Shown here in pieces: positions 1 to 64,000 of a stretch of 64,000 nucleotides of DNA (position 1 is the first letter of the stretch; every line of letters starts with the position of its first letter). The notes beneath the pieces are model-generated. The model saw only the letters and a program-made list of their open reading frames with translations. It was not told the origin of the DNA and did not search any database. Source of the stretch: Billgrantia desiderata (GTDB lineage: Bacteria; Pseudomonadota; Gammaproteobacteria; Pseudomonadales; Halomonadaceae); the NCBI GenBank assembly GCA_011742915.1, contig JAAQTN010000017.1, positions 32,044 to 96,043 of the forward strand, read 5' to 3'. A program made the translations under genes and the position numbers.

Positions 1-260
1 TGCTTGCGCATGGCAGCCTCGCCGGAGAGGCTGCCGGTCACCTGGCCGCCGTTGCGTCCGCTGGCGCCCCAGCCGATCTTGTTGGCCTCGACGATGGCTA
101 CCCGATAGCCGCGCTCGGCCAGTTCAACCGCCGTGGCCACGCCGGTGAAGCCGCCGCCGACGATGGCTACGTCGACCGTCACTTCGCCTTCCAGCCGAGG
201 ATAGTCCGACTCCTGGTGGATCGAGGCGGTGTAGTAGGAGGCGCAGCGCGGTTCGCTCAT
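1..260 (-). CDS. FAD-dependent oxidoreductase, N-terminal part (DAO family)
   Basis: Only the first 86 codons are inside the window; the gene runs off the left edge. The ATG is at 258-260. The protein starts MSEPRCASYY and carries a dinucleotide-binding strand-turn-helix with GGGFTG at about residues 36-41, followed by an ExxKIGWGASGRNGGQ segment near residues 60-75. That second motif is typical of glycine/D-amino-acid oxidase-like flavoenzymes such as gamma-glutamylputrescine oxidase. The substrate cannot be read from this fragment. A polyamine link would fit the aguBA genes elsewhere in the window, but that is inference. It is divergent from dnaX. Confidence 0.85.
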   Translation of the reverse strand, partial: MSEPRCASYYTASIHQESDYPRLEGEVTVDVAIVGGGFTGVATAVELAERGYRVAIVEANKIGWGASGRNGGQVTGSLSGEAAMRK

Positions 261-376
261 GATGACTCCATCGAAATGTCGAAAATACTCAACGCATGCT
301 AACACAGCCAGCCTGGCGGACGAGCCCCCTGGGCGGTGCTTCGGCTGGCGTGCCGCGGGTCATTGCCGGGTGTGCT

Positions 377-404
377 TTGCGCCCCAGGCATCAGCCGGTA
401 GAAT
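377..404 (+). promoter_or_regulatory. Candidate sigma-70 promoter for dnaX
   Basis: TTGCGC (377-382) and TAGAAT (399-404) are separated by 16 bases, about 105 bases before the dnaX start, inside the 249-base gap between the divergent oxidoreductase and dnaX. The -10 matches consensus at 5 of 6 bases and the -35 at 4 of 6. It was found by eye only. Confidence 0.4.
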
Positions 405-509
405 GGGAGTTTTCGCGTTCGGCTCGTTACCGGACACCTTCGTCGGGGCGCAGCAGGCCCTGCTCCGATCGGCTGCCCGCCAGCCCTGTTGCAAGGAATC
501 CGTACTGCA

Positions 510-2648
510 ATGAGCTACCAGGTTCTGGCCCGCAAATGGCGCCCGCGTACGTTCCATGAACTGGTCGGCCAGGAGCACGTCCAGCGTGCACTGGTCAATG
601 CCCTGGATCAGGGGCGTTTGCATCATGCCTACCTGTTCACCGGGACACGCGGTGTCGGCAAGACAACGCTGGCAAGAATACTTGCCAAATGTCTCAACTG
701 TACGGCCAAAGGGTATGGCGACGAAGGCATTACCTCCACCCCGTGCGGTCAGTGCGACAGCTGCCGTGCCATCGACGAAGGCCGCTTCGTCGATCTGATC
801 GAAGTGGACGCCGCTTCGCGCACCAAGGTGGAGGATACCCGCGAGCTGCTCGACAACGTGCAGTACGCCCCCACGCAGGGCCGCTACAAGGTGTATCTCA
901 TCGACGAGGTGCACATGCTCTCCACCAGCAGTTTCAATGCGCTGCTCAAGACGCTGGAAGAGCCGCCGCCCCACGTCAAGTTCCTGCTTGCCACCACCGA
1001 TCCGCAGAAGCTGCCGGCCACGGTACTGTCGCGCTGTCTGCAGTTCACCCTCAAGAACATGCCGCCGGAGCGTATCGTCACCCATCTGGCCAAGGTGCTC
1101 GAGGCCGAGGGCATCGGCTTCGAGGAGAGCGCGCTGTGGCTGCTGGGACGGGCCGCCGACGGCTCCATGCGCGATGCCATGAGCCTGACCGATCAGGCCA
1201 TTGCCTTCGGTCAAGGCCAGGTGCGCCATGCCGACGTGGCCGCCATGCTGGGGACGCTCGACCACCGCCACGTGCTGGCGCTGGTCGAGGCGCTGGCGGA
1301 TGTCGATGCGCCGCGGCTGCTGGCCGAGATCGCCCAGTTGGCGGAGCAGGGGCCGGATTTCGCCGCCGTGCTCGACGACCTGAGTGCGGTGCTGCACCGC
1401 CTGGCGGTAGCTCAGATGGTGCCCGCCGCCGTGGACAACGGCCATGGCGACCGCGACACGGTGCTGGCTCTGGCCGCGCGCTTCACCGCCGAGGACGTGC
1501 AGCTCTACTACCAGATCGGCATTCAGGGGCGCGGCGACATGGCTCACGCCCCCGATCTGCGCACGGCGCTGGAGATGACGCTGCTGCGCATGCTGGCATT
1601 CCGCCCCCAGGGCGTGCCGCAGCCGGCCAAGACCCCGCTGCCGCTGCGCGGTGCCGACAGCGGCGGTTCGTCCGCCGCGCCTGCGAGTGGCGCCGACGAG
1701 CCTGCCTCACCGGAGGGCGAGTCGGCTGGCGCGACCCCGCGCCATCCCGAACCGGAGTCGGCATCCGAGCCGGCCCCGGCGATAAGTGCACCGTCGCCTG
1801 CTGCCGAGGCCGTGCGCCCGCCGGAGCCGCCCCCGCCCTGGGAGGAAGCGGCGCCGGAGCCGTCGCTTGATTCCGCCGCCCAGGCGACGGCCGAACCCGA
1901 GTTCACCGCGGAAGCGACCGTCGCGCCAAGGCCTGAACATGAGCCTGAGCCAGAACCGCTGCCCGAGTCCCGGTTTTCGTCGGAACCTGAGCCTGGGCCT
2001 GAACCGGAGCCTGTTCCGGAACCGGAGTTTGCTCACGCGCCCGCGCCTGAACCTGCCTTTGAGCCGCGCGCTGTCACCGTCTTGCCGCAGGAGTACGCGG
2101 GCAGGGCAGCAGCACAGACAGAAGCAACACAGACAGAAGAGAGCGACCTGGCCGTGCTCGACGAGCCCGAGCCGGCCGTCGGCGCCGCGTCCGCCGATGC
2201 CCCCGAGCGGCGCCCTGCGGTAGAGCAGGCGGCAGACGGCGAACTGCTCAGCCATGATCGCTGGTTGCTAGGCTTCGACGCCCTGGGGCTCGGCGGGTTG
2301 ACCCGCAACCTGGCGGCCCACTGTGTGGTCGAAGCCGATGACGGCAGGCGCTTGACGCTGCGCCTCGATCCGTCCCAGGAGGCCATGAACGCAGAGATCC
2401 ACGAACGTCGCGTGCAGGAGGCGCTGGCCGGCATCGGCATCGTACGCCAGCTCGCGATCGTGCCGGGGCCCTTGCCGACCGACATCGAGACGCCGCGCCA
2501 GCGTGCCGACCGGATTGCCGCCGAGCGCCACGCCGAGGCGGTGGCCGCCCTGCATCGCGACCCTCACGTCAGACAGCTGCAGGAAACCTTCGGTGCGCGC
2601 CTGATCGAGTCGAGCGTCAAGCCGGCCGAAGCGGCATCCAGGGCCTGA
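510..2648 (+). CDS. dnaX: DNA polymerase III subunit tau (clamp loader ATPase)
   Basis: 712 residues starting [12 protein letters not shown], the family N-terminus; AAGGAA lies about 10 bases before the ATG at 510. AAA+ module: Walker A GTRGVGKT (45-52), zinc-binding cysteines C64, C79, C82, C85, Walker B with DEVH (132-135), sensor ATTD (161-164), and the SRC arginine-finger motif (174-176). After about residue 370 comes a long Pro/Glu/Ala-rich linker with repeated PEPEP units, then the C-terminal tau domain that contacts the polymerase alpha subunit. It loads the sliding clamp. It leads a dnaX-ybaB-recR cluster, an order common in bacteria. No run of four or more A was seen in the gene, so the A-AAA-AAG frameshift site that makes gamma in E. 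coli is absent. Confidence 0.97.
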
Positions 2649-2685
2649 AAAGACAAGTTCACTTTGCCAAGCGAGAGGAACGACC

Positions 2686-3012
2686 ATGATGAAAGGTGGA
2701 ATGGGCAACCTGATGAAGCAGGCCCAGGAGATGCAGCAGAAAATGCAGCGTGTCCAGGAAGAGATCGCCAAGGCCGAGGTGACCGGTGAAGCCGGCGCCG
2801 GCATGGTCAAGGTGACCATGAACGGTCGCCACGACGTGAGCAAGGTCGATATCGATCCCAGCGTCATGGAAGAGGACAAGGAGCTGCTCGAGGACCTGCT
2901 GGCCGCGGCGGTCAACGACGCGGTGCGCAAGGTCGAGGCCAGCTCGCGGGCCAAGATGGAAGAGGCCACGGCGGGGCTCAACCTGCCGCCTGGCTTCAAG
3001 ATGCCTTTCTGA
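2686..3012 (+). CDS. ybaB: YbaB/EbfC nucleoid-associated protein
   Basis: 108 residues, the usual length of the YbaB/EbfC family of small dimeric DNA-binding proteins. The N-terminal helix is Met/Gln-rich (residues 4-30), followed by the conserved [17 protein letters not shown] strand region and an acidic helical C-terminal half ending [10 protein letters not shown]. Two tandem ATGs (2686, 2689) follow GAGAGGAA at 2673-2680; the first is used here. It sits between dnaX and recR, as in many genomes, which supports a role in nucleoid organisation or recombination. The exact role of the family is not settled. Confidence 0.95.
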
Positions 3013-3071
3013 CTCGACTGAAACCGGCTGAGCTCGGCCATGCGGCGTCACTCATCCTCTAGAGGTATCGA

Positions 3072-3677
3072 ATGAGCTTCTCCCCCCTCGTCGAGAGACT
3101 GATGGAGTCGCTGCGTGTGCTGCCGGGGGTAGGCCCCAAGACCGCGCAGCGCATGGCGATGCATCTGCTCGAACGTGACCGCGATGGCGGGCGTCGTCTG
3201 GCCGGCGTGCTCGAGCAGGCCATCGAGCAGGTCGGCTACTGCCGGCGCTGTCGCACCCTCACCGAGGAGGAGGTCTGCGGCCTGTGTACCAGCAGCCGGC
3301 GCGACGACGCCCTGCTGTGCGTGGTAGAGTCGCCTGCCGACCAGCTCGCCATCGAGGAGGCGGGCGGCTACCGTGGCCGCTATTTCGTGCTCCACGGTCA
3401 CCTTTCGCCGCTGGATGGCATCGGCCCAGAGGACTTGGGTCTCGACCAGCTCGAAGCGCGTATCGCCGAGGGCGGTATCGGCGAGGTGATCCTGGCCACC
3501 AATCCCACCGTGGAGGGCGAGGCCACGGCGCACTACATCGCTGCTCAGCTGTCACCCCATGGGGTGACGCTGTCGCGCCTGGCCTATGGTGTACCCATGG
3601 GTGGGGAACTTGAGTACGTCGATGGCGGTACTCTCAGTCGTGCCTTCAACGGCCGCCTGCCGTTTCGCGGCGATTGA
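3072..3677 (+). CDS. recR: Recombination mediator protein RecR
   Basis: 201 residues, standard for RecR. A helix-hairpin-helix lies at about residues 10-30 ([11 protein letters not shown]), a four-cysteine zinc finger at C57, C60, C69, C72, then a Toprim domain at about 80-175 ([27 protein letters not shown]). With RecO and RecF it loads RecA on SSB-coated single-stranded DNA in gap repair. Co-directional with dnaX and ybaB with short gaps, probably one transcript. Confidence 0.97.
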
Positions 3678-3710
3678 AGTCGCTGCCTTTTCCTGTTGCC
3701 GGATGACCGC

Positions 3711-4841
3711 ATGACCCTGACCCCCGAGATACGCTGGATCGACACCCCCGAGGCGCTGGATGCCGCCTGCGCCGAGGTGGCCGGCGCCGAGGTGATCGCG
3801 CTGGATACCGAATTCTTTCGCGAGAAGACCTTTCACCCGATTCCCGCGCTGATCCAGTTTTCCGCCGGTGGGCCGGCCTGGCTGGTCGATCCTGTCGTGG
3901 TGGACTGCACCGCTGCCTTTCGCCGCCTGTTGGGCGAGGGGCCGCTGAAGCTGCTGCATGCCAGCAGCGAGGATCTGGAGGTGTTGGCCCACTGGGCTGA
4001 CGTGTCGGTGGCGCCGCTGGTGGATACCCAGGTGGCTCAGGCACTGCTGGGGGAAGACCCCGCCATGGGCTATCAGCGCATGGTGCATCACTGGACCGGG
4101 GAGACGCTGCCCAAGGACGAGACCCGCTCCGACTGGCTGCAGCGTCCACTGAGCGAATCCCAGCGGCTCTATGCGGCGCTCGACGTGGTCTACCTGCTCA
4201 AGGTCTGGGAGCGTCAGCGCGAAGCGCTGGAACGACAGCAGCGCCGTGAATGGCTCGAGGCCGACTGCCGTGAGCTGATGGCACAGGCACTGCGCAGCGA
4301 CGAGACGGATGGGCAGTGGTATCGGCGGCATCGCCAGCTCTGGCGCCTCACGCCACGTCAGGTCGAGGCCTATCGGCTGATGACCACCTGGCGCGAAGGC
4401 GAGGCCCGGCGACGCAACTTGCCGCGAGGCTGGCTGGTCAATGATCGGGTGCTGTATGCCATTGCCGAGCGCATGCCGGAGAATCGTCATCAGCTCGCCG
4501 AGGTCGAAGAGATCAAGCCGAGCCTGATCAAGCGCGACGGCGACACTCTGCTGGCGATGGTGAAGCAGGCGCGCCAGTGCGAGGCGGACACTCTGCCAGC
4601 ATCGCAGCCCTCGCCGCTGGGGGCGGACTACAAGCGGCGAATGAAGGCGCTCAAGCGGGTGGTGAACGAACATGCCGAGCGGTTGGGGTTGGCACCGGAG
4701 GTACTGATGCGCCGCCGCGAGCTGGAAGCGCTGATCGCCGCCGATCTGGCTGGGGAACCGCTGCCTTTGCCTGAGGGCTGGCGTGGCGACTGCCTCGCGG
4801 CACCCCTGGAGCAAGCGTTGGATGAGGTGAAGGCCGAATGA
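3711..4841 (+). CDS. rnd: Ribonuclease D
   Basis: 376 residues from the ATG at 3711; an in-frame TTG at 3696 would add five residues but neither start has a strong ribosome site. DEDD-type 3'-5' exonuclease motifs are visible: LDTEF with D32/E34 (Exo I), [12 protein letters not shown] (Exo II) and [10 protein letters not shown] with the Tyr/Asp pair (Exo III), followed by HRDC helices. The enzyme trims tRNA precursor 3' ends. The stop overlaps the next start in ATGA, so rnd and ycgL are translationally coupled. Confidence 0.95.
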
Positions 4842-5149
4842 AAGACGACCGCCTGCAAGGCGACAAGCTGCTGTGCGAGATCTTCAAGAGCCCGCGCAAG
4901 GATGAAATGTACCTCTACGTCGACAAGCGTCAGGGGCTGGCCGAGGTGCCTGCGGTACTGCTCGAGCGCTTCGGCAAGCCGATATCGGTCATGACCATGA
5001 TCCTGACGCCGGAAAAGCCGCTGGCCCGCGCCAAGACGGAAGACGTGATGGCGGCGATCCGCGACAAGGGGTTCTATCTGCAGATGCCCCCGGCCAAGGA
5101 GGAGTATCTGCTGGACCTGTACCGTACCCCCACCGAGTCGCGCTACTGA
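4838..5149 (+). CDS. ycgL: YcgL domain protein
   Basis: 103 residues matching the YcgL (DUF709) family: [20 protein letters not shown] near the N-terminus, then a core ending in [14 protein letters not shown]. The biochemical function is unknown. It overlaps rnd by four bases, and ycgN starts directly after it. rnd-ycgL-ycgN is a recurrent gammaproteobacterial arrangement, so a link to RNA metabolism is possible but unproven. Confidence 0.92.
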
Positions 5150-5150
5150 C

Positions 5151-5600
5151 ATGCGCGAATTGTTCTGGGAGCGCTTCGACCTCGAGGAGCTCACCGCCGA
5201 GGAGTGGGAAGCGCTGTGCGACGGCTGTGGCCAGTGCTGTCTCATCAAGTTCCAGGACGAGGACAGCGGCGACCTCGCCGTGCTTGGCGTGGCCTGCGAG
5301 CTGCTCGACATCCACAGCTGTCGCTGTAGCGACTATCCCAACCGTCAGGCCCGGGTACCCGACTGTGCCCGACTCACGCCGCAGCGCGTCGACGAGTTCC
5401 GCTGGCTGCCGAAGTCCTGCGCCTACCGTCGTATCGCCGAAGGCCGCCGGCTGGCGGGGTGGCATCCGCTGATTTCCGGCGACCCCGAGCGCGTTCATCG
5501 CAAAGGCATCAGCGTACGCAGCTTTGCCATCTCCCAGCGTGATGTGGCCGAGGACGAACTGGAAGACCACATCATCGCCATACTGCCGATTGACGGCTGA
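5151..5600 (+). CDS. ycgN: YcgN/YkgJ family cysteine-cluster protein
   Basis: 149 residues of the UPF0260 family. The N-terminal cysteine cluster CDGCGQCC (about residues 23-30) is followed by further cysteines at CRCSDYPNRQ and VPDC, spaced as expected for a metal or iron-sulfur site. The function is unknown. The ATG is one base after the ycgL stop, so it is read as the third gene of the rnd operon. Confidence 0.92.
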   Translation: MRELFWERFDLEELTAEEWEALCDGCGQCCLIKFQDEDSGDLAVLGVACELLDIHSCRCSDYPNRQARVPDCARLTPQRVDEFRWLPKSCAYRRIAEGRRLAGWHPLISGDPERVHRKGISVRSFAISQRDVAEDELEDHIIAILPIDG

Positions 5601-5620
5601 GTGACATAGGGAAGAGGAGG

Positions 5621-5636
5621 CCCGGCCGACGCCGGG
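5621..5636. terminator. Short hairpin between convergent ycgN and ptrB
   Basis: CCCGGC-CGAC-GCCGGG forms a perfect six-base-pair stem exactly in the short gap between the two converging genes. There is no T-run on either side, so termination is only suggested by position. Confidence 0.3.
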
Positions 5637-7775
5637 TCATTGCTTCAAGTTCGTTGCTTTTCTCTCAGCCAGCCCTAGAGCCCAGAGAATGAAGGCGTCC
5701 TGGCGGGCATTGTCGTGCCAGGCCTTGAAGCGACCCGAAGCGCCGCCGTGTCCGGCGGCCATGTCGGTACGCAGCAGCACCGGGCCGCGCGCGGTGCCCA
5801 TTTCCCGCAGCCGGGCATAGAGCTTGGCGGGCTCCCAGTAAGGCACCCGGGTGTCGTGCCAACTGCCCTGAAGAAACAGGGTGGGGTAGGGCTGAGGCGT
5901 CAGGTTGTCGAGCGGCGAATAGGCGCGAATGCGCTTGCGCGCATCCGGCTCGTCGGGGTTGCCCCATTCGGTGTATTCGGCTGTGGTCAGCGGCAGGTCG
6001 GGGTTCTCCATCGTGCGCAGTACGTCGACGAAGGGAACATCCAGCACGGCAGCACAGAAGGCCTCCGGTGCCAGATTGAGGCTGGCGCCCACCAGCAGGC
6101 CGCCGGCGCTGGCGCCATAGGCGGCAATGCGTTCGGCGTCGCTGAAGCCTTTTTCCACCAGCGCGTGGCGCGCCGCCAGAAAGTCGCGAAAACTGTTTTC
6201 CTTGTGTTCGAGCTTGCCGGCCAGGTACCAGGGTTCGCCTCGGTCGCCGCCGCCGCGCACATGCGCCACGGCAAAGGCAACGCCGCGCGCCAGCAGCTCG
6301 AGCCTGGCCACCGAGAACCAAGGGTCTAGCACTTCGCCATAGGCGCCATAGCCGTACAGCAGGGTGGGCAGTGGGCGTCCGGCGAGGTCGGCGCGCATTA
6401 CCACCGAGACCGGAATTCGTTCGCCATCGTGGGCGCGTGCCCAGATGCGCTCGGAGCACAGGTCCTCTGGCTGCAGGTCGCCGTGAATCGGCTGTGTCTT
6501 GAGTATCTGGCGCTGGCCACTGTCGAGATCGTGCTCGAGCCAGCGCACCGGCATGACGAAGGACTCTTCTCGCAGGCGCAGGCGGCGACTGTCGAAGTGT
6601 GGCATGTCGCCGAGCATCAGACTGCAGGGTGATTCCGGCAGCGGCAAGCGCTCGTCTCGGCGTACGGCATGGCTGCCATCGAGTTCGACGATGCGAACCC
6701 TGACCTGGGCCTCGTGATGGTCGCGCTCGGTAATGGCCAGGCCCCAGTCGAAGGCTTCGACATCCTCCAGGGTGGTGTCGTCGCGGTGTTCGAGCAGGGG
6801 GCGCCATGGCGCCTGCGGGTCATGTTCGTCCGCGACCTCGAGGCAGAAGTGAGGGGCGTTGCGGTTGTGCAACACGTAGAAATACCCGGGGCGGTGCTCC
6901 AGTCCGTACTCCACGCCCTTCTCTCGGGGGCGGAAGCAGCGTGGTGCCTGGTCGGGTGCCCGGGCAGGCAGCAGGTAGCACTCGCTGGTGTCCTTGGAGG
7001 CGCTCTCCAGCACCAGCCATTGCCGTGAGCGCGTCTTGCCGAGCCCCAGCCAGAATTCCGGATCGTCTTCACGCAGGATCAGCGCCGGCTCCCCGGCCTG
7101 GCTCTGATTCAGTGGCAGACGCCAGATGCTGTCCGGTCGCTGGGTGGCATCGTAGCGAGTGAAGAGCAGCGTGGCGTTGTCCTCGGCCCAGGTCAGTTCA
7201 GGGCCGATTTCCTCCAGCAGCAGTAGTGGCTCGCCGTCGGGCAGGGCCTTGAGATAGAGCGTGAAGCGCTCATCGCCGCTGGTATCCTCGGTCCAGGCCA
7301 GCCAGCGCTCGTCCGGCGAGAGGGCCATGTCGCCCAATTCCAGATAGTGCTCCGCCTCGGCGCGCCGTTGCAGGTCCAGAAAGGGCGTGGCATCGCTCAC
7401 GTTGCCGTTCAGATGACGCCACCAGACCGGATAGTCGGCATCGCTCGCCGTCTCGCTCCAGTAGGTGAAGTGGTCCAGCGCGGTGGGCAGTCCCTTGACG
7501 CCCAGCTCGCGGCGAGAAAGATGGCTGTGATAAAGACGTTCGACGAGGTCGTCGAGCGGCTTCATCCATGATTTCGATTCGTCATTCGCCGCTTCCAGAA
7601 AGGCGCTGACCTGGGGGTCGTCTCGGTCTTCCAGCCAATGCCATTCGGGGTCGTCGGCGCGGCGAAAGCGTTCGACCGGCGACGGCGATGAAAAATCGGC
7701 GGTGGGGATAGAGGAACTTTGTGGCGGCTGTGCTTTCATTGGGGCGGGTGTACCATACTCAAAATGACTTTCCAT
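5637..7775 (-). CDS. ptrB: Oligopeptidase B (prolyl oligopeptidase family, S9A)
   Basis: 712 residues from the ATG at 7773-7775, which has GGAG eight bases upstream; a TTG at 7811 gives a longer form with no better support. An N-terminal beta-propeller region (WHWLEDRDDPQV near the start) is followed by a C-terminal alpha/beta-hydrolase domain. The Ser nucleophile is in AYGASAGGLL and the catalytic His is in AAGHGGASGR (about residue 676). Oligopeptidase B cleaves short peptides after Lys/Arg in the cytoplasm; no signal peptide is visible. Divergent from the small membrane protein at 7825. Confidence 0.93.
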   Translation of the reverse strand: MESHFEYGTPAPMKAQPPQSSSIPTADFSSPSPVERFRRADDPEWHWLEDRDDPQVSAFLEAANDESKSWMKPLDDLVERLYHSHLSRRELGVKGLPTALDHFTYWSETASDADYPVWWRHLNGNVSDATPFLDLQRRAEAEHYLELGDMALSPDERWLAWTEDTSGDERFTLYLKALPDGEPLLLLEEIGPELTWAEDNATLLFTRYDATQRPDSIWRLPLNQSQAGEPALILREDDPEFWLGLGKTRSRQWLVLESASKDTSECYLLPARAPDQAPRCFRPREKGVEYGLEHRPGYFYVLHNRNAPHFCLEVADEHDPQAPWRPLLEHRDDTTLEDVEAFDWGLAITERDHHEAQVRVRIVELDGSHAVRRDERLPLPESPCSLMLGDMPHFDSRRLRLREESFVMPVRWLEHDLDSGQRQILKTQPIHGDLQPEDLCSERIWARAHDGERIPVSVVMRADLAGRPLPTLLYGYGAYGEVLDPWFSVARLELLARGVAFAVAHVRGGGDRGEPWYLAGKLEHKENSFRDFLAARHALVEKGFSDAERIAAYGASAGGLLVGASLNLAPEAFCAAVLDVPFVDVLRTMENPDLPLTTAEYTEWGNPDEPDARKRIRAYSPLDNLTPQPYPTLFLQGSWHDTRVPYWEPAKLYARLREMGTARGPVLLRTDMAAGHGGASGRFKAWHDNARQDAFILWALGLAERKATNLKQ

Positions 7776-7824
7776 CCTGTACGCTCCATCATGCGGCGGG
7801 GCGTAATGCAACGAAGAGGTATCG

Positions 7825-8307
7825 ATGCTGACATCCGATTCGATGTCCCTACTATGGCTGACCTATCTGGGTTTGTCGCTAGTCGTGCTGCTGGCGGGTT
7901 ATCTGGGGCTGGCATTTCTACCGCGTATGCTGCGCCTGCCCATCACCTGGGCGGTGGCCGGCATTCTGTGGATGCCGACGCGTTTTCGGCTGCCCTTGGT
8001 AGAAGGTGAGACCTATACCGGCATGGCGCCGGCGGTGGTGGTGGCAGCCGTGGCGTTTCTCGAGCGCAACGCGTCGACACTGATGTCGACGGCTTTGCTG
8101 TTGGCTGCGGGCGCACTGCTGGGCCTGGCCATCGGCGTGTTGCAGGTATGGATGTTTCGTGCCGAGCCTGTGGTTGAAGGCGGTGCGCAGAAGAAAAAGC
8201 AACAGGACGAAGAGAGCAGGAAGCGGGATCATAACAGAAGGCGCGCTGGCCAGGGCGGTAGACAACCGCATGCGTCAACCAAGCGCCGGGAGCCGAAGAT
8301 CGGCTAG
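7825..8307 (+). CDS. Hypothetical membrane protein with long basic tail
   Basis: 160 residues. I do not recognise the family. Hydrophobic segments at about 8-30, 36-50, 64-82 and 90-110 suggest three or four membrane spans. The last 45 or so residues are very rich in Lys/Arg/Gln (KKKQQDEESRKRDHNRRR) and are probably cytoplasmic, perhaps binding nucleic acid or acidic lipids. It is followed nine bases later by the von Willebrand A gene and probably shares its transcript. Confidence 0.75.
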   Translation: MLTSDSMSLLWLTYLGLSLVVLLAGYLGLAFLPRMLRLPITWAVAGILWMPTRFRLPLVEGETYTGMAPAVVVAAVAFLERNASTLMSTALLLAAGALLGLAIGVLQVWMFRAEPVVEGGAQKKKQQDEESRKRDHNRRRAGQGGRQPHASTKRREPKIG

Positions 8308-8316
8308 GGAGCCCCG

Positions 8317-10167
8317 ATGGGGAGGGAGCGCAACACGATATGGCGCTGGCTGGCAGGGTTGGCCGGTTGCCTGGTAATGGCGGGTCATCTCTCCGCTGCA
8401 GAGGTAGCGGAGCGGCCCGAGGTCAGGGTCATCTTCGACGTTTCGGGGAGCATGCGCCACAACGACCCCGATCAGTTGGCCGGCAAGGCGCTGGAACTTC
8501 TTGTCGCCATGGTGCCCAATGGTGCCACGGCAGGGATCTGGACCTTCGGCGAGCGGGTGGCGAGCCCGCTACCGCCGGCGCCGGTCAACCCCGAGTGGCG
8601 CGACCGCGCCAGAGCGCTGGCGCCGAGGCTGGTCGACTACGAGCAATACACCGACATCGAGTCGGCGGTCTACCATGCGGCCATGGCCGAGCCGAACGGC
8701 GTTCCGATCCACCTGGTACTGCTCACCGACGGCATGATCGATCTGCCACCCTGGCGCGGTAGCAAGCCGGCCATCGACGCGTCCTCGCGTGAGGCGCTGC
8801 TCGATGAGCTCGGCCCACGTCTGGCCGATGAAGGCGTGGTGATACACGCCATCGCCTTCTCGGACGAGGCCGACCTCGATCTGGTCGAACGCCTGGCTCA
8901 GATGACCGGTGGGCTTTCGGCGTCGGTCGCCGCTCCCGACGCGCTGATGGGCGCCTTCGTCGATATCGTCGACCGCATCTATCCCAGCGACCGCGTGCCG
9001 CTCACCGACCGGGGATTCCTCGTCGAGCCGGGACTGCGCGGCTTCACTGCACTGCTGTTTCGCGGCGAAGAGCCGGCGACGCTGGTCGCCCCCGATGGCC
9101 GGCGCTACACCGCCGAAGACCCCCCGGAAGGCGCCGAGTGGCGCAGCGAGCCTCACTACGAGCTCATTCATGTGCCCGATCCTCAGGCGGGCCAATGGCG
9201 CCTCGAGGGCGGGGCGGGGCCGAACAGCCGCATCACCGTCGAGTCGCCGCTCAACCTGCAGATGAGCGGCGTTTCTAGCACCCTGTATCTCGGTTTCGGC
9301 GTGCCGGTCGAGGCTTGGTTCGTGCGCGAGGGTGAGGAGGTGGAGGCCGACGCGTTGCCGGCCCATCTCCGTTTGACGGCAGAGCTGCGTGACGAATCGG
9401 GCTCGGCCCAGTCGGCGGTGGTGCTCGAGCAGCAGGAAGCGCGTTTCGTCGGCAGGCTGCCGGCGCCGGCGCTGGCGGGCAAGGCCCAACTGGCGGTGCG
9501 TGCCGAAGGCCAGGGCTTTCGCCGCCAGCGTGTTCAGCCGGTCAATGTCCTGCCGGCCGTGGCGGCCCGCCATGACGAGGCCAGCCGGCGGGTCCTGTTG
9601 AATGCCGAGCATCCCTTGCTGGATCGTCACAATACCCGGCTTTACGGTCAGCTCCAGGGCGCACACCTTGCCGCCGAGCCGACTTCCGAGCGGCGCTGGA
9701 GCATTGCGCTACCGGAGCTGGATACGGCGCTCAGCGTGCCGCTGGTGCTGCGCGGTGAGGCCACCCTGGACGGCGAGACCCACGAGCTGCAGCTGCCGCG
9801 CCTGGTGCTGTTCCCGTCGGTGGCGACGGCAATCGATCAGGTGGATGCCGGCCCGGCCCTGGATGTGGTGCGCTTCCACGAAGAGCTGACCCCGGTGCGC
9901 GAGCCGCGTGCCACCTCGGAGTCGCCGCTGCCACAGCCGCTGGAACAAGCCGTGCGCAGCATTCAGCAACTGCCGCGGGTGGCCCAGGAGCGCTGGCGAG
10001 AGTGGCAGCCCGTGTTGACCCGGCCGCTCGAGGAGGCCATGGGGGACCGGCGCGGGGCCGGGGCGTTGTTGGCCGGCGGGCTACTGCTATTGCTGGTACT
10101 GTTGGTCGCCTGGCGAATGGCGATACGGCATCGTCATGCCGGGTCACGGGAGGAGCCGCATGTGTGA
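8317..10167 (+). CDS. Von Willebrand factor A membrane protein (TIGR03503-like)
   Basis: 616 residues. A signal peptide or anchor spans about residues 10-28 (WLAGLAGCLVMAGHLSA). A VWA domain follows with an intact MIDAS start DVSGSMRHND (about 41-50), VLLTDGMID as the second metal motif, and extends to about residue 225. The middle is beta-rich and a single transmembrane helix lies near the C-terminus (GAGALLAGGLLLLLVLLVAW) with a basic cytoplasmic tail. This layout, a periplasmic VWA held by a C-terminal helix, fits the TIGR03503 family of unknown function known from marine gammaproteobacteria. It overlaps the downstream amidotransferase gene by eight bases. Confidence 0.85.
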   Translation: MGRERNTIWRWLAGLAGCLVMAGHLSAAEVAERPEVRVIFDVSGSMRHNDPDQLAGKALELLVAMVPNGATAGIWTFGERVASPLPPAPVNPEWRDRARALAPRLVDYEQYTDIESAVYHAAMAEPNGVPIHLVLLTDGMIDLPPWRGSKPAIDASSREALLDELGPRLADEGVVIHAIAFSDEADLDLVERLAQMTGGLSASVAAPDALMGAFVDIVDRIYPSDRVPLTDRGFLVEPGLRGFTALLFRGEEPATLVAPDGRRYTAEDPPEGAEWRSEPHYELIHVPDPQAGQWRLEGGAGPNSRITVESPLNLQMSGVSSTLYLGFGVPVEAWFVREGEEVEADALPAHLRLTAELRDESGSAQSAVVLEQQEARFVGRLPAPALAGKAQLAVRAEGQGFRRQRVQPVNVLPAVAARHDEASRRVLLNAEHPLLDRHNTRLYGQLQGAHLAAEPTSERRWSIALPELDTALSVPLVLRGEATLDGETHELQLPRLVLFPSVATAIDQVDAGPALDVVRFHEELTPVREPRATSESPLPQPLEQAVRSIQQLPRVAQERWREWQPVLTRPLEEAMGDRRGAGALLAGGLLLLLVLLVAWRMAIRHRHAGSREEPHV

Positions 10168-10990
10168 GCTGCTGGGCATGAGCGCCAACGTGCCCACCGA
10201 CATCTGCTTCAGTTTCACCGGCTTCCTGCATCGCGGCGGCGGCACCGGGCCCCATCGTGACGGCTGGGGTATCGCCTTCTACGAGGCGGGCGGCTATCGC
10301 GATTTCCGCGATCCTCACCCGTCGATCCGCTCGCCCATTGCCCGGTTGATCACCGACTATCCGATCAAGTCCCATATCGCCATCAGCCACATCCGGCAGG
10401 CCAATGTCGGCCAAGTTCGCCTGGCCAACACCCACCCCTTTACCCGGGAAATGTGGGGCAGAACCTGGTGCTACGCACACAATGGTCAGCTTGAAGAGTG
10501 GCAGGAATTGCCCCTGAGCTTCTACCGGCCGGTGGGCGATACCGACAGCGAACATGCCTTCTGTTGGCTGCTGGCCAGCTTGCGCGAGCGCTTCGCCGAG
10601 GCACCGCGACTGGCAACGAGCGATACGCTGCTGAGCGAAGAACACCAGGCGCTCTGGCAACGCCTCCATGGCCTGTGCGAAACGCTGCGCGGCAAAGGAG
10701 TCTTCAATCTGCTGCTGGCCGACGGCGAGTTTCTCTACACCTATTGCTCGACCAAGCTGGCCCACATCACGCGGCGGGCTCCGTTCGGCAGCGCCGAGCT
10801 CTCGGATGCCGAGCTGACGGTCAACTTTGCCGAGCATACGACCCCCGACGACATCGTCTCGGTGATTGCGACGGAGCCGCTGACCAGTAACGAGGCATGG
10901 GTTCGCATGGTGCCGGGTGAGCTACTGGTGTGGCGGCATGGGCGGATCGTGGCCCGCTTCGTGGCCGAGGCACCGACTGAACGAGACTGA
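10160..10990 (+). CDS. Class II glutamine amidotransferase (YafJ family)
   Basis: 276 residues. The start is set by the need for a catalytic Cys at position 2 (MCELLGMS) and by GGGAGGAG at 10148-10154. Other Ntn motifs are the GTGPHRDGWGIAFY region, HIRQANVG and CYAHNGQL. The family resembles E. coli YafJ: it has a stand-alone glutaminase domain and the acceptor is unknown. It overlaps the VWA gene, implying coupled translation. Confidence 0.92.
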   Translation: MCELLGMSANVPTDICFSFTGFLHRGGGTGPHRDGWGIAFYEAGGYRDFRDPHPSIRSPIARLITDYPIKSHIAISHIRQANVGQVRLANTHPFTREMWGRTWCYAHNGQLEEWQELPLSFYRPVGDTDSEHAFCWLLASLRERFAEAPRLATSDTLLSEEHQALWQRLHGLCETLRGKGVFNLLLADGEFLYTYCSTKLAHITRRAPFGSAELSDAELTVNFAEHTTPDDIVSVIATEPLTSNEAWVRMVPGELLVWRHGRIVARFVAEAPTERD

Positions 10991-11078
10991 GCCCTTTGCC
11001 CGCGCCGGCTTGCCTTTCTGGCCGATTTTGCCCAGCTTGGTAGACAAAGGAGCACCCTGAAACCGCGTATTCTTGTGT

Positions 11079-11093
11079 GAACGATCGTTTGAA
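11079..11093 (+). promoter_or_regulatory. PsrA-like operator upstream of fadD
   Basis: GAAC-GATC-GTTTGAA is a partial inverted repeat with a four-base centre. Its right half, GTTTGAA, is identical to that of the perfect repeat before the acyl-CoA dehydrogenase at 40291. The published PsrA core is (G/C)AAAC-N4-GTTT(G/C). It lies about 115 bases before the fadD ATG. The binding protein is inferred. Confidence 0.5.
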
Positions 11094-11101
11094 TCGTACG
11101 T

Positions 11102-11129
11102 TTTACAGACGAGCGATGCCTGGTATATC
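11102..11129 (+). promoter_or_regulatory. Candidate fadD promoter
   Basis: TTTACA (11102-11107) and TATATC (11124-11129) are 16 bases apart, directly downstream of the PsrA-like box. The -35 is 5 of 6 and the -10 is 4 of 6. Other AT-rich hexamers nearby could serve, so this is tentative. Confidence 0.3.
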
Positions 11130-11207
11130 GTACGGGCTTTGTCACAACAAGAACCGTCGGGGTCGAGGGTGAGTGACCGTGTCGACGAAGCTGTGGAGAT
11201 AGCGCCT

Positions 11208-12881
11208 ATGAATGAACAAGCCAACGCCGGTATTCTCAATGGACCTGAGCTGGAAGGCATGGATCGGTACCGGTCGCTGATGGACGTCTTCCATGAGGCA
11301 GTGAAACGTTTTGCCGACAATCCGGCATTCACCTGCATGGGTCAGACACTCACCTTTGCCGAACTCGACCGTCTCTCGGCCGATTTCGCCGCCTGGCTGC
11401 AGCACGAGACCGGGCTGCAGCCAGGCGATCGCATTGCGATTCAACTGCCCAACGTACTGCAGTTCCCTATCGCGGTGTTTGGCGCCTTGCGCGCCGGCCT
11501 GGTGGTGGTCAATACCAACCCGCTCTACACCGAGCGCGAGATGGCGCATCAGTTCAAGGACTCCGGTGCCCGGGCGATCCTGATTCTGGCCAACATGGCC
11601 AGCAAGCTCGAGAAGGTGCTCGATCGTACCGACATCGAGCACGTGCTGGTCACCGAGCTTGGCGACATGCACGGTTTCCCCAAGCGTTTTCTCATCAACG
11701 CCGTGGTCAAGTACGTCAAGAAGATGGTGCCCTCCTACTCGCTGCCGATGGCGATACCGTTCCGCAAGGCGCTGAAGGACGGTGCTTCGCGTCAGCATCG
11801 CGAAGTCGAGCGGGGGCTCGACGACATCGCCGCGTTGCAGTACACCGGCGGCACCACCGGCCTGCCCAAGGGCACCATGCTCACCCACTGCAACCTGGTG
11901 GCCAACATGCTGCAGGCTGACGCCGCCATTGGCCCGGGCCTGGATGAGGGCAAGGAGGTGGTGATCGCGCCGCTGCCGGTCTATCACATCTATACCTTCA
12001 CCGTGAACTGCCTGTTCCTGATGAAGACCGGCAACCACTCGATCCTGATTCCCAACCCCCGGGACCTGGACAACTTCGTCAAGGAACTGCAGAAGATCAA
12101 GTTCACCGCCTTCATCGGTTTGAACACGCTGTTCAATGCGCTGTGCAACCGTGAGGATTTCCGCAAGCTCGACTTCTCGCAACTGCACCTGACCATCTCC
12201 GGCGGCATGGCGCTGACCAAGGCCTCGGCGGAACGCTGGAAGGAGGTCACGGGATGCGACATCGCCGAGGGCTACGGGCTCACCGAAACCGCGCCGGTGG
12301 TCAGCTTCAACCCCATCGACGCCATTCAGCTCGGCACCATCGGCAAGCCGGTGGCGGGCACCGCGGTCAAAGTGGTGGATAGCGACGGCAATACTCTGCC
12401 GCTGGGCGAGCCGGGCGAGCTGTGCGTGAAGGGTCCACAGGTGATGAAGGGCTACTGGAACCTGGATGAAGAGACCGCCAAGGTACTGAGTGACGATGGC
12501 TGGTTCTCCACCGGCGACATCGCCGTGCTGCAGGAGGACGGCTACATCAAGATCGTCGACCGCAAGAAGGACATGATCCTGGTGTCGGGCTTCAACGTCT
12601 ATCCCAACGAGATCGAGGACGTGGTGGCCGGTCATCCGGGCGTGGTCGAGTCGGCGGCTGTCGGGGTGAAGGACGAGGACAGCGGCGAGGCGGTGAAGCT
12701 GTTCGTGGTCAAGCGCGACGAGAGCCTGGACGAGAAGACGCTGCGCGAGTGGTGCAAGAAGGAGCTGGCCGGCTACAAGGTGCCCAAGTTCGTCGAGTTC
12801 CGTGACGAGTTGCCCAAGACCAACGTCGGCAAGGTGCTGCGCCGTCAGTTGCGCGACGAGGAAGGCGACAGCAAGGAGTAG
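11208..12881 (+). CDS. fadD: Long-chain fatty acid-CoA ligase
   Basis: 557 residues from the ATG at 11208 (GGAG at 11194-11197), the normal FadD length; an open frame continues upstream but its codons overlap the operator region. ANL superfamily motifs are present: P-loop YTGGTTGLPKGT (about residue 210), EGYGLTETAPV, and GWFSTGDIAV before the C-terminal domain with the catalytic lysine in TNVGKVLRRQ. It activates imported fatty acids to acyl-CoA at the inner membrane for beta-oxidation. A strong terminator follows, so it is probably a single-gene transcript. Confidence 0.96.
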   Translation: MNEQANAGILNGPELEGMDRYRSLMDVFHEAVKRFADNPAFTCMGQTLTFAELDRLSADFAAWLQHETGLQPGDRIAIQLPNVLQFPIAVFGALRAGLVVVNTNPLYTEREMAHQFKDSGARAILILANMASKLEKVLDRTDIEHVLVTELGDMHGFPKRFLINAVVKYVKKMVPSYSLPMAIPFRKALKDGASRQHREVERGLDDIAALQYTGGTTGLPKGTMLTHCNLVANMLQADAAIGPGLDEGKEVVIAPLPVYHIYTFTVNCLFLMKTGNHSILIPNPRDLDNFVKELQKIKFTAFIGLNTLFNALCNREDFRKLDFSQLHLTISGGMALTKASAERWKEVTGCDIAEGYGLTETAPVVSFNPIDAIQLGTIGKPVAGTAVKVVDSDGNTLPLGEPGELCVKGPQVMKGYWNLDEETAKVLSDDGWFSTGDIAVLQEDGYIKIVDRKKDMILVSGFNVYPNEIEDVVAGHPGVVESAAVGVKDEDSGEAVKLFVVKRDESLDEKTLREWCKKELAGYKVPKFVEFRDELPKTNVGKVLRRQLRDEEGDSKE

Positions 12882-12926
12882 CACGGCCGCGATTGGCCGA
12901 ACTCCGCTTCCCGGCGTTACAATGAT

Positions 12927-12963
12927 CTGCCCGCTCCGGTGGCCTGGAGCGGGCAGGTTTTTT
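12927..12963 (+). terminator. Rho-independent terminator after fadD
   Basis: Perfect 11-base-pair stem CTGCCCGCTCC / GGAGCGGGCAG with an eight-base loop, followed by GTTTTTT. It ends 45 bases after the fadD stop and just before hrpA. Confidence 0.92.
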
Positions 12964-12982
12964 CCATGGCAAGAGGATGGCT

Positions 12983-15900
12983 GTGAGCACCGCAACCCCT
13001 ACTGGTTCTGCCAATGCCGCCGACAGGGCTGCGCTGGAGCGTCTGGAGCGCGCTTTGGATGAGGTCATGCTGCGTGATCGCGAGACGCTCACGCGCAGGC
13101 TCAAGGGCCTCGAGCGACGGCTGCGGGAGGGTAAGCCGGTGGATCGCGGCCTGGCCGAGGTGGTGCGCGGCATCGAGCGCTCCGCGGCGCTGGTGGCCAG
13201 GCGCCGCGCACAGACGGTAACGCTCGACTATCCCGCCGAGCTGCCGGTAGCGGAACGGCGAGACGAGATTCTCGCCGCGCTGCGCGAGCATCAGGTGGTG
13301 GTGGTGGCCGGGGAGACCGGCTCGGGCAAGACCACCCAGCTGCCCAAGCTGTGCCTGGAGCTGGGCCTGGGACGGCGCGGTTTGATCGGCCACACCCAGC
13401 CGCGGCGGCTGGCGGCGCGCTCGGTGGCCACGCGTCTGGCCGAGGAGCTCCAGGTCCCGCTGGGCGAGCAGGTGGGCTATCAGGTGCGCTTCACCGACCA
13501 GAGTAGCGACGACACCCTGGTCAAGCTGATGACCGACGGCATCCTGCTGGCCGAGACCCGCCACGACCCGGATCTGACCCGCTACGAAGCGATCGTCATC
13601 GACGAGGCCCACGAGCGCAGTCTCAACATCGATTTCCTGCTCGGCTACCTCAAGCGGCTGCTGCCACGGCGGCCGGAGCTCAAGGTGATCATCACCTCGG
13701 CCACCATCGACGTGGCGCGCTTCGCCGAGCACTTCGCGCTGCCCGGGAAGGATGGCGTGCCCCGACCGGCGCCAGTGGTAGAGGTGTCGGGGCGTACCTA
13801 CCCGGTTGAGGTACGCTACCGGCCGCTGGTGCGCGAGGAGGAGGACGAGGCCGACCGCACCCTGCAGGAGGGCATTCTCCACGCGGTGGAGGAGATCGAG
13901 CAGATCGAGCGGGAAAAGCGCTGGTTCCACGGCCCGCGGGACATCCTGGTGTTCCTGCCCGGCGAGCGCGAGATTCGCGAGACTGCCGATACGCTGCGCC
14001 GCGCCGACCTCAAGGCCACCGAGATCCTGCCGCTCTACGCGCGGCTCTCCAACGCCGAGCAGAACCGCGTCTTCGCCCCCCACGCCGGACGGCGCATCGT
14101 GCTGGCCACCAACGTCGCCGAGACTTCGCTCACGGTGCCGGGCATTCGCTACGTGATCGACCCGGGGCTGGTGCGCATCAGCCGCTACAGCTATCGCTCC
14201 AAGATCCAGCGGCTGCCGGTGGAGCCGGTCAGCCAGGCCAGCGCCGACCAGCGCAAGGGGCGCTGCGGGCGCGTGGCGGAAGGGCTTTGCATCCGCCTCT
14301 ATGATGAGGCGGATTTCCTCTCCCGTCCCGAATTCACCGATCCCGAGATCCGGCGCACCAACCTGGCCTCGGTGATCCTGTCGATGCTGTCGCTCAAGCT
14401 CGGCGACATCGAACGGTTCCCCTTCGTCGACCCGCCCGACTCGCGCTTCATCACCGACGGCTTCCGCCTGCTGTTCGAACTGGGTGCGGTGGACGAGAGC
14501 AATCGTCTGACGGCGATAGGGCGCAAGCTCGCCCGGCTGCCCATCGACCCGCGCCTGGCGCGCATGGTGCTGGCCGGCGCCGAGCAGGGCAGCCTGCGCG
14601 ACGTGCTTGTGGTGGTCTCGGCGTTGGCGGTGCAGGACCCGCGCGACCGCCCGGCGGAGAAGCGCGAGGCCGCCGATCAGGCCCACCGCCGCTGGCACGA
14701 CCCGGACTCCGACTTCGTCGCCCTGCTCAACCTGTGGCAGGGCTTCGAGGCGGCCCGTGAGGAACTCTCGGGCAACCGCCTGCGACGCTGGTGCAAGGAG
14801 CGCTACCTCAACTACCTGCGTCTGCGCGAATGGCACGACACCTTCCGCCAGCTGCGTCAGCTGCTGCGCGAGATGGAGATCGAGGTGCCGCCGCCCACGC
14901 CGCCGCCCGAGCCCGCCGGTGAAGGGGAGACCCTCGACCAGGCCCGACAGCAGGCCCGCCGGCAGAACGCCGTGCAGCTGCACAAGGCGCTGCTGCCGGG
15001 GCTGCTCTCGCATCTGGGCATGCTCACCGAAAACCGCGAATACCTGGGCGCACGTAACCGCAAGTTCGTCATCCACCCCGGCTCCGGGCTGGCCAAGAAA
15101 GCGCCCAAGTGGCTGATGGCCTTCGAGCTGGTGGAGACCACCCGGCTGTTCGCGCGAACGGTGGCCAGGATCGAGCCGCAGTGGATCGAACCCGTGGCCG
15201 GGCATCTGGTCAAGCGCAGCCATAGCGAACCCCACTGGGAGATGAAGCGTGCCCAGGTGGTGGCCAAGGAGCAGGTCACCCTGTTCGGTCTGCCCATCGT
15301 CAGCGGGCGCAGCGTGCACTATGGGCCGATTGCGCCGCAGGAGTCGCGCGAACTGTTCATCCGCCGCGCGCTGGTGGAGGGGAATTTCCGCACCAAGGGT
15401 GAGTTCTTCGACTACAATCGCGCTCTGGTGGAGGAGGTCGAGGAGCTGGAGGATCGCGCCCGCAAGCGCGACATTCTGGTCGACGAGGAGACGCTGTTCG
15501 CCTTCTACGACGAGCGCATCCCCGAGGATATCGTCAACGGCAAGGGCTTCGAGGCGTGGCGCAGCAAGGCCGAGGCCAAGGATCCCGCCATCCTCAAGTT
15601 CGACCGCGCCGCGCTGCTGGCCCGGGAGGCCGCGGAGGTCACCCAGGCTCAGTACCCCGATGAGCTGGTGCTCGGTGGAGTGCGTTATCCGCTTGTCTAC
15701 CGCTTCGAACCCGGCGCGCCGGACGACGGCGTGACGCTGACGGTGCCGGCGGCAATGCTGCCGCAGCTGCCGCGGGCACGGCTCGAGTGGCTGGTGCCGG
15801 GGCTGCTGCGCGAGAAGTGCATCGCCCTGCTCAAGTCGCTGCCCAAGTCGATCCGCCGCCAGGTGGTGCCGATTCCCGACTGGGTCGACGCGGCGCTGGA

Positions 15901-17023
15901 GACTCTCACGCCCGACGACGTGCCGCTCAGCGAGGCGCTGGGGGAGTTTCTGCGCCGCCGCACCGGGGTGCGCGTGCACCCCGACGATTGGCGCTACGAC
16001 CAGCTCGAGCCCCACCTGATCATGAACGTGCGTGTCGTGAATCATGAAGGCAAGGAGCTTGGCCAGGGGCGTGACGTGCGCGAGCTGGAGCGGCGCTTCG
16101 AGGCGGCAGCGGGCGAGGGTGCCCGGGCGCTGGCGGCCGAAGTCAGCGACGCACCGGACGTCGCCGGGCTACCCGACACCCCGCTGCCCGCGTCGCGGGT
16201 GACCACTCAGGTGGGTATCCGGGTCGAAGCGTATCCGGCGCTGGTGCCGGAAGGAGACGCCTTCCGCATCGAGCTGTTCGATCACCCCGGCAAGGCCGAG
16301 CAGGCCCATCGCCGCGGCGTGGTGCGGCTGGCCATGACCCGCCTGCCCGAGCAGGTGCGTGTCATCCAGCAGCTCAAGGGGCTCGACGCCTGCGCTCTGC
16401 TGTTCACCAAGGTGGGCAGCAAGCGGGTCCTGGTCGACGACGTGGTCGAAGCAGTCTTCGCCCGTAGCATGGGCATGGCACCGTTGCCGCGCAGCAACGC
16501 CGAGCTCGAGGCTCGCCTCGCTGCGACCCGCGGCGAACTGGTGCCCACTGCCGAAGCGCTGGTTGCCACGCTCAAGCGAGCGTTGGAAGGCCACCTGGCC
16601 GTGACCAAGGCGCTGAAGGGCAACCTGAACCTGGCGCTGGCCTTGGTATACAGTGATTTGAAGGCGCAGATGCAGCGGTTGGTGCACCCCGGCTTCGTGA
16701 GCGAAGCTGGAGAATGGCTCGAGGAGTACCCGCGTTACATGGAGGCGGCCCTGATTCGCCTGGAGAAAGCCCCGCGCGAGCGCATGCGCGATCAGATGCA
16801 CATGCAGGAGGTGCAGGACTTCGAGGCGCGCTTGGCCGCGCGCCGTGAGAGTCAGCGCCGCGGTGGCCACGAGGATCCCGAGCTGGTGGAATTCGGCTGG
16901 TGGATCGAGGAACTGCGGGTTTCGCTGTTCGCCCAGCAGTTGGGCACCCGCATGCCGGTTTCCGTCAAGCGCCTCGAGCGACGCTGGATGGAACTGACAG
17001 GACACGGTCAAGGTGGGGCCTGA
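12983..17023 (+). CDS. hrpA: ATP-dependent RNA helicase HrpA
   Basis: 1346 residues from the GTG at 12983. This start is chosen because AGAGG at 12972-12976 would be too close to the in-frame ATG at 12977. DEAH-box helicase motifs: GETGSGKTTQ (about 110), TQPRRLAARS, DEAHERS (about 206), ITSATID, and QRKGRCGRVAEG (motif VI). The helicase-associated, OB-fold and long C-terminal DUF3418-type regions follow. The size matches E. coli HrpA (1300). The family helps rescue stalled ribosomes and process mRNA. The gene stands alone after the fadD terminator. Confidence 0.96.
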   Translation: MSTATPTGSANAADRAALERLERALDEVMLRDRETLTRRLKGLERRLREGKPVDRGLAEVVRGIERSAALVARRRAQTVTLDYPAELPVAERRDEILAALREHQVVVVAGETGSGKTTQLPKLCLELGLGRRGLIGHTQPRRLAARSVATRLAEELQVPLGEQVGYQVRFTDQSSDDTLVKLMTDGILLAETRHDPDLTRYEAIVIDEAHERSLNIDFLLGYLKRLLPRRPELKVIITSATIDVARFAEHFALPGKDGVPRPAPVVEVSGRTYPVEVRYRPLVREEEDEADRTLQEGILHAVEEIEQIEREKRWFHGPRDILVFLPGEREIRETADTLRRADLKATEILPLYARLSNAEQNRVFAPHAGRRIVLATNVAETSLTVPGIRYVIDPGLVRISRYSYRSKIQRLPVEPVSQASADQRKGRCGRVAEGLCIRLYDEADFLSRPEFTDPEIRRTNLASVILSMLSLKLGDIERFPFVDPPDSRFITDGFRLLFELGAVDESNRLTAIGRKLARLPIDPRLARMVLAGAEQGSLRDVLVVVSALAVQDPRDRPAEKREAADQAHRRWHDPDSDFVALLNLWQGFEAAREELSGNRLRRWCKERYLNYLRLREWHDTFRQLRQLLREMEIEVPPPTPPPEPAGEGETLDQARQQARRQNAVQLHKALLPGLLSHLGMLTENREYLGARNRKFVIHPGSGLAKKAPKWLMAFELVETTRLFARTVARIEPQWIEPVAGHLVKRSHSEPHWEMKRAQVVAKEQVTLFGLPIVSGRSVHYGPIAPQESRELFIRRALVEGNFRTKGEFFDYNRALVEEVEELEDRARKRDILVDEETLFAFYDERIPEDIVNGKGFEAWRSKAEAKDPAILKFDRAALLAREAAEVTQAQYPDELVLGGVRYPLVYRFEPGAPDDGVTLTVPAAMLPQLPRARLEWLVPGLLREKCIALLKSLPKSIRRQVVPIPDWVDAALETLTPDDVPLSEALGEFLRRRTGVRVHPDDWRYDQLEPHLIMNVRVVNHEGKELGQGRDVRELERRFEAAAGEGARALAAEVSDAPDVAGLPDTPLPASRVTTQVGIRVEAYPALVPEGDAFRIELFDHPGKAEQAHRRGVVRLAMTRLPEQVRVIQQLKGLDACALLFTKVGSKRVLVDDVVEAVFARSMGMAPLPRSNAELEARLAATRGELVPTAEALVATLKRALEGHLAVTKALKGNLNLALALVYSDLKAQMQRLVHPGFVSEAGEWLEEYPRYMEAALIRLEKAPRERMRDQMHMQEVQDFEARLAARRESQRRGGHEDPELVEFGWWIEELRVSLFAQQLGTRMPVSVKRLERRWMELTGHGQGGA

Positions 17024-17101
17024 CCCGCCGATAAACGAGACATGAGGCATCGGTTCGCCGATGCCAGCCAGCGGTCAGCAGGCCGCATGAGGGAGAAACT
17101 G

Positions 17102-18223
17102 ATGACAGACGTCGTGATTACCGGTACGGGACTCTTCACGCCGGAGCACGCCATCGACAACGATGCGCTGGTCGCCTCGTTCAACGCCTGGGTGGATATC
17201 GAGAACGAACGCCATGCCGCCGCCATCGCGGCCGGCGAGCGCGAACCGCTGGCATATTCGAGCAGCGAGTTCATCGTCAAGGCATCGGGGATCCACAGTC
17301 GCTACGTGCTGGATGCCGAGGGCATTCTCGACCCCGAGCGCATGCGTCCGCGTCTGCCCCAGCGCAGCAACGACGAACCCTCCATCCAGTGTGAGATGGG
17401 GCTTGCGGCCGCGACCCAGGCCCTCGCGGCCGCCGGCGTCGAGGCCGGTGACATCGACATGGTGATCGTCGCCTGTTCCAACCTGGAGCGCCCCTATCCG
17501 GCGGTAGCGGTGGAACTGCAGGCGGCGCTGGGCACCACCGGGCATGCGTTCGACATGAACGTGGCCTGCAGTTCGGCGACCTTCGCCATCGACCTGGCGG
17601 CAGGCGCCATTCGCGGCGGCAACGTCAAGCGCGCGCTGGTGGTCAATCCCGAGATCTGCTCGGCCCACCTCAACTTCCGCGACCGCGACAGCCATTTCAT
17701 CTTCGGCGATGCTTGCACCGCGATCGTGCTGGAGAGTGCCGAGCTGGCCACCGCCGAGAGTCGCTTCGAGATCCTCGGGACGCGCCTGGCCACTCGCTTC
17801 TCCAATGCCATTCGCAACAATGCCGGCTTCCTCAATCGTGTCACCGACAGCGACCCGCTGGCCAGCGACAAGCTGTTCGTGCAAGAGGGGCGGCGGGTGT
17901 TCAAGGAGGTCTGTCCCATGGTGGCGGCCATGATCAGCGATCATCTGGCCAGCCTCGACCTGTCCGGCGACGACCTTGCGCGCCTGTGGCTGCACCAGGC
18001 CAACCACCATATGAACGACCTGATCGCCCGGCGGGTACTGGGCCACGATCCCGAACCCGGACAGGCACCGATCATCCTCGATCGCTATGCCAACACCAGC
18101 TCCGCGGGTTCGATCATTGCCTTCCATCTGCACCGTGATGACCTGACGTCGGGCGACATAGGGGTGGTCTGCTCGTTCGGCGCCGGGTACAGTGCCGGCT
18201 GCGTGGTGGTGCGCCGGCTGTGA
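17102..18223 (+). CDS. Beta-ketoacyl-ACP synthase III-like enzyme
   Basis: 373 residues from the ATG at 17102 with GGGAG upstream. The full KAS III triad is present: C156 in NVACSSAT, H298 in LHQANHH and N331 in RYANTSSAGS. At 373 residues it is longer than housekeeping FabH (about 317), has an extended N-terminal region and is not in a fab operon. Pseudomonads have FabH-like enzymes that feed medium-chain acyl-CoA into fatty acid synthesis (PA3286 type); a similar role is possible here. Primer specificity cannot be read from sequence. Confidence 0.88.
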   Translation: MTDVVITGTGLFTPEHAIDNDALVASFNAWVDIENERHAAAIAAGEREPLAYSSSEFIVKASGIHSRYVLDAEGILDPERMRPRLPQRSNDEPSIQCEMGLAAATQALAAAGVEAGDIDMVIVACSNLERPYPAVAVELQAALGTTGHAFDMNVACSSATFAIDLAAGAIRGGNVKRALVVNPEICSAHLNFRDRDSHFIFGDACTAIVLESAELATAESRFEILGTRLATRFSNAIRNNAGFLNRVTDSDPLASDKLFVQEGRRVFKEVCPMVAAMISDHLASLDLSGDDLARLWLHQANHHMNDLIARRVLGHDPEPGQAPIILDRYANTSSAGSIIAFHLHRDDLTSGDIGVVCSFGAGYSAGCVVVRRL

Positions 18224-18259
18224 CCCACCCCCTATGAGAATCTTCAGGAGACGTAGCCG

Positions 18260-19066
18260 ATGGTCGTGAAGCAGACCGGCTTTTTCACACGGGCCCTGGT
18301 CGCCATGTCGCTGTTGGCCATGCTGGCGGGCTGTGCCGGACGGATGGCGGTGGAGGATCGCCATCCCGACGACCCCTGGGAGGGTTTCAATCGCCGGGTG
18401 TTCGCCTTCAACGAGGCGGTCGACCGGGCCGTACTGCGGCCGGTAGCGCGCGGCTACCGCACCGTCACGCCACAGCCGGTGCAGACCGGGGTCGGCAACT
18501 TCTTCTCCAACCTCGGCGAGATCCGCACCGCGCTCAACAGCCTGCTGCAGGGCAAGCCGGCCAACGCCGGTCTCGCGACCTCGCGCTTCGTGATCAACTC
18601 CACGGTGGGTATTGCCGGTCTGTGGGACTTCGCCACCCATATGGGCATCACCGTACAGGACGAGGATTTCGGCCAGACCCTGGGCGTCTGGGGGGTATCG
18701 GAGGGGCCTTACCTGGTGTTGCCGTTCCTGGGCCCCAGCACGGTAAGGGACACCGCCGGCCTGCCGCTGGATACGGTGACCTATCCGCTCTACTACGTGG
18801 AAGACGACAAGGTGCGCTATGGCCTGACCGCGCTGCGTGTCGTCGACGTGCGCGCAGGCTTCCTCGATCAGGAGGAGTTGATCCGGGGGGACCGCTATGT
18901 CTTCATACGCGATGCTTACCTGCAGCGTAGACGCTTCGAAGTCAGCGACGGCGAGCTGGGCGACGACCCGTTCGCCAGCGATGAGTTCGACTTCGATTTC
19001 GATGACGCCGACTTCGACGATGCCTTCGAAGAACCCGAGAGCGACGATGCCGATATCGCCGATTGA
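18260..19066 (+). CDS. mlaA: MlaA (VacJ) outer-membrane lipoprotein
   Basis: 268 residues. The lipoprotein signal ends LAMLAGC with lipid-anchor Cys25. The MlaA domain follows (DPWEGFNRRVFAFNEAVD; NFFSNLGEIRTALNSLLQGK; FGQTLGVWGVSEGPYLVLPFLGPS). MlaA removes misplaced phospholipids from the outer leaflet of the outer membrane and passes them to MlaC. The last 35 residues are extremely acidic (repeated D/E/F), as in many halophile surface proteins. The mlaFEDCB genes are not in this window. The signalling gene starts 11 bases after the stop. Confidence 0.95.
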   Translation: MVVKQTGFFTRALVAMSLLAMLAGCAGRMAVEDRHPDDPWEGFNRRVFAFNEAVDRAVLRPVARGYRTVTPQPVQTGVGNFFSNLGEIRTALNSLLQGKPANAGLATSRFVINSTVGIAGLWDFATHMGITVQDEDFGQTLGVWGVSEGPYLVLPFLGPSTVRDTAGLPLDTVTYPLYYVEDDKVRYGLTALRVVDVRAGFLDQEELIRGDRYVFIRDAYLQRRRFEVSDGELGDDPFASDEFDFDFDDADFDDAFEEPESDDADIAD

Positions 19067-19077
19067 GGTCTGAGCCG

Positions 19078-20283
19078 ATGGATCTACCCAAGCCGTTGAT
19101 TGGCGTTCTCGACGAGCCCGGTGCCTACCGGGACGCCCTGGCGGAGACCATCGCCCGGGACGGCCTGGCGGTGTTCGCCGCCGAGCGCCTCGAGGATCTG
19201 CCCAAGGAGACGGTCTTGGTGGTGGCCCATGCTCAGGCGATTCCCAGTCTGGCCTGGTCGAGCCTGACTGAGCGCTTGCCCACCGTGGTGGTGAGCGACT
19301 CGCGGCTCGATGCCGATCTGCTGACCGCCGTCGACGTGGGCCTGGTGGATTACGTGGTCGAGCCGATGCGTCATGGGCAGCTGTTGCGGCGCATGATCCG
19401 CAAGGCCATCGAGCTACGGCGGTTGGAAGATCAGCGCAAGCACGACCGTGAGCGACTCGCCCAGCTCAACGCGCACCTGGAAGAGTTGAACGAGAGCCTG
19501 GAGACGCACCTGGCGCTGCTGCGACTCGACCAGCAGGCCGGTGGGCAGATTCAGCGCAAGCTGCTGCCGCCTCACCCGCAGACCATCGAAGGGGTGACCT
19601 GCGATTACTGGCTGATTCCCTCGCTCTACCTGTCGGGAGATTTCCTCGATTTCCAGCGTCTGGACGATCGTCACATTCTTTTCTATTTTGCCGACGTGTC
19701 CGGCCACGGCGCCTCTTCCGCGTTCGTCACCGTGCTGCTCAAGTATCTGTTCAACCGCTGGTTGGCGGCCTGGGAGGCGGGCCAGCCGGCAGAGATGCCG
19801 GCGCGTTGGCTGGCGTCGCTCAACCGGGAATTGTTGGACACCGGGATCGGCAAGCACGCCACCCTGTTCGTTGGTGTCATTGACCGGCAGACCCGCGAGC
19901 TTCACTATTCGCTTGGCGCCCAACTGCCGAAGCCGCTGTTGGTAGCCGACGGGACGGTGAGCGAGCTGCCCGGTGAGGGTATGCCGGTGGGTCTGTTTCC
20001 GGACGTGGAGTATCCACGTTTGACGTATACGCTACCGTCGAACTTCCGGTTATGGTTGTGTTCGGATGGAATACTGGAGTGCCTGCCGGGCGAAACGCTC
20101 GACACGCGGCTCAGGGAACTCGAGCAACGTGTTTTGAACTGTGCCACGTTGGAGCGGCTTCGCGACAGCCTGATGCTGGACACTCCCCGCGACATCGATG
20201 CCGAAGGGGATGGCGGCGGACAGGAACTGCCCGATGACCTGACGATCATGATGTTGAGCGGATTTGGCAATGATCACGAATGA
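19078..20283 (+). CDS. PP2C/SpoIIE phosphatase with degenerate receiver (HsbR-like)
   Basis: 401 residues from the ATG at 19078. Residues 6-115 look like a receiver fold, but the expected phospho-acceptor Asp position (about 50-51, VLVVAHAQ) has no acid, and the usual K-P is VEP (94-96). A coiled coil spans about 112-155. A SpoIIE/RsbU PP2C domain covers about 170-398 with metal-binding acids in SGDFLD (D188), ADVSGHG (D206), CSDG (D330) and PDD (387). It should dephosphorylate the STAS protein encoded next, like HsbR/HsbA of Pseudomonas. No Hpt domain or hptB gene is seen. Confidence 0.85.
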   Translation: MDLPKPLIGVLDEPGAYRDALAETIARDGLAVFAAERLEDLPKETVLVVAHAQAIPSLAWSSLTERLPTVVVSDSRLDADLLTAVDVGLVDYVVEPMRHGQLLRRMIRKAIELRRLEDQRKHDRERLAQLNAHLEELNESLETHLALLRLDQQAGGQIQRKLLPPHPQTIEGVTCDYWLIPSLYLSGDFLDFQRLDDRHILFYFADVSGHGASSAFVTVLLKYLFNRWLAAWEAGQPAEMPARWLASLNRELLDTGIGKHATLFVGVIDRQTRELHYSLGAQLPKPLLVADGTVSELPGEGMPVGLFPDVEYPRLTYTLPSNFRLWLCSDGILECLPGETLDTRLRELEQRVLNCATLERLRDSLMLDTPRDIDAEGDGGGQELPDDLTIMMLSGFGNDHE

Positions 20284-20782
20284 AGGCCGCGTCAAGGCGG
20301 CGTTCGACTCTGGTGTCTTCGTGCTCAAGCTGTGCGGTGACGTACGCTTGACGCTCTGCGCGACCCTCGACAGTCAGGCTCAGCAGCTGGCCCGAACGCC
20401 GGGGCTGCAGTCGCTGATAATCGACCTGCGCGAAGCCACCAACGTGGACTCTACCGCTCTGGGCTTCCTGGCCAAGGTCGCCATGGCGGTCAAGGACCAC
20501 ATCCTCTACAAGCCCACCATCGTGGTGGATAACCCCGATGTGCAGCGCATGCTCGAAGTGATGGGCTTCGCTCAGTTCTTCGCCATGGTGAAAGCGCCGC
20601 TGACCGAAACCTGTGAGCTGTGCGAGCTGCCTGAAATTCCCGCCGACATGGAAGAGATGCGCAAGCGCATCCTGGAAGCGCACCGCATCCTGATGCGCAT
20701 GAACGAGCACAACCGGGAAGAGTTTCAACCGCTGGTGGAAATGCTCGAGGCGCAGGAGACCTCACACTCCCACAAGGATTGA
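20270..20782 (+). CDS. STAS anti-sigma factor antagonist (HsbA-like)
   Basis: 170 residues from the ATG at 20270, inside the end of the phosphatase gene (14-base overlap), so translation is coupled. The STAS domain (about 1-105) has the phosphorylation-site strand NVDSTALGF with Ser61. A helical C-terminal extension (about 115-170) includes CELCELPEIPADMEEMRKRI. In the Pseudomonas model the unphosphorylated form binds an anti-sigma factor (FlgM), and the phosphorylated form takes part in c-di-GMP signalling. The partner here is not known. Confidence 0.85.
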   Translation: MITNEGRVKAAFDSGVFVLKLCGDVRLTLCATLDSQAQQLARTPGLQSLIIDLREATNVDSTALGFLAKVAMAVKDHILYKPTIVVDNPDVQRMLEVMGFAQFFAMVKAPLTETCELCELPEIPADMEEMRKRILEAHRILMRMNEHNREEFQPLVEMLEAQETSHSHKD

Positions 20783-20839
20783 GCTTCCCAGGGGCTGCCC
20801 AGACAGGACCAAGCCCCCAGGATAGACCCGCCTGCGGCC

Positions 20840-20861
20840 GGCATGGCGTCGCTGCCATGCC
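20840..20861. terminator. Hairpin between convergent STAS and transaldolase genes
   Basis: Perfect eight-base stem GGCATGGC / GCCATGCC with a GTCGCT loop in the 108-base convergent gap. There is no T-run on either strand, so it may slow rather than end transcription. Confidence 0.35.
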
Positions 20862-20890
20862 AACCGCACCCATCGTCGTCAAGCCGCTGC

Positions 20891-21829
20891 TCAGCCTTGA
20901 CGCAGCTCGCCCAGCAGTTTCTCCAGCTTGCGCTGATCGTCGGCGAACTTGCGGATCCCCTCGGCCAGCTTCTCCGTGGCCATGGCGTCTTCGTTCATCG
21001 CCCAGCGGAACTCGGCTTCGTCCTGAGGCTCGGGCGGCGACGTCTCGGCGTCGACCGGCGACAGGCGGCGCTCGAGCCGGTCTTGGCGCTCTGCCAGCTC
21101 GCTGAGCAGGGCAGGCGAGATGGTCAGGCGGTCGCAGCCGGCCAGGGCCAGGATCTCACCGGTGTTGCGGAAGCTGGCGCCCATCACGATGGTCTTGTAG
21201 CCGTGCCCCTTGTAGTGCTCGTAGATGCGCTTGACCGACTTCACGCCGGGGTCGTTGTCGCCGCTGAAGTCGGCATCCGGCCATTTCTCGCGATTCCAGT
21301 CGAGGATGCGGCCGACGAAAGGCGAGACCAGGGTCACCCCGGCATCGGCGCAGGCCTGGGCCTGGGCGAAGCTGAACAGCAGGGTCAGGTTGCAGTGGAT
21401 ACCCTCGCGCTCGAGCTGGCGGGCGGCGCGAATGCCCTCCCAGGTCGAGGCGATCTTGATCAGGATGCGCTCGGCCCCGATGCCGTGGCGCTCGTAACGT
21501 TCGATCAGTGAGCGGGCGCGGGCCAGGGTCGCCTCGGTATCGAAGGAGAGCCGGGCGCTGACCTCGGTGGAGACGTAGCCGGGCACGAGACCGCTGATCT
21601 CGCTGCCGATCTCCACCGCCACGGCGTCCAGCGCATCGTCGATGTCGGTGGCCTGCCGGGCGATCTCTGCCAGCCGCTCGCGTCGGCCCTCATGCTGGGC
21701 TGCCTGCAGAATCAAGGAGGGATTGGTGGTCGCATCGGTGGGGGCAAAACGACGAATGGCATCGATGTCGCCGGTGTCGGCCACGACGGTACTCATCGTC
21801 TTGAGTTGGGTAAGCAGATCCTCGGCCAT
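20891..21829 (-). CDS. tal: Transaldolase
   Basis: 312 residues of the TalB-type family. The N-terminal motif DATTNPSLI, the [10 protein letters not shown] strand with the Schiff-base Lys, [12 protein letters not shown] and the [10 protein letters not shown] motif are all present. It transfers a dihydroxyacetone unit in the non-oxidative pentose phosphate pathway. AGGGAG lies just before the ATG at 21829. It lies 32 bases downstream of the chemoreceptor gene on the same strand. Confidence 0.96.
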
Positions 21830-21861
21830 GGGACTCCCTTCGTCGGCGTGATGGTGTCATG

Positions 21862-23535
21862 TCACTTTAACAAGGCGGCGCTGCTTTCTGTACCCCGCAG
21901 GTGGGGTGGAGCATTGATGACGCGAGGCTGCCAGACATCGGCATGAAGGACAGGCTCGGACTCTGGAAGACTTTCCTGGGCTGCAGTGATGCGGAAGCGG
22001 CCGGCGTGGGCCTGCATGTGCTCGGCCTTCTCGCGCAGTGTGTGGGCACTTTGGGTAGAGAGAATCACCAACTGCTGGTTGTCCTGGGTGACCCTGGTCA
22101 TGTCGTCCATGGCCTGGTTGAGCTGCGCGATGCCGTCATGCTGCTGATGTGACGCGCGTTCGATGTCCTCCATCAGTCGGTTGACTTCGTCGATTGCCTG
22201 CACGATCTCCGTCATGCCCTGATTGGCGTGGCTCGAGAGTTCGTTACCACGCCGAGTGCTGTTGCGGGAGGCGCCGAGAAGGTCGCGAATGCGGTGGGCG
22301 GCCTCGGCACTGCGAGAGGCCAGCGAGCGCACCTCGCCGGCAACGACGCCGAAGCCACGGCCCTGGTCGCCGGCCCGGGCGGCCTCCACCGATGCATTGA
22401 GCGCCAGGATGTTGGTCTGGAAAGCGATCGAGTCGATCAGGTCTACGATTGAGTTGACCTGGGTCGCGTGCTCGTGGATCTCTTCCATCGTCCTGATGAA
22501 GCGCTGCATCACGACTTCTCCCTGCTGCGCCTTGTCGAGAGCCGTATTGGTCAGTGTTCTGACCTGGTTGGCGCTTTCGGCATTGTCCGCCACGTTGTCG
22601 GTCAGCTCACGCAGGTGCGAGGCGGTCTTTTCGAGGGCTGCGCCCTGCTGGCGAGTGCGTACGGCAAGCGACTGGTTGCTCTGCGCCAATCGCTCGGCGC
22701 TGTCGAAGACGTGATGGCTGGTGTCGTGCAGATGGCTAACCGTCTCTACCAGCGATTGCTGCATGCCCGAAAGTTCGTGGAAGAGCTGTCTGATCTCCTT
22801 GAAGCCGCTGGCCACGACAGGCTCGGTCAGGTTGCCCTTGGCGATGGTGCGGAAATGGACTACGACGTTCTGCAGCGGGGTAAGAACGCAGCGCTGACCC
22901 AGCCAGGCCATGAGAACCAGGACGACGAGGGTCAGAGCGAGACCGGAGGTCAGCAGCCAGGTGAACAGCTGGGCCTGACCTTCCGCATGGTGCAGCAGCG
23001 CCACACCCTGTTGGTCGGCCAAGGCATAGAAGTGCCGCGCGCTCTCGGTCAGGGCTTGGCTGTTATCCACGGCTTCCAGGGTCAACTGCCGGTAGGCGCT
23101 GCGATCGCCTGCTCGTATGGCCATGAGCTGTTGCTGCATCGTTTCGATCAGCCTCGTGGCGTCAGCGTCGAGGGTATCGCGCAAGGCGCCATGCGGCGTA
23201 GAGCGTGTAGCTTCGAGGAAGGAAGTAAGGCTAGTCGTCATTTCTTCGAGTTCGGCTTCTATCGCTTGCAGAGCCGCCAACGGGTCACCCAAGGAGGGGC
23301 GCAGCTGTCGCTCCAGGGCGCGGTCCATGCGATTGAGCCCCTCGAGGCTGGCGATATGCATGCGGTTGAGCGTCGAAGCCTGCTCTACGTTGATCCGTTC
23401 GAGCGCGGCAAGGTCGAGCCGGCTCTGCTGCATCACTTTCCAGGTCAGCGAAGCGAAAGCCAGCAGCAGCAGGGTTACCAGACTCAGCATGGCAAGGCTG
23501 GTTCGACGGATGGAGAGGTTCTGAAGGCGCGTCAC
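21862..23535 (-). CDS. Methyl-accepting chemotaxis protein
   Basis: 557 residues from a GTG at 23535 with GGGAG upstream. Transmembrane helices lie at about 13-33 and 188-212, with a helical periplasmic sensor between them. A HAMP region follows (about 212-265) and a long cytoplasmic coiled coil. The signalling tip FQTNILALNASVEAARAG, followed by GRGFGVVAGEVRSLA, is diagnostic. There is no C-terminal NWETF-type CheR-docking pentapeptide. The ligand is unknown. It is probably read through into tal, an unusual neighbour. Confidence 0.94.
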   Translation of the reverse strand: MTRLQNLSIRRTSLAMLSLVTLLLLAFASLTWKVMQQSRLDLAALERINVEQASTLNRMHIASLEGLNRMDRALERQLRPSLGDPLAALQAIEAELEEMTTSLTSFLEATRSTPHGALRDTLDADATRLIETMQQQLMAIRAGDRSAYRQLTLEAVDNSQALTESARHFYALADQQGVALLHHAEGQAQLFTWLLTSGLALTLVVLVLMAWLGQRCVLTPLQNVVVHFRTIAKGNLTEPVVASGFKEIRQLFHELSGMQQSLVETVSHLHDTSHHVFDSAERLAQSNQSLAVRTRQQGAALEKTASHLRELTDNVADNAESANQVRTLTNTALDKAQQGEVVMQRFIRTMEEIHEHATQVNSIVDLIDSIAFQTNILALNASVEAARAGDQGRGFGVVAGEVRSLASRSAEAAHRIRDLLGASRNSTRRGNELSSHANQGMTEIVQAIDEVNRLMEDIERASHQQHDGIAQLNQAMDDMTRVTQDNQQLVILSTQSAHTLREKAEHMQAHAGRFRITAAQESLPESEPVLHADVWQPRVINAPPHLRGTESSAALLK

Positions 23536-23694
23536 ATGGTGCTCCCTGAAGGCGTCTGATCGAATTCAGGGAAAGGGTAAAGCGCTAATATTACATTCCA
23601 TGACAAAGGCGGCTTCGCTTCGAGGCGATCTTCCCCAAGCATGCTAGTATCATTAGCGACCTATCTTTCTGCCACTCGAGCATAGGGAGTTGCC

Positions 23695-24879
23695 TTGACC
23701 CTGACGCCTGGACGAGTCTCTCTGCTGGTTGCCATCAATACCGCGCTGGCTCCCTTTGCCATCGATGCCTATTTGCCGGCCATGGGCGTGCTGGCGGCCA
23801 GCATCGGGGCCAGCATTCACCATACCGAGCTCTCGATCAGCGTGTTCATGGCCGGCTTCGCCATCGGCCAGCTGCTGTTCGGCCCGGTGTCAGACCGCCT
23901 GGGTCGCAAGCCGGTGCTGCTGTCGGGGCTGGTGGTGTTCCTGCTGGCCAGCCTGATGCTGGCCACGGTCGGCACCCTGACGGAGCTGCTCGCATGGCGT
24001 TTCGTGCAGGCTCTGGGCGGTGGGGCCTGCGTGGTCAATTCGGCAGCCATCGTGCGCGACTGTTTCAGCGGCAAGCAGGCGGCGAGCGTCATCTCCACCA
24101 TGGCGATGATCATGATGCTGGCGCCGTTGGTGGCGCCGCTGTTCGGTAGTGCCTTGTTATATTTGTCCGGCTGGCGCGTGATCTTCGTCTTCCTGGCGGG
24201 CTACGCGGCGTTTCTGCTGTGGCTGATGTCCACCCAACTGCCCGAGACGCGCGATCCGAATCAGCCTGTGGCATCCTTTCCTCAGGTATTGCGCAACTAC
24301 GTCAGCGTGGTGCGCCATCGAGAGGGGTTGGGCTACATCTTCGCGGTGTCGGCCTCGTTTGGCGGCCTGTTCGCCTTCGTCACCGCGTCGCCCTTCGTCT
24401 ACATGGAGCACTTCGGCCTGTCGCCGGCCGTCTATCCCTTCGTGCTGGGGGCCAACGTGATCTTCATCGCGCTTTCCAATCGGCTCAACATCCACCTGTT
24501 GAAGTCGCGTACGCCGCTGCAGAATCTCTACCTGGGACTCGCCATCCAACTGGTGGCGGCGGGTAGCCTGGTGACGACCGTACTGACCGGGATGGCCTCG
24601 CTGCCGATGGTAGTGGCCCTGGTGATGCTCTATTCAGGCATGATCGGGCTGATCTCGCCCAATGCCATGGCGCTGCTGCTGGATCACTTCGGCCACATGA
24701 GCGCCACGGCCACGGCGCTGATGGGGGCGGCCAAGTTCGGCTCCGCGGCGCTGGCGGGGGTGATGGTAGGCGCCTTCGAGATCGAGAGCCTGTGGCCCAT
24801 GGTACTGACCATGCTGGTGGCCTCGCTGTTCGGCAACGTCATGCTGTCGCGGCTGGCCGGGCGCCCCGTGCATGCCTGA
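23695..24879 (+). CDS. Bcr/CflA-type MFS multidrug exporter
   Basis: 394 residues from a TTG at 23695 with AGGGAG at about 23684; no in-frame ATG gives a full first helix. Twelve hydrophobic helices, the family N-terminal AIDAYLPAM motif, the MFS loop GPVSDRLGRKP (about 63-73) and the motif-C-like APLFGS region in helix 5 support the Bcr/CflA drug:H+ antiporter family. The substrate is unknown. It overlaps the next gene by eight bases, suggesting joint expression. Confidence 0.9.
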   Translation: MTLTPGRVSLLVAINTALAPFAIDAYLPAMGVLAASIGASIHHTELSISVFMAGFAIGQLLFGPVSDRLGRKPVLLSGLVVFLLASLMLATVGTLTELLAWRFVQALGGGACVVNSAAIVRDCFSGKQAASVISTMAMIMMLAPLVAPLFGSALLYLSGWRVIFVFLAGYAAFLLWLMSTQLPETRDPNQPVASFPQVLRNYVSVVRHREGLGYIFAVSASFGGLFAFVTASPFVYMEHFGLSPAVYPFVLGANVIFIALSNRLNIHLLKSRTPLQNLYLGLAIQLVAAGSLVTTVLTGMASLPMVVALVMLYSGMIGLISPNAMALLLDHFGHMSATATALMGAAKFGSAALAGVMVGAFEIESLWPMVLTMLVASLFGNVMLSRLAGRPVHA

Positions 24880-25606
24880 CGCCTTCCTTCTGTGGCTCGA
24901 CATGGCGCCGATCACCTGGCTCGGCTGTGCCCTGGTATTGGCGCTTGGGGCCTTCGTCCAGCGTGCCACAGGCTTCGGCCTGGCGGTGGTCGGCGCGCCG
25001 CTGCTGCTGATGCTCGAGCCGCGTCTGGTACCGGTGATACTGGTGCTGTTCGGCTTCACCGTGTCGTTGATGACGGTGCGTCATTACCGTCACGAGGTGC
25101 AGATCGGTGAGATCGGTATGGCGCTGATCGGGCGCCTTCCCGGCAATGCCCTGGGCCTGTGGCTGCTGCTCGCCGCCCCCATGGTGCTGTTGGAAAAGCT
25201 GATTGCCTTCAGCGTGCTGTTCGCCGTGGCGGTTACGCTGTTTCGTTTCCGCCTGCCGGTCAACCGAGCGAGCCTGTTCGGTGCCGGCGTGGTCTCGGGT
25301 ATCTTCGGCACCGTGGCGGCCATCGGCGGGCCGCCCATGGTGCTGCTGATGCACGGCCTATCGCCGGATCGGCTGCGTGGCAATCTGGCGGCCTTCTTCA
25401 TCATCACCTCCAGCCTGACGCTGGTGACTCTGGCGCTGGCCGGTCAGGTACGTCTGTGGCATCTGGGGCTGGCGCTCACCTTTTTGCCGGCGGTGCTGGC
25501 CGGCAACGCCCTGGCTGATCGTATCGCCCACAAGCTAGACCGGCGTCGCCTGCAGGGCGCTTCACTCGCCTTGTGTACGCTAGCGGCAGTGGGGCTGCTG
25601 CTGTAA
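24872..25606 (+). CDS. TauE/SafE family sulfite/anion permease
   Basis: 244 residues with about eight hydrophobic helices in two related halves. The family features GFGLAVVGAPLLL in the first half and GVVSGIFGTVAAIGGPPMVLL in the second are clear. TauE/SafE proteins export sulfite, sulfoacetate or similar anions; the substrate cannot be assigned. It overlaps the Bcr-type gene. The stop is 20 bases before the Pho box of pstS. Confidence 0.88.
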   Translation: MPDAFLLWLDMAPITWLGCALVLALGAFVQRATGFGLAVVGAPLLLMLEPRLVPVILVLFGFTVSLMTVRHYRHEVQIGEIGMALIGRLPGNALGLWLLLAAPMVLLEKLIAFSVLFAVAVTLFRFRLPVNRASLFGAGVVSGIFGTVAAIGGPPMVLLMHGLSPDRLRGNLAAFFIITSSLTLVTLALAGQVRLWHLGLALTFLPAVLAGNALADRIAHKLDRRRLQGASLALCTLAAVGLLL

Positions 25607-25625
25607 TTCGTTACGTTCCGTTCAC

Positions 25626-25643
25626 GTGTCATCTTTCTGCAAT
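25626..25643 (+). promoter_or_regulatory. Pho box before pstS
   Basis: Two seven-base repeats, GTGTCAT (25626-25632) and CTGCAAT (25637-25643), are four bases apart, the 11-base period of PhoB sites (CTGTCAT consensus). It lies about 100 bases before the pstS ATG. The first repeat matches at 6 of 7 bases and the second at 5 of 7. Confidence 0.55.
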
Positions 25644-25743
25644 CAAGCATCTCCAGAATCTCTCTTGCGAATGGCCCTCGGGCCAAGACGACACTGCCAG
25701 GCCGTGGGGTCTGTCGGATCAAAACGCAGAGAGGATCGTGAAG

Positions 25744-26760
25744 ATGAGCTTCAAGAAGAGCACGCTGAGCATGGCGATCGCCGCTTCCCTTGCCGCCGGT
25801 CTGTCGACCGCCGCCCAGGCCCGTGACACCATCCAGATCGCCGGTTCCTCCACCGTGCTGCCCTTTGCCAGCATCGTTGCCGAGGAGTTCGGTGGCTCCT
25901 TCCCGCAGTTCAACACCCCGGTGGTCGGTTCCGGAGGTTCCGGCGGCGGTCTGCGCCAGTTCTGTCAGGGCGTCGGCGAGAACACCATCGACATCGCCAA
26001 CTCCTCCCGGGCCATCCGCTCTGGCGAGCTCGAGAACTGCGCCGCCAATGGCGTCAACGACGTGCTCGAGGTCATGTTCGGCTATGACGGCATCGTCTTC
26101 GCATCGCGCGCCGACCGCGGTGAGTTCGCCCTGACCCCGCAGCACGTCTTTGCCGCTGCCGCCGCCCAGATTCCTCAGGACGGCCAACTGGTCGCCAACC
26201 CCTATACCCGTTGGTCCGAGATCGACAGCAACCTGCCCGATCAGGAGATCGTGCTGGTCATCCCGGCCTCCAACCACGGCACCCGTGAAGTCTTCGAAGA
26301 GAAGGTGCTGCACGCCGGCTGCGACAGCTACGCCGAGATCGAGGGCGATGCCTGTAACAACCTGCGCGGCGACGGTCGCATCATCGAGATCGCCGGTGAC
26401 TACACCGAGACCCTGGCGCGTCTGGACGCCCAGGCCGATGCTGTGGGCGTGTTCGGTCTGAGCTTCTACGACCAGAACCGCGACCGCCTGCAGGTGGCTA
26501 CCGTCGACGGCGTTACGCCGAGCCTGGAGACCATCGGCTCCGGCGAGTATCCGGTGTCGCGTCCGCTGTTCTTCTATGTCAAGGGTGAGCATCTCGACGT
26601 GATTCCCGGCCTGGCCGAGTACACCGAGTTCTTCCTCAGCGATGCCATCTCCGGCTTCGGTAGCCCGCTGGAAGACGCCGGTCTGATACCGATGGATGAC
26701 GACGAACGTGCCCAGGCGCTGGAGCAGTTCCAGGCGCGCACCGTGGTCTCCGCCGAGTAA
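25744..26760 (+). CDS. pstS: Phosphate-binding protein PstS
   Basis: 338 residues from the ATG at 25744 (AGAGGA upstream). A signal peptide covers about 1-25 with cleavage near AQA-RD. Phosphate-binding motifs are present: AGSSTVLPFA, VGSGGSGGGLRQFCQG and SSRAIRSGE. It captures phosphate in the periplasm for PstCAB. It is the first gene of pstSCAB, behind a Pho box, and is separated from pstC by a strong hairpin that probably lets pstS be made in excess. Confidence 0.96.
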   Translation: MSFKKSTLSMAIAASLAAGLSTAAQARDTIQIAGSSTVLPFASIVAEEFGGSFPQFNTPVVGSGGSGGGLRQFCQGVGENTIDIANSSRAIRSGELENCAANGVNDVLEVMFGYDGIVFASRADRGEFALTPQHVFAAAAAQIPQDGQLVANPYTRWSEIDSNLPDQEIVLVIPASNHGTREVFEEKVLHAGCDSYAEIEGDACNNLRGDGRIIEIAGDYTETLARLDAQADAVGVFGLSFYDQNRDRLQVATVDGVTPSLETIGSGEYPVSRPLFFYVKGEHLDVIPGLAEYTEFFLSDAISGFGSPLEDAGLIPMDDDERAQALEQFQARTVVSAE

Positions 26761-26774
26761 GAGGGTTGCAGTAA

Positions 26775-26800
26775 CGGGGAGCGGTAGCCGCCGCTCCCCG
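26775..26800 (+). terminator. Intercistronic hairpin between pstS and pstC
   Basis: Perfect ten-base-pair stem CGGGGAGCGG / CCGCTCCCCG with a TAGCCG loop. No T-run follows, so it more likely stabilises the pstS mRNA 3' end or partly attenuates than fully terminates. Confidence 0.65.
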
Positions 26801-26832
26801 ACTCGGACTCAAGAGCGCGAGATGGAGAGACG

Positions 26833-28203
26833 ATGAATCTTGTCTTGATCGCTACCGTGTTGATCGTGATGGCCATGGCCTATCAGGTCGGGCTGTCCCG
26901 CAGTAGGGCGGTAGCAGACGGTGGGGTGCGGCTGCATTCCCGCCCCGGATATTACGGCGTGCTGGTCGCCCTCTGGTGTGGGCTGCCGGCACTGCTGCTT
27001 TTTGGCGTCTGGCTACTGCTGCAGGATGCCATCGTCGAGGTGCTGGTCGTTCAGCAATTACCGGCTGAGCTTGCCGCATTGAGTGAGCGTGAGATGCAGG
27101 TGCTGCTGCGTCGCATCGGGGCGCTGGCCTCGGGGCAGGGCGTGAGCGGTGAGGTGCAGGCCTACGAGGTTGCCGCCGCTCAGCAGATGGCTCGCCTCGA
27201 AAGCATGGGGCGGCTGGCCATGATCGCGGCCATGGCCGTGCTGGCCGTCGTCGGCCTGGTCACGGCGCAGCGGCGTGTCTCGCCGCAGCTTCGTGCGCGC
27301 AACCAAGTCGAACGGGTGATAACGGCACTGCTGGCGCTGAGTTCCGGCGTCGCCATCCTGACCACGGTGGGTATCGTGCTGTCGCTGGTGGGCGAGGCGC
27401 TCCACTTCTTCCGCTACATCAGCCCTGCGGAGTTCTTCTTCGGTACCGTATGGAACCCCCGCTTCAGCACCTCCGGGGTAGGCCAGCAGGGCGAGTTCGG
27501 GCTGTTGCCGCTGCTGTGGGGTACGCTCATGGTCAGCGCCATTGCGCTGCTGGTGGCGATACCCCTGGGGCTGATGACGGCCATCTACATGGCCGAGTAT
27601 GCGCCGCCGTGGCTGCGCAACGTGGCCAAGCCGATCATCGAGGTGCTGGCAGGCATCCCGACCATCGTATACGGCTTCTTCGCCCTGATCGTGATCGGCC
27701 CGTTCCTGTCCGGGCTGGGCGACATGCTGGGAATCGGCATTCGTGCCACCAGCGCGCTGACGGCGGGCCTGGTGATGGGGATCATGATCATTCCCTTCGT
27801 CTCTTCGCTCTCCGACGACATCATCACCCAGGTGCCGAAATCGCTGCGCGACGGCGCCCTGGGGCTCGGTGCTACCAAGTCGGAGATGATTCGCCAAGTC
27901 GTGCTGCCCGCCGCGCTGCCGGGCATCGTCGGTGCTTTTCTGCTGGCTGCCAGTCGCGCCATCGGCGAGACCATGATCGTGGTGTTGGCTGCCGGCAACA
28001 ACCCGGTGCTGCATGCCAATCCTTTTGAGGCTATCTCCACCATCACCGTGACCATCGTCAACCAGTTGACCGGCGACATGGACTTCTCCAGCCCGCAGTC
28101 GCTGGTGGCGTTCGCGCTTGGTCTTACGCTGTTCGTCATCACTCTGGGGCTCAATGTGATCGCCCTGGTGGTGGTACGTAAATACCGTCAGCAATATGAG
28201 TGA
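26833..28203 (+). CDS. pstC: Phosphate ABC transporter permease PstC
   Basis: 456 residues, longer than E. coli PstC (319). The extra length is an N-terminal part with a first helix (about 3-22), a second helix (about 35-58) and a periplasmic region before the core six-helix permease. Core motifs are PLGLMTAIYMAEYAP, EVLAGIPTIVYGF and the EAA-type loop RDGALGLGATKSEMIRQVVLPAALPGI. Forms the channel with PstA. Seven bases separate it from pstA. Confidence 0.95.
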   Translation: MNLVLIATVLIVMAMAYQVGLSRSRAVADGGVRLHSRPGYYGVLVALWCGLPALLLFGVWLLLQDAIVEVLVVQQLPAELAALSEREMQVLLRRIGALASGQGVSGEVQAYEVAAAQQMARLESMGRLAMIAAMAVLAVVGLVTAQRRVSPQLRARNQVERVITALLALSSGVAILTTVGIVLSLVGEALHFFRYISPAEFFFGTVWNPRFSTSGVGQQGEFGLLPLLWGTLMVSAIALLVAIPLGLMTAIYMAEYAPPWLRNVAKPIIEVLAGIPTIVYGFFALIVIGPFLSGLGDMLGIGIRATSALTAGLVMGIMIIPFVSSLSDDIITQVPKSLRDGALGLGATKSEMIRQVVLPAALPGIVGAFLLAASRAIGETMIVVLAAGNNPVLHANPFEAISTITVTIVNQLTGDMDFSSPQSLVAFALGLTLFVITLGLNVIALVVVRKYRQQYE

Positions 28204-28209
28204 CGCCCT

Positions 28210-29580
28210 GTGACCGCTACCAATTTCGACATTGCCGATACCAGACGCCGCGCACGGCTCGATACCATCCAGCGTTCACTGAACGCCCGACATGCCCGCG
28301 AGCGTCGCTTCAGGTTCATGGGGCTGGCTGCCGTCGTCACCGGCCTGGTGCTGGTGGCGATTCTGTTCACCAGCATTCTGGCACGCGGGCTGCCGGCCTT
28401 CTGGCAGGCCACCCTCTATCTCGACGTCTACCTCGACCCCGAGGTCATCCAGGTAGACGAGCGGCCGGTGCGCGAGACAGGGGAGAGCCCGGCCCAGTTT
28501 CGGGAGCGTGAACTCGCCTGGCTGAATCAGCTTGGCCTGGTCAACTGGAATGCGCTGATCGACGAGGCGCTCAAGGCCCACCTGCCGGGAGAGATCGAGT
28601 CGCGCCAGGCGCGTGACCTGCGCGCCCTGGTGGCCACCGGTGAGCGCTTCGCGCTGCGCGAGCGGGTGGTCGCGAACCCCGAACTGATCGGACAGACCAT
28701 CAATGTCAAGATGCTGGCCAGCGCCAACGTGGACGTCTGGCTGAAGGGGAACATCGACCGTAACCTTCCGGATCACCGCCAGCAGCTGAGCGCCCAGACC
28801 CGCGAGTGGGCGGATCATCTGGAAGCGCAGGGAGTGATTCGCAACGCCTTCAGCACGGCGCTGTTCCTCAATACCGATTCGCGCAGCTCGCCAGCCTCGG
28901 CGGGTCTGGCCGGTGCCTTCATGGGCTCGCTGTTCATGATGCTGATCGTCATCGCATTGTCGATACCGCTGGGGGTGGCCAGTGCCATTTACCTAGAGGA
29001 GTTCGCGCCCAGGAACCGCCTGACCGATCTCATCGAGATCAACATCAATAACCTGGCGGCAGTGCCTTCGATCATCTTCGGCCTGCTGGGGGCGGCGATC
29101 TTCATCGGCTATCTGCGCCTGCCGCTTTCCGCGCCGCTGGTGGGCGGCCTGGTGCTTACGCTGATGACGCTGCCCACCATCATCATCGCCACGCGTTCGG
29201 CGCTGCGCGCGATTCCGCCATCGATTCGCCAGGCGGCGCTGGGCATCGGTGCGTCGCGGGTGCAGACGGTGTTCCATCACGTGCTGCCGCTGGCGCTGCC
29301 CGGCATCCTGACCGGCTCGATCCTGGGGGTGGCCCAGGCGCTGGGGGAGACGGCACCGCTGCTGCTGATCGGCATGAACGCCTTCGTCGCCAACGTGCCC
29401 AGCTCGCCCATGGACCAGGCCACGGCGCTGCCGGTGCAGATCTACCTGTGGCAAGGCAACGAACTACGCAACTTCTTCGAGGCACGCACCTCGGCGGCCA
29501 TCATCGTGCTGCTGGGGCTGATGCTGAGCCTCAATGCGACGGCCATCTGGCTGCGCAAGAAATTCGAGACGAGGTGGTAA
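28210..29580 (+). CDS. pstA: Phosphate ABC transporter permease PstA (long form)
   Basis: 456 residues from a GTG. Compared with E. coli PstA (296), it has a large periplasmic insert after the first helix (about residues 65-225), matching the DUF3333-type extension known in many marine PstA proteins. The permease core follows ([34 protein letters not shown] loop [27 protein letters not shown]). It pairs with PstC in the membrane. The insert has no assigned function. Confidence 0.95.
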
Positions 29581-29582
29581 CC

Positions 29583-30395
29583 ATGACTGTATCCGTCACC
29601 GTGCCAACGGCCATGAACAAGCGCGCGGCGCAAGCGGCGAGCGTCAAGATGAGCGCCCGCGGCGTCAAGGTCTTCTACGGCGAGAACGAGGCGCTGCACG
29701 GCATCGATCTCGATATCATGGAGCATGAGGTGATCGCTTTCATCGGTCCGTCGGGCTGCGGCAAGTCGACCTTCCTGCGCTGCCTGAACCGCATGAACGA
29801 CACCATTGCGGGGAGTCGCGTCGAGGGCCAGGTGACTCTCGACGGCAACGACATCTACGACCCCTCGCTCGACGTGGTGCTGCTGCGTGCCCAGGTCGGC
29901 ATCGTGTTCCAGAAGCCCAATCCCTTCCCCAAGTCGATCTACGAGAACATCGCCTACGGCCCGCGCCTGCACGGTCTGGCCCGGCGCCGTGCCGAACTCG
30001 ACGACATCGTCGAGAGCAGCCTGCGGCGTGCCGGGCTGTGGGACGAGGTGAAGGACCGCCTCAACGAGCCCGGTACCAGCCTCTCCGGCGGTCAGCAGCA
30101 GCGCCTGTGCATTGCGCGCACCATTGCGGTGAGCCCCGAGGTGATCCTGATGGACGAGCCCTGCTCGGCCCTCGATCCCATCGCTACTGGCAAGATCGAG
30201 CAGCTCATCGATGAGCTGAGCGAGAGCTACACCATCGTCATGGTGACCCACAACATGCAGCAGGCAGCGCGGGTGGCGCACAAGACGGCCTTCTTCCACC
30301 TGGGCGACCTGGTCGAAGTGGGCGATACCGACGACATTTTTACCAACCCACGCGAGCAGCGCACCCACGACTACATTACCGGTCGTTTCGGCTAG
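29583..30395 (+). CDS. pstB: Phosphate ABC transporter ATPase PstB
   Basis: 270 residues. Walker [10 protein letters not shown] (about 54-62), Q-loop [19 protein letters not shown], signature LSGGQQQRL and Walker [14 protein letters not shown], with the H-loop in VMVTHNM. It energises phosphate import. It begins three bases after the pstA stop with GAGG upstream. The usual fifth gene, phoU, is absent here; an ArsR gene follows instead. Confidence 0.97.
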
Positions 30396-30483
30396 GCTGG
30401 GGTGCAGGCTCGAGGCGAACGCTGACGCCCGGGACGCCACTTCGCTAGAATGGGGGCTCCTATCGCGCCGTTGGAGACGTCTC

Positions 30484-30837
30484 GTGCCCGAGCTCGATCC
30501 CGTTCGCCTCTTCAAATGCCTTGCCGACGAGACCCGCCTGACGCTGACTCTGCTGATTCGTGAGGAAGGGGAGCTGTGCGTCTGCGAGATGACTCACGCC
30601 CTGCAAGAGTCGCAGCCCAAGGTCTCGCGGCACCTGGCTCAGCTGCGCGCCTGCGGGCTGCTCAGCGACCGCCGCGAGGGGCAGTGGGTCTACTACCGCA
30701 TCTCCGATGCGCTGCCGGGCTGGGTGAGCGAGGTGCTGGCGGCGGCAGATACAGGTATGCAAAGCCGCCTGGTCGAGTTCCAGCAGCGCCTGCAGGGCAT
30801 GGGGAATCGGCCCGAGCGGAGAGCCGCTCTCTGCTGA
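30484..30837 (+). CDS. arsR: ArsR family metalloregulator
   Basis: 117 residues from a GTG. A winged helix-turn-helix with FKCLADETRLTLTLLI, the metal-site helix ELCVCEMTHAL carrying the CVC pair, then QPKVSRHLAQLR as the recognition helix. The CVC pair at the start of the DNA-binding helix is the arsenite/antimonite site of ArsR. It should repress acr3 and the MFS gene on the other strand (ends converge 7 bases away) until As(III) binds. No copy of the acr3 palindrome is seen before arsR itself. Confidence 0.92.
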   Translation: MPELDPVRLFKCLADETRLTLTLLIREEGELCVCEMTHALQESQPKVSRHLAQLRACGLLSDRREGQWVYYRISDALPGWVSEVLAAADTGMQSRLVEFQQRLQGMGNRPERRAALC

Positions 30838-30844
30838 TTCGGCT

Positions 30845-32047
30845 TCATGCCTGCCGTGCCGGCGCGGGCTCTGCCGAACCGCTCACGCCACGCAGCGCCC
30901 ACAGGCCGAGGATCGGTCCCGGCAGCAGCCACCACAGCACCCAGAGCTCCTGCAGCGACCACAGCGTGGTGGTCAGCGAGATGGCGGGAATGGTGAGTGC
31001 GAAGCCGATGGCGTTCATCACCGCCAGGGTGGAGCCTACCCGCTCGCGGGGAGCCGCCGCGGCGGCCAGGGCGGAGAACTGCGGCGAGTCGGCGATTACC
31101 GTGAATCCCCACAGGAACAGCAGTGCCAACAGCAGGCCCGGCGGAGCCCAGGCCAGCAGCGGGTAGATCAGACAGAGCACGCCGGAGGCCGTCAGTGCCC
31201 AGCGCGCCACCCACAGGCTGCCCAGCCGCCGGCTCAGCGCACCGCCCCCCACGCAGCCCGCCAGTCCCAGCGCAATGATGCCGAAGGAGAGCCAGGCCAC
31301 CAGATCGGTGGGGGCCATGAGCCGTTCGACTTCGCGCATGACCAGGAAGGGCGTCAGCATCCAGAAGGCGTAGAGTTCCCAGCAGTGACCGAAGTAACCG
31401 CCGGCCACGGCGCGAAAGCGTTTTGCGCCCAAGGCGGCGAGGCCTTCGGAAAGCCGCGCCTTGCCTGCGGAAGGCGGCAGGTGCGGGCCGTCGCCGAGCC
31501 GCAGCACCATGGCGCCGCCCAGCAGGGCCAGCAGCGAGGCGCCCAGCAGCGGCCACTCCCACGGCATGCCCAGGGTTCCACCGCGCAGCAGATGCGGCAT
31601 GGAGGTACCGAGAGTCAGCATGCCCACCAGCCAGGAGAGTGCCGCTCCGGTGTGCTTGGGCGTCCAGCCGATCACCAGCTTCATGCCCAGCGGGTAGATG
31701 CCGGCCAGGCACAGTCCGGTGACGAAGCGCAGCAGCACCGCCAGCGGAAACTGGGTAGCCGCCAGCACGAAGGCGCCATTGACCAGCGCGCCGGCCAGGC
31801 AGGAGGCGGCGAAGATGCGGCTGGCGCGAAAGCGGTCGGCAAGCCCGGTGGTGGCGATGAACAGGGTGCCGCAGATGAAGCCCGCCTGTACGGCGAGCGT
31901 CAGCCGGCCCAGGTCGACCTCGGAGAAGCCGAGATCCCGCGACAGCGAGAGTCCTACCCCGTTGACGGAGAACCACAGCGAGGTGCCGCACAGCTGGGCG
32001 AAGACGATGACGGTGAGCGCATGGCGCTGCAATGAGGTGGCGTTCAT
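30845..32047 (-). CDS. MFS transporter linked to acr3
   Basis: 400 residues, about 12 hydrophobic helices, with an MFS N-terminal half (FAQLCGTSLWFSVNGV; a GLADRFRASR loop). It is 52 bases downstream of acr3 on the same strand and probably co-transcribed from the acr3 promoter. The position suggests export of an arsenic species or related toxic compound, but it lacks a partner GAPDH gene and I cannot call it ArsJ. The substrate is unknown. Confidence 0.82.
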   Translation of the reverse strand: MNATSLQRHALTVIVFAQLCGTSLWFSVNGVGLSLSRDLGFSEVDLGRLTLAVQAGFICGTLFIATTGLADRFRASRIFAASCLAGALVNGAFVLAATQFPLAVLLRFVTGLCLAGIYPLGMKLVIGWTPKHTGAALSWLVGMLTLGTSMPHLLRGGTLGMPWEWPLLGASLLALLGGAMVLRLGDGPHLPPSAGKARLSEGLAALGAKRFRAVAGGYFGHCWELYAFWMLTPFLVMREVERLMAPTDLVAWLSFGIIALGLAGCVGGGALSRRLGSLWVARWALTASGVLCLIYPLLAWAPPGLLLALLFLWGFTVIADSPQFSALAAAAAPRERVGSTLAVMNAIGFALTIPAISLTTTLWSLQELWVLWWLLPGPILGLWALRGVSGSAEPAPARQA

Positions 32048-32099
32048 GCTTGCATCTTCATTGCGCCCCTTCGGCGAGGCAAGCCGCCATTCGTCGGTC

Positions 32100-33170
32100 T
32101 CAGGCCGGGGAGAAGCGATGGCGGGTGCGGTTGGCGATGCGCACCAGGGCCAGCATCAGCGGTACCTCCACCAGCACGCCGACCACGGTGGCCAGCGCCG
32201 CGCCGGACTGCAGGCCGAACAGCGCGATGGCCACCGCCACCGCCAGCTCGAAGAAGTTGCTGGCGCCGATCATGGCCCCGGGGGCGGCCACGTTGTGCGG
32301 TACCTTCCAGGCCTTGGCCCAGCCATAGGCGATGTAGAAGATCAGGAAGGTCTGCACGATCAGCGGAATGGCGATCAGCACGATGTGCAGCGGGTTGGCG
32401 AGAATCACGTCGCCCTGGAAGGCGAACAGCAGCACCAGGGTGACGATCAGGCCGATGGGAGTGATCGGCCCGATCCGCTTCATGAAGACATTGTCGTACC
32501 ACGCGTTGCCGCGCCGGGCGATCAGGGTGCGGCGCGTCAGGTAGCCGGCCGTGAGCGGGATGACGATGTAGAGAAACACCGACAGCGCCACGGTATCCCA
32601 TGGCACCTGGATGTTGGAAACGCCAAGCAGCAGCACCACGATGGGAGCGAAGGCGAACAGCATGATCAGGTCGTTGAGCGAGACCTGTACCAGGGTGTAG
32701 GCGGCGTCGCCGCGGGTCAGGGTGCTCCAGACGAAGACCATGGCGGTACAGGGCGCGGCGCCGAGCAGGATCGCTCCGGCCAGGTATTGCTGGGCCAGCG
32801 GCTCGGGGATCCACGGCCGGAACAGCACCATTAGGAAGAACCAGGCGATGGCGAACATGGTGAAGGGCTTGATCAGCCAATTCACCGTGGTGGTGATGAC
32901 GAGTCCCTTGGGCTGGCGGCGAACGCCGAGTACCGCGGCAAAATCGATCTGCGCCATCATCGGGAAGATCATGGCCCAGATCAGAATGGCCACCGGAATC
33001 GATACCTGGGCGACCTCGAATCGTGCCAACGTCTCGGGTATGGCCGGGGCGAACTGGCCAAGCAGTACGCCCGCGACGATGGCCAATGCCACCCACACGG
33101 AGAGAAAGCGTTCGAAGCGTCCCATGCCTTCGGCAGAGGAAGGCGCCTGGGGGAGGGTGTCCTCGGACAT
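32100..33170 (-). CDS. acr3: ACR3-type arsenite efflux permease
   Basis: 356 residues from the ATG at 33168-33170, with AGGAG seven bases upstream. It has ten hydrophobic helices of the ACR3/BASS fold. The essential Cys lies in AILLGAAPCTAMVFVWS, and the second signature is GASNFFELAVAVAIALFG. It exports As(III) using the proton gradient. It is expressed from a promoter whose spacer is a perfect palindrome (33205-33224), with the MFS gene downstream. Confidence 0.95.
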   Translation of the reverse strand: MSEDTLPQAPSSAEGMGRFERFLSVWVALAIVAGVLLGQFAPAIPETLARFEVAQVSIPVAILIWAMIFPMMAQIDFAAVLGVRRQPKGLVITTTVNWLIKPFTMFAIAWFFLMVLFRPWIPEPLAQQYLAGAILLGAAPCTAMVFVWSTLTRGDAAYTLVQVSLNDLIMLFAFAPIVVLLLGVSNIQVPWDTVALSVFLYIVIPLTAGYLTRRTLIARRGNAWYDNVFMKRIGPITPIGLIVTLVLLFAFQGDVILANPLHIVLIAIPLIVQTFLIFYIAYGWAKAWKVPHNVAAPGAMIGASNFFELAVAVAIALFGLQSGAALATVVGVLVEVPLMLALVRIANRTRHRFSPA

Positions 33171-33201
33171 GTGTCGCTCCTGCGCGAGATGGGCTTGGCG
33201 A

Positions 33202-33230
33202 AAGATATATGGTTTTCCATATATGAGCAA
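33202..33230 (-). promoter_or_regulatory. acr3 promoter with palindromic operator
   Basis: On the minus strand TTGCTC (33225-33230) and TATCTT (33202-33207) are exactly 17 bases apart. Between them and overlapping the -10 lies the perfect inverted repeat ATATATGG-TTTT-CCATATAT (33205-33224). This is 34 bases before the acr3 ATG. ArsR is the likely ligand-responsive repressor. The same gap also lies before fetA. Confidence 0.65.
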
Positions 33231-33301
33231 CGCCAGCCGGCGTGTCGAACCCGGTGCCTGCGCTGTTATGATTCGGCCAGTACCGATGATGGGGAAGCGA
33301 T

Positions 33302-33922
33302 TTGGGCTCAACCGAACCTCTGCGGCTTGCTGGCGTCGGCATCGGCGCGCTGAGCGATATCGATCTCGGGATAGCGCCCGGCGAGATCGGCTGCATCTCC
33401 GGCGCCAGCGGCTCGGGCAAGAGCCGGTTGCTGCGCGCCGTGGCCGATCTGGAACCTCACGCCGGCGAGGTGTGGCTGGGTGAGCAGGCCCAGTCGCAAA
33501 CGCCGGGGCATGTCTGGCGCCGCCAGGTGATGCTGGTGCCGGCCGAGAGTCACTGGTGGGAGGAGAGGGTGGGGGAGCACTTCGCCAAGCGTCCCGCAGA
33601 GAGCGAGCTCGAGGCGCTGGGCTTCACGCCCGATACCCTAGAATGGCAGGTGAGCCGACTCTCCACCGGCGAGAAGCAGCGCCTTGGGCTGCTGCGGGCG
33701 GTGAGCCTCGAGCCGCGGGCGCTGCTGCTCGACGAGCCGACCGCCAATCTGGATGACGCCACCAGCGAGCGGGTGGAAGCCTGGCTGGTCGCGCGTATCC
33801 GCTCCCGCGGCTGGCCCACCCTGTGGGTGGCCCACGACCGCGACCAGATCGCCCGCGTGGGGAGCAGCCATTGGCGTATCGAGCAGGGATGGCTGACGCA
33901 GGAGAGTCTGGCATGGATGTGA
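33302..33922 (+). CDS. fetA: FetA-like ABC transporter ATPase
   Basis: 206 residues from a TTG at 33302 with GGGGAAG upstream; the nearby ATGs are out of frame. Walker A GASGSGKSRLL (about 36-46, with Arg where Thr is usual), signature LSTGEKQRLGLLRA and Walker B LLLDEPTANLDD. The short length and pairing with a UPF0014 permease match FetA (YbbL) of the FetAB iron exporter linked to oxidative stress. The stop is ten bases inside fetB, so the two are coupled. Confidence 0.87.
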   Translation: MGSTEPLRLAGVGIGALSDIDLGIAPGEIGCISGASGSGKSRLLRAVADLEPHAGEVWLGEQAQSQTPGHVWRRQVMLVPAESHWWEERVGEHFAKRPAESELEALGFTPDTLEWQVSRLSTGEKQRLGLLRAVSLEPRALLLDEPTANLDDATSERVEAWLVARIRSRGWPTLWVAHDRDQIARVGSSHWRIEQGWLTQESLAWM

Positions 33923-34716
33923 TCGAGCTCTCCTGGTGGCAGCTGGCCCTGGCGGCACTGATGGTGGTGGCACTTGCCGCATGCACCGCCGCCATGCGCC
34001 TGGGCATGAGCCGCAGCCTGCTGGTTGCGGCACTGCGCACCGTCATTCAGCTGGCACTGGTGGGCCTGGTACTGGAGGCGCTGTTCGCCGCCGAGCGGCT
34101 GGTGTGGGTGGTGCTGATGGCGCTGGCGATGCTGCTGATCGCCGGACGCGAGGTGATGGCGCGCCAGAAGCGCCGGCTGCTGGGCGGCTGGGCCTTCGGC
34201 ATCGGCACGCTGTCGATGTTTCTCTCCTCGTTCACCGTTGCCGTGCTGACGCTGACCGTGATCATCGGCCCCGAGCCCTGGTACCGGCCGCAGTACGCCA
34301 TACCGCTGCTGGGCATGCTGCTCGGCAATACCATGACCGGCGTCGCCCTGGCGCTGGATCGGCTGACCGATACCGCCTGGCGTCAGCGCGGCGTGATCGA
34401 GAACCGGCTGATGCTCGGCCAGCCTTGGCAGGAGGCGATCGGCGACATTCGTCGCGAGGCGATGCGCAGTGGCTTGATGCCGATGATCAACGCCATGGCC
34501 GCGGCGGGCGTGGTCAGCCTGCCGGGCATGATGACCGGCCAGATCCTCGCCGGCACCGCGCCGGGCCTGGCGGTGAAGTACCAGATCCTGATCATGTTCG
34601 CGATCACGCTGGGCACCGGCTTCGGCACCCTGGCGGCGGTCTCGGCGGGCAGCCGCCGGCTGTTCGATTCCCGCGAGCGGCTGCGGCTGGACCGGCTTTC
34701 GAGCCCACGATCCTAG
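33913..34716 (+). CDS. fetB: FetB-like permease (UPF0014)
   Basis: 267 residues from the ATG at 33913 (AGGAG upstream). Six or seven hydrophobic helices and the family motifs RTVIQLALVG, PLLGMLLGNTMTGVALALDR and VSLPGMMTGQILAGTAP identify the UPF0014/FetB family. With FetA it is proposed to export iron. There is no plus-strand terminator directly after it; the next hairpin has its T-run on the other strand. Confidence 0.9.
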   Translation: MDVIELSWWQLALAALMVVALAACTAAMRLGMSRSLLVAALRTVIQLALVGLVLEALFAAERLVWVVLMALAMLLIAGREVMARQKRRLLGGWAFGIGTLSMFLSSFTVAVLTLTVIIGPEPWYRPQYAIPLLGMLLGNTMTGVALALDRLTDTAWRQRGVIENRLMLGQPWQEAIGDIRREAMRSGLMPMINAMAAAGVVSLPGMMTGQILAGTAPGLAVKYQILIMFAITLGTGFGTLAAVSAGSRRLFDSRERLRLDRLSSPRS

Positions 34717-34744
34717 CCCAATGGCGGCTCAACACCTGCACATG

Positions 34745-34776
34745 AAAACGCCCGCCCCTGTCGAGGAGGCGGGCGT
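34745..34776 (-). terminator. Terminator of the thiolase gene
   Basis: The stem CGCCCGCC / GGCGGGCG (extended by one A-T pair), read on the minus strand, is followed by TTTT (34745-34748). It lies just after the thiolase stop and between it and fetB, whose end converges here. Confidence 0.75.
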
Positions 34777-34807
34777 CGTCGGTGGCGCTCGATCAACCGA
34801 TCAGTTT

Positions 34808-35995
34808 CTAATCCACGAGTTCGACGGCCACCGCGGTGGCTTCGCCGCCGCCGATGCACAGGCTGGCGATACCGCGCTTGCCGCCCTTGGTGCGCAGGGC
34901 GTGGATCAGGGTCGCGATGATGCGCGACCCGGTGGAGCCGATGGGGTGGCCCTGGGCGCAGGCACCGCCGAAGACGTTGACCTTGTCGTGCGGAATGTCG
35001 AGCCCGTCCATGGCCAGCAGCGTGACCACGGCGAAGGCCTCGTTGATCTCGAACAGGTCGACGTCGGCCACGCCCCAGCCCAGCTTCTTCATCAGCTTGT
35101 CGATGGCGCCCACCGGGGCGATTGTGAACTCGCTGGGGTGCTGGGAGTGGGTGCTGTGACCCAGCATACGGGCCAGCGGCTTGCTGCCGAGCCGGTCGGC
35201 CGCGGCCTGACTGGCCAGGATCAGCGCCGAGGCACCGTCGGAGATGGAGCTGGAGTTGGCCGCGGTGATGGTCCCGTCCTTGGCAAAGGCGGGGCGCAGC
35301 TGGCGGATCTTGTCGAGCTTGGCCTGGAACGGCTGCTCGTCGTGCTCGACCACGCTTTCACCCTGACGGCCGGTGACGGTGACAGGGGCCATCTCGGCCA
35401 TGAGATGGCCGGCATTGGTGGCCGCCATGGCCCGCTCCAGCGAGGCGATGGCGAAGTCGTCCAGGCGCTCGCGGGAATAGCCGCGCTGGCTGGCGATCTC
35501 CTGAGCGAACACGCCCATCAGCTTGCCGGTTTCGGCGTCTTCCAGGCCGTCGAGGAACATGTGATCCTTCAGCTCGCCATGGCCCAGACGGTAGCCGGTG
35601 CGCGCCTTGGTCAGCACGTGCGGCGCGTTGGACATCGACTCCATGCCGCCGGCCAGGATCACCTCGCCGCTGCCGGCGCGGATCAGGTCGTGGGCCAGCA
35701 TGGCGGCCTTCATGCCCGAGCCGCACAGCTTGTTGATGGTAGTGGCGCCGATGCCGTCGGGAATGCCGGCCTGACGCATGGCCTGGCGAGCCGGCCCCTG
35801 CTTGACCCCAGCCGGCAGCACGCAGCCCATGATGCCTTCATCGATGCTGTCGGCCTCGATACCGGCTCGCTCGATGGCGGCACGAATCGCCGTGGCGGCG
35901 AGCTCGGGTGCCGTGAGACTGGCCAGGCTGCCGAGCATGCCGCCCATGGGCGTGCGGGTGGCGGAAAGAAAGACGATATCGTTGGGGCTGCTCAT
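34808..35995 (-). CDS. Acetyl-CoA C-acyltransferase (thiolase)
   Basis: 395 residues from the ATG at 35993-35995, with AGGAG about nine bases upstream. The acylated Cys is in INKLCGSGMKA, followed by GGMESMSNAPH, the NEAFAV loop, GGACAQGHPIGSTGSR with the second catalytic His, and CIGGGEATA with the final Cys. It is a degradative-type thiolase that either cleaves ketoacyl-CoA or condenses acetyl-CoA. It is divergent from the TetR gene, with the shared operator in between, so it probably belongs to the same acyl-CoA or branched-chain pathway as the genes at 36986-39440. Confidence 0.93.
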   Translation of the reverse strand: MSSPNDIVFLSATRTPMGGMLGSLASLTAPELAATAIRAAIERAGIEADSIDEGIMGCVLPAGVKQGPARQAMRQAGIPDGIGATTINKLCGSGMKAAMLAHDLIRAGSGEVILAGGMESMSNAPHVLTKARTGYRLGHGELKDHMFLDGLEDAETGKLMGVFAQEIASQRGYSRERLDDFAIASLERAMAATNAGHLMAEMAPVTVTGRQGESVVEHDEQPFQAKLDKIRQLRPAFAKDGTITAANSSSISDGASALILASQAAADRLGSKPLARMLGHSTHSQHPSEFTIAPVGAIDKLMKKLGWGVADVDLFEINEAFAVVTLLAMDGLDIPHDKVNVFGGACAQGHPIGSTGSRIIATLIHALRTKGGKRGIASLCIGGGEATAVAVELVD

Positions 35996-36153
35996 GGTGG
36001 CGGTCTCCTGGTATTGCTGGGATGGTTTGTCGTTGTCGCGAGCCGGTCTAGCGCCAAGGCCGTCTCTGGCATGTATTCTCACGTTTTCGCAGCGCCGTCT
36101 CGACGCTAGTCGCGTTGACCTCTTTGCGCCGCTGTGTTCTTCTCAAGATCAAC

Positions 36154-36169
36154 CAAGCAAGCGCTAGTG
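36154..36169 (+). promoter_or_regulatory. TetR-type operator, copy 1 (thiolase/tetR gap)
   Basis: CA-AGCAAGCGCTAG-TG is an imperfect dyad with its AGCAAGCGCTAG core (36156-36167) ending ten bases before the tetR ATG. The same 12-base core occurs in reverse orientation at copy 2 (36838-36853). Autoregulation of tetR and control of the divergent thiolase are inferred. Confidence 0.6.
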
Positions 36170-36177
36170 TAAACCCG

Positions 36178-36783
36178 ATGAATGTCGTTAACGAGTCCCC
36201 ACGCCGCAAGGAATTGACCCGTCTGGCCGCGCAATTGTTCGTTCAGGAGGGGTTCGACCGTACCACCGTGCGCATGCTGGCCCAGGAGATGGGCATCAAG
36301 TCCGGCAGCCTGTTCCATCACTTCCGCGACAAGCAGGAGATCCTCGCGGCGGTAATCGAGGAGGGCACCCAGAACGCTCTGGCACTGGCGCGTCAGGCGC
36401 TCGAAGAGTGCGGCGACTCGGCCGGCGAAAGGCTGCATGCCATGGCCAGGGCGCATCTGCAGACGCTGTTGACCGACCGCAATGCGCACGTCGTCGCGCT
36501 CTACGAGTGGCGGCGGCTGGATGCTGCATCGCGGGATCATCTCAGCCATCTGCGAGATGCCTACGAAGAGCTGTGGGAGCAGGTCATCGACGAGGCCCTG
36601 GCGGCCGGTCTGATACACGGCGACCGCTTCCTCGTCTCGCGCTTCGTCATGGGGGCGCTCAACTGGACGGTGCGCTGGTACGACCCCGAAGGCGCACGCA
36701 AACCCGAAGACCTGGCCCATGAGCTGGTCGCGATGATCACCACGTCAGCCCACACCCCGCCTGGGCTGTCGACCAAGGTCTAG
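36178..36783 (+). CDS. TetR family transcriptional regulator
   Basis: 201 residues from the ATG at 36178; no clear ribosome site precedes it. The N-terminal helix-turn-helix (about 10-55) reads LAAQLFVQEGFDRTTVRMLAQEMGIKSGSLFHHFRDKQEIL, followed by an all-helical ligand domain. It lies between a thiolase (divergent) and an acyl-CoA ligase/SDR pair (downstream), with matching operators at both promoters, so the ligand is probably an acyl-CoA. It resembles KstR/PsrA-like regulators only at the level of fold and context. Confidence 0.9.
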   Translation: MNVVNESPRRKELTRLAAQLFVQEGFDRTTVRMLAQEMGIKSGSLFHHFRDKQEILAAVIEEGTQNALALARQALEECGDSAGERLHAMARAHLQTLLTDRNAHVVALYEWRRLDAASRDHLSHLRDAYEELWEQVIDEALAAGLIHGDRFLVSRFVMGALNWTVRWYDPEGARKPEDLAHELVAMITTSAHTPPGLSTKV

Positions 36784-36789
36784 CCCTTA

Positions 36790-36805
36790 CCCCTCGCTAG
36801 AGGGG
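36790..36805 (+). terminator. Hairpin after tetR
   Basis: Perfect stem CCCCTC-GCTA-GAGGGG seven bases after the tetR stop. The downstream sequence has no real T-run, so termination is uncertain. Confidence 0.4.
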
Positions 36806-36837
36806 TTGCCCCGCCCCGAGTTTGCTTCTAGCTTGTA

Positions 36838-36853
36838 CCTAGCGCTTGCTAGG
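36838..36853 (+). promoter_or_regulatory. TetR-type operator, copy 2 (acyl-CoA ligase promoter)
   Basis: CCTAGC-GCTT-GCTAGG is a perfect six-base inverted repeat. Its reverse complement contains the AGCAAGCGCTAG core of copy 1. It lies about 133 bases before the ligase ATG. Confidence 0.65.
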
Positions 36854-36870
36854 TTGACGCTTACGTCAAC
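36853..36870 (+). promoter_or_regulatory. Second palindrome abutting the TetR operator
   Basis: GTTGACG-CTTA-CGTCAAC is a perfect seven-base inverted repeat that shares one base with the TetR operator. It contains TTGACG, a possible -35. A different regulator is likely; MerR-family LiuR sites of branched-chain catabolism have a broadly similar TTnACG...CGTnAA form, but this is recalled and untested. Confidence 0.5.
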
Positions 36871-36985
36871 TGCATCTAAGCAGAAGAGATCCAAACGGAA
36901 TGGAACGGCGAACCGGCCTCGACACTGACGAAGCGTCGAGGCGGCGCATCAACAACAAGCACAACTCGGCACAAGAGGGCAGTCA

Positions 36986-38656
36986 ATGAGCACGCAATCG
37001 CTTCCTGAGTATTCCGCCTTTATGGAGCGCTTCTCCATCGACGAGGTCATCGCACGTCTCGACGATCACGCCGATGGCAAGTTCAACGCTTTCGAATCCT
37101 GCTGTGGCCGCCACCTGCGCGCCGGCCGTGGCGAGGTAGTGGCGCTGGTGCACGAGGATATTCAGGGCAACGTCAATCGGCGTACCTATGCCGAGCTGGA
37201 AGCCGAGAGTGCCCGGCTCGCCGGCTGGTTCGCCGAGCGCGGTCTGGGGGTTGGCGACCGCATCGCCTGCATGCTGCCGCGCTCCCCCGAGCTGCTGGTG
37301 GCGGTGCTGGCCACCTGGCGCATCGGGGCGGTCTATCAACCGCTGTTCACCGCCTTCGGCCCCGATGCCGTCGACTACCGCCTGGGCCGGGCCGATACCA
37401 GGCTGGTGATCACCGACCACGCCAACCGCTTCAAGTTCGACGGTCTCTCCCAGTGTCCACCGGTGCTGGCCGTGGGCGGGCCGAGCGAAGGGCACGGCGA
37501 CGATCTCGACTGGGACGAGGCGCTGTCCCATTCGCCGATCCAGGCCAACCCGCCGCGGCTCTCGCCGGAGGCGCCGTTTCTGCAGATGTTCACCTCGGGC
37601 ACCGTGGGCAAGCCCAAGGGGGTGGCGGTGCCGCTCTCCGGCATGCCGGCCTTCGCCCTCTACATGGAGTTGGCCATCGACCTGCGCGAGAGCGACCGCT
37701 TCTGGAACATGGCCGACCCGGGCTGGGCCTACGGACTCTACTACGCCATTGCCGGGCCGCTGCTGCTGGGGGTGACCACGCACTTCTGCGAGGCGGGCTT
37801 CAGCGCCGAAGGGGCGCTGGCCTTCATGCAGCGTCACCGCATCACCAACTTCGCCGCGGCCCCCACCGCCTATCGCCTGATGAAGGCCTCGGGGCTGTTC
37901 GACAGCGCCCACGAGAGCCTCGAGCTGCGCGTGGCCAGCTCCGCCGGCGAGCCGCTCAACACCGAGGTGGTGACCTGGGTCGAGCGCTCGCTGGGCTGCC
38001 CGGTGATGGATCACTACGGCCAGACCGAGACCGGCATGACCTGCTGCAATCATCATGCGCTCGGGCATCCCAAGCACGTCGGGGCCATGGGCGTGCCCAT
38101 GCCCGGCTATCGCCTGGCCATTCTCGACGCCGAGTACAACGAGCTGCCGCCGGGCGAGCCGGGTGTGCTGGCAGTGGACATCGAGCGTTCGCCGGCGCAC
38201 TTCTTCCAAGGCTATACCTGGCAGGAGAAGCACCCCTTCGCCAAGGGCTACTACCTCACCGGCGACGTGGTGATCCGCAACGAGGACGGCACCTTCCAGT
38301 TCGCCGGCCGCGACGACGACATCATCACCACCGCCGGCTACCGCGTGGGCCCCACCGACGTGGAGAACACCGTGCTCACGCATCCGGCGGTGGCCGAGTC
38401 CGCCGCGGTGGGCCAGCCCGACGAGATTCGTGGCGAAATCATCAAGTCCTACGTGGTGCTACGCGAGGGCTTCGAGGCGAGCGACGAACTGGCCGAGGAG
38501 ATCCGCCAGCGCGTGCGCGAACGGCTCTCCACCCATGCCTTCCCGCGGGTGATCGAGTTCGTCGATACCCTGCCCAAGACACCCAGCGGCAAGATACAGC
38601 GCTTCAAGCTGCGCGCCGATGCCGCCGAGAAGGCGGAGGCGGCGGCAGCCAAATGA
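36986..38656 (+). CDS. AMP-dependent acyl-CoA ligase (acetyl-CoA synthetase-like)
   Basis: 556 residues with AGAGGG upstream of the ATG. ANL motifs: P-loop FTSGTVGKPKGVAV (about 202), DHYGQTETGM, GYYLTGDVVIRNEDGTFQFAGRDDD, and the C-terminal catalytic lysine in TPSGKIQRFKL. The conserved NMADPGWAYGLYYAI region resembles short- and medium-chain acyl-CoA synthetases rather than FadD. It activates a carboxylic acid whose chain length cannot be fixed. It is in a pair with the SDR gene (16 bases on) under the TetR-type operator. Confidence 0.9.
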   Translation: MSTQSLPEYSAFMERFSIDEVIARLDDHADGKFNAFESCCGRHLRAGRGEVVALVHEDIQGNVNRRTYAELEAESARLAGWFAERGLGVGDRIACMLPRSPELLVAVLATWRIGAVYQPLFTAFGPDAVDYRLGRADTRLVITDHANRFKFDGLSQCPPVLAVGGPSEGHGDDLDWDEALSHSPIQANPPRLSPEAPFLQMFTSGTVGKPKGVAVPLSGMPAFALYMELAIDLRESDRFWNMADPGWAYGLYYAIAGPLLLGVTTHFCEAGFSAEGALAFMQRHRITNFAAAPTAYRLMKASGLFDSAHESLELRVASSAGEPLNTEVVTWVERSLGCPVMDHYGQTETGMTCCNHHALGHPKHVGAMGVPMPGYRLAILDAEYNELPPGEPGVLAVDIERSPAHFFQGYTWQEKHPFAKGYYLTGDVVIRNEDGTFQFAGRDDDIITTAGYRVGPTDVENTVLTHPAVAESAAVGQPDEIRGEIIKSYVVLREGFEASDELAEEIRQRVRERLSTHAFPRVIEFVDTLPKTPSGKIQRFKLRADAAEKAEAAAAK

Positions 38657-38672
38657 ACCGGGAGACAACCCA

Positions 38673-39440
38673 ATGCAAGTGAAGGACCGTACCTTTCTGA
38701 TCACCGGCGCCGCCTCCGGACTGGGGGCGGCCACCGCCGAGCGCCTGGTGGCCGGCGGCGGGCGGGTGGTGCTGTGCGACCTGAGCGAGGCCGTCGAGGC
38801 CCATGCCGAAAAGCTCGGTGAGGCCGCCCGCGCGCTACGCGGCGACGTCACCTCGGCGGCCGACATTCAGGCGGCGGTGGACGCCGCCGTCGCTCTGGGG
38901 GGCGAGACGGGCCTGGCCGGGGTGGTGCACTGCGCCGGCGTGGTCAGCGTGGCCAAGCTGGTCGACCGCGAAGGCAACCCGGCCGACCTGGACGCCTACG
39001 CGCGCACGGTACAGATCAATCTGGTCGGCACCTTCAACGTCATGCGTCTGGCGGCTGCGGCCATGGCGAAAAACGCACCGAGCGAGGACGGCGAGCGCGG
39101 GGTGATCGTCAACACGGCCTCCATCGCCGCCTTCGACGGCCAGGTGGGACAGTGCGCCTACAGCGCCTCCAAGGCCGGGGTGGTGGGCATGAGCCTGCCG
39201 GCGGCACGCGAGCTGTCGCGCCACGGCATCCGCGTGATGGCGATTGCTCCCGGGGTGTTCCAGACGCCGATGATGAGCGAGATCCCCGACGAGGCCGCCA
39301 AGGCACTGGCCGCCTCGGTGCCGTTTCCTAAACGGTTGGGTCATCCCGACGAGTTTGCCCGCCTGGCCGAGCAGATCATCGCCAATCCCATGCTCAACGG
39401 CGAAGTGATACGCCTCGACGGCGGCATCCGCATGCAGTGA
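38673..39440 (+). CDS. SDR family 3-hydroxyacyl-CoA dehydrogenase-like
   Basis: 255 residues from the ATG at 38673 (GGGAG upstream). NAD-binding [10 protein letters not shown] (about 11-20), HCAGVV in place of NNAG, catalytic Ser in [14 protein letters not shown] and YSASK as the Tyr-Lys pair. The insert and the C-terminal [14 protein letters not shown] closely match HSD10/type-2 3-hydroxyacyl-CoA dehydrogenases, which oxidise short or 2-methyl-branched hydroxyacyl-CoA. With the ligase and thiolase this gives most steps of a short-chain beta-oxidation path. Confidence 0.9.
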
Positions 39441-39468
39441 GCGTTGGTAGCGCTGCCTTGGCAGGCTA

Positions 39469-39502
39469 CTTGTCGGCGCGTTAGCGTAGGATGCACGACA
39501 AG
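39469..39502. repeat. Inverted repeat before ohrR
   Basis: CTTGTCG (39469-39475) and CGACAAG (39496-39502) are perfect inverted arms 20 bases apart in the gap before ohrR. It could be an operator or a leader hairpin; its position 20 bases before the ATG is the only functional hint. Confidence 0.35.
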
Positions 39503-39522
39503 CCGTAACAGGAACGCCTGCC

Positions 39523-39975
39523 ATGCCCAGCCAGGAGATCGGCACTGACCTCGAACTCGAGAGTCAGCTCTGTTTCACGCTGTACTCCACTTCACTGTTG
39601 ATGACCAAGTTCTACAAGCCCCTGCTCAAGGGGCTTGGCCTCACCTATCCGCAATATCTCGTTCTCCTCACCCTGTGGCAGCAGGATGGCCAGAGCGCCG
39701 GGGCCATCAGCCGGCGCCTGATGACCGACACCGGCTCGCTCACCCCTGTGTTCAAGCGGCTGGAAGCCGAGGGGCTGCTGCGGCGGGTGCGCAACCGGCG
39801 CGACGAACGGGTCGTCGAACTGTTTCTCACCGAGCGGGGCAGGGCGTTGCAGGTGCAGGCACAGGAAATTCCCGGTTGCGTGGTCATGGCCAGCGGCCAG
39901 CCGCAGGAAGAACTCGAAGAGCTGAAGGTGCGGCTCGAGGCGCTGCGAGACAGACTTTACGACGCCATGCCCTGA
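39523..39975 (+). CDS. ohrR: OhrR-type organic peroxide sensor (MarR family)
   Basis: 150 residues with a MarR winged helix (about 40-105). The reactive Cys is C17 in QLCFTLYS. Tyr31 and Tyr42 are 14 and 25 residues downstream of it, exactly the spacing of C22/Y36/Y47 in Xanthomonas OhrR. A second Cys, C119 in EIPGCVVMA, fits the two-Cys class that forms a disulfide. It should derepress targets when oxidised by organic or lipid hydroperoxides. The usual partner gene ohr is not next to it. The next gene is an acyl-CoA dehydrogenase. Confidence 0.9.
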   Translation: MPSQEIGTDLELESQLCFTLYSTSLLMTKFYKPLLKGLGLTYPQYLVLLTLWQQDGQSAGAISRRLMTDTGSLTPVFKRLEAEGLLRRVRNRRDERVVELFLTERGRALQVQAQEIPGCVVMASGQPQEELEELKVRLEALRDRLYDAMP

Positions 39976-40030
39976 AGCCATGCCCTGAAAGAAAGCCGGG
40001 AGCGAGCCCTGCATGCCGGGCTAGAGGGAT

Positions 40031-40050
40031 GCCGCACTGTGGGCGGCTTT
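40031..40050 (+). terminator. Weak terminator after ohrR
   Basis: GCCGC-ACTGTGG-GCGGC followed by TTT, about 55 bases after the ohrR stop. The stem is only five pairs long. Confidence 0.35.
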
Positions 40051-40062
40051 CGCGTATATCAC

Positions 40063-40084
40063 TTGTGCACAATAAATTTGTGCA
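40063..40084 (+). promoter_or_regulatory. Candidate OhrR operator (TTGTGCA repeats)
   Basis: TTGTGCACAA (40063-40072) is a perfect ten-base palindrome, and TTGTGCA recurs at 40078-40084, 15 bases on, with an AT-rich centre (ATAAATT). TTGTGCACAAT-like elements are typical of OhrR operators in Gram-negative bacteria. No peroxidase gene follows directly. Confidence 0.4.
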
Positions 40085-40264
40085 TTGCTCTATGGCGCAA
40101 ATGATAATGGTATGCAAGGAAAGGTGCCGTAGGGCTCGACTTTGCCGCTCTGCCGAACGCTGGCGCAACCTCACCGGCGCCTCTCGAACCCATACACCCT
40201 CGAGCTGCCTGATAGGGTCGCGAGTGCCGGAACGACATGGCAGAAGAAAGATTAAAACGAGCGC

Positions 40265-40293
40265 TTGACTCGGCGCTTCATGCGAGCTAGTTT
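40265..40293 (+). promoter_or_regulatory. Promoter of the acyl-CoA dehydrogenase gene
   Basis: TTGACT (40265-40270) and TAGTTT (40288-40293) are exactly 17 bases apart. The -35 matches at 5 of 6 and the -10 is weaker. The -10 overlaps the first bases of the PsrA-like palindrome, a layout suited to repression. Confidence 0.5.
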
Positions 40294-40310
40294 CAAACAC
40301 ATGTTTGAAA
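40291..40310 (+). promoter_or_regulatory. PsrA-like operator before the acyl-CoA dehydrogenase
   Basis: TTTCAAACA-CA-TGTTTGAAA is a perfect nine-base inverted repeat. It contains CAAAC-N4-GTTTG, the core of PsrA sites that control beta-oxidation genes in Pseudomonas. It overlaps the promoter -10 and probable start point, 70 bases before the ATG. Confidence 0.75.
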
Positions 40311-40379
40311 GCGGCCGCCGCTGCTTTCCCTCGCCCGGCTTCAGGCGACCCGTTTCGGCGACCTTTCTGGAGAGTAGAA

Positions 40380-42191
40380 ATGCCCGATTATCAGGCCCCC
40401 CTGCGCGACCTTCGTTTCGTGATGGACGAAATGCTGGACTATCCCGCTCACTATGCCCGCTTGCCGGGTGGTGAAGACGCGACGCCTGACGTGGTGGCCG
40501 CCATTCTCGAAGAGGGCGCCCGCTTCACCCGCGAGGTGCTGCTGCCGCTGAACCAGAGCGGCGACCAGGAGGGCTGCTTGCTCGAGGGCGGAGAGGTCAA
40601 GGCGCCGAAGGGCTTCAAGGAAGCCTACCGGCAGTACGTCGAAGGCGGCTGGCCGAGCCTGGCGGCAGACCCCGCCCATGGCGGCCAGGGGCTGCCGCAC
40701 TCGCTGGCCATGGTGCTTTCCGAGATGATCTGCGCCACCAACCTGGCGTGGGGCATGTACCCCGGCCTGTCGCACGGTGCTGCCGACGCGCTGCGTCATC
40801 ATGGCACCGAGGAGCAGCAGGCCACCTACCTCACCAAGCTGGTCGAGGGTGTGTGGACCGGCACCATGTGCCTTACCGAGCCGCACTGCGGTACCGACCT
40901 GGGCCTGATCAAGACCCGCGCCGTTCCCACTGCCGACGGCGCCTACGAGATCACCGGCACCAAGATCTTCATCTCCGCCGGCGAGCATGATCTGGCCGAG
41001 AACATCGTGCATCTGGTGCTGGCCAAGCTGCCCGATGCCCCGGAAGGCTCCAAGGGCATCTCACTGTTCGTGGTGCCCAAGTTCCTGCCGGATGCCGAGG
41101 GCAACCCCGGCGAGCGCAACGGCGTGGCCTGCGGCTCGCTGGAGCACAAGATGGGCATCCACGGCAACGCCACCTGCGTGATGAACTTCGACGCCGCCCG
41201 CGGCTTCCTCGTCGGTCCGCCCAACAAAGGGCTGGCCTGCATGTTCACCATGATGAACGCCGCGCGCCTGGGTGTGGGCATCCAGGGCCTGGGCCTGACC
41301 GAAGCGAGCTTCCAGAACGCGCTGGCCTATGCCCGCGACCGCCTGCAGATGCGTGCGCTCTCCGGTCCGCAGGCACCCGAGAAGCCCGCCGATCCGATCA
41401 TCGTGCACCCGGACGTGCGGCGCATGCTGCTGACCCAGAAGGCTTTCGCCGAGGGCGGCCGGATGCTGGTGCTCTACACCGCGCAGATGCTCGATATCGT
41501 CGAGCACGGCCAGGACGCCGCCGAGCGTGAGCGCGCCGAGACCCTGCTCAGCCTGCTGACGCCGATCGTCAAGGCGTTCCTCACCGAGGTGGGCTTCGAG
41601 GCCACCAACGAGGGCGTGCAGGTCTTCGGCGGTCACGGTTTCATCCAGGAGTGGGGCATGGAGCAACTGGTGCGCGACTCCCGCATCACGCGCCTCTATG
41701 AAGGCACCACCGGCATCCAGGCCCTCGACCTGCTGGGTCGCAAGGTGCTGATGAGCCAGGGCGAGAGTCTCAAGGTCTTCACCAAGGAGATTCACAAGTT
41801 CTGCAAGGCGGAAGAGGGCAACGCCGAAATGGCAGAGTTCGTCACGCCGCTGGCCAAGCTCAACGCCGAGTGGGGCGAGCTGACCATGGGCATCGGCATG
41901 AAGGCCATGAACGATCGTGAGGAAGTCGGGGCGGCCAGCGTCGACTACCTGATGTACTCCGGCTACGTGACGCTGGCCTACCTTTTTGCCCGCGCCGCCA
42001 AGCAGGCCCAGCAAGCCATGGCGGGAGGCAGCGACGAAGCGGCTTTCTACCAGGCCAAGGTCAAGACCGCGCGCTTCTACTTCCAGCGCCTGCTGCCGCG
42101 CACCCGCGCCCACGCTCAGTGCATTCAGGCCGGTGCCGAGCCGCTGATGGCGCTGTCGGCGGAGGAGTTCGGTCTCGGCTTCGAGATCTGA
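40380..42191 (+). CDS. Acyl-CoA dehydrogenase (DmdC/FadE-like, long form)
   Basis: 603 residues from the ATG at 40380, with TGGAG upstream. It starts MPDYQAPLRDLRFVMDEML, the N-terminus of the long acyl-CoA dehydrogenases that databases often call 3-methylmercaptopropionyl-CoA dehydrogenase. FAD-binding MCLTEPHCGTDLG and the ITGTKIFISAG strand are clear, and the catalytic Glu is in RLYEGTTGIQALDLLGRK. A C-terminal extension follows. In Pseudomonas, enzymes of this form act in fatty-acid beta-oxidation under PsrA, and the palindrome upstream supports that role here over DMSP degradation. Confidence 0.93.
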   Translation: MPDYQAPLRDLRFVMDEMLDYPAHYARLPGGEDATPDVVAAILEEGARFTREVLLPLNQSGDQEGCLLEGGEVKAPKGFKEAYRQYVEGGWPSLAADPAHGGQGLPHSLAMVLSEMICATNLAWGMYPGLSHGAADALRHHGTEEQQATYLTKLVEGVWTGTMCLTEPHCGTDLGLIKTRAVPTADGAYEITGTKIFISAGEHDLAENIVHLVLAKLPDAPEGSKGISLFVVPKFLPDAEGNPGERNGVACGSLEHKMGIHGNATCVMNFDAARGFLVGPPNKGLACMFTMMNAARLGVGIQGLGLTEASFQNALAYARDRLQMRALSGPQAPEKPADPIIVHPDVRRMLLTQKAFAEGGRMLVLYTAQMLDIVEHGQDAAERERAETLLSLLTPIVKAFLTEVGFEATNEGVQVFGGHGFIQEWGMEQLVRDSRITRLYEGTTGIQALDLLGRKVLMSQGESLKVFTKEIHKFCKAEEGNAEMAEFVTPLAKLNAEWGELTMGIGMKAMNDREEVGAASVDYLMYSGYVTLAYLFARAAKQAQQAMAGGSDEAAFYQAKVKTARFYFQRLLPRTRAHAQCIQAGAEPLMALSAEEFGLGFEI

Positions 42192-42237
42192 TCGATACCA
42201 GGCATCTCTCTCGGTCAGTGCGACTGATCGGTGTTTC

Positions 42238-42265
42238 GCGGCGGGCCTTGCCCGCCGCTTTTTTT
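42238..42265 (+). terminator. Strong terminator after the acyl-CoA dehydrogenase
   Basis: Perfect nine-base stem GCGGCGGGC / GCCCGCCGC with a CTT loop and seven T (42259-42265). Confidence 0.95.
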
Positions 42266-42285
42266 ATTGCCGGCCCGTCAACCTA

Positions 42286-43296
42286 TCAACTGCACAGCGT
42301 GGCCAGCGGTATCTCGCGTGCCACCTCGAGCCCCGAGGGCAGCTTGGCAGCCGGGTCGTGGAGCCAGGCGATGATATCCGGCTCGGTGCGCTCACGCTGG
42401 CTGTAACGGGTGAGCATGTGGTAGCCGCCGGGATAGAACGCCAGGCGTATCGCGTCATCCTGCGGCAGTCGTTCGAGCAGGGCGCAGTAGGCTGCCGTGG
42501 GAATGACCTGGTCTTCGTCGCCGTAGAGGATCAGGGCGGGTGAGGGCAGCCTGTTCGACGCTTGCAGGGCCAGCCCCATGGTATTGGTCAGGGCTGCCAG
42601 GGTGTCGATCCGTGCGCTACGCAGGATCAGGGGGTCGTCGGCGAGCTGGCGCTTGATTTCCTCGTCGTCGGTGGGCTCGATGCCCAGGCGACGGGTAGTG
42701 CGGATCGAGAAGGTGGTCTGGGGCATCAGGCGCACGCCGAGCCACAGCCCGGCACGCTGGTACCAGGGCATGGTTTCCGTCCCCCACACCGCGGGTGCGA
42801 TCAGTACGCTGCCGTCCACCGGGGGCGGTGTGTCGGCGGTCATGGCGAGCAGTACGATCGCAGCCCCCATGCTCTTGCCGATCACATAGAGCGGCGTATC
42901 GGGATGGCGTTCGCGCAGCAGCTTGGTCAGCATGATCACATCGTCGCTCAGGCGCGAGTGGCCAGCCCAGATACGGCGCTGGTCGGTGGTGCCGAAGCCG
43001 CGCTGATCGTGGGCATAGACCTCGATGCCGTGCGGAGTCAGGGCCTGGGCCATGACGTCGAAGCTGCCGGCATGGTCGTTGAAACCGTGCACCGCCAGCA
43101 CCACTATCTCGGTTTCGTCTGCGGCCGGCCAATGGCGCAGCGGCAGGCGGTAGCCGTCGTCGGCGATCACCTGGTAGGCGGTCAATTGGGGCACGCTGGC
43201 GGCCGGCCCCGGCGTTTGCAGTACCGGCCCGGCACAGCCTGTCAACAGAGCGACCAGGACCAGCACGCCTGCGATGTTCCAGGTATGCCTGCTCAT
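42286..43296 (-). CDS. Alpha/beta-hydrolase lipoprotein (monoacylglycerol lipase-like)
   Basis: 336 residues. The lipoprotein signal ends LVALLTGC with Cys21, so the enzyme is membrane-anchored outside the cytoplasm. Hydrolase features: oxyanion HGFNDHAG (about 70-77), nucleophile S142 in GKSMGAA, acid in LYGDEDQVIP and His in PGGYHML. It resembles lysophospholipase/monoglyceride lipases (Hydrolase_4). The natural ester is unknown. It begins six bases after the upstream winged-helix gene, so the two form a small operon. Confidence 0.88.
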   Translation of the reverse strand: MSRHTWNIAGVLVLVALLTGCAGPVLQTPGPAASVPQLTAYQVIADDGYRLPLRHWPAADETEIVVLAVHGFNDHAGSFDVMAQALTPHGIEVYAHDQRGFGTTDQRRIWAGHSRLSDDVIMLTKLLRERHPDTPLYVIGKSMGAAIVLLAMTADTPPPVDGSVLIAPAVWGTETMPWYQRAGLWLGVRLMPQTTFSIRTTRRLGIEPTDDEEIKRQLADDPLILRSARIDTLAALTNTMGLALQASNRLPSPALILYGDEDQVIPTAAYCALLERLPQDDAIRLAFYPGGYHMLTRYSQRERTEPDIIAWLHDPAAKLPSGLEVAREIPLATLCS

Positions 43297-43302
43297 GTCG
43301 GC

Positions 43303-43611
43303 TCAGGCCCGTGACATTGCGGGATAGCTCAGAGCGGTACGCAGCCGCTCGGCGTGCTCCCTCACCCAGGCGGGGTCGATAGGGCCCCAATCGACGATGG
43401 CGTAGCTCCCGCTATTGTGACGTTCTCCCGGCGTCGGCCGGAATTCGCAGCGTATCTCCAGCTCCTCCAAGGCCTTGAGGGTGTCCTGGGCAGTGCGGCG
43501 CGGCATGCCGGTGGCGTTGACGATGGCCGGTACGCTGCTGATCCCGCACTCGATCAGGTGGGCCAGGTACAGGCGGCGATAGAAGCTGGACTGGGTCTTG
43601 CTGAGGGTCAT
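43303..43611 (-). CDS. Winged-helix DNA-binding protein, unknown target
   Basis: 102 residues from the ATG at 43609-43611 (AGGT upstream); a TTG at 43644 is a weaker alternative. Residues 5-60 form a winged helix-turn-helix (FYRRLYLAHLIE; VPAIVNATGMPRRTAQDTLKAL), and the rest is a short C-terminal part with DWGPIDPAWVREH. I recognise it as a small conserved gammaproteobacterial HTH protein without a named function. It may control the lipoprotein hydrolase behind it. Confidence 0.78.
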   Translation of the reverse strand: MTLSKTQSSFYRRLYLAHLIECGISSVPAIVNATGMPRRTAQDTLKALEELEIRCEFRPTPGERHNSGSYAIVDWGPIDPAWVREHAERLRTALSYPAMSRA

Positions 43612-43789
43612 GGTTACCTGCGGATGAAGAGGTGGGTCTGGCAACAGTTACTCGTCCCTAGCATAGCGCCGGGGCACGAGATTCCACCAGCCGGCTGCGG
43701 GATGTCATCCTCGACGCCATCTCCTACATTGAAAGGCACGAAATGCTCTCGCCGCAGCTTGGAGCGGCATATCGACAGGGAGGATCGTC

Positions 43790-44050
43790 ATGACAGTCAA
43801 ACAGGTAAGCGAGGCGGAGCTGCTGGCCCAGGTGGGGCGTTGCATGTTCGGCGAGCGCGTGGTGATCGAGCGCGAGGGAAAACGCTTTTCCGCGCGCATT
43901 CAGCATGTGGGCGCCACCGGGGTCAAGGTGGTGCCGGAAACGACGCTGCTGGAGCACGACGGTGCGCCCGGCGACATCAACGGCGTCACCGTCGCCTATG
44001 CCGATATCCAGGAGGTCGAGGTCGACGGTATCACCTATCGGTTGGCCTGA
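43790..44050 (+). CDS. Small protein of unknown function
   Basis: 86 residues starting MTVKQVSEAELLAQVG, with GGGAGG at a good distance before the ATG. I do not recognise a family. The predicted pattern is one N-terminal helix, then short strands (RVVIEREGKRFSARIQHVGATGVKVVP; ITYRLA), giving a small SH3- or OB-like beta fold. No signal peptide or Cys pair is visible. It stands alone between the hydrolase operon (divergent) and dciA (convergent). Confidence 0.7.
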   Translation: MTVKQVSEAELLAQVGRCMFGERVVIEREGKRFSARIQHVGATGVKVVPETTLLEHDGAPGDINGVTVAYADIQEVEVDGITYRLA

Positions 44051-44074
44051 AGGGCGTGGTCTGACGGGTTGTCG

Positions 44075-44545
44075 CTACGACGATTCGTCACCGCGCTGGG
44101 CATGTGAGGCGAGGCGCTCAAGGGCCCGTTTGAGACGCGGGTCGTCGACATCGGCGGCGCAGGCGGAGATCTCGTCGGCCGCCGGGGCGGGCAGTTGCCT
44201 GATCTGGCGCGGTGGCACCTTGAGCGGCCGTACGGGACGTACCTTGAGGCTGAAGCCCGTGACGGCGGCGAATTCCGGCAAGCGGTGCAGCAGCTCGAGC
44301 AGGCGCGCCTGTTCGTAGCGCAGCCAGGTCAGCCACACGGCGCGGTCGGTCAGCAGCGTGAGCTTGCCATCGCGATAACCGCCGACGAAGACGTGCTCGC
44401 GCACCTCTTCCGGCAGCTGCTCGCGCAGGTGCTGCTGTGCCTTGCCGATCAGGCGTGCCGTGCGCATCAGCGGTGCCAGCTCGCCGTTACCACCGAGCAG
44501 GCGCGACATGGGCTGTGCTCGTGAGCGCTTAACCTTTATACTCAT
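44075..44545 (-). CDS. dciA: DciA-type helicase-loading protein (DUF721)
   Basis: 156 residues from the ATG at 44543-44545; an in-frame ATG at 44560 would add five residues. The DUF721 core covers about 10-105 (LLGGNGELAPLMRTARL; LREQLPEEVREHVFVGGYRDGKLTLLTDRAVWLTWLRY). DciA loads the replicative helicase DnaB in bacteria without DnaC. Its place directly divergent from the secA region is the standard gammaproteobacterial order. Confidence 0.88.
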   Translation of the reverse strand: MSIKVKRSRAQPMSRLLGGNGELAPLMRTARLIGKAQQHLREQLPEEVREHVFVGGYRDGKLTLLTDRAVWLTWLRYEQARLLELLHRLPEFAAVTGFSLKVRPVRPLKVPPRQIRQLPAPAADEISACAADVDDPRLKRALERLASHAQRGDESS

Positions 44546-44605
44546 GTGCTTGTTTCTCATCTTCCCAACACGGCAAGCCTAGCACGCTCGGAGATCAGCG
44601 ACAGC

Positions 44606-45001
44606 ATGACCGCCGCCCAGCCACAGGATCGTAGCGTCGCCAGCCTATCGGCTACGACGACACGCTGTCGACAGCGTTCGCGCTGGTGGCTCGCCGGGCT
44701 GTTGGTCAGCTGTCTGTTGCCGGCCGGCCTGACCCAGGCGGAAACCCTGCGTCTGGCCGAGCGTGTCGTACAGACCTGCATTCTCGCGCCGACGCTGATG
44801 CGCGCCCGCTGCCGCTACGTGGCGCGCCGGCGTGCGCTGCCGCACTGGCCGCGGCGCCGGCCGGTGGCGCAGGTCAGGACGTCCTGCGTGCCACCGAGAA
44901 TGCTGCCGCAGCGCCGCTGGGCGGCCGCCCATGACGTGCTCACGCGGCGTGGCCCACCTCTTGCGTATCGCCTTCACCAAGCCATCTCCTCCTGCCGCTG
45001 A
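44606..45001 (+). CDS. SecM-positioned secreted basic peptide (possible arrest peptide)
   Basis: 131 residues from the ATG at 44606; GGAG is 12 bases upstream, a long spacing. A clear Sec signal lies at about 22-45 ([24 protein letters not shown]), cut near TQA-ET. The mature part is short and very basic, with five Cys. Near the end comes W105 and, after nine residues, R114-R-G-P117, 14 residues from the stop. E. coli SecM has W155 followed by R163-A-G-P166 in its arrest motif, also directly before secA. The match is partial (spacing is one residue longer and F150/I156 are missing), and the reading frame is not confirmed by homology. Confidence 0.55.
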
Positions 45002-45062
45002 CCGCAGCCCTCGATGGGCGCCCGGGTCATCGGCTGAACGCGACACGCAGATTGGACGTTCC

Positions 45063-47801
<2,739 letters not shown>

Positions 47802-47865
47802 TTCCAGAGCCCACGCGCGCAGCGTATGCCGTAAATGCTCCAACCAACTGAGGAGTCACCATTTC

Positions 47866-49095
47866 ATGGCAGTGGGTGAGACACGTTTTCCGGCCATGCC
47901 GGTCATCGAAGGGCTGCGCCTGGGCAGCGCCATGGCAGGCATCAAGAAGCCGGGACGGCGCGACCTGGTGGTGATCGAGATCCCCGCAGGCGCCAGGGTG
48001 GCGGGCAGTTTCACCCTCAATGCCTTCTGTGCCGCCCCGGTGACGGTGGCCAAGCAGCACCTGGCCGAATGTCATGGGCGCGGCGAGGGGGCTCGTCTGT
48101 TGGTGATCAATACCGGCAATGCCAATGCCGGTACCGGCGAGACCGGCTTGCGCGATGCTCGGGCGACCTGCGCCGAGCTTGCCCGGCTCGCCGGCGTGCC
48201 GGCCGACAGCGTGCTGCCGTTCTCCACCGGGGTGATCGGCGAGCCGCTGCCCATGGAGCGTCTGCTGGCCGGCTTGCCTCAGGCGCTGGAGACCCTGAGC
48301 GGGGACAGCGCCGCGTGGCAGCAGGCCGGCGAGGGTATCCTGACCACCGATACGCGGCCCAAGGGGGCCAGCGTGACCCTGGAAATGGGCGAGCATACGG
48401 TCACCATCAACGGCATCAGCAAGGGCTCGGGCATGATCAAGCCCAACATGGCGACCATGCTGGCCTTCGTGGCGACCGATGCGAACATCGAGCAGGCGCT
48501 GCTCGATGCGCTGCTGCGCGAGACGGTGGACCGCTCGTTCAACTGCATCAGCGTGGATGGCGATACCTCCACCAACGATGCCTGCATGCTGATCGCCACC
48601 GGTCGCGGTGCCACGGTGGCCAGCGACGAACAGGTGGCGATCTTCCGCAACGGCCTGCAGCGGGTCATGACCGAGCTGGCTCAGGCCATCGTGCGTGACG
48701 GCGAGGGCGCGACCAAGTTCGTCACCCTGCAGGTGCAGGAGGCGGCCACGCGCGAAGAGGCGCTGGACGTGGCCTTCACCGTGGCGCATTCGCCGCTGGT
48801 GAAGACGGCGCTGTTCGCTTCGGACGCCAACTGGGGGCGCATCCTGGCGGCGGTGGGGCGGGCGCCGCTGCACGATTTCGACGTCGGCCGCGTGACCATC
48901 GACCTTGGCGACGTGCGCCTGGTGGAGCAGGGCGGGCGTGCCGCCAGCTACACCGAGGAGGACGGCAGCCGGGTGATGCGCGAAGAGGAAATCGTGATTC
49001 GCATTGCGTTGGGGCGGGGCGAGGAGGGTGCCACCGTGTGGACCACCGACCTGTCTCACGACTACGTCAGTATCAACGCCGACTATCGCAGCTAG
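47866..49095 (+). CDS. argJ: Arginine biosynthesis bifunctional protein ArgJ
   Basis: 409 residues. The self-cleavage site is in KPNMATMLAF with Thr197 as the new N-terminal nucleophile of the beta chain. KGSGMI precedes it, and the C-terminus VSINADYRS is the family end. It moves the acetyl group from N-acetylornithine to glutamate and can also make acetylglutamate from acetyl-CoA. secA-argJ-Nudix is a known gammaproteobacterial order. Confidence 0.97.
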   Translation: MAVGETRFPAMPVIEGLRLGSAMAGIKKPGRRDLVVIEIPAGARVAGSFTLNAFCAAPVTVAKQHLAECHGRGEGARLLVINTGNANAGTGETGLRDARATCAELARLAGVPADSVLPFSTGVIGEPLPMERLLAGLPQALETLSGDSAAWQQAGEGILTTDTRPKGASVTLEMGEHTVTINGISKGSGMIKPNMATMLAFVATDANIEQALLDALLRETVDRSFNCISVDGDTSTNDACMLIATGRGATVASDEQVAIFRNGLQRVMTELAQAIVRDGEGATKFVTLQVQEAATREEALDVAFTVAHSPLVKTALFASDANWGRILAAVGRAPLHDFDVGRVTIDLGDVRLVEQGGRAASYTEEDGSRVMREEEIVIRIALGRGEEGATVWTTDLSHDYVSINADYRS

Positions 49096-49165
49096 ACCAG
49101 TCTGTGGCGAGGCAAGAACGATACCCGCGCCGAGCGTTCGGTGCGGGACAAGCGGGTAGGAGTCA

Positions 49166-50134
49166 ATGAACGTAATGGTGAAGAGAAGGGTGCACGTGGC
49201 GGCTGCCGCCATCATCAGCAGCGATGGTGAGAAGGCGCTCATCGCTCGTCGCCCCTCCAACGTCGATCACGGCGGGTTGTGGGAATTCCCCGGGGGCAAG
49301 CTGGCGCCTTACGAGACCGGCCTGGAGGGGCTCAAGCGCGAGCTCCACGAGGAGCTCGGGGTGGAGATCAAGCGTGCCCAGCCGCTGATTCGCATCCATC
49401 ACGAGTATGCGGACAAGCACATCCTGCTCGATGTCTGGCAGGTACACGAGTTCAGCGGTGAGCCGTTCGGTCGCGAGGGCCAGGCGATACGCTGGGTGCC
49501 GCTCGACGAGCTGGTCAACTATCCGTTCCCGGCGGCCAACCTGCCGATTCTGCAGGCGGTGATGTTGCCCACCGAGTATCTCATCACCGCCGAGGAGGCC
49601 GACGAGGCGATCTTCGATGCCTGCCTCGAGCGTGCCTTGGTTGAGGATGGCGTACGGCTGGTGCAACTGCGCGCCAAGACGCTGGACGAAGCCGCCTACC
49701 TGGCTCGCGCCGAGCGCGCTCTGGCGCTGTGTCGTCGCCACGGCGCCCGCTTGCTGCTCAATGCCGATCCGGCTCTGCTGGACAGGGTGGAAGCCGATGG
49801 CGTGCATCTCACCAGCGAGCGGCTGATGAGTCTCGAGCGTCGTCCCATCGCCGAGGACAAGTGGCTGGCGGCCTCCACCCACGACCGCAAGCAGCTTGGC
49901 CAGGCGGCCCGTATCGGCTGCGACTTCGTCACGCTTTCGCCGTTGCGTACCACGCCGTCGCACCCTGAGGTGGCGCCGATGGGCTGGCACGACTTCCAGC
50001 AGATGGTGGAGCGTGCCGCCATGCCGGTGTTCGCGCTGGGCGGGATGACCCGTTTCGATGCCAACCACGCCCGCGCCGTGGGTGCCCAGGGCATCGCCTC
50101 GATCCGCGATTTCTGGAAAGCGCCGGACGCCTGA
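49166..50134 (+). CDS. Nudix hydrolase fused to ThiE-like domain (MutT type)
   Basis: 322 residues, TAGGAG before the ATG. Residues 8-130 are a MutT Nudix domain with an intact box (GGKLAPYETGLEGLKRELHEELGV), expected to hydrolyse 8-oxo-dGTP. Residues 140-320 resemble thiamine-phosphate synthase (VRLVQLRAKTLDE; DGVHLTSERL; AASTHDRKQL; FALGGM). The ThiE pyrophosphate-binding motif (TxTK) is replaced by TTPSHPE, so synthase activity is doubtful. The same fusion is known in other gammaproteobacteria. Confidence 0.9.
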   Translation: MNVMVKRRVHVAAAAIISSDGEKALIARRPSNVDHGGLWEFPGGKLAPYETGLEGLKRELHEELGVEIKRAQPLIRIHHEYADKHILLDVWQVHEFSGEPFGREGQAIRWVPLDELVNYPFPAANLPILQAVMLPTEYLITAEEADEAIFDACLERALVEDGVRLVQLRAKTLDEAAYLARAERALALCRRHGARLLLNADPALLDRVEADGVHLTSERLMSLERRPIAEDKWLAASTHDRKQLGQAARIGCDFVTLSPLRTTPSHPEVAPMGWHDFQQMVERAAMPVFALGGMTRFDANHARAVGAQGIASIRDFWKAPDA

Positions 50135-50149
50135 GCCTGGTGCTAAACG

Positions 50150-50186
50150 AAAAACCCACCGCATGCTTTGGCAGCGGTGGGTTTTT
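50150..50186. terminator. Bidirectional terminator after the Nudix gene
   Basis: AAAAA then CCCACCGC / GCGGTGGG with an 11-base loop, then TTTTT. The five A before and five T after make it work on both strands, serving the Nudix gene and probably aguB from the other side. Confidence 0.92.
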
Positions 50187-50227
50187 CTTTACTAGTCCGA
50201 CCAATTCCAGCCTGAGCTCTCCCGAGG

Positions 50228-50275
50228 CTCCGGGGATAGGCCGGAGAGGAGGTTTTTTGCCATGGATGGCAAAAA
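50228..50275. repeat. Tandem hairpins between Nudix and aguB
   Basis: CTCCGG-GGATAGG-CCGGAG (50228-50246) is followed within eight bases by the near-continuous palindrome TTTTTGCCAT-GG-ATGGCAAAAA (50254-50275). The second could act as a stem with T-tract, or as a protein site. They sit in the gap downstream of both converging transcripts. Confidence 0.5.
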
Positions 50276-50352
50276 TAGCGCCCAGGGATGGGTTTACAGC
50301 GCCTCCTCGAAGGCCTGTCGCCGGAGCCGCTTGCGCTCCAGGCCCAAGGATG

Positions 50353-51255
50353 TCAATCCCGGTAGCGCCGGGTCAGATCGCCATAGGCGTCGATGCGGCG
50401 GTCGCGCAGGTAGGGCCAGATGCGCCGCACGTCCTCGCCGCGGCTCATGTCGAGCGTGACCAGCATACGCTCGGCCTCGGTGCCGGCGTGGGCCAGCAGC
50501 TCGCCCTGAGGGCCGGCGACGAAGCTGCCGCCCCAGAAGTCGATGCCTTCGCCCACGCCGGAGTGGTCCGGTTCGTGGCCGACGCGGTTGGCGACCACCA
50601 CCGGCAGTCCGTTGGCCACCGCATGGCTGCGCTGGATCAGCGTCCAGGCCTCCTTCTGGCGCGCCTTCTCGCCGTCGTCGTCGGAAGGGCTCCAGCCGAT
50701 GGCAGTGGGGTAGAGCAGCACTTCCGCGCCGGCCAGCGCCATCAGGCGCGCCGCCTCCGGATACCACTGGTCCCAACATACCAGCAAGCCCAGGCGGCCC
50801 ACCGAGGTGTCGATGGGCTGGAAGCCCTGCTTGCGGCTGTCGTCCTGATCGCCGGGGGCGAAGTAGAACTTCTCGTAGAAGCCCGGATCGTCGGGGATGT
50901 GCATCTTGCGGTACACGCCGACCCGACCGCGGTCGCCGTCGTAGACCACGGCGGTGTTGTGGTAGAGGCCCGGAGCGCGGCGCTCGAACAGCGAGCCCAC
51001 CAGCACGATGCCGAGCTCCGCGGCGAGTGCCGCCAGGCGCTGGCCGGTGGGGCCGTCCAGCGGTTCTGCCAGGTCGAACAGTTCGGTGTCTTCGTACTGG
51101 CAGAAGTAGTGCGTGGCATGCAGCTCCTGCAGCAGCACCAGCTCGGCGCCTGCGGCGGCCAGCTCGCGCACGCCAGCCTCGCTCTCGGCCAGGCTCTTGC
51201 TCTTGTCGGGCCAGGCGGGTTGCTGGACCAGGCCCACCTTGAGGGTGCGGGTCAT
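50353..51255 (-). CDS. aguB: N-carbamoylputrescine amidase
   Basis: 300 residues, nitrilase superfamily. The catalytic triad is E44 (LLQELH), K117 (YRKMHIPDD) and C160 (LLVCWDQWYPE). FYEKFYFAPGD and GWSPSDDD are typical of the AguB branch. It converts N-carbamoylputrescine to putrescine, CO2 and ammonia. Its ATG overlaps the aguA stop (ATGA), so aguA-aguB is a translationally coupled pair, as in Pseudomonas and plants' pathway. Confidence 0.96.
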   Translation of the reverse strand: MTRTLKVGLVQQPAWPDKSKSLAESEAGVRELAAAGAELVLLQELHATHYFCQYEDTELFDLAEPLDGPTGQRLAALAAELGIVLVGSLFERRAPGLYHNTAVVYDGDRGRVGVYRKMHIPDDPGFYEKFYFAPGDQDDSRKQGFQPIDTSVGRLGLLVCWDQWYPEAARLMALAGAEVLLYPTAIGWSPSDDDGEKARQKEAWTLIQRSHAVANGLPVVVANRVGHEPDHSGVGEGIDFWGGSFVAGPQGELLAHAGTEAERMLVTLDMSRGEDVRRIWPYLRDRRIDAYGDLTRRYRD

Positions 51256-52313
51256 GATGTCTCTCCTTGCTGAGTTGCGGCGTTCAGGCTGCCCCGGGGG
51301 AGCTGCATGGTCAGGCAGTGCAGGCTGCCGTGCTGGCGGATCACGCTCAGGCAGTCGATCGGCACGATGTCGCGGTCGGGGAAGGCGGCGGCCAGGGCGG
51401 CGAGCGCCCGGCTGTCGGCGGCGTCACCATAGACAGGTACCAGCACCGCGGAGTTCACGATCAGGAAGTTGGCGTAGGTGGCCGGCAGCCGGTGGCCGTC
51501 CACCGGATCGAAGCAGGGGCGTGGCCACGGCAGCGGCACCAGGCGATAGGGCTCGCCATCGCTGCGGCGCAGCGCCTGGAGCTCGGTTTCCATGGCGGCC
51601 AGGGCTGGGTAGTGCGGATCGGACTCGTTGTCGCAGCGCACGTAGGCGATGGTGGCCGGGTCGCAGAAACGCGCCAGGGTGTCCACGTGGCTGTCGGTGT
51701 CGTCGCCTTCCAGATGGCCATGGGCCAGCCACAGTACCCGTTCGACGCCGAAGTCGGCCTTGAGCAGGGCTTCCACCGCCTCGCGGTCGAGCTGCGGGTT
51801 GCGGTTGGGGTTGAGCAGGCAGGCCTCGGTGGTGAGCAGGGTGCCTTCGCCGTCGGTTTCGATGGCGCCGCCTTCGAGCACCACGTCACGACTCTCCACC
51901 GGACAGGCGTAAGCGCCGAGTTCGGCCAGCTTCCGCGTCAGCTCGTTATCGCGCCCGGCCTCGAACTTGCCGCCCCAGCCGGTGAAGACGTAGTCGAGCA
52001 GAACGGGGCTGCCGTCGCGCTCGATGGCGATGGGGCCGTGGTCCCGCGCCCAGGTGTCGTCGGCCTCGGCCACCGCGAGGTGCAGGCGCGAGGCCTCGAC
52101 ACCCAGGTTGGCGAAGCGCTGGGAAAGATGCACGCGGGTGGCGGCATCGGGTACCGCGATCAACACGTGCTGATAGCGCGTGATGGCGACCACCATGGCT
52201 TCCATGGTGGCCTCGATGCGCTCGAGCAGGGGCGCCCAGTCGCTGGTCGGAGTGGGCCAGGTGAGCTGAACGGCATCCTGGGGGTGCCATTCGGGAAGCA
52301 GGCGGTTGGCCAT
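51252..52313 (-). CDS. aguA: Agmatine deiminase
   Basis: 353 residues. Guanidine-modifying fold with WARDHGPIA, GWGGKF, LEGGAIETDGEGTLLTTEACLL, HGHLEGDDTDSHVD and the catalytic C333 in RQHGSLHCLTMQLPRG. It hydrolyses agmatine to N-carbamoylputrescine and ammonia, the first step before AguB. GAGG lies eight bases before the ATG. It is divergent from lolC. No regulator of the AguR type is next to it. Confidence 0.96.
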   Translation of the reverse strand: MANRLLPEWHPQDAVQLTWPTPTSDWAPLLERIEATMEAMVVAITRYQHVLIAVPDAATRVHLSQRFANLGVEASRLHLAVAEADDTWARDHGPIAIERDGSPVLLDYVFTGWGGKFEAGRDNELTRKLAELGAYACPVESRDVVLEGGAIETDGEGTLLTTEACLLNPNRNPQLDREAVEALLKADFGVERVLWLAHGHLEGDDTDSHVDTLARFCDPATIAYVRCDNESDPHYPALAAMETELQALRRSDGEPYRLVPLPWPRPCFDPVDGHRLPATYANFLIVNSAVLVPVYGDAADSRALAALAAAFPDRDIVPIDCLSVIRQHGSLHCLTMQLPRGSLNAATQQGETS

Positions 52314-52473
52314 GAACGAAGCCTCTTGAGTCGCGTCTTAGAACGGGGCCGGATAGCGAGTCGGCGCAATGTAGGCTGGCACCGCCAATGATGCAAGCTT
52401 CGGGGAATGATTGCGCAGCCGATGCAGCGCGGCGCAAAAAACCGTACCATGGCCACCTCTGACAAGGAACGCG

Positions 52474-53718
52474 ATGATGCTCGACCGCCTGCCACTGCTG
52501 ATCGGGTTGCGATATGTGCGCGCCAAGCGCCGCAACCACTTCATTTCCTTCATTTCCCTTACCTCCATGCTGGGCCTGATGCTGGGCGTGGCGGTATTGA
52601 TCCTGGTGCTCTCGGTGATGAACGGCTTCGATCACGAGCTGCGCACCCGTATTCTCGGCATGGTGCCGCATACCAAGATCGAGTCGCGCAGCGGCCTGGT
52701 CGAGTGGGAAGCCATGGCCGAACGGCTGATGCAGCGCGAGCGGGTGATCGGTGCCGCGCCCTACGTGCAGCAGCAGGGCATGTTCTCCGTGGGCGGGCGC
52801 AACGAGGGGGCGATGGTCAACGGTATCCATCCAGAGTGGGAGGATCGCGTCTCGATCATCGGCCGCCACATGCAGCGCGGCAGCCTCGACGACCTGCAGC
52901 CGGGTGAGTGGAACATCGTGCTCGGCTCGCTGCTGGCGCGACACCTCGGTGTCGGCGTGGGCGACAGGGTCACCCTGCTGGTGCCGGAGGCCTCGATCAC
53001 CCCGGCCGGGGTCTTCCCCCGTCTCAAGCGCTTCACCGTGAGCGGTATCTTCAGCGTGGGTGCCGATCTCGATGCCAATCTGGCCTATGCCAACATCGAG
53101 GACATGCAGACCCTGGCGCGTCTCGGCGACGCCGTGGGTGGGTTGCGTCTGGAGCTGGACGACCTGTTCGTCGCCGCCAGCGAGACCCGTGCCATAATCA
53201 ACGAGCTGGGCACCGGCTACCGCGGCATCGACTGGACCTTCTCCCACGGCAACCTGTTCCAGGCCATCCAGATGGAGAAGCGCATGATCGCGCTGCTGCT
53301 GACGGTGATCATCGCCGTGGCCGCCTTCAACATCGTCTCGACCCTGGTCATGGTGGTGACCGACAAGCACGCCGACATTGCCATCCTGCGTACCATCGGC
53401 GCCACGCCACGCTCGATCATGGGCATCTTCGTGGTGCAGGGCATGGCCATCGGCGTGATCGGCATCGCCATCGGCGTGGCGCTCGGGATCCTGCTGGCAT
53501 TGACCATCAGCGACCTGATCGGCTGGGTGGAGTCGGCGCTCGGCATCCAGTTCCTCGATGCCGGGGTCTACTTCATCAGCGATCTGCCGTCGCGCCTGCA
53601 CTGGGACGACGTACGTAACATCGTGGCCGCCGCCTTCGGCTTGACCTTCCTGTCCACGCTCTATCCGGCCTGGCGCGCGTCGCGCGTGCAACCCGCGGAG
53701 GTACTGCGCTATGAGTGA
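52474..53718 (+). CDS. lolC: Lipoprotein-releasing permease LolC/LolE family
   Basis: 414 residues from the ATG at 52474 (AAGGAA upstream). It has an N-terminal helix (about 30-52; ISLTSMLGLMLGVAVLILVLSVMNGF), a large periplasmic domain (about 60-265), then three helices in the C-terminal FtsX-type domain (AFNIVSTLVMVVTDKHADIAILRTIGA). With LolD it extracts lipoproteins from the inner membrane and gives them to LolA. No second permease gene follows lolD in this window, so this protein may act as a homodimer (LolF-like) or lolE lies elsewhere. Confidence 0.93.
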   Translation: MMLDRLPLLIGLRYVRAKRRNHFISFISLTSMLGLMLGVAVLILVLSVMNGFDHELRTRILGMVPHTKIESRSGLVEWEAMAERLMQRERVIGAAPYVQQQGMFSVGGRNEGAMVNGIHPEWEDRVSIIGRHMQRGSLDDLQPGEWNIVLGSLLARHLGVGVGDRVTLLVPEASITPAGVFPRLKRFTVSGIFSVGADLDANLAYANIEDMQTLARLGDAVGGLRLELDDLFVAASETRAIINELGTGYRGIDWTFSHGNLFQAIQMEKRMIALLLTVIIAVAAFNIVSTLVMVVTDKHADIAILRTIGATPRSIMGIFVVQGMAIGVIGIAIGVALGILLALTISDLIGWVESALGIQFLDAGVYFISDLPSRLHWDDVRNIVAAAFGLTFLSTLYPAWRASRVQPAEVLRYE

Positions 53719-54445
53719 TTCAGCCACCGTGAACAAGGACGAACTGATCCAGCGCACGGCCAGTGGCAAGGTGATGCTGGCCTGCCGCGACCTGACCCGC
53801 ATCTACCACGAGGGGCCGCAGGACGTGACCGTACTCGATTCCCTGTCGCTGGAAGTGCGCGCCGGGGAGCGTGTCGCCGTGGTGGGTAGCTCCGGCTCGG
53901 GCAAGACCACGCTGCTCAACCTGTTGGGTGGGCTCGATCGTCCCACCCGCGGCGAGGTGGCCATTGCCGGTGAGTCGCTGCTGGACCTGGGCGAAGCGGC
54001 GCTGGGCAAGTTCCGCAATCGCCACATCGGTTTCGTCTACCAGTTCCACCATCTGCTGGCCGAGTTCACTGCCCTGGAAAACGCCGCGCTGCCGCTGATC
54101 GTGCGGGGTATGCGCAAGAAGGCGGCCGAGGCACAGGCGCGTGAGCTGCTGGTCAAGGTGGGCATCGAGCACCGCGCCGATCACAAGCCGGGCGAGCTCT
54201 CCGGCGGCGAACGTCAGCGGGTGGCCATCGCCCGGGCGCTGGTCACCGACCCAAGCCTGGTGTTGATGGATGAGCCCACCGGCAACCTGGATCAGGCCAC
54301 GGCGGCCAGCATCCTGGCGCTGATGGACGAGCTGGCGCGGACCACCGAGTGTGCTTTCGTCGTGGTGACCCACGATCCGTCGCTTGCCGCGCATCAGGAT
54401 CGCGTCATGAAACTCGATGGCGGACGTCTGACCGAGCAGCACTGA
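53711..54445 (+). CDS. lolD: Lipoprotein-releasing ATPase LolD
   Basis: 244 residues, overlapping lolC by eight bases. Walker A GSSGSGKTTLL (about 58-68), Q-loop VYQFHHLLAEFTALEN with the LolD-typical QFHHLLPEF-like motif, signature LSGGERQRVA, Walker B LVLMDEPTGNLD and H-loop VVVTHD. It energises lipoprotein release. Confidence 0.96.
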   Translation: MSDSATVNKDELIQRTASGKVMLACRDLTRIYHEGPQDVTVLDSLSLEVRAGERVAVVGSSGSGKTTLLNLLGGLDRPTRGEVAIAGESLLDLGEAALGKFRNRHIGFVYQFHHLLAEFTALENAALPLIVRGMRKKAAEAQARELLVKVGIEHRADHKPGELSGGERQRVAIARALVTDPSLVLMDEPTGNLDQATAASILALMDELARTTECAFVVVTHDPSLAAHQDRVMKLDGGRLTEQH

Positions 54446-54474
54446 GCGGCAGCGATTGCGTCGGCAACCCTTTC

Positions 54475-54497
54475 GAGCCCCCGTTCAACGGGGGCTC
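54475..54497. terminator. Hairpin between lolD and DUF2062
   Basis: Perfect nine-base stem GAGCCCCCG / CGGGGGCTC with a TTCAA loop, in the convergent gap. No T-run is present on either side, so it may be a weak or two-way terminator. Confidence 0.5.
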
Positions 54498-55035
54498 AGT
54501 CCTCCATTTCCATGCGCCGCAGGCGACGACGCATGGCACGCTGTTTCCAACTGCGCGAGATGTGCCAGCGCCACACCAGGCGTACCAGCAGGTTGCCCAG
54601 GATAGCGAACACGATGGCCGATACCACCGAGCCGAGCGCCAGGGCCGGCAGGATGTCGGCCATGCGTGAGGCGATCCAGTGGGTCGACAGGCGGGCAGGG
54701 GCTTCGCGCACGGGGGTATCCATCAGCCAGGCGCCGATACGGTAGTTGCCGTAGAAGATCAGCGGCATGGTCAGGGGATTGGTGATCCATACCAGGCCGA
54801 CCGAAAGAGGCAGGTTGCAGCGCAGTACCCAGGCGCCGAAGGCAGCCACCACCATCTGGAAGGGAATCGGCAGCATGGCGCTGAACAGCCCGACCGAGAA
54901 GGCATTGGCCACGGTACGGCGCGACAGCACCCAAAGCCCGGGGTCGCCGATCATGCGGCTCATGAAGCGCAGCGAGCGCTGGCGCCTGAGCGTATCGGGG
55001 TTGGGCATGTAGCGCTGCAGGAATCGGCGCGGCAT
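54496..55035 (-). CDS. DUF2062 membrane protein
   Basis: 179 residues of the DUF2062 family. The basic N-terminus (MPRRFLQRYMPNPDTLRRQR) and the motif FSVGLFSAMLPIPFQMVVAAFGA, followed by GLVWITNPLTMPLIFYGNYRIG and a last helix (about 125-150), suggest three membrane segments and basic cytoplasmic ends. The function is unknown. It sits between lolD and comEC on the opposite strand, an arrangement also seen in pseudomonads. Confidence 0.88.
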   Translation of the reverse strand: MPRRFLQRYMPNPDTLRRQRSLRFMSRMIGDPGLWVLSRRTVANAFSVGLFSAMLPIPFQMVVAAFGAWVLRCNLPLSVGLVWITNPLTMPLIFYGNYRIGAWLMDTPVREAPARLSTHWIASRMADILPALALGSVVSAIVFAILGNLLVRLVWRWHISRSWKQRAMRRRLRRMEMED

Positions 55036-55164
55036 GTCGGGTTGGCTCGCTGCTTCGGGACCCGGGTATTATCCATGGATGGGGCGTGGCCCGCCATGCT
55101 GGGTGCAACAATAAGATGACGCCACGAGATGAGCCGGGTCAGGGATCGAGGGGAGACAGGGAGC

Positions 55165-57456
55165 GTGCGAATTGGCATGGCGATGCCGCTGGCGCTGGCG
55201 GCACTGGCGGGGGTCGGACTGGGACATCTGGCGCCATCCGGGCTGTTCGAGGCCTGGGCGTTGTGTCTGCTGTGGCTGGCGGGCCGTGGACACTGGCGCG
55301 CCGTGATGCTGGGCGGGCTCGTTGCCGTCACCGCCAGTCAGATCCTGCTGGCCAGGGGCGCCGTGCTGCCGGATGGGTTGTTGCGCGAAGACCTGCTGGT
55401 GGCGGGGCGCATCGAGTCGCTGGAGGACGAAGGTCGGCTCAGCCGCTTGATGGTGCGTGTCGACGCCTGCCGCCCGCTGGACTCCACCCGGCTGCCTTGC
55501 GATGCGCTGAGGCGGATACGACTCAGCTTCTATGGGGCACCCGAGATACATGCCGGAGAGCGCTGGGAGCTGACGGTGCGCCTGAGGCCGCCGGCCGGTT
55601 TCGCCAACCCCGGCACCTTCGATTACGGCGCCTGGCTGTGGCGTGAGGGCATCCAGGCGACCGGCTACGTACGCAGCGAGCCAGCTGCCCGGCGTCTGGC
55701 ATCGGCGCCGGTCTCGCTGCGCGAGCGCGCGCTCGACCATCTCGACGCCCAGGATCTGACGCCTCAGGCGCGCCGCTGGCTGGCCGCGCTGACGCTGGGA
55801 GCCGGGGAGCGGCTCGAGCGTGACGACTGGGATCTGCTCAACGCCAGCGGCACGACTCACCTGGTGGTCATCTCCGGTCTGCATGTGGGCCTGGTGGCGG
55901 CCTTCGTGCTGCTGGTCGGACGCGGCGTGGCGCGAGTGGCGACGCCCCGCCATTGGCGCATGGCGGTATGGCCGTGGTGGTTGGCCGGGGCGGCGGCGGT
56001 CGGCTATGCCTGGCTGGCGGGGCTGCAGCCGCCCGCCATGCGCGCCATGATCATGACCCTGCTCGGACTGTGGGTGGTCAGCGGGCGCCATGCACCGGGT
56101 CCCTGGCAGGCCTGGTGGCTGGCATTGGGTGTGATCGTCATGCTGGACCCGCTGTCGGTGTGGCGACCGGGGCTGTGGCTCTCCTTCGTTGCCGTGGCGC
56201 TGTTGATCCTGATCTGGCAGGGCCGCCCGCGACTGCGCGGCATTCGCGGCTGGAGCTGGGGGCTGGTACGCACGCAACTGCTCTTGGCGCCGCTGATGGC
56301 GGCCGCCGTGCTGATGGCCTTCGCACGGCTGGCGCCGGCGGCGCCGCTGGTCAATCTGGTGGCGGTGCCACTGGTCAGTACGGTGCTGGTACCGCTGGGG
56401 TTGCTGGGCTGGCTGTTCGCTCCGGTGCCGCTGCTCGGCACGCTGTGCTGGCGCCTCTTCGAACTCACCACGCAAGTGCTGGTGCAGGTACTCGAACTGT
56501 CGGTCGCTCTGCTGCCGCTGTGGTGGCCACTGGCGGAGCTGGTCTGGCCGCTGGCGCTGATGCTTGGAGCGGTGGCACTGCTGTGGGCGCTGCCGGGACT
56601 CGCCGGCACGCTGCGTCTGGGGGCGACGCTGCTGCTGGTGCCGGCCATGCTGGGGCTCGAGGCGTCCGGGCCGGAGCCTGGCACGCTACGGGTGAGGGTG
56701 CAGGACGTCGGCCAGGGCCAACTGATCGAGCTGCGCAGTGCCAGTTACCGCCTGCTGTATGACGCCGGGCCGCGCTTCGCCTCGGGCTTCGCGCCGCTGA
56801 GCTCGCTGTGGCCGGCGGGGCAGCGATTCGACGAGGTGATGGTCAGTCATGACGATCTCGATCACGCCGGCGGCGTTGCCGTACTGGCCGAGCGTCACAC
56901 GGTGGGACGGTATCTGGCGCCTTCCGGTGAGTCGATCGGCGTGCCTTTCGACAGCTGCCTGCGGGGCCAGACCTGGCAGCGAGATGGCGTCGCCTATCGC
57001 GTGCTGTGGCCACCCGAGGAGACGGCCGAGCTGTCGAGCAACGACCGCTCCTGTGTGCTCGAGGTGACGGCCGGCAGTGACCGCCTGTTGATCACCGGCG
57101 ACGTGGGGCGTGACATCGAGCGTATGTTCCTGCTCGACGTGCAGCTCCCCATCACGCTGCTGGTGGCGGGGCATCACGGCAGTCGCACCAGTTCGGGGCC
57201 GCAACTGGTGCAGATGCTCGAGCCCGATCACGTCATCTACAGTGCCGGTCGGCACAATGCCTTCGGTCACCCCCATGATGGGGTGGTGCGCCGTTTTCGT
57301 CGCGCCGGCAGCTGTCAGTGGAGCACGGCGCTGGACGGGGCCGTGACCTTTTGGCTGGGCCACGGGGAGGCGGTGTCGCCAAGCGCCGCTCGTCCAGCAG
57401 CCTGGCGCCGTGGCGGTGTCGAAGGCAGGTGCCATGCGGTAGAATCGCGCCAATGA
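55165..57456 (+). CDS. comEC: DNA internalisation channel ComEC/Rec2
   Basis: 763 residues from the GTG at 55165, chosen because GAGGGGAG precedes it by nine bases and MRIGMAMPLALA resembles family starts; an in-frame ATG at 55129 is the alternative. It has an N-terminal OB-like part (about 65-180), the ComEC channel with many helices (about 200-510; HLVVISGLHVGLVAAF is the family motif), and a C-terminal metallo-beta-lactamase-like domain (about 520-720; SHDDLDHAGG, AGHHGSRTSSG). It carries single-stranded DNA across the inner membrane in transformation. It leads the exbB-to-murB run. Confidence 0.93.
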   Translation: MRIGMAMPLALAALAGVGLGHLAPSGLFEAWALCLLWLAGRGHWRAVMLGGLVAVTASQILLARGAVLPDGLLREDLLVAGRIESLEDEGRLSRLMVRVDACRPLDSTRLPCDALRRIRLSFYGAPEIHAGERWELTVRLRPPAGFANPGTFDYGAWLWREGIQATGYVRSEPAARRLASAPVSLRERALDHLDAQDLTPQARRWLAALTLGAGERLERDDWDLLNASGTTHLVVISGLHVGLVAAFVLLVGRGVARVATPRHWRMAVWPWWLAGAAAVGYAWLAGLQPPAMRAMIMTLLGLWVVSGRHAPGPWQAWWLALGVIVMLDPLSVWRPGLWLSFVAVALLILIWQGRPRLRGIRGWSWGLVRTQLLLAPLMAAAVLMAFARLAPAAPLVNLVAVPLVSTVLVPLGLLGWLFAPVPLLGTLCWRLFELTTQVLVQVLELSVALLPLWWPLAELVWPLALMLGAVALLWALPGLAGTLRLGATLLLVPAMLGLEASGPEPGTLRVRVQDVGQGQLIELRSASYRLLYDAGPRFASGFAPLSSLWPAGQRFDEVMVSHDDLDHAGGVAVLAERHTVGRYLAPSGESIGVPFDSCLRGQTWQRDGVAYRVLWPPEETAELSSNDRSCVLEVTAGSDRLLITGDVGRDIERMFLLDVQLPITLLVAGHHGSRTSSGPQLVQMLEPDHVIYSAGRHNAFGHPHDGVVRRFRRAGSCQWSTALDGAVTFWLGHGEAVSPSAARPAAWRRGGVEGRCHAVESRQ

Positions 57457-57489
57457 TCGCGACGCAGGTTGCGTGACGAGGGGATAACC

Positions 57490-58158
57490 ATGGACATGAT
57501 GGATGCGCTCATCGCCGGCGGGTGGCTGATGATTCCCCTGCTGGGGTGCTCGCTGCTGGCGACGGTGATCATCATCGAGCGGCTGTGGACACTGCGGGCC
57601 AAGCGCATCGCGCCCTATGGTCTGGGTCGGGAGGTCTGTTCGCTGGTGGCACGCGGGCAGGTCAACCTGTACTGGCTGGAGGGGCACTCGCCGCTGGGGG
57701 GCGTGCTGGCCGCCGGGCTGCGCAATGCCCGGCTGGGCCACGAGCAGGTCAGGGCGCGGCTGCAGGAAGCGGCCACGGCCGTGATTCACGACATGGAGCG
57801 CTTTCTCAGCCCGCTGGGTACCATTGCCGCCATCACGCCGCTGATCGGCCTGCTGGGCACCGTGGTAGGCATGATCGAGGTCTTTGCCGTGATCGTCTCT
57901 GCCGACGGCGTGGGGCGTACCGCAGAGCTCGCCGGCGGCATCTCGCGGGCCTTGGTGACCACCGCCGCCGGGCTCACCGTGGCGATCCCGGCGCTGATGT
58001 TCCACCGCTACTTCCAGCGTCGGGTCGAGGAGATCACCGTACGCATGGAGGAGCAGGCCAGCCAGGTGGTCGAGTTTCTCGCTCACTATCGCGGCGAGAT
58101 CGGCTTCAACGAGCAGCGTGAAGGCGAGCGCCCTGGTGCGGAGGCTCGGCCCTCGTGA
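57490..58158 (+). CDS. exbB: ExbB/TolQ family proton-channel protein
   Basis: 222 residues from the ATG at 57490 with GAGGGG upstream. Three transmembrane helices are visible (about 10-32, 108-135, 150-175), with PLGTIAAITPLIGLLGTVVGMIEVF and ALVTTAAGLTVAIPAL as family motifs. With the ExbD-like partner it forms a proton-driven motor. There is no tonB gene nearby. Its place before msbA/lpxK suggests an envelope role, as in other gammaproteobacteria, but the partner is unknown. Confidence 0.92.
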   Translation: MDMMDALIAGGWLMIPLLGCSLLATVIIIERLWTLRAKRIAPYGLGREVCSLVARGQVNLYWLEGHSPLGGVLAAGLRNARLGHEQVRARLQEAATAVIHDMERFLSPLGTIAAITPLIGLLGTVVGMIEVFAVIVSADGVGRTAELAGGISRALVTTAAGLTVAIPALMFHRYFQRRVEEITVRMEEQASQVVEFLAHYRGEIGFNEQREGERPGAEARPS

Positions 58159-58583
58159 AGTTCGCTCGCAGGCGCCATGATCCGGTGGAGGTCAACCTCA
58201 CACCGCTCATCGACGTGGTCTTTCTGCTGCTGATCTTCTTCATGGTGTCGACCACCTTCGAGACGCGTCAGGCCCTCGAACTCACCCTGCCGGAGAGCGT
58301 CTCCGGGGTGGATCTCGAGGTATCGCCGGTCACCCTGGTGGTGACCGAGCAGGGGCGCTATCGTCTGGGCGAGCGAGAGCTCGGCGCCACTGAGCTGAGC
58401 CAGGCGCTGGCCGATGAGGCCGAGCAGGCCCGGCAGCATGGGCTGGTGGTCGAAGCCGACGCCAGAGCGGTACATGCCGACGTGGTGCGAGCCCTGGACC
58501 AGGCCGGTGTGCTCGGCATTCGCCAGGTGCGCATCGCCACGCGCGAAACACAGGCAACATCCACGCAAGCGGAGACACCGTGA
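58155..58583 (+). CDS. exbD: ExbD/TolR family protein
   Basis: 142 residues from a GTG in a GTGA overlap with exbB. The single helix near the N-terminus starts with the functional Asp in VNLTPLIDVVFLLLIFFMV (about 13-31), followed by a periplasmic domain with the usual GRYRLGERE...VEADARAVHADVVRALDQAG pattern. It forms the proton motor with ExbB. Its stop overlaps msbA in GTGA. Confidence 0.93.
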   Translation: MKFARRRHDPVEVNLTPLIDVVFLLLIFFMVSTTFETRQALELTLPESVSGVDLEVSPVTLVVTEQGRYRLGERELGATELSQALADEAEQARQHGLVVEADARAVHADVVRALDQAGVLGIRQVRIATRETQATSTQAETP

Positions 58584-60337
58584 ATCAAGACCGGACCCAA
58601 CACTCGGGCTGGGCCCTCTACAAGCAGCTGCTGGCTTATGTGAAGCCTCACTGGATCTCCTTCTCCCTGGCGATCGTCGGCTATGCCATCTATGCGGCCT
58701 CCAGCACGGCCCTGGCCGAGATGATGAAGCGCCTGATCGACGGCATCCAGAACCCGGACGCCGCCTTCCGCCTGCTGCTGCCGCTGTTCGTGGTAATCAT
58801 GTTCGCCGCCAGGGGGCTGGGCACCTTCCTCGGCACCTACTTCATGAGCAACGTGGCACGTAACGTGGTTCATGCGCTGCGCTGCAACGTGTTCAACCAC
58901 ATGCTGCATCTGCCCGGGCGCTTCTTCGATTCGCACTCCAGCGGTCATCTGATCTCGCGGGTCACCTACCACGTCGAGCAGGTCACCGGGGCGGCGACCA
59001 ATGCCATCACGATTCTGCTGCGGGAGGGGTTGTTCGTGGTGGGCCTGCTGTCCTACCTGCTGTGGACCAACTGGATGCTGACCCTGCTGTTCGTGGCGGT
59101 GACCCCGCTGATCGGCGGCGTGGTGAGCTACGCCAGCAAGCGCTTTCGCCGTATCTCCCAGCGCATCCAGGACTCCATGGGCGACGTAACCCATGTCGCC
59201 TCGGAGGCGCTGACGGGATACCGCGTGGTACGCACCCATGGCGCCGAAGCGTACGAGAAGGCGCGCTTTGCGCGGGCCAGCGACTACAACCGCCAGCAGA
59301 AGATGAAGGAAGCCCTGACCAAGGCGATCAGCACGCCGGTGATCCAGCTGCTGATCGCCGTGTCGCTGGCCGTGCTGGTATGGCTGGCCATGTCACCGGC
59401 GCTGCTGGCCGACATGACCCCCGGCGAGTTCGTCGCCTTCATCACCGCCGCCTCGCTGATGGCCAAGCCGGTACGTCAGCTCACCGAGATCAACAGCGAG
59501 ATCCAGAAGGGCATTGCCGCCGCCGGGGAGCTGTTCGGCCTGATGCAGGTGCCGCTCGAGCCCGATGAGGGCACTCGCGAGCCCGAGCGCCTTCGCGGTC
59601 GCGTCGAACTGCGCGGGGTGTACTTCCGCTATGGCGACGATCAGCCCGACGTGCTCAAGGGCATCGATGTCGTCGTCGAGCCGGGTGAGATGGTCGCCAT
59701 CGTCGGCCGCTCGGGAAGCGGCAAGTCGACGCTGGCCGGGCTGCTGCCGCGCTTCTACCGGCCCACCGCCGGGGAGGTACTGATCGACGACGTACCCCTC
59801 GACGAATACCGCCTGGCACCGCTGCGCCGGCAGATCGCCCTGGTATCGCAGCAGGTCACGCTGTTCAACGCCAGCGTGGCCGACAACATCGCCTACGGCA
59901 TGCCGGAAGCCGAGCGAGGCGCCATCGAGAGCGCCGCGAAGGCGGCCTATGCCCATGAGTTCATCGAGCGCCTGCCCGATGGTTACGACACCATCGTCGG
60001 CGACAACGGGGTGATGCTCTCCGGCGGCCAGCGCCAGCGGCTGGCCATCGCCCGGGCGATCTTCAAGGACTCTCCGCTGCTGGTGCTCGACGAAGCGACC
60101 TCGGCGCTGGACACCGAGTCGGAGCGATACATCCAGCAGGCGCTGGAGGTGGTGTGTCGCGGCCGTACCACGCTGGTCATCGCCCACCGGCTCTCCACCA
60201 TCGAGCGGGCCGACCGCATCCTGGTGATGGAGCAGGGGCGTATCGTCGAACAGGGCAGTCACGCCGAACTCATCGGCCGCGATGGCGCATATGCCGCGCT
60301 GCACCGTCTGCAGTTCCAGGAAGCCCCGGTGTCATGA
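58580..60337 (+). CDS. msbA: Lipid A export ATP-binding/permease protein MsbA
   Basis: 585 residues from a GTG. An N-terminal six-helix ABC exporter domain (about 1-330; the coupling-region motif DVTHVASEALTGYRVVRTHGAE) is followed by an ATPase with GRSGSGKSTLAGLLPRFY (about 374), LSGGQRQRLAIARAIF (about 480) and LLVLDEATSALDTESE. It flips lipid A-core across the inner membrane. It overlaps exbD and lpxK by four bases each, so expression is tightly coupled. Confidence 0.96.
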   Translation: MNQDRTQHSGWALYKQLLAYVKPHWISFSLAIVGYAIYAASSTALAEMMKRLIDGIQNPDAAFRLLLPLFVVIMFAARGLGTFLGTYFMSNVARNVVHALRCNVFNHMLHLPGRFFDSHSSGHLISRVTYHVEQVTGAATNAITILLREGLFVVGLLSYLLWTNWMLTLLFVAVTPLIGGVVSYASKRFRRISQRIQDSMGDVTHVASEALTGYRVVRTHGAEAYEKARFARASDYNRQQKMKEALTKAISTPVIQLLIAVSLAVLVWLAMSPALLADMTPGEFVAFITAASLMAKPVRQLTEINSEIQKGIAAAGELFGLMQVPLEPDEGTREPERLRGRVELRGVYFRYGDDQPDVLKGIDVVVEPGEMVAIVGRSGSGKSTLAGLLPRFYRPTAGEVLIDDVPLDEYRLAPLRRQIALVSQQVTLFNASVADNIAYGMPEAERGAIESAAKAAYAHEFIERLPDGYDTIVGDNGVMLSGGQRQRLAIARAIFKDSPLLVLDEATSALDTESERYIQQALEVVCRGRTTLVIAHRLSTIERADRILVMEQGRIVEQGSHAELIGRDGAYAALHRLQFQEAPVS

Positions 60338-61338
60338 GCCTGGGAGAGCGCTGGCTGCAGGCCGCCTATGGCGGCAGTGCCTGGCTCAGGCTGCTGGGAC
60401 CGCTCGAGGCGCTGTATCGTCGGGTGGTGGCGCGGCGTACCGCCGCCTATCGTGACGGCCGGCGCGCGGTGTGGCGAGCCGACGTGCCGGTAATCGTGGT
60501 CGGCAATGTGACCCTGGGGGGAACCGGCAAGTCTCCATTGGTGGCCTGGCTGGCGCGCCATCTGAGCGAACGGGGCTGGCGGCCAGGAATCGTCTCGCGG
60601 GGCTACGGCGGCAAGCTGGAGCAGGGCGCCGGCTATCCGCTGCATGTCACGACCGACACGCCCATCGCCCACAGCGGCGATGAGCCGCGCATGCTGGCGC
60701 GCCAGACGGGAGTGCCGGTGGTGGTGGATCCCGACCGCCCGCGTGGGGCCAGAGCCCTGTGTGAGCTGGGCTGCGATATCCTGCTCAGTGACGACGGTCT
60801 GCAGCACCTGGCGCTGGGACGCGACATGGAACTGGTGGTCGTCGACGGTCGCCGGGGCTTCGGCAACGGCCGCTGCCTGCCGGCCGGCCCGCTGCGCGAG
60901 CCATTGTCCCGCCTGCACGAGGTGGATGCGGTGCTGATCAACGGCGATGCGACGTTTGCCCCTCCAACCGAGGCCTGGACCTTTCGTCTGGCCCCGGTGC
61001 GCTGGCGCTCGCTCGCGGATGGTCGGGAATGGCCGCTCGAGCCGCTGCCTTTTCAGGGGCCGGCTCATGGTGTGGCGGGTATCGGCAATCCCCAGCGCTT
61101 CTTCGCCACCCTCGAGACGCTGGGGATCGCGGTCACGCCTCATGCCTTTCCCGATCATCACCGCTTCACGTCGCGGGAGCTGAACTTCGGCGACACGCTG
61201 CCGGTGGTAATGACGGCCAAGGATGCCGAGAAATGCGACTCTCTCGCGCTCGAGAATGCCTGGGTACTGGAAGTCGAGGCCAGCCCGCCGCCGGACTTCG
61301 TGGCCTGGCTGGACAGACGCCTGTCGAGGCTGCGATAA
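60334..61338 (+). CDS. lpxK: Tetraacyldisaccharide 4'-kinase LpxK
   Basis: 334 residues from the ATG at 60334 (ATGA overlap with msbA). The Walker A-like P-loop VGNVTLGGTGKSPLVAWLA (about 55-73), RGYGG, the HSGDEPRMLAR motif and LSDDGLQHLALGRDMELVVVD (Walker B-like Asp pair) are all present. It phosphorylates the lipid A precursor at the 4' position, next to the transporter that exports the product. Confidence 0.96.
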   Translation: MSLGERWLQAAYGGSAWLRLLGPLEALYRRVVARRTAAYRDGRRAVWRADVPVIVVGNVTLGGTGKSPLVAWLARHLSERGWRPGIVSRGYGGKLEQGAGYPLHVTTDTPIAHSGDEPRMLARQTGVPVVVDPDRPRGARALCELGCDILLSDDGLQHLALGRDMELVVVDGRRGFGNGRCLPAGPLREPLSRLHEVDAVLINGDATFAPPTEAWTFRLAPVRWRSLADGREWPLEPLPFQGPAHGVAGIGNPQRFFATLETLGIAVTPHAFPDHHRFTSRELNFGDTLPVVMTAKDAEKCDSLALENAWVLEVEASPPPDFVAWLDRRLSRLR

Positions 61339-61391
61339 CCGAATGACAAGTGGGCGTGAGCACAATACTCGTGGACGATAGAGGTGAAACG

Positions 61392-61601
61392 ATGGACAAG
61401 GAACTGCTGGCGATGCTGGTCTGCCCGCTGTGCAAGGGCAAGCTCAAGTACGATCGTGAGGCCCAGGAGCTGCGCTGCCATTACGATGGGCTGGCCTATC
61501 CGATTCGCGATGGCATTCCGGTGATGCTGCCCGAAGAGGCGCGTCAGATGGATGTGGACGAGAAGCTGCCGGCTTCGCCCGGACGCACCGGGGAAGCATG
61601 A
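61392..61601 (+). CDS. ycaR: Trm112 family protein YcaR
   Basis: 69 residues from the ATG at 61392. It reads [18 protein letters not shown], then [25 protein letters not shown], the conserved YcaR/Trm112 signature, with CPLC and a third Cys as part of the zinc-knuckle-like core. The role in bacteria is not established. It always sits between lpxK and kdsB, and here its stop overlaps the kdsB ATG. Confidence 0.94.
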
Positions 61602-62374
61602 TGGCGCAGGACCGACCTTTCATTGCGGTGGTTCCGGCACGCTTCGGCTCATCGCGCCTGCCGGGCAAGCCGTTGCTCGATATCGCCGGCGAACCCATGG
61701 TGGCCCATGTATGGCGGCGGGCTGCGGCGAGTTCGGCCAGCCGCGTGGTCGTTGCCACCGATGATAATCGCATCCGTGATGCCCTGACCCCGCTGGGTGC
61801 CGAAGTGGTCATGACCCGCGCCGACCATCCGTCCGGTACCGACCGGCTGGCCGAGGTTGCCGAGCTGCTGGCGCTGGATGACGACGCGGTGCTGGTCAAC
61901 GTACAGGGAGACGAACCGCTGATTCCGCCGCGACTGATCGATCAGGTCGCCATGCGGCTGCACGACGATGCCGAGGCATCCATCGCCACCCTCGCAGAAC
62001 CCATCGCCGACGTCGAGTCGCTGTTCAATCCCAACGTGGTCAAGGTAGTACGCTCGCTTTCCGGACGGGCGCTCTATTTTTCCCGCGCCCCCATTCCCTG
62101 GGACCGCGAGGCCTTTGCCGCACGCCCCGAATGGCTCGAAACCGATGCCTGGCTGCGCCATATCGGCATTTATGCCTATCGCGCCGGCTTCCTCGCGGCC
62201 TATCGCGACTGGCCCCCTTCGGCGCTCGAGCGGCTGGAACAACTGGAGCAGCTTCGCGCGCTGCACTACGGACATGTCATCCAGGTGGCGCTGGCCGCCG
62301 AGCCCAATCCGCCCGGCGTCGACACACCCGAGGATCTGGAGCGCGTCAGGGCACTGCTGAGCGAGAACCGATAA
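61598..62374 (+). CDS. kdsB: 3-deoxy-manno-octulosonate cytidylyltransferase
   Basis: 258 residues from the ATG at 61598 (ATGATG; the second ATG at 61601 has better spacing from GGGGAA). Nucleotide-binding [34 protein letters not shown] and the metal motif [12 protein letters not shown] are intact, with the late [11 protein letters not shown] and GIYAYR motifs. It makes CMP-Kdo for lipopolysaccharide. Confidence 0.96.
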
Positions 62375-62383
62375 GGAGAGACC

Positions 62384-62863
62384 ATGCGCGTGCTTTTCGT
62401 CTGTCTCGGCAACATCTGCCGTTCACCCACCGCCGAGGGCGTGTTCCGGCGCGAGCTGGAGAAAGCAGGGTTGGCCCACCGGGTGGAAGTCGACTCCTGC
62501 GGCACAGGACACTGGCACGTGGGCAAGGGGCCCGACCCGCGAGCCACGGCCGCCGCGCGTCGGCGTGACGTCGACCTGAGCGAGCTGCGTGCGCGCCAGC
62601 TGGCGGCCGAGGACTTCTCGCGCTTCGATTACCTGCTGGCGATGGACCACGACAACCTGGCCACCATTCGCGAGCGGTGCCCTGAAGGATGCGGCGCCCA
62701 TATCGGTCTGTTCCTCGACTTCGCCGGTCACGTCGACCGCCCGGTGCCCGATCCCTACTACGGCGGTGAGCAGGGCTTCGAAGAGGTGCTGGACCTGGTC
62801 GAAGCCGCCTCACGCGGTCTGGTCGAGGAGATCGCCCGTCGGCTCGAAGGGCATCGGGTTTGA
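62384..62863 (+). CDS. Low-molecular-weight protein-tyrosine phosphatase
   Basis: 159 residues. The P-loop C7-LGNIC-R13-S begins the protein and the general acid is in the late DPYYGG motif. It dephosphorylates phosphotyrosine proteins. Family members in capsule operons (Wzb/Etp) act on Wzc-like kinases, but no kinase is near. This copy between kdsB and murB is a conserved gammaproteobacterial position of unclear target. The stop overlaps the murB TTG. Confidence 0.93.
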   Translation: MRVLFVCLGNICRSPTAEGVFRRELEKAGLAHRVEVDSCGTGHWHVGKGPDPRATAAARRRDVDLSELRARQLAAEDFSRFDYLLAMDHDNLATIRERCPEGCGAHIGLFLDFAGHVDRPVPDPYYGGEQGFEEVLDLVEAASRGLVEEIARRLEGHRV

Positions 62864-63867
62864 ACGACAGCGTCCGTCACGATCACGATCTGACGCGGAG
62901 CAACACGCTGGGCTTGCCCTGCCGGGCCGAGCGTTTTGCCGCCCCGGGTACGGTTGGTCAGCTGCGCCGACTGCTGCAACGGGCTGCCGCACAGGGCTGG
63001 CCCGTGACCCTGCTGGGCGGTGGCAGCAACCTGATCCTGCCGCAGCGCCTGAGTGGCCTGGTGATCCAGCCGGCGCTGAAGCATTGGTGGCTGGAGCGGC
63101 AGGGCAGCGCCGTAAGGCTGCACGTCGGGGCGGGCGTCGAGTGGCATCCGCTGGTCATGGCGTTGGCGGCGCGTGGCCTGTGGGGCACCGAAAATCTGGC
63201 CTTGATACCCGGCCACTGCGGGGCCGCGCCGATCCAGAACATCGGTGCCTACGGGGTCGAGCTTTGCGAGCTGGTCGAGGCGGTTCATGTCGTGTTCGTG
63301 GAGGATGGGCGCAGAGCCTTGCTGACGGTCGAGGAGTGCGCCTTCGGCTATCGTGACAGCATCTTCAAGGGCGAGCTCGAGGGCAGGGTGGTCATTACCG
63401 GCCTGACGCTTCGGCTTGGCCGTGATGCCGCGCCTCGTCTCTCCTATGGCGATCTGGCCCAGCGGGTAGGTCCTGGGCCGACTCCGCTCGAGGTGGCCGA
63501 GGCGGTATGCGCCATTCGCCGCGAGAAGCTTCCCGATCCGGCGGAGCTGGGCAATGCCGGCAGCTTCTTCAAGAATCCCATCGTGGAGCGGGAGGTGGCC
63601 GAGCGCATGCTGGCGGCGTGGCCCGACATGCCTCGCTTCGAGCTGGCCGATGGGCAGGTGAAGCTGGCTGCCGGCTGGCTGATCGATCGCTGCGGCCTCA
63701 AGGGGTGGTGCAGCGGACACTTCGGCGTGCACGAACGTCAGGCCCTGGTACTGGTGCACTTCGGCAACGGCAATGCCGAAGAGCTGCTGGCCTTCGCCGA
63801 CGCGGTGGCCGAGCGGGTTCGAGAACGCTTTGGCGTGGTGCTGGAGCGGGAGCCCCGGCTGGCCTGA
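62860..63867 (+). CDS. murB: UDP-N-acetylmuramate dehydrogenase MurB
   Basis: 335 residues from a TTG overlapping the phosphatase stop (TTGA). NTLGLPCRAER opens the FAD domain, then LGGGSNLIL, IPGHCGAAPIQNIGAYGVE, the YRDSIFKGEL motif with the active-site Tyr/Arg, the catalytic Ser in GNAGSFFKNPIV, and a C-terminal Glu region. The split loop places it in the E. coli-like type I group. It reduces the enolpyruvyl group in peptidoglycan precursor synthesis. Confidence 0.96.
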   Translation: MNDSVRHDHDLTRSNTLGLPCRAERFAAPGTVGQLRRLLQRAAAQGWPVTLLGGGSNLILPQRLSGLVIQPALKHWWLERQGSAVRLHVGAGVEWHPLVMALAARGLWGTENLALIPGHCGAAPIQNIGAYGVELCELVEAVHVVFVEDGRRALLTVEECAFGYRDSIFKGELEGRVVITGLTLRLGRDAAPRLSYGDLAQRVGPGPTPLEVAEAVCAIRREKLPDPAELGNAGSFFKNPIVEREVAERMLAAWPDMPRFELADGQVKLAAGWLIDRCGLKGWCSGHFGVHERQALVLVHFGNGNAEELLAFADAVAERVRERFGVVLEREPRLA

Positions 63868-63892
63868 TTTCCTGCCGCCTGTCGACCAACGA

Positions 63893-63921
63893 AAATGGCC
63901 CGCGCACTGCGCGGGCCATTT
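63893..63921. terminator. Terminator after murB, probably bidirectional
   Basis: Perfect 13-base stem AAATGGCCCGCGC / GCGCGGGCCATTT with an ACT loop. The A/T ends make short T-runs on both strands, so it can serve murB and a converging gene beyond the right edge. Confidence 0.85.
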
Positions 63922-63945
63922 CATTGGTGCGCCAGGCATGGCGCG

Positions 63946-63987
63946 CAGCGCCCGACGGGCGCTGTTTCCGAGGGTGGTGCCTCGGAA
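63946..63987. repeat. Two further hairpins at the right edge
   Basis: CAGCGCCC-GAC-GGGCGCTG (63946-63964, then TTT) is followed directly by TTCCGAGG-GTGGTG-CCTCGGAA (63966-63987). Both stems are perfect. On the minus strand a frame is open to a stop at about 63921, so this may instead be the 3' end of a converging gene; in pseudomonads rne lies there. Nothing firmer can be said from 80 bases. Confidence 0.4.
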
Positions 63988-64000
63988 TGACTTGGGGGTG

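Follow-up and report, generated by a model that had tools for sequence, protein, structure and literature searches.

The window analyzed here, a 64,000-nucleotide stretch of Billgrantia desiderata DNA, carries a small open frame between the divergent gene dciA and secA (Table 1). The frame opens with an ATG at 44606 and closes with a stop codon at 44999-45001, leaving 61 bases to the secA ATG at 45063. The original prediction, made from the sequence alone, had described a 131-residue frame in this place, and both the frame and the identity of its upstream neighbor are as described. The span assigned to it, 44606-45061, is correct at its start but runs past the stop codon almost to secA. A GAG or GGAG lies in a similar place before the gene in five of the seven relatives inspected, with L041 and L042 being different. 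Neither a sigma-70 promoter nor a terminator pattern was found in 44300-45150.

Table 1. Features at the dciA-secA junction, in window coordinates.
Feature	Coordinates	Strand	Basis
dciA, divergent neighbor (context only)	44075-44560	-	PF05258, E 3e-10
GGAGA, probable ribosome-binding site of the arrest-peptide candidate	44590-44594	+	Sequence
Candidate arrest-peptide gene preceding secA (131 aa and a stop codon)	44606-45001	+	Open frame, homologs, purifying selection on parts
Predicted signal peptide, residues 25-45	44678-44740	+	L33, C36, L37 and P39 identical in 98/98 aligned homologs
Conserved basic middle segment, residues 46-81	44741-44848	+	P62 in 90, R66 in 92 and A67 in 85 of 98
Putative arrest core, residues 107-118	44924-44959	+	Conservation, pN/pS
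R115-G116-P117-P118; the predicted stall would place the P117 codon (44954-44956) in the P site and that of P118 (44957-44959) in the A site	44948-44959	+	Conservation; register from toeprints of other RQH members (PMC10987492, available text)
Predicted long-range stem, 5' strand; the leading edge of a P117-stalled ribosome would cover part of it	44962-44976	+	RNAduplex -22.0 kcal/mol; MFE, centroid
Predicted stem, 3' strand; its end directly precedes the secA ribosome-binding site	45035-45049	+	RNAduplex; MFE, centroid
GGA, probable core of the secA ribosome-binding site	45054-45056	+	Invariant in 28/28 rows of two nucleotide alignments
secA, 912 aa, presumed regulated gene	45063-47801	+	PF07517, E 1.1e-132; TIGR00963 above cut-off

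Searches of Pfam and NCBIfam returned no match to the frame at E up to 1, and Rfam returned none at E up to 1 within 43500-46000. Homologs of the peptide itself are found at E <= 0.001 in every one of the 90 genus-sample genomes and in 184 of the 201 family-sample genomes, spanning 19 of 24 genera, where genomic place was checked for the fetched loci only. The original prediction had considered the frame not to be backed by homology, which is incorrect, and the conserved frame and signal segment that it proposed to look for in related genomes were recovered across the Halomonadaceae sample. The closest named relatives of the peptide are those of B. aerodenitrificans and B. ethanolica (92% identity), and the best 80 of 161 confirmed relatives all belong to Billgrantia, Halomonas (cultured or metagenomic), Vreelandella, Chromohalobacter, Onishia, Litchfieldella or Aidingimonas. 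The 131-residue frame before secA is a real gene.

A total of 110 loci were read, 80 fetched by whole-frame homology and 30 through secA, where the latter comprise 12 from genomes without a match and 18 mostly from weak matches. Family genomes without a match number 17, of which 12 were examined, and one of these 12 (G107, locus L052) has an RGPP frame after all. The 99 loci discussed below are those with an R[GA]PP frame, such that frame and motif are fixed by choice in this set, and 11 of the 110 lack such a frame. Each of the five alternative reading frames is interrupted by a stop codon in 67 to 98 of the 99 homologous loci, the frame of the gene being open by choice of locus. The codon alignment holds 98 rows, with L033 left out, while a smaller alignment (A1) holds 63 of the 99; start codons were assigned manually for L016 and L065. 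Elsewhere in the same genome, outside the window, contig C42 carries a CRISPR-like array at about 700-6100 (716-2422 of L008) whose repeat, GTTTCTATCCGCGCGGCCCGTGCGGGCCGCGAC, recurs every 66-69 bases. The 2446 bases read contain about 26 copies, with more beyond, and four more motif sites are found on contig C62 at 22391-23142.

Conservation and selection along the peptide

Inspection of the frame ends reveals R[GA]PP in all 80 loci fetched by whole-frame homology and in 19 of the 30 fetched through secA, with the remaining 11 of 30 having no such frame. Among the 99 motif-selected loci, the motif is RGPP in 96 and RAPP in 3. It completes a conserved end that reads A107-A-x-D110-V-L-T/S-R-R115-G-P-P118, in which A107 is present in 84, D110 in 91, V111 in 88 and L112 in 83 of the 99 loci. 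The original prediction highlighted W105 ... R114-R-G-P117 at this end. Those residues are indeed present, but the conserved element is R115-G-P-P118, so the motif had been read out of register, and the tryptophan offered as a shared SecM-like feature stands at that place in only 25/99 homologs. L039 and L047 (both genus g7) and L117 have RAPP in place of RGPP and have lost the usual DVL core; alternative arrest contexts are one possible explanation for these forms.

Across the family the peptide can be aligned in its signal segment (from R26 to C36-L-L-P39), in the middle segment to about residue 81 and in the C-terminal core. The signal segment of the window peptide has a mean hydropathy of 2.14 over 14 residues, and the net charge of the peptide after residue 45 is +16, which bears out the signal-peptide-like segment and basic mature part described from the sequence. 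The four invariant residues of the signal listed in Table 1 are also identical in 63/63 rows of the smaller alignment. The hydrophobic peak precedes the first motif proline by a median of 74 residues (range 49-96, 98 loci), and the tail that follows RGPP is 1-44 residues long among homologs.

To quantify constraint, the dN/dS comparison proposed earlier was run as pN/pS, and the selection it sought on the frame is evident. For the 20-locus clade L009-L028, pN/pS is 0.063 in the signal, 0.053 in the middle segment and 0.111 in the core, while it reaches 0.70 for the spacer, 0.87 for the tail and 0.67 for the N-terminal stretch. The 40-locus genus set gives 0.18, 0.35 and 0.11 for signal, middle and core, and 0.88, 0.90 and 0.90 for spacer, tail and N-terminal stretch. 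The corresponding values for all 98 rows are 0.28, 0.65, 0.29, 0.94, 0.95 and 0.84, where pN and pS, which are uncorrected, saturate and the middle segment is no longer clearly constrained. Synonymous sites within the core vary (pS 0.54 in the 20-locus clade), and therefore it is the peptide, not the RNA, that is kept; an RNA reason for keeping RGPP is ruled out by the same variation. A targeting signal and a conserved end placed around a drifting spacer is the pattern that an arrest peptide should display. The basic middle segment, judging from its distance to the motif, should lie outside the ribosome at arrest.

Residues 25-39 (44678-44722) are strongly conserved for a signal peptide, with C36 invariant in 98/98, and the stretch L33-x-[G/S]-C36-L-L-P39 is nearly frozen across the family while the spacer has freely diverged. 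An ordinary signal-peptidase I site near residue 45, with small residues at -3 and -1, fits 70/98 homologs. A proline before a signal-peptidase I site is usual. Such a site and its preceding proline leave C36 unaccounted for; a lipobox would explain C36, yet not L37 or P39. L33-x-[G/S]35-C36 reads as a lipobox in 95/98, and the full PROSITE-like lipoprotein pattern is matched by 14/99, where we think an arginine near the segment is why most loci miss it. The signal segment could be a specialized part of the sensor, with the nascent chain a lipoprotein precursor whose arrest would report lipoprotein-type export or processing besides SecA supply. We consider this quite unlikely and hold it as a minor case only, because so few loci match the full pattern and the ordinary peptidase site fits so many. 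If true, it would constitute a form of sensing not met in the portions of the arrest-peptide literature surveyed here.

Relation to SecM and to RAPP-like arrest peptides

E. coli SecM shares with the peptide a place before secA, a signal peptide and an R-x-[G/P]-P arrest core, and the R-x-x-P end with W105 nearby would suit a true but diverged SecM that descends from the enterobacterial one and uses its motif. In contrast, the F-x4-W-I-x4-G-I pattern of SecM is missing from the Halomonadaceae peptide, and no homology is detectable: neither PF06558 (SecM) nor NCBIfam matches the frame, and hhalign of 63 homologs against the single E. coli SecM returned a probability of 0.1%. Tryptophan occurs at SecM's distance from the motif in 0/99 homologs, none of which has a G at the place of SecM G161 or an I, L or V at that of I162. 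The upstream neighbor differs as well, being divergent dciA here and lpxC in E. coli secM-secA. Membership in SecM is rejected given the lack of detectable homology, the absence of F-x4-W-I-x4-G-I-R-A-G-P and the unconserved W105, and a true but diverged SecM is highly improbable. PF06558 matched 0/274 genomes of the class sample, with E. coli among 14 controls giving a match; this negative says little about the class because the sample seems to contain no SecM carrier. Because W105 is unconserved and SecM homology is undetectable, the peptide is better read as a candidate RGPP arrest peptide. The original proposal of a SecM-like sensor is upheld to the extent that arrest to regulate secA fits the conservation and published RGPP data, but the specific likeness to SecM fails. 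The available text of one study reports an identical mechanism for RAG/P and RAP/P stalling (PMC10951233).

The available text of Fujiwara et al. 2024 (PMC10987492) describes a search of 30,175 genomes and a set of RAPP-like 'RQH' arrest peptides before secA and secDF, including a Pseudomonadales group. The type of peptide is consequently known since 2024 and is not new, contrary to what had been proposed. According to that text, RQH members stall when the third residue of the motif occupies the P site, and they require a spacer of >30 residues between signal and arrest site. One member, uA_RQH_Pseudomonadales (R109GPP, before secA), gave >0.9 arrested product in vitro in both E. coli and B. 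subtilis systems, the in vitro systems of that study being described as without EF-P. When the same work tested E. coli and B. subtilis proteins carrying RAPP-like motifs, most showed no efficient arrest, so a RAPP-like motif alone is no proof of arrest. The available text of a 2025 paper (PMC12992588) presents RGPP and RAPP as versatile arrest cores, with RGPP generally giving the most robust arrest in several contexts, and states that arrest by ApdA and ApdP is not relieved by EF-P.

We took the RQH class to comprise small unannotated same-strand frames directly before secA that have an N-terminal localization signal and a C-terminal R/Q/H-A/G/D-P/G/S-P/G motif, a spacer >30 residues, no homology to SecM, ApcA, ApdA or ApdP, and ribosome stalling while the P site holds the third residue of the motif. 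The frame described here is small, unannotated, and directly before secA on the same strand. Its N-terminal signal consists of a hydrophobic segment, with small residues at -3/-1 of residue 45 in 70/98 homologs, its C-terminal RAPP-like motif is conserved throughout the 80 homology-fetched loci, and its spacer is well above 30 residues (median 74). ApdA and ApdP (RAPP, before secDF) share the R-A/G-P-P arrest core; by their published descriptions, they precede another gene and occur in other lineages. The likeness to uA_RQH_Pseudomonadales extends to a small signal-bearing frame before secA, RGPP near the C terminus, a long spacer and the GTDB order. RQH members are grouped by motif and order, with no overall similarity reported in the available text (PMC10987492), in contrast to the signal, middle and core that are alignable across this family. 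The string 'Halomona' is absent from the main text of that source, in the part available, and a literature search of limited scope returned nothing relevant on Halomonas with SecM and none on Halomonas with arrest peptide. The motif falls exactly at residue 109 in 7/99 homologs.

Sampling of the order bears on whether the published group is the Halomonadaceae peptide. We take the Halomonadaceae to lie in Pseudomonadales in GTDB. A profile search of an order sample of 293 genomes returned 12 of the family and one match (E 4e-4) inside a 406-aa frame elsewhere, which we judge to be chance. A search for secA in 145 genomes gave 143 with a match; 105 loci outside the family were taken and secA was placed in 103 of them, including L284 and L308 with only 245-305 bases of sequence. 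No credible RAPP-like frame was found before secA at these 103 loci from other families of the order, where RAPP-like or LPPP frames at L235, L239 and L318, having no strongly hydrophobic segment, were not counted as credible. Because credible frames are absent from the other families sampled and the profile is confined to this one, uA_RQH_Pseudomonadales is probably the Halomonadaceae peptide.

Occurrence of the frame is confined to part of the family sampled. The 11 of 30 secA-fetched loci without it belong to genera g3, g5, g22 and g24. At all 11 of these frame-less family loci (L040, L046, L048, L050, L051 and L053-L058), an M23 peptidase motif occurs in the 900 bases preceding secA. The same motif rule finds the peptidase at 60/103 loci outside the family (66/103 by another rule) and at 0/99 loci with the frame. 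In a SecA tree (200 residues, 55 rows), six sampled frame-less family rows group together (82/80), apart from the frame-bearing rows; 1-3 gains or losses of the frame are needed over bootstraps, and deep forks are weak. The peptide may have a single origin, tied to loss or relocation of the peptidase gene, and the failure of arrest peptide and M23 peptidase gene to co-occur in the 900 bases before secA hints at the timing of the switch. Derivation of the frame from the peptidase N terminus was considered and rejected, the best E being 0.72 among 21 M23 frames tested.

Proposed coupling to secA and competing explanations

Conservation in the family and analogy with tested relatives make it very probable that the gene product is an arrest peptide of the RAPP-like (RQH) kind, one that monitors secretion and acts for secA. 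Such a peptide likely works in the manner of E. coli SecM, though unrelated to it by sequence. The signal peptide would target the nascent chain to the Sec machinery, and the ribosome would stall at RGPP with P117 in the P site, where stall, register and chemistry are those of published relatives. During active export, a pull on the chain would release the ribosome. When SecA is short, the stall would persist and the ribosome would cover part of 44962-44976. Once covered, this stretch could not pair with 45035-45049, the secA start would become more accessible and more SecA would be made. Regulation of secA, release by export and the part played by the stem are steps that we infer.

Folding of the mRNA, proposed earlier as a check for a helix hiding the secA start, predicts a stem in the window, but not one conserved structure. 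None of 200 shuffles is as strong as the window stem. Across the 93 loci compared, with six loci excluded that have >160 nt between stall and secA, the pairing of stall region and secA leader falls in the best 5% of shuffles in 25 (about 5 expected) and in the worst 5% in 3, and the median rank of the stall region's own secA-leader partner is in the best 19% of all partners; the loci are related, and the RNA and homolog counts are therefore not independent. At 28/93 loci, 38/40 shuffles or more exceed the ribosome-binding region in openness, with 6/93 in the other tail, and an earlier run with 25 shuffles gave 32 loci less open and 4 more open. No effect was seen on openness of the secA start codon window (7/93 low, 11/93 high). 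Neither of the window's two closest relatives shows reduced openness of the ribosome-binding region compared with shuffles (17/40 and 21/40; window 3/40). A control stretch upstream pairs equally (mean -15.75 kcal/mol for the stall region, -15.83 for the control; stall region stronger in 52/93), and the whole window stretch folds no better than shuffles (z -0.35). The stem as drawn is whole in 3/13 rows of the Billgrantia alignment. A second alignment keeps it with two mispairs or fewer in 11/15 rows and breaks it in 4/15, and visual inspection shows little covariation. The idea of one conserved stem that hides the secA start is unsupported, as structure varies across both nucleotide alignments. 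These RNA tests are weak because even the established E. coli pair secM-secA scores only marginally in them (11/200 in the duplex test, 25/40 in the test of ribosome-binding-region openness). The predicted stem is plausible in the window and unproven as a general feature.

This variability of the inhibitory stem, which is lineage-specific and not clearly conserved, is what would be expected if a stall-dependent leader acted on secA through transcription or mRNA stability, rather than by freeing the secA start. The excess of pairing between stall region and secA leader in a minority of loci, together with the SecM precedent, argues for the latter, and we regard the former as unlikely. A different explanation dispenses with arrest altogether: the product would be a secreted or periplasmic protein that performs a task of its own, and RGPP would contribute to the function of its mature form. 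Conservation of the signal peptide and middle segment does exceed the needs of a minimal arrest peptide. A protein of that kind is, however, difficult to reconcile with a spacer that drifts nearly freely (pN/pS 0.70-0.94) next to a strongly conserved 12-residue stretch near the end, or with a tail after RGPP that is hardly constrained (0.87-0.95) and variable in length. RGPP is also the most excluded tetrapeptide across many bacterial phyla, according to the available text of PMC12992588. Together these features leave an independent function without arrest very little probability.

An RGPP arrest peptide that monitors secretion for secA remains the preferred reading. Its deep set of alignable homologs, with a frozen signal, a conserved 12-residue core and a drifting spacer, offers a good natural test of which elements are important in an export sensor. 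The distribution of the peptide suggests that ribosome stalling serves to tune SecA in most of a salt-loving family, by way of a peptide that would work like SecM and has arisen separately.
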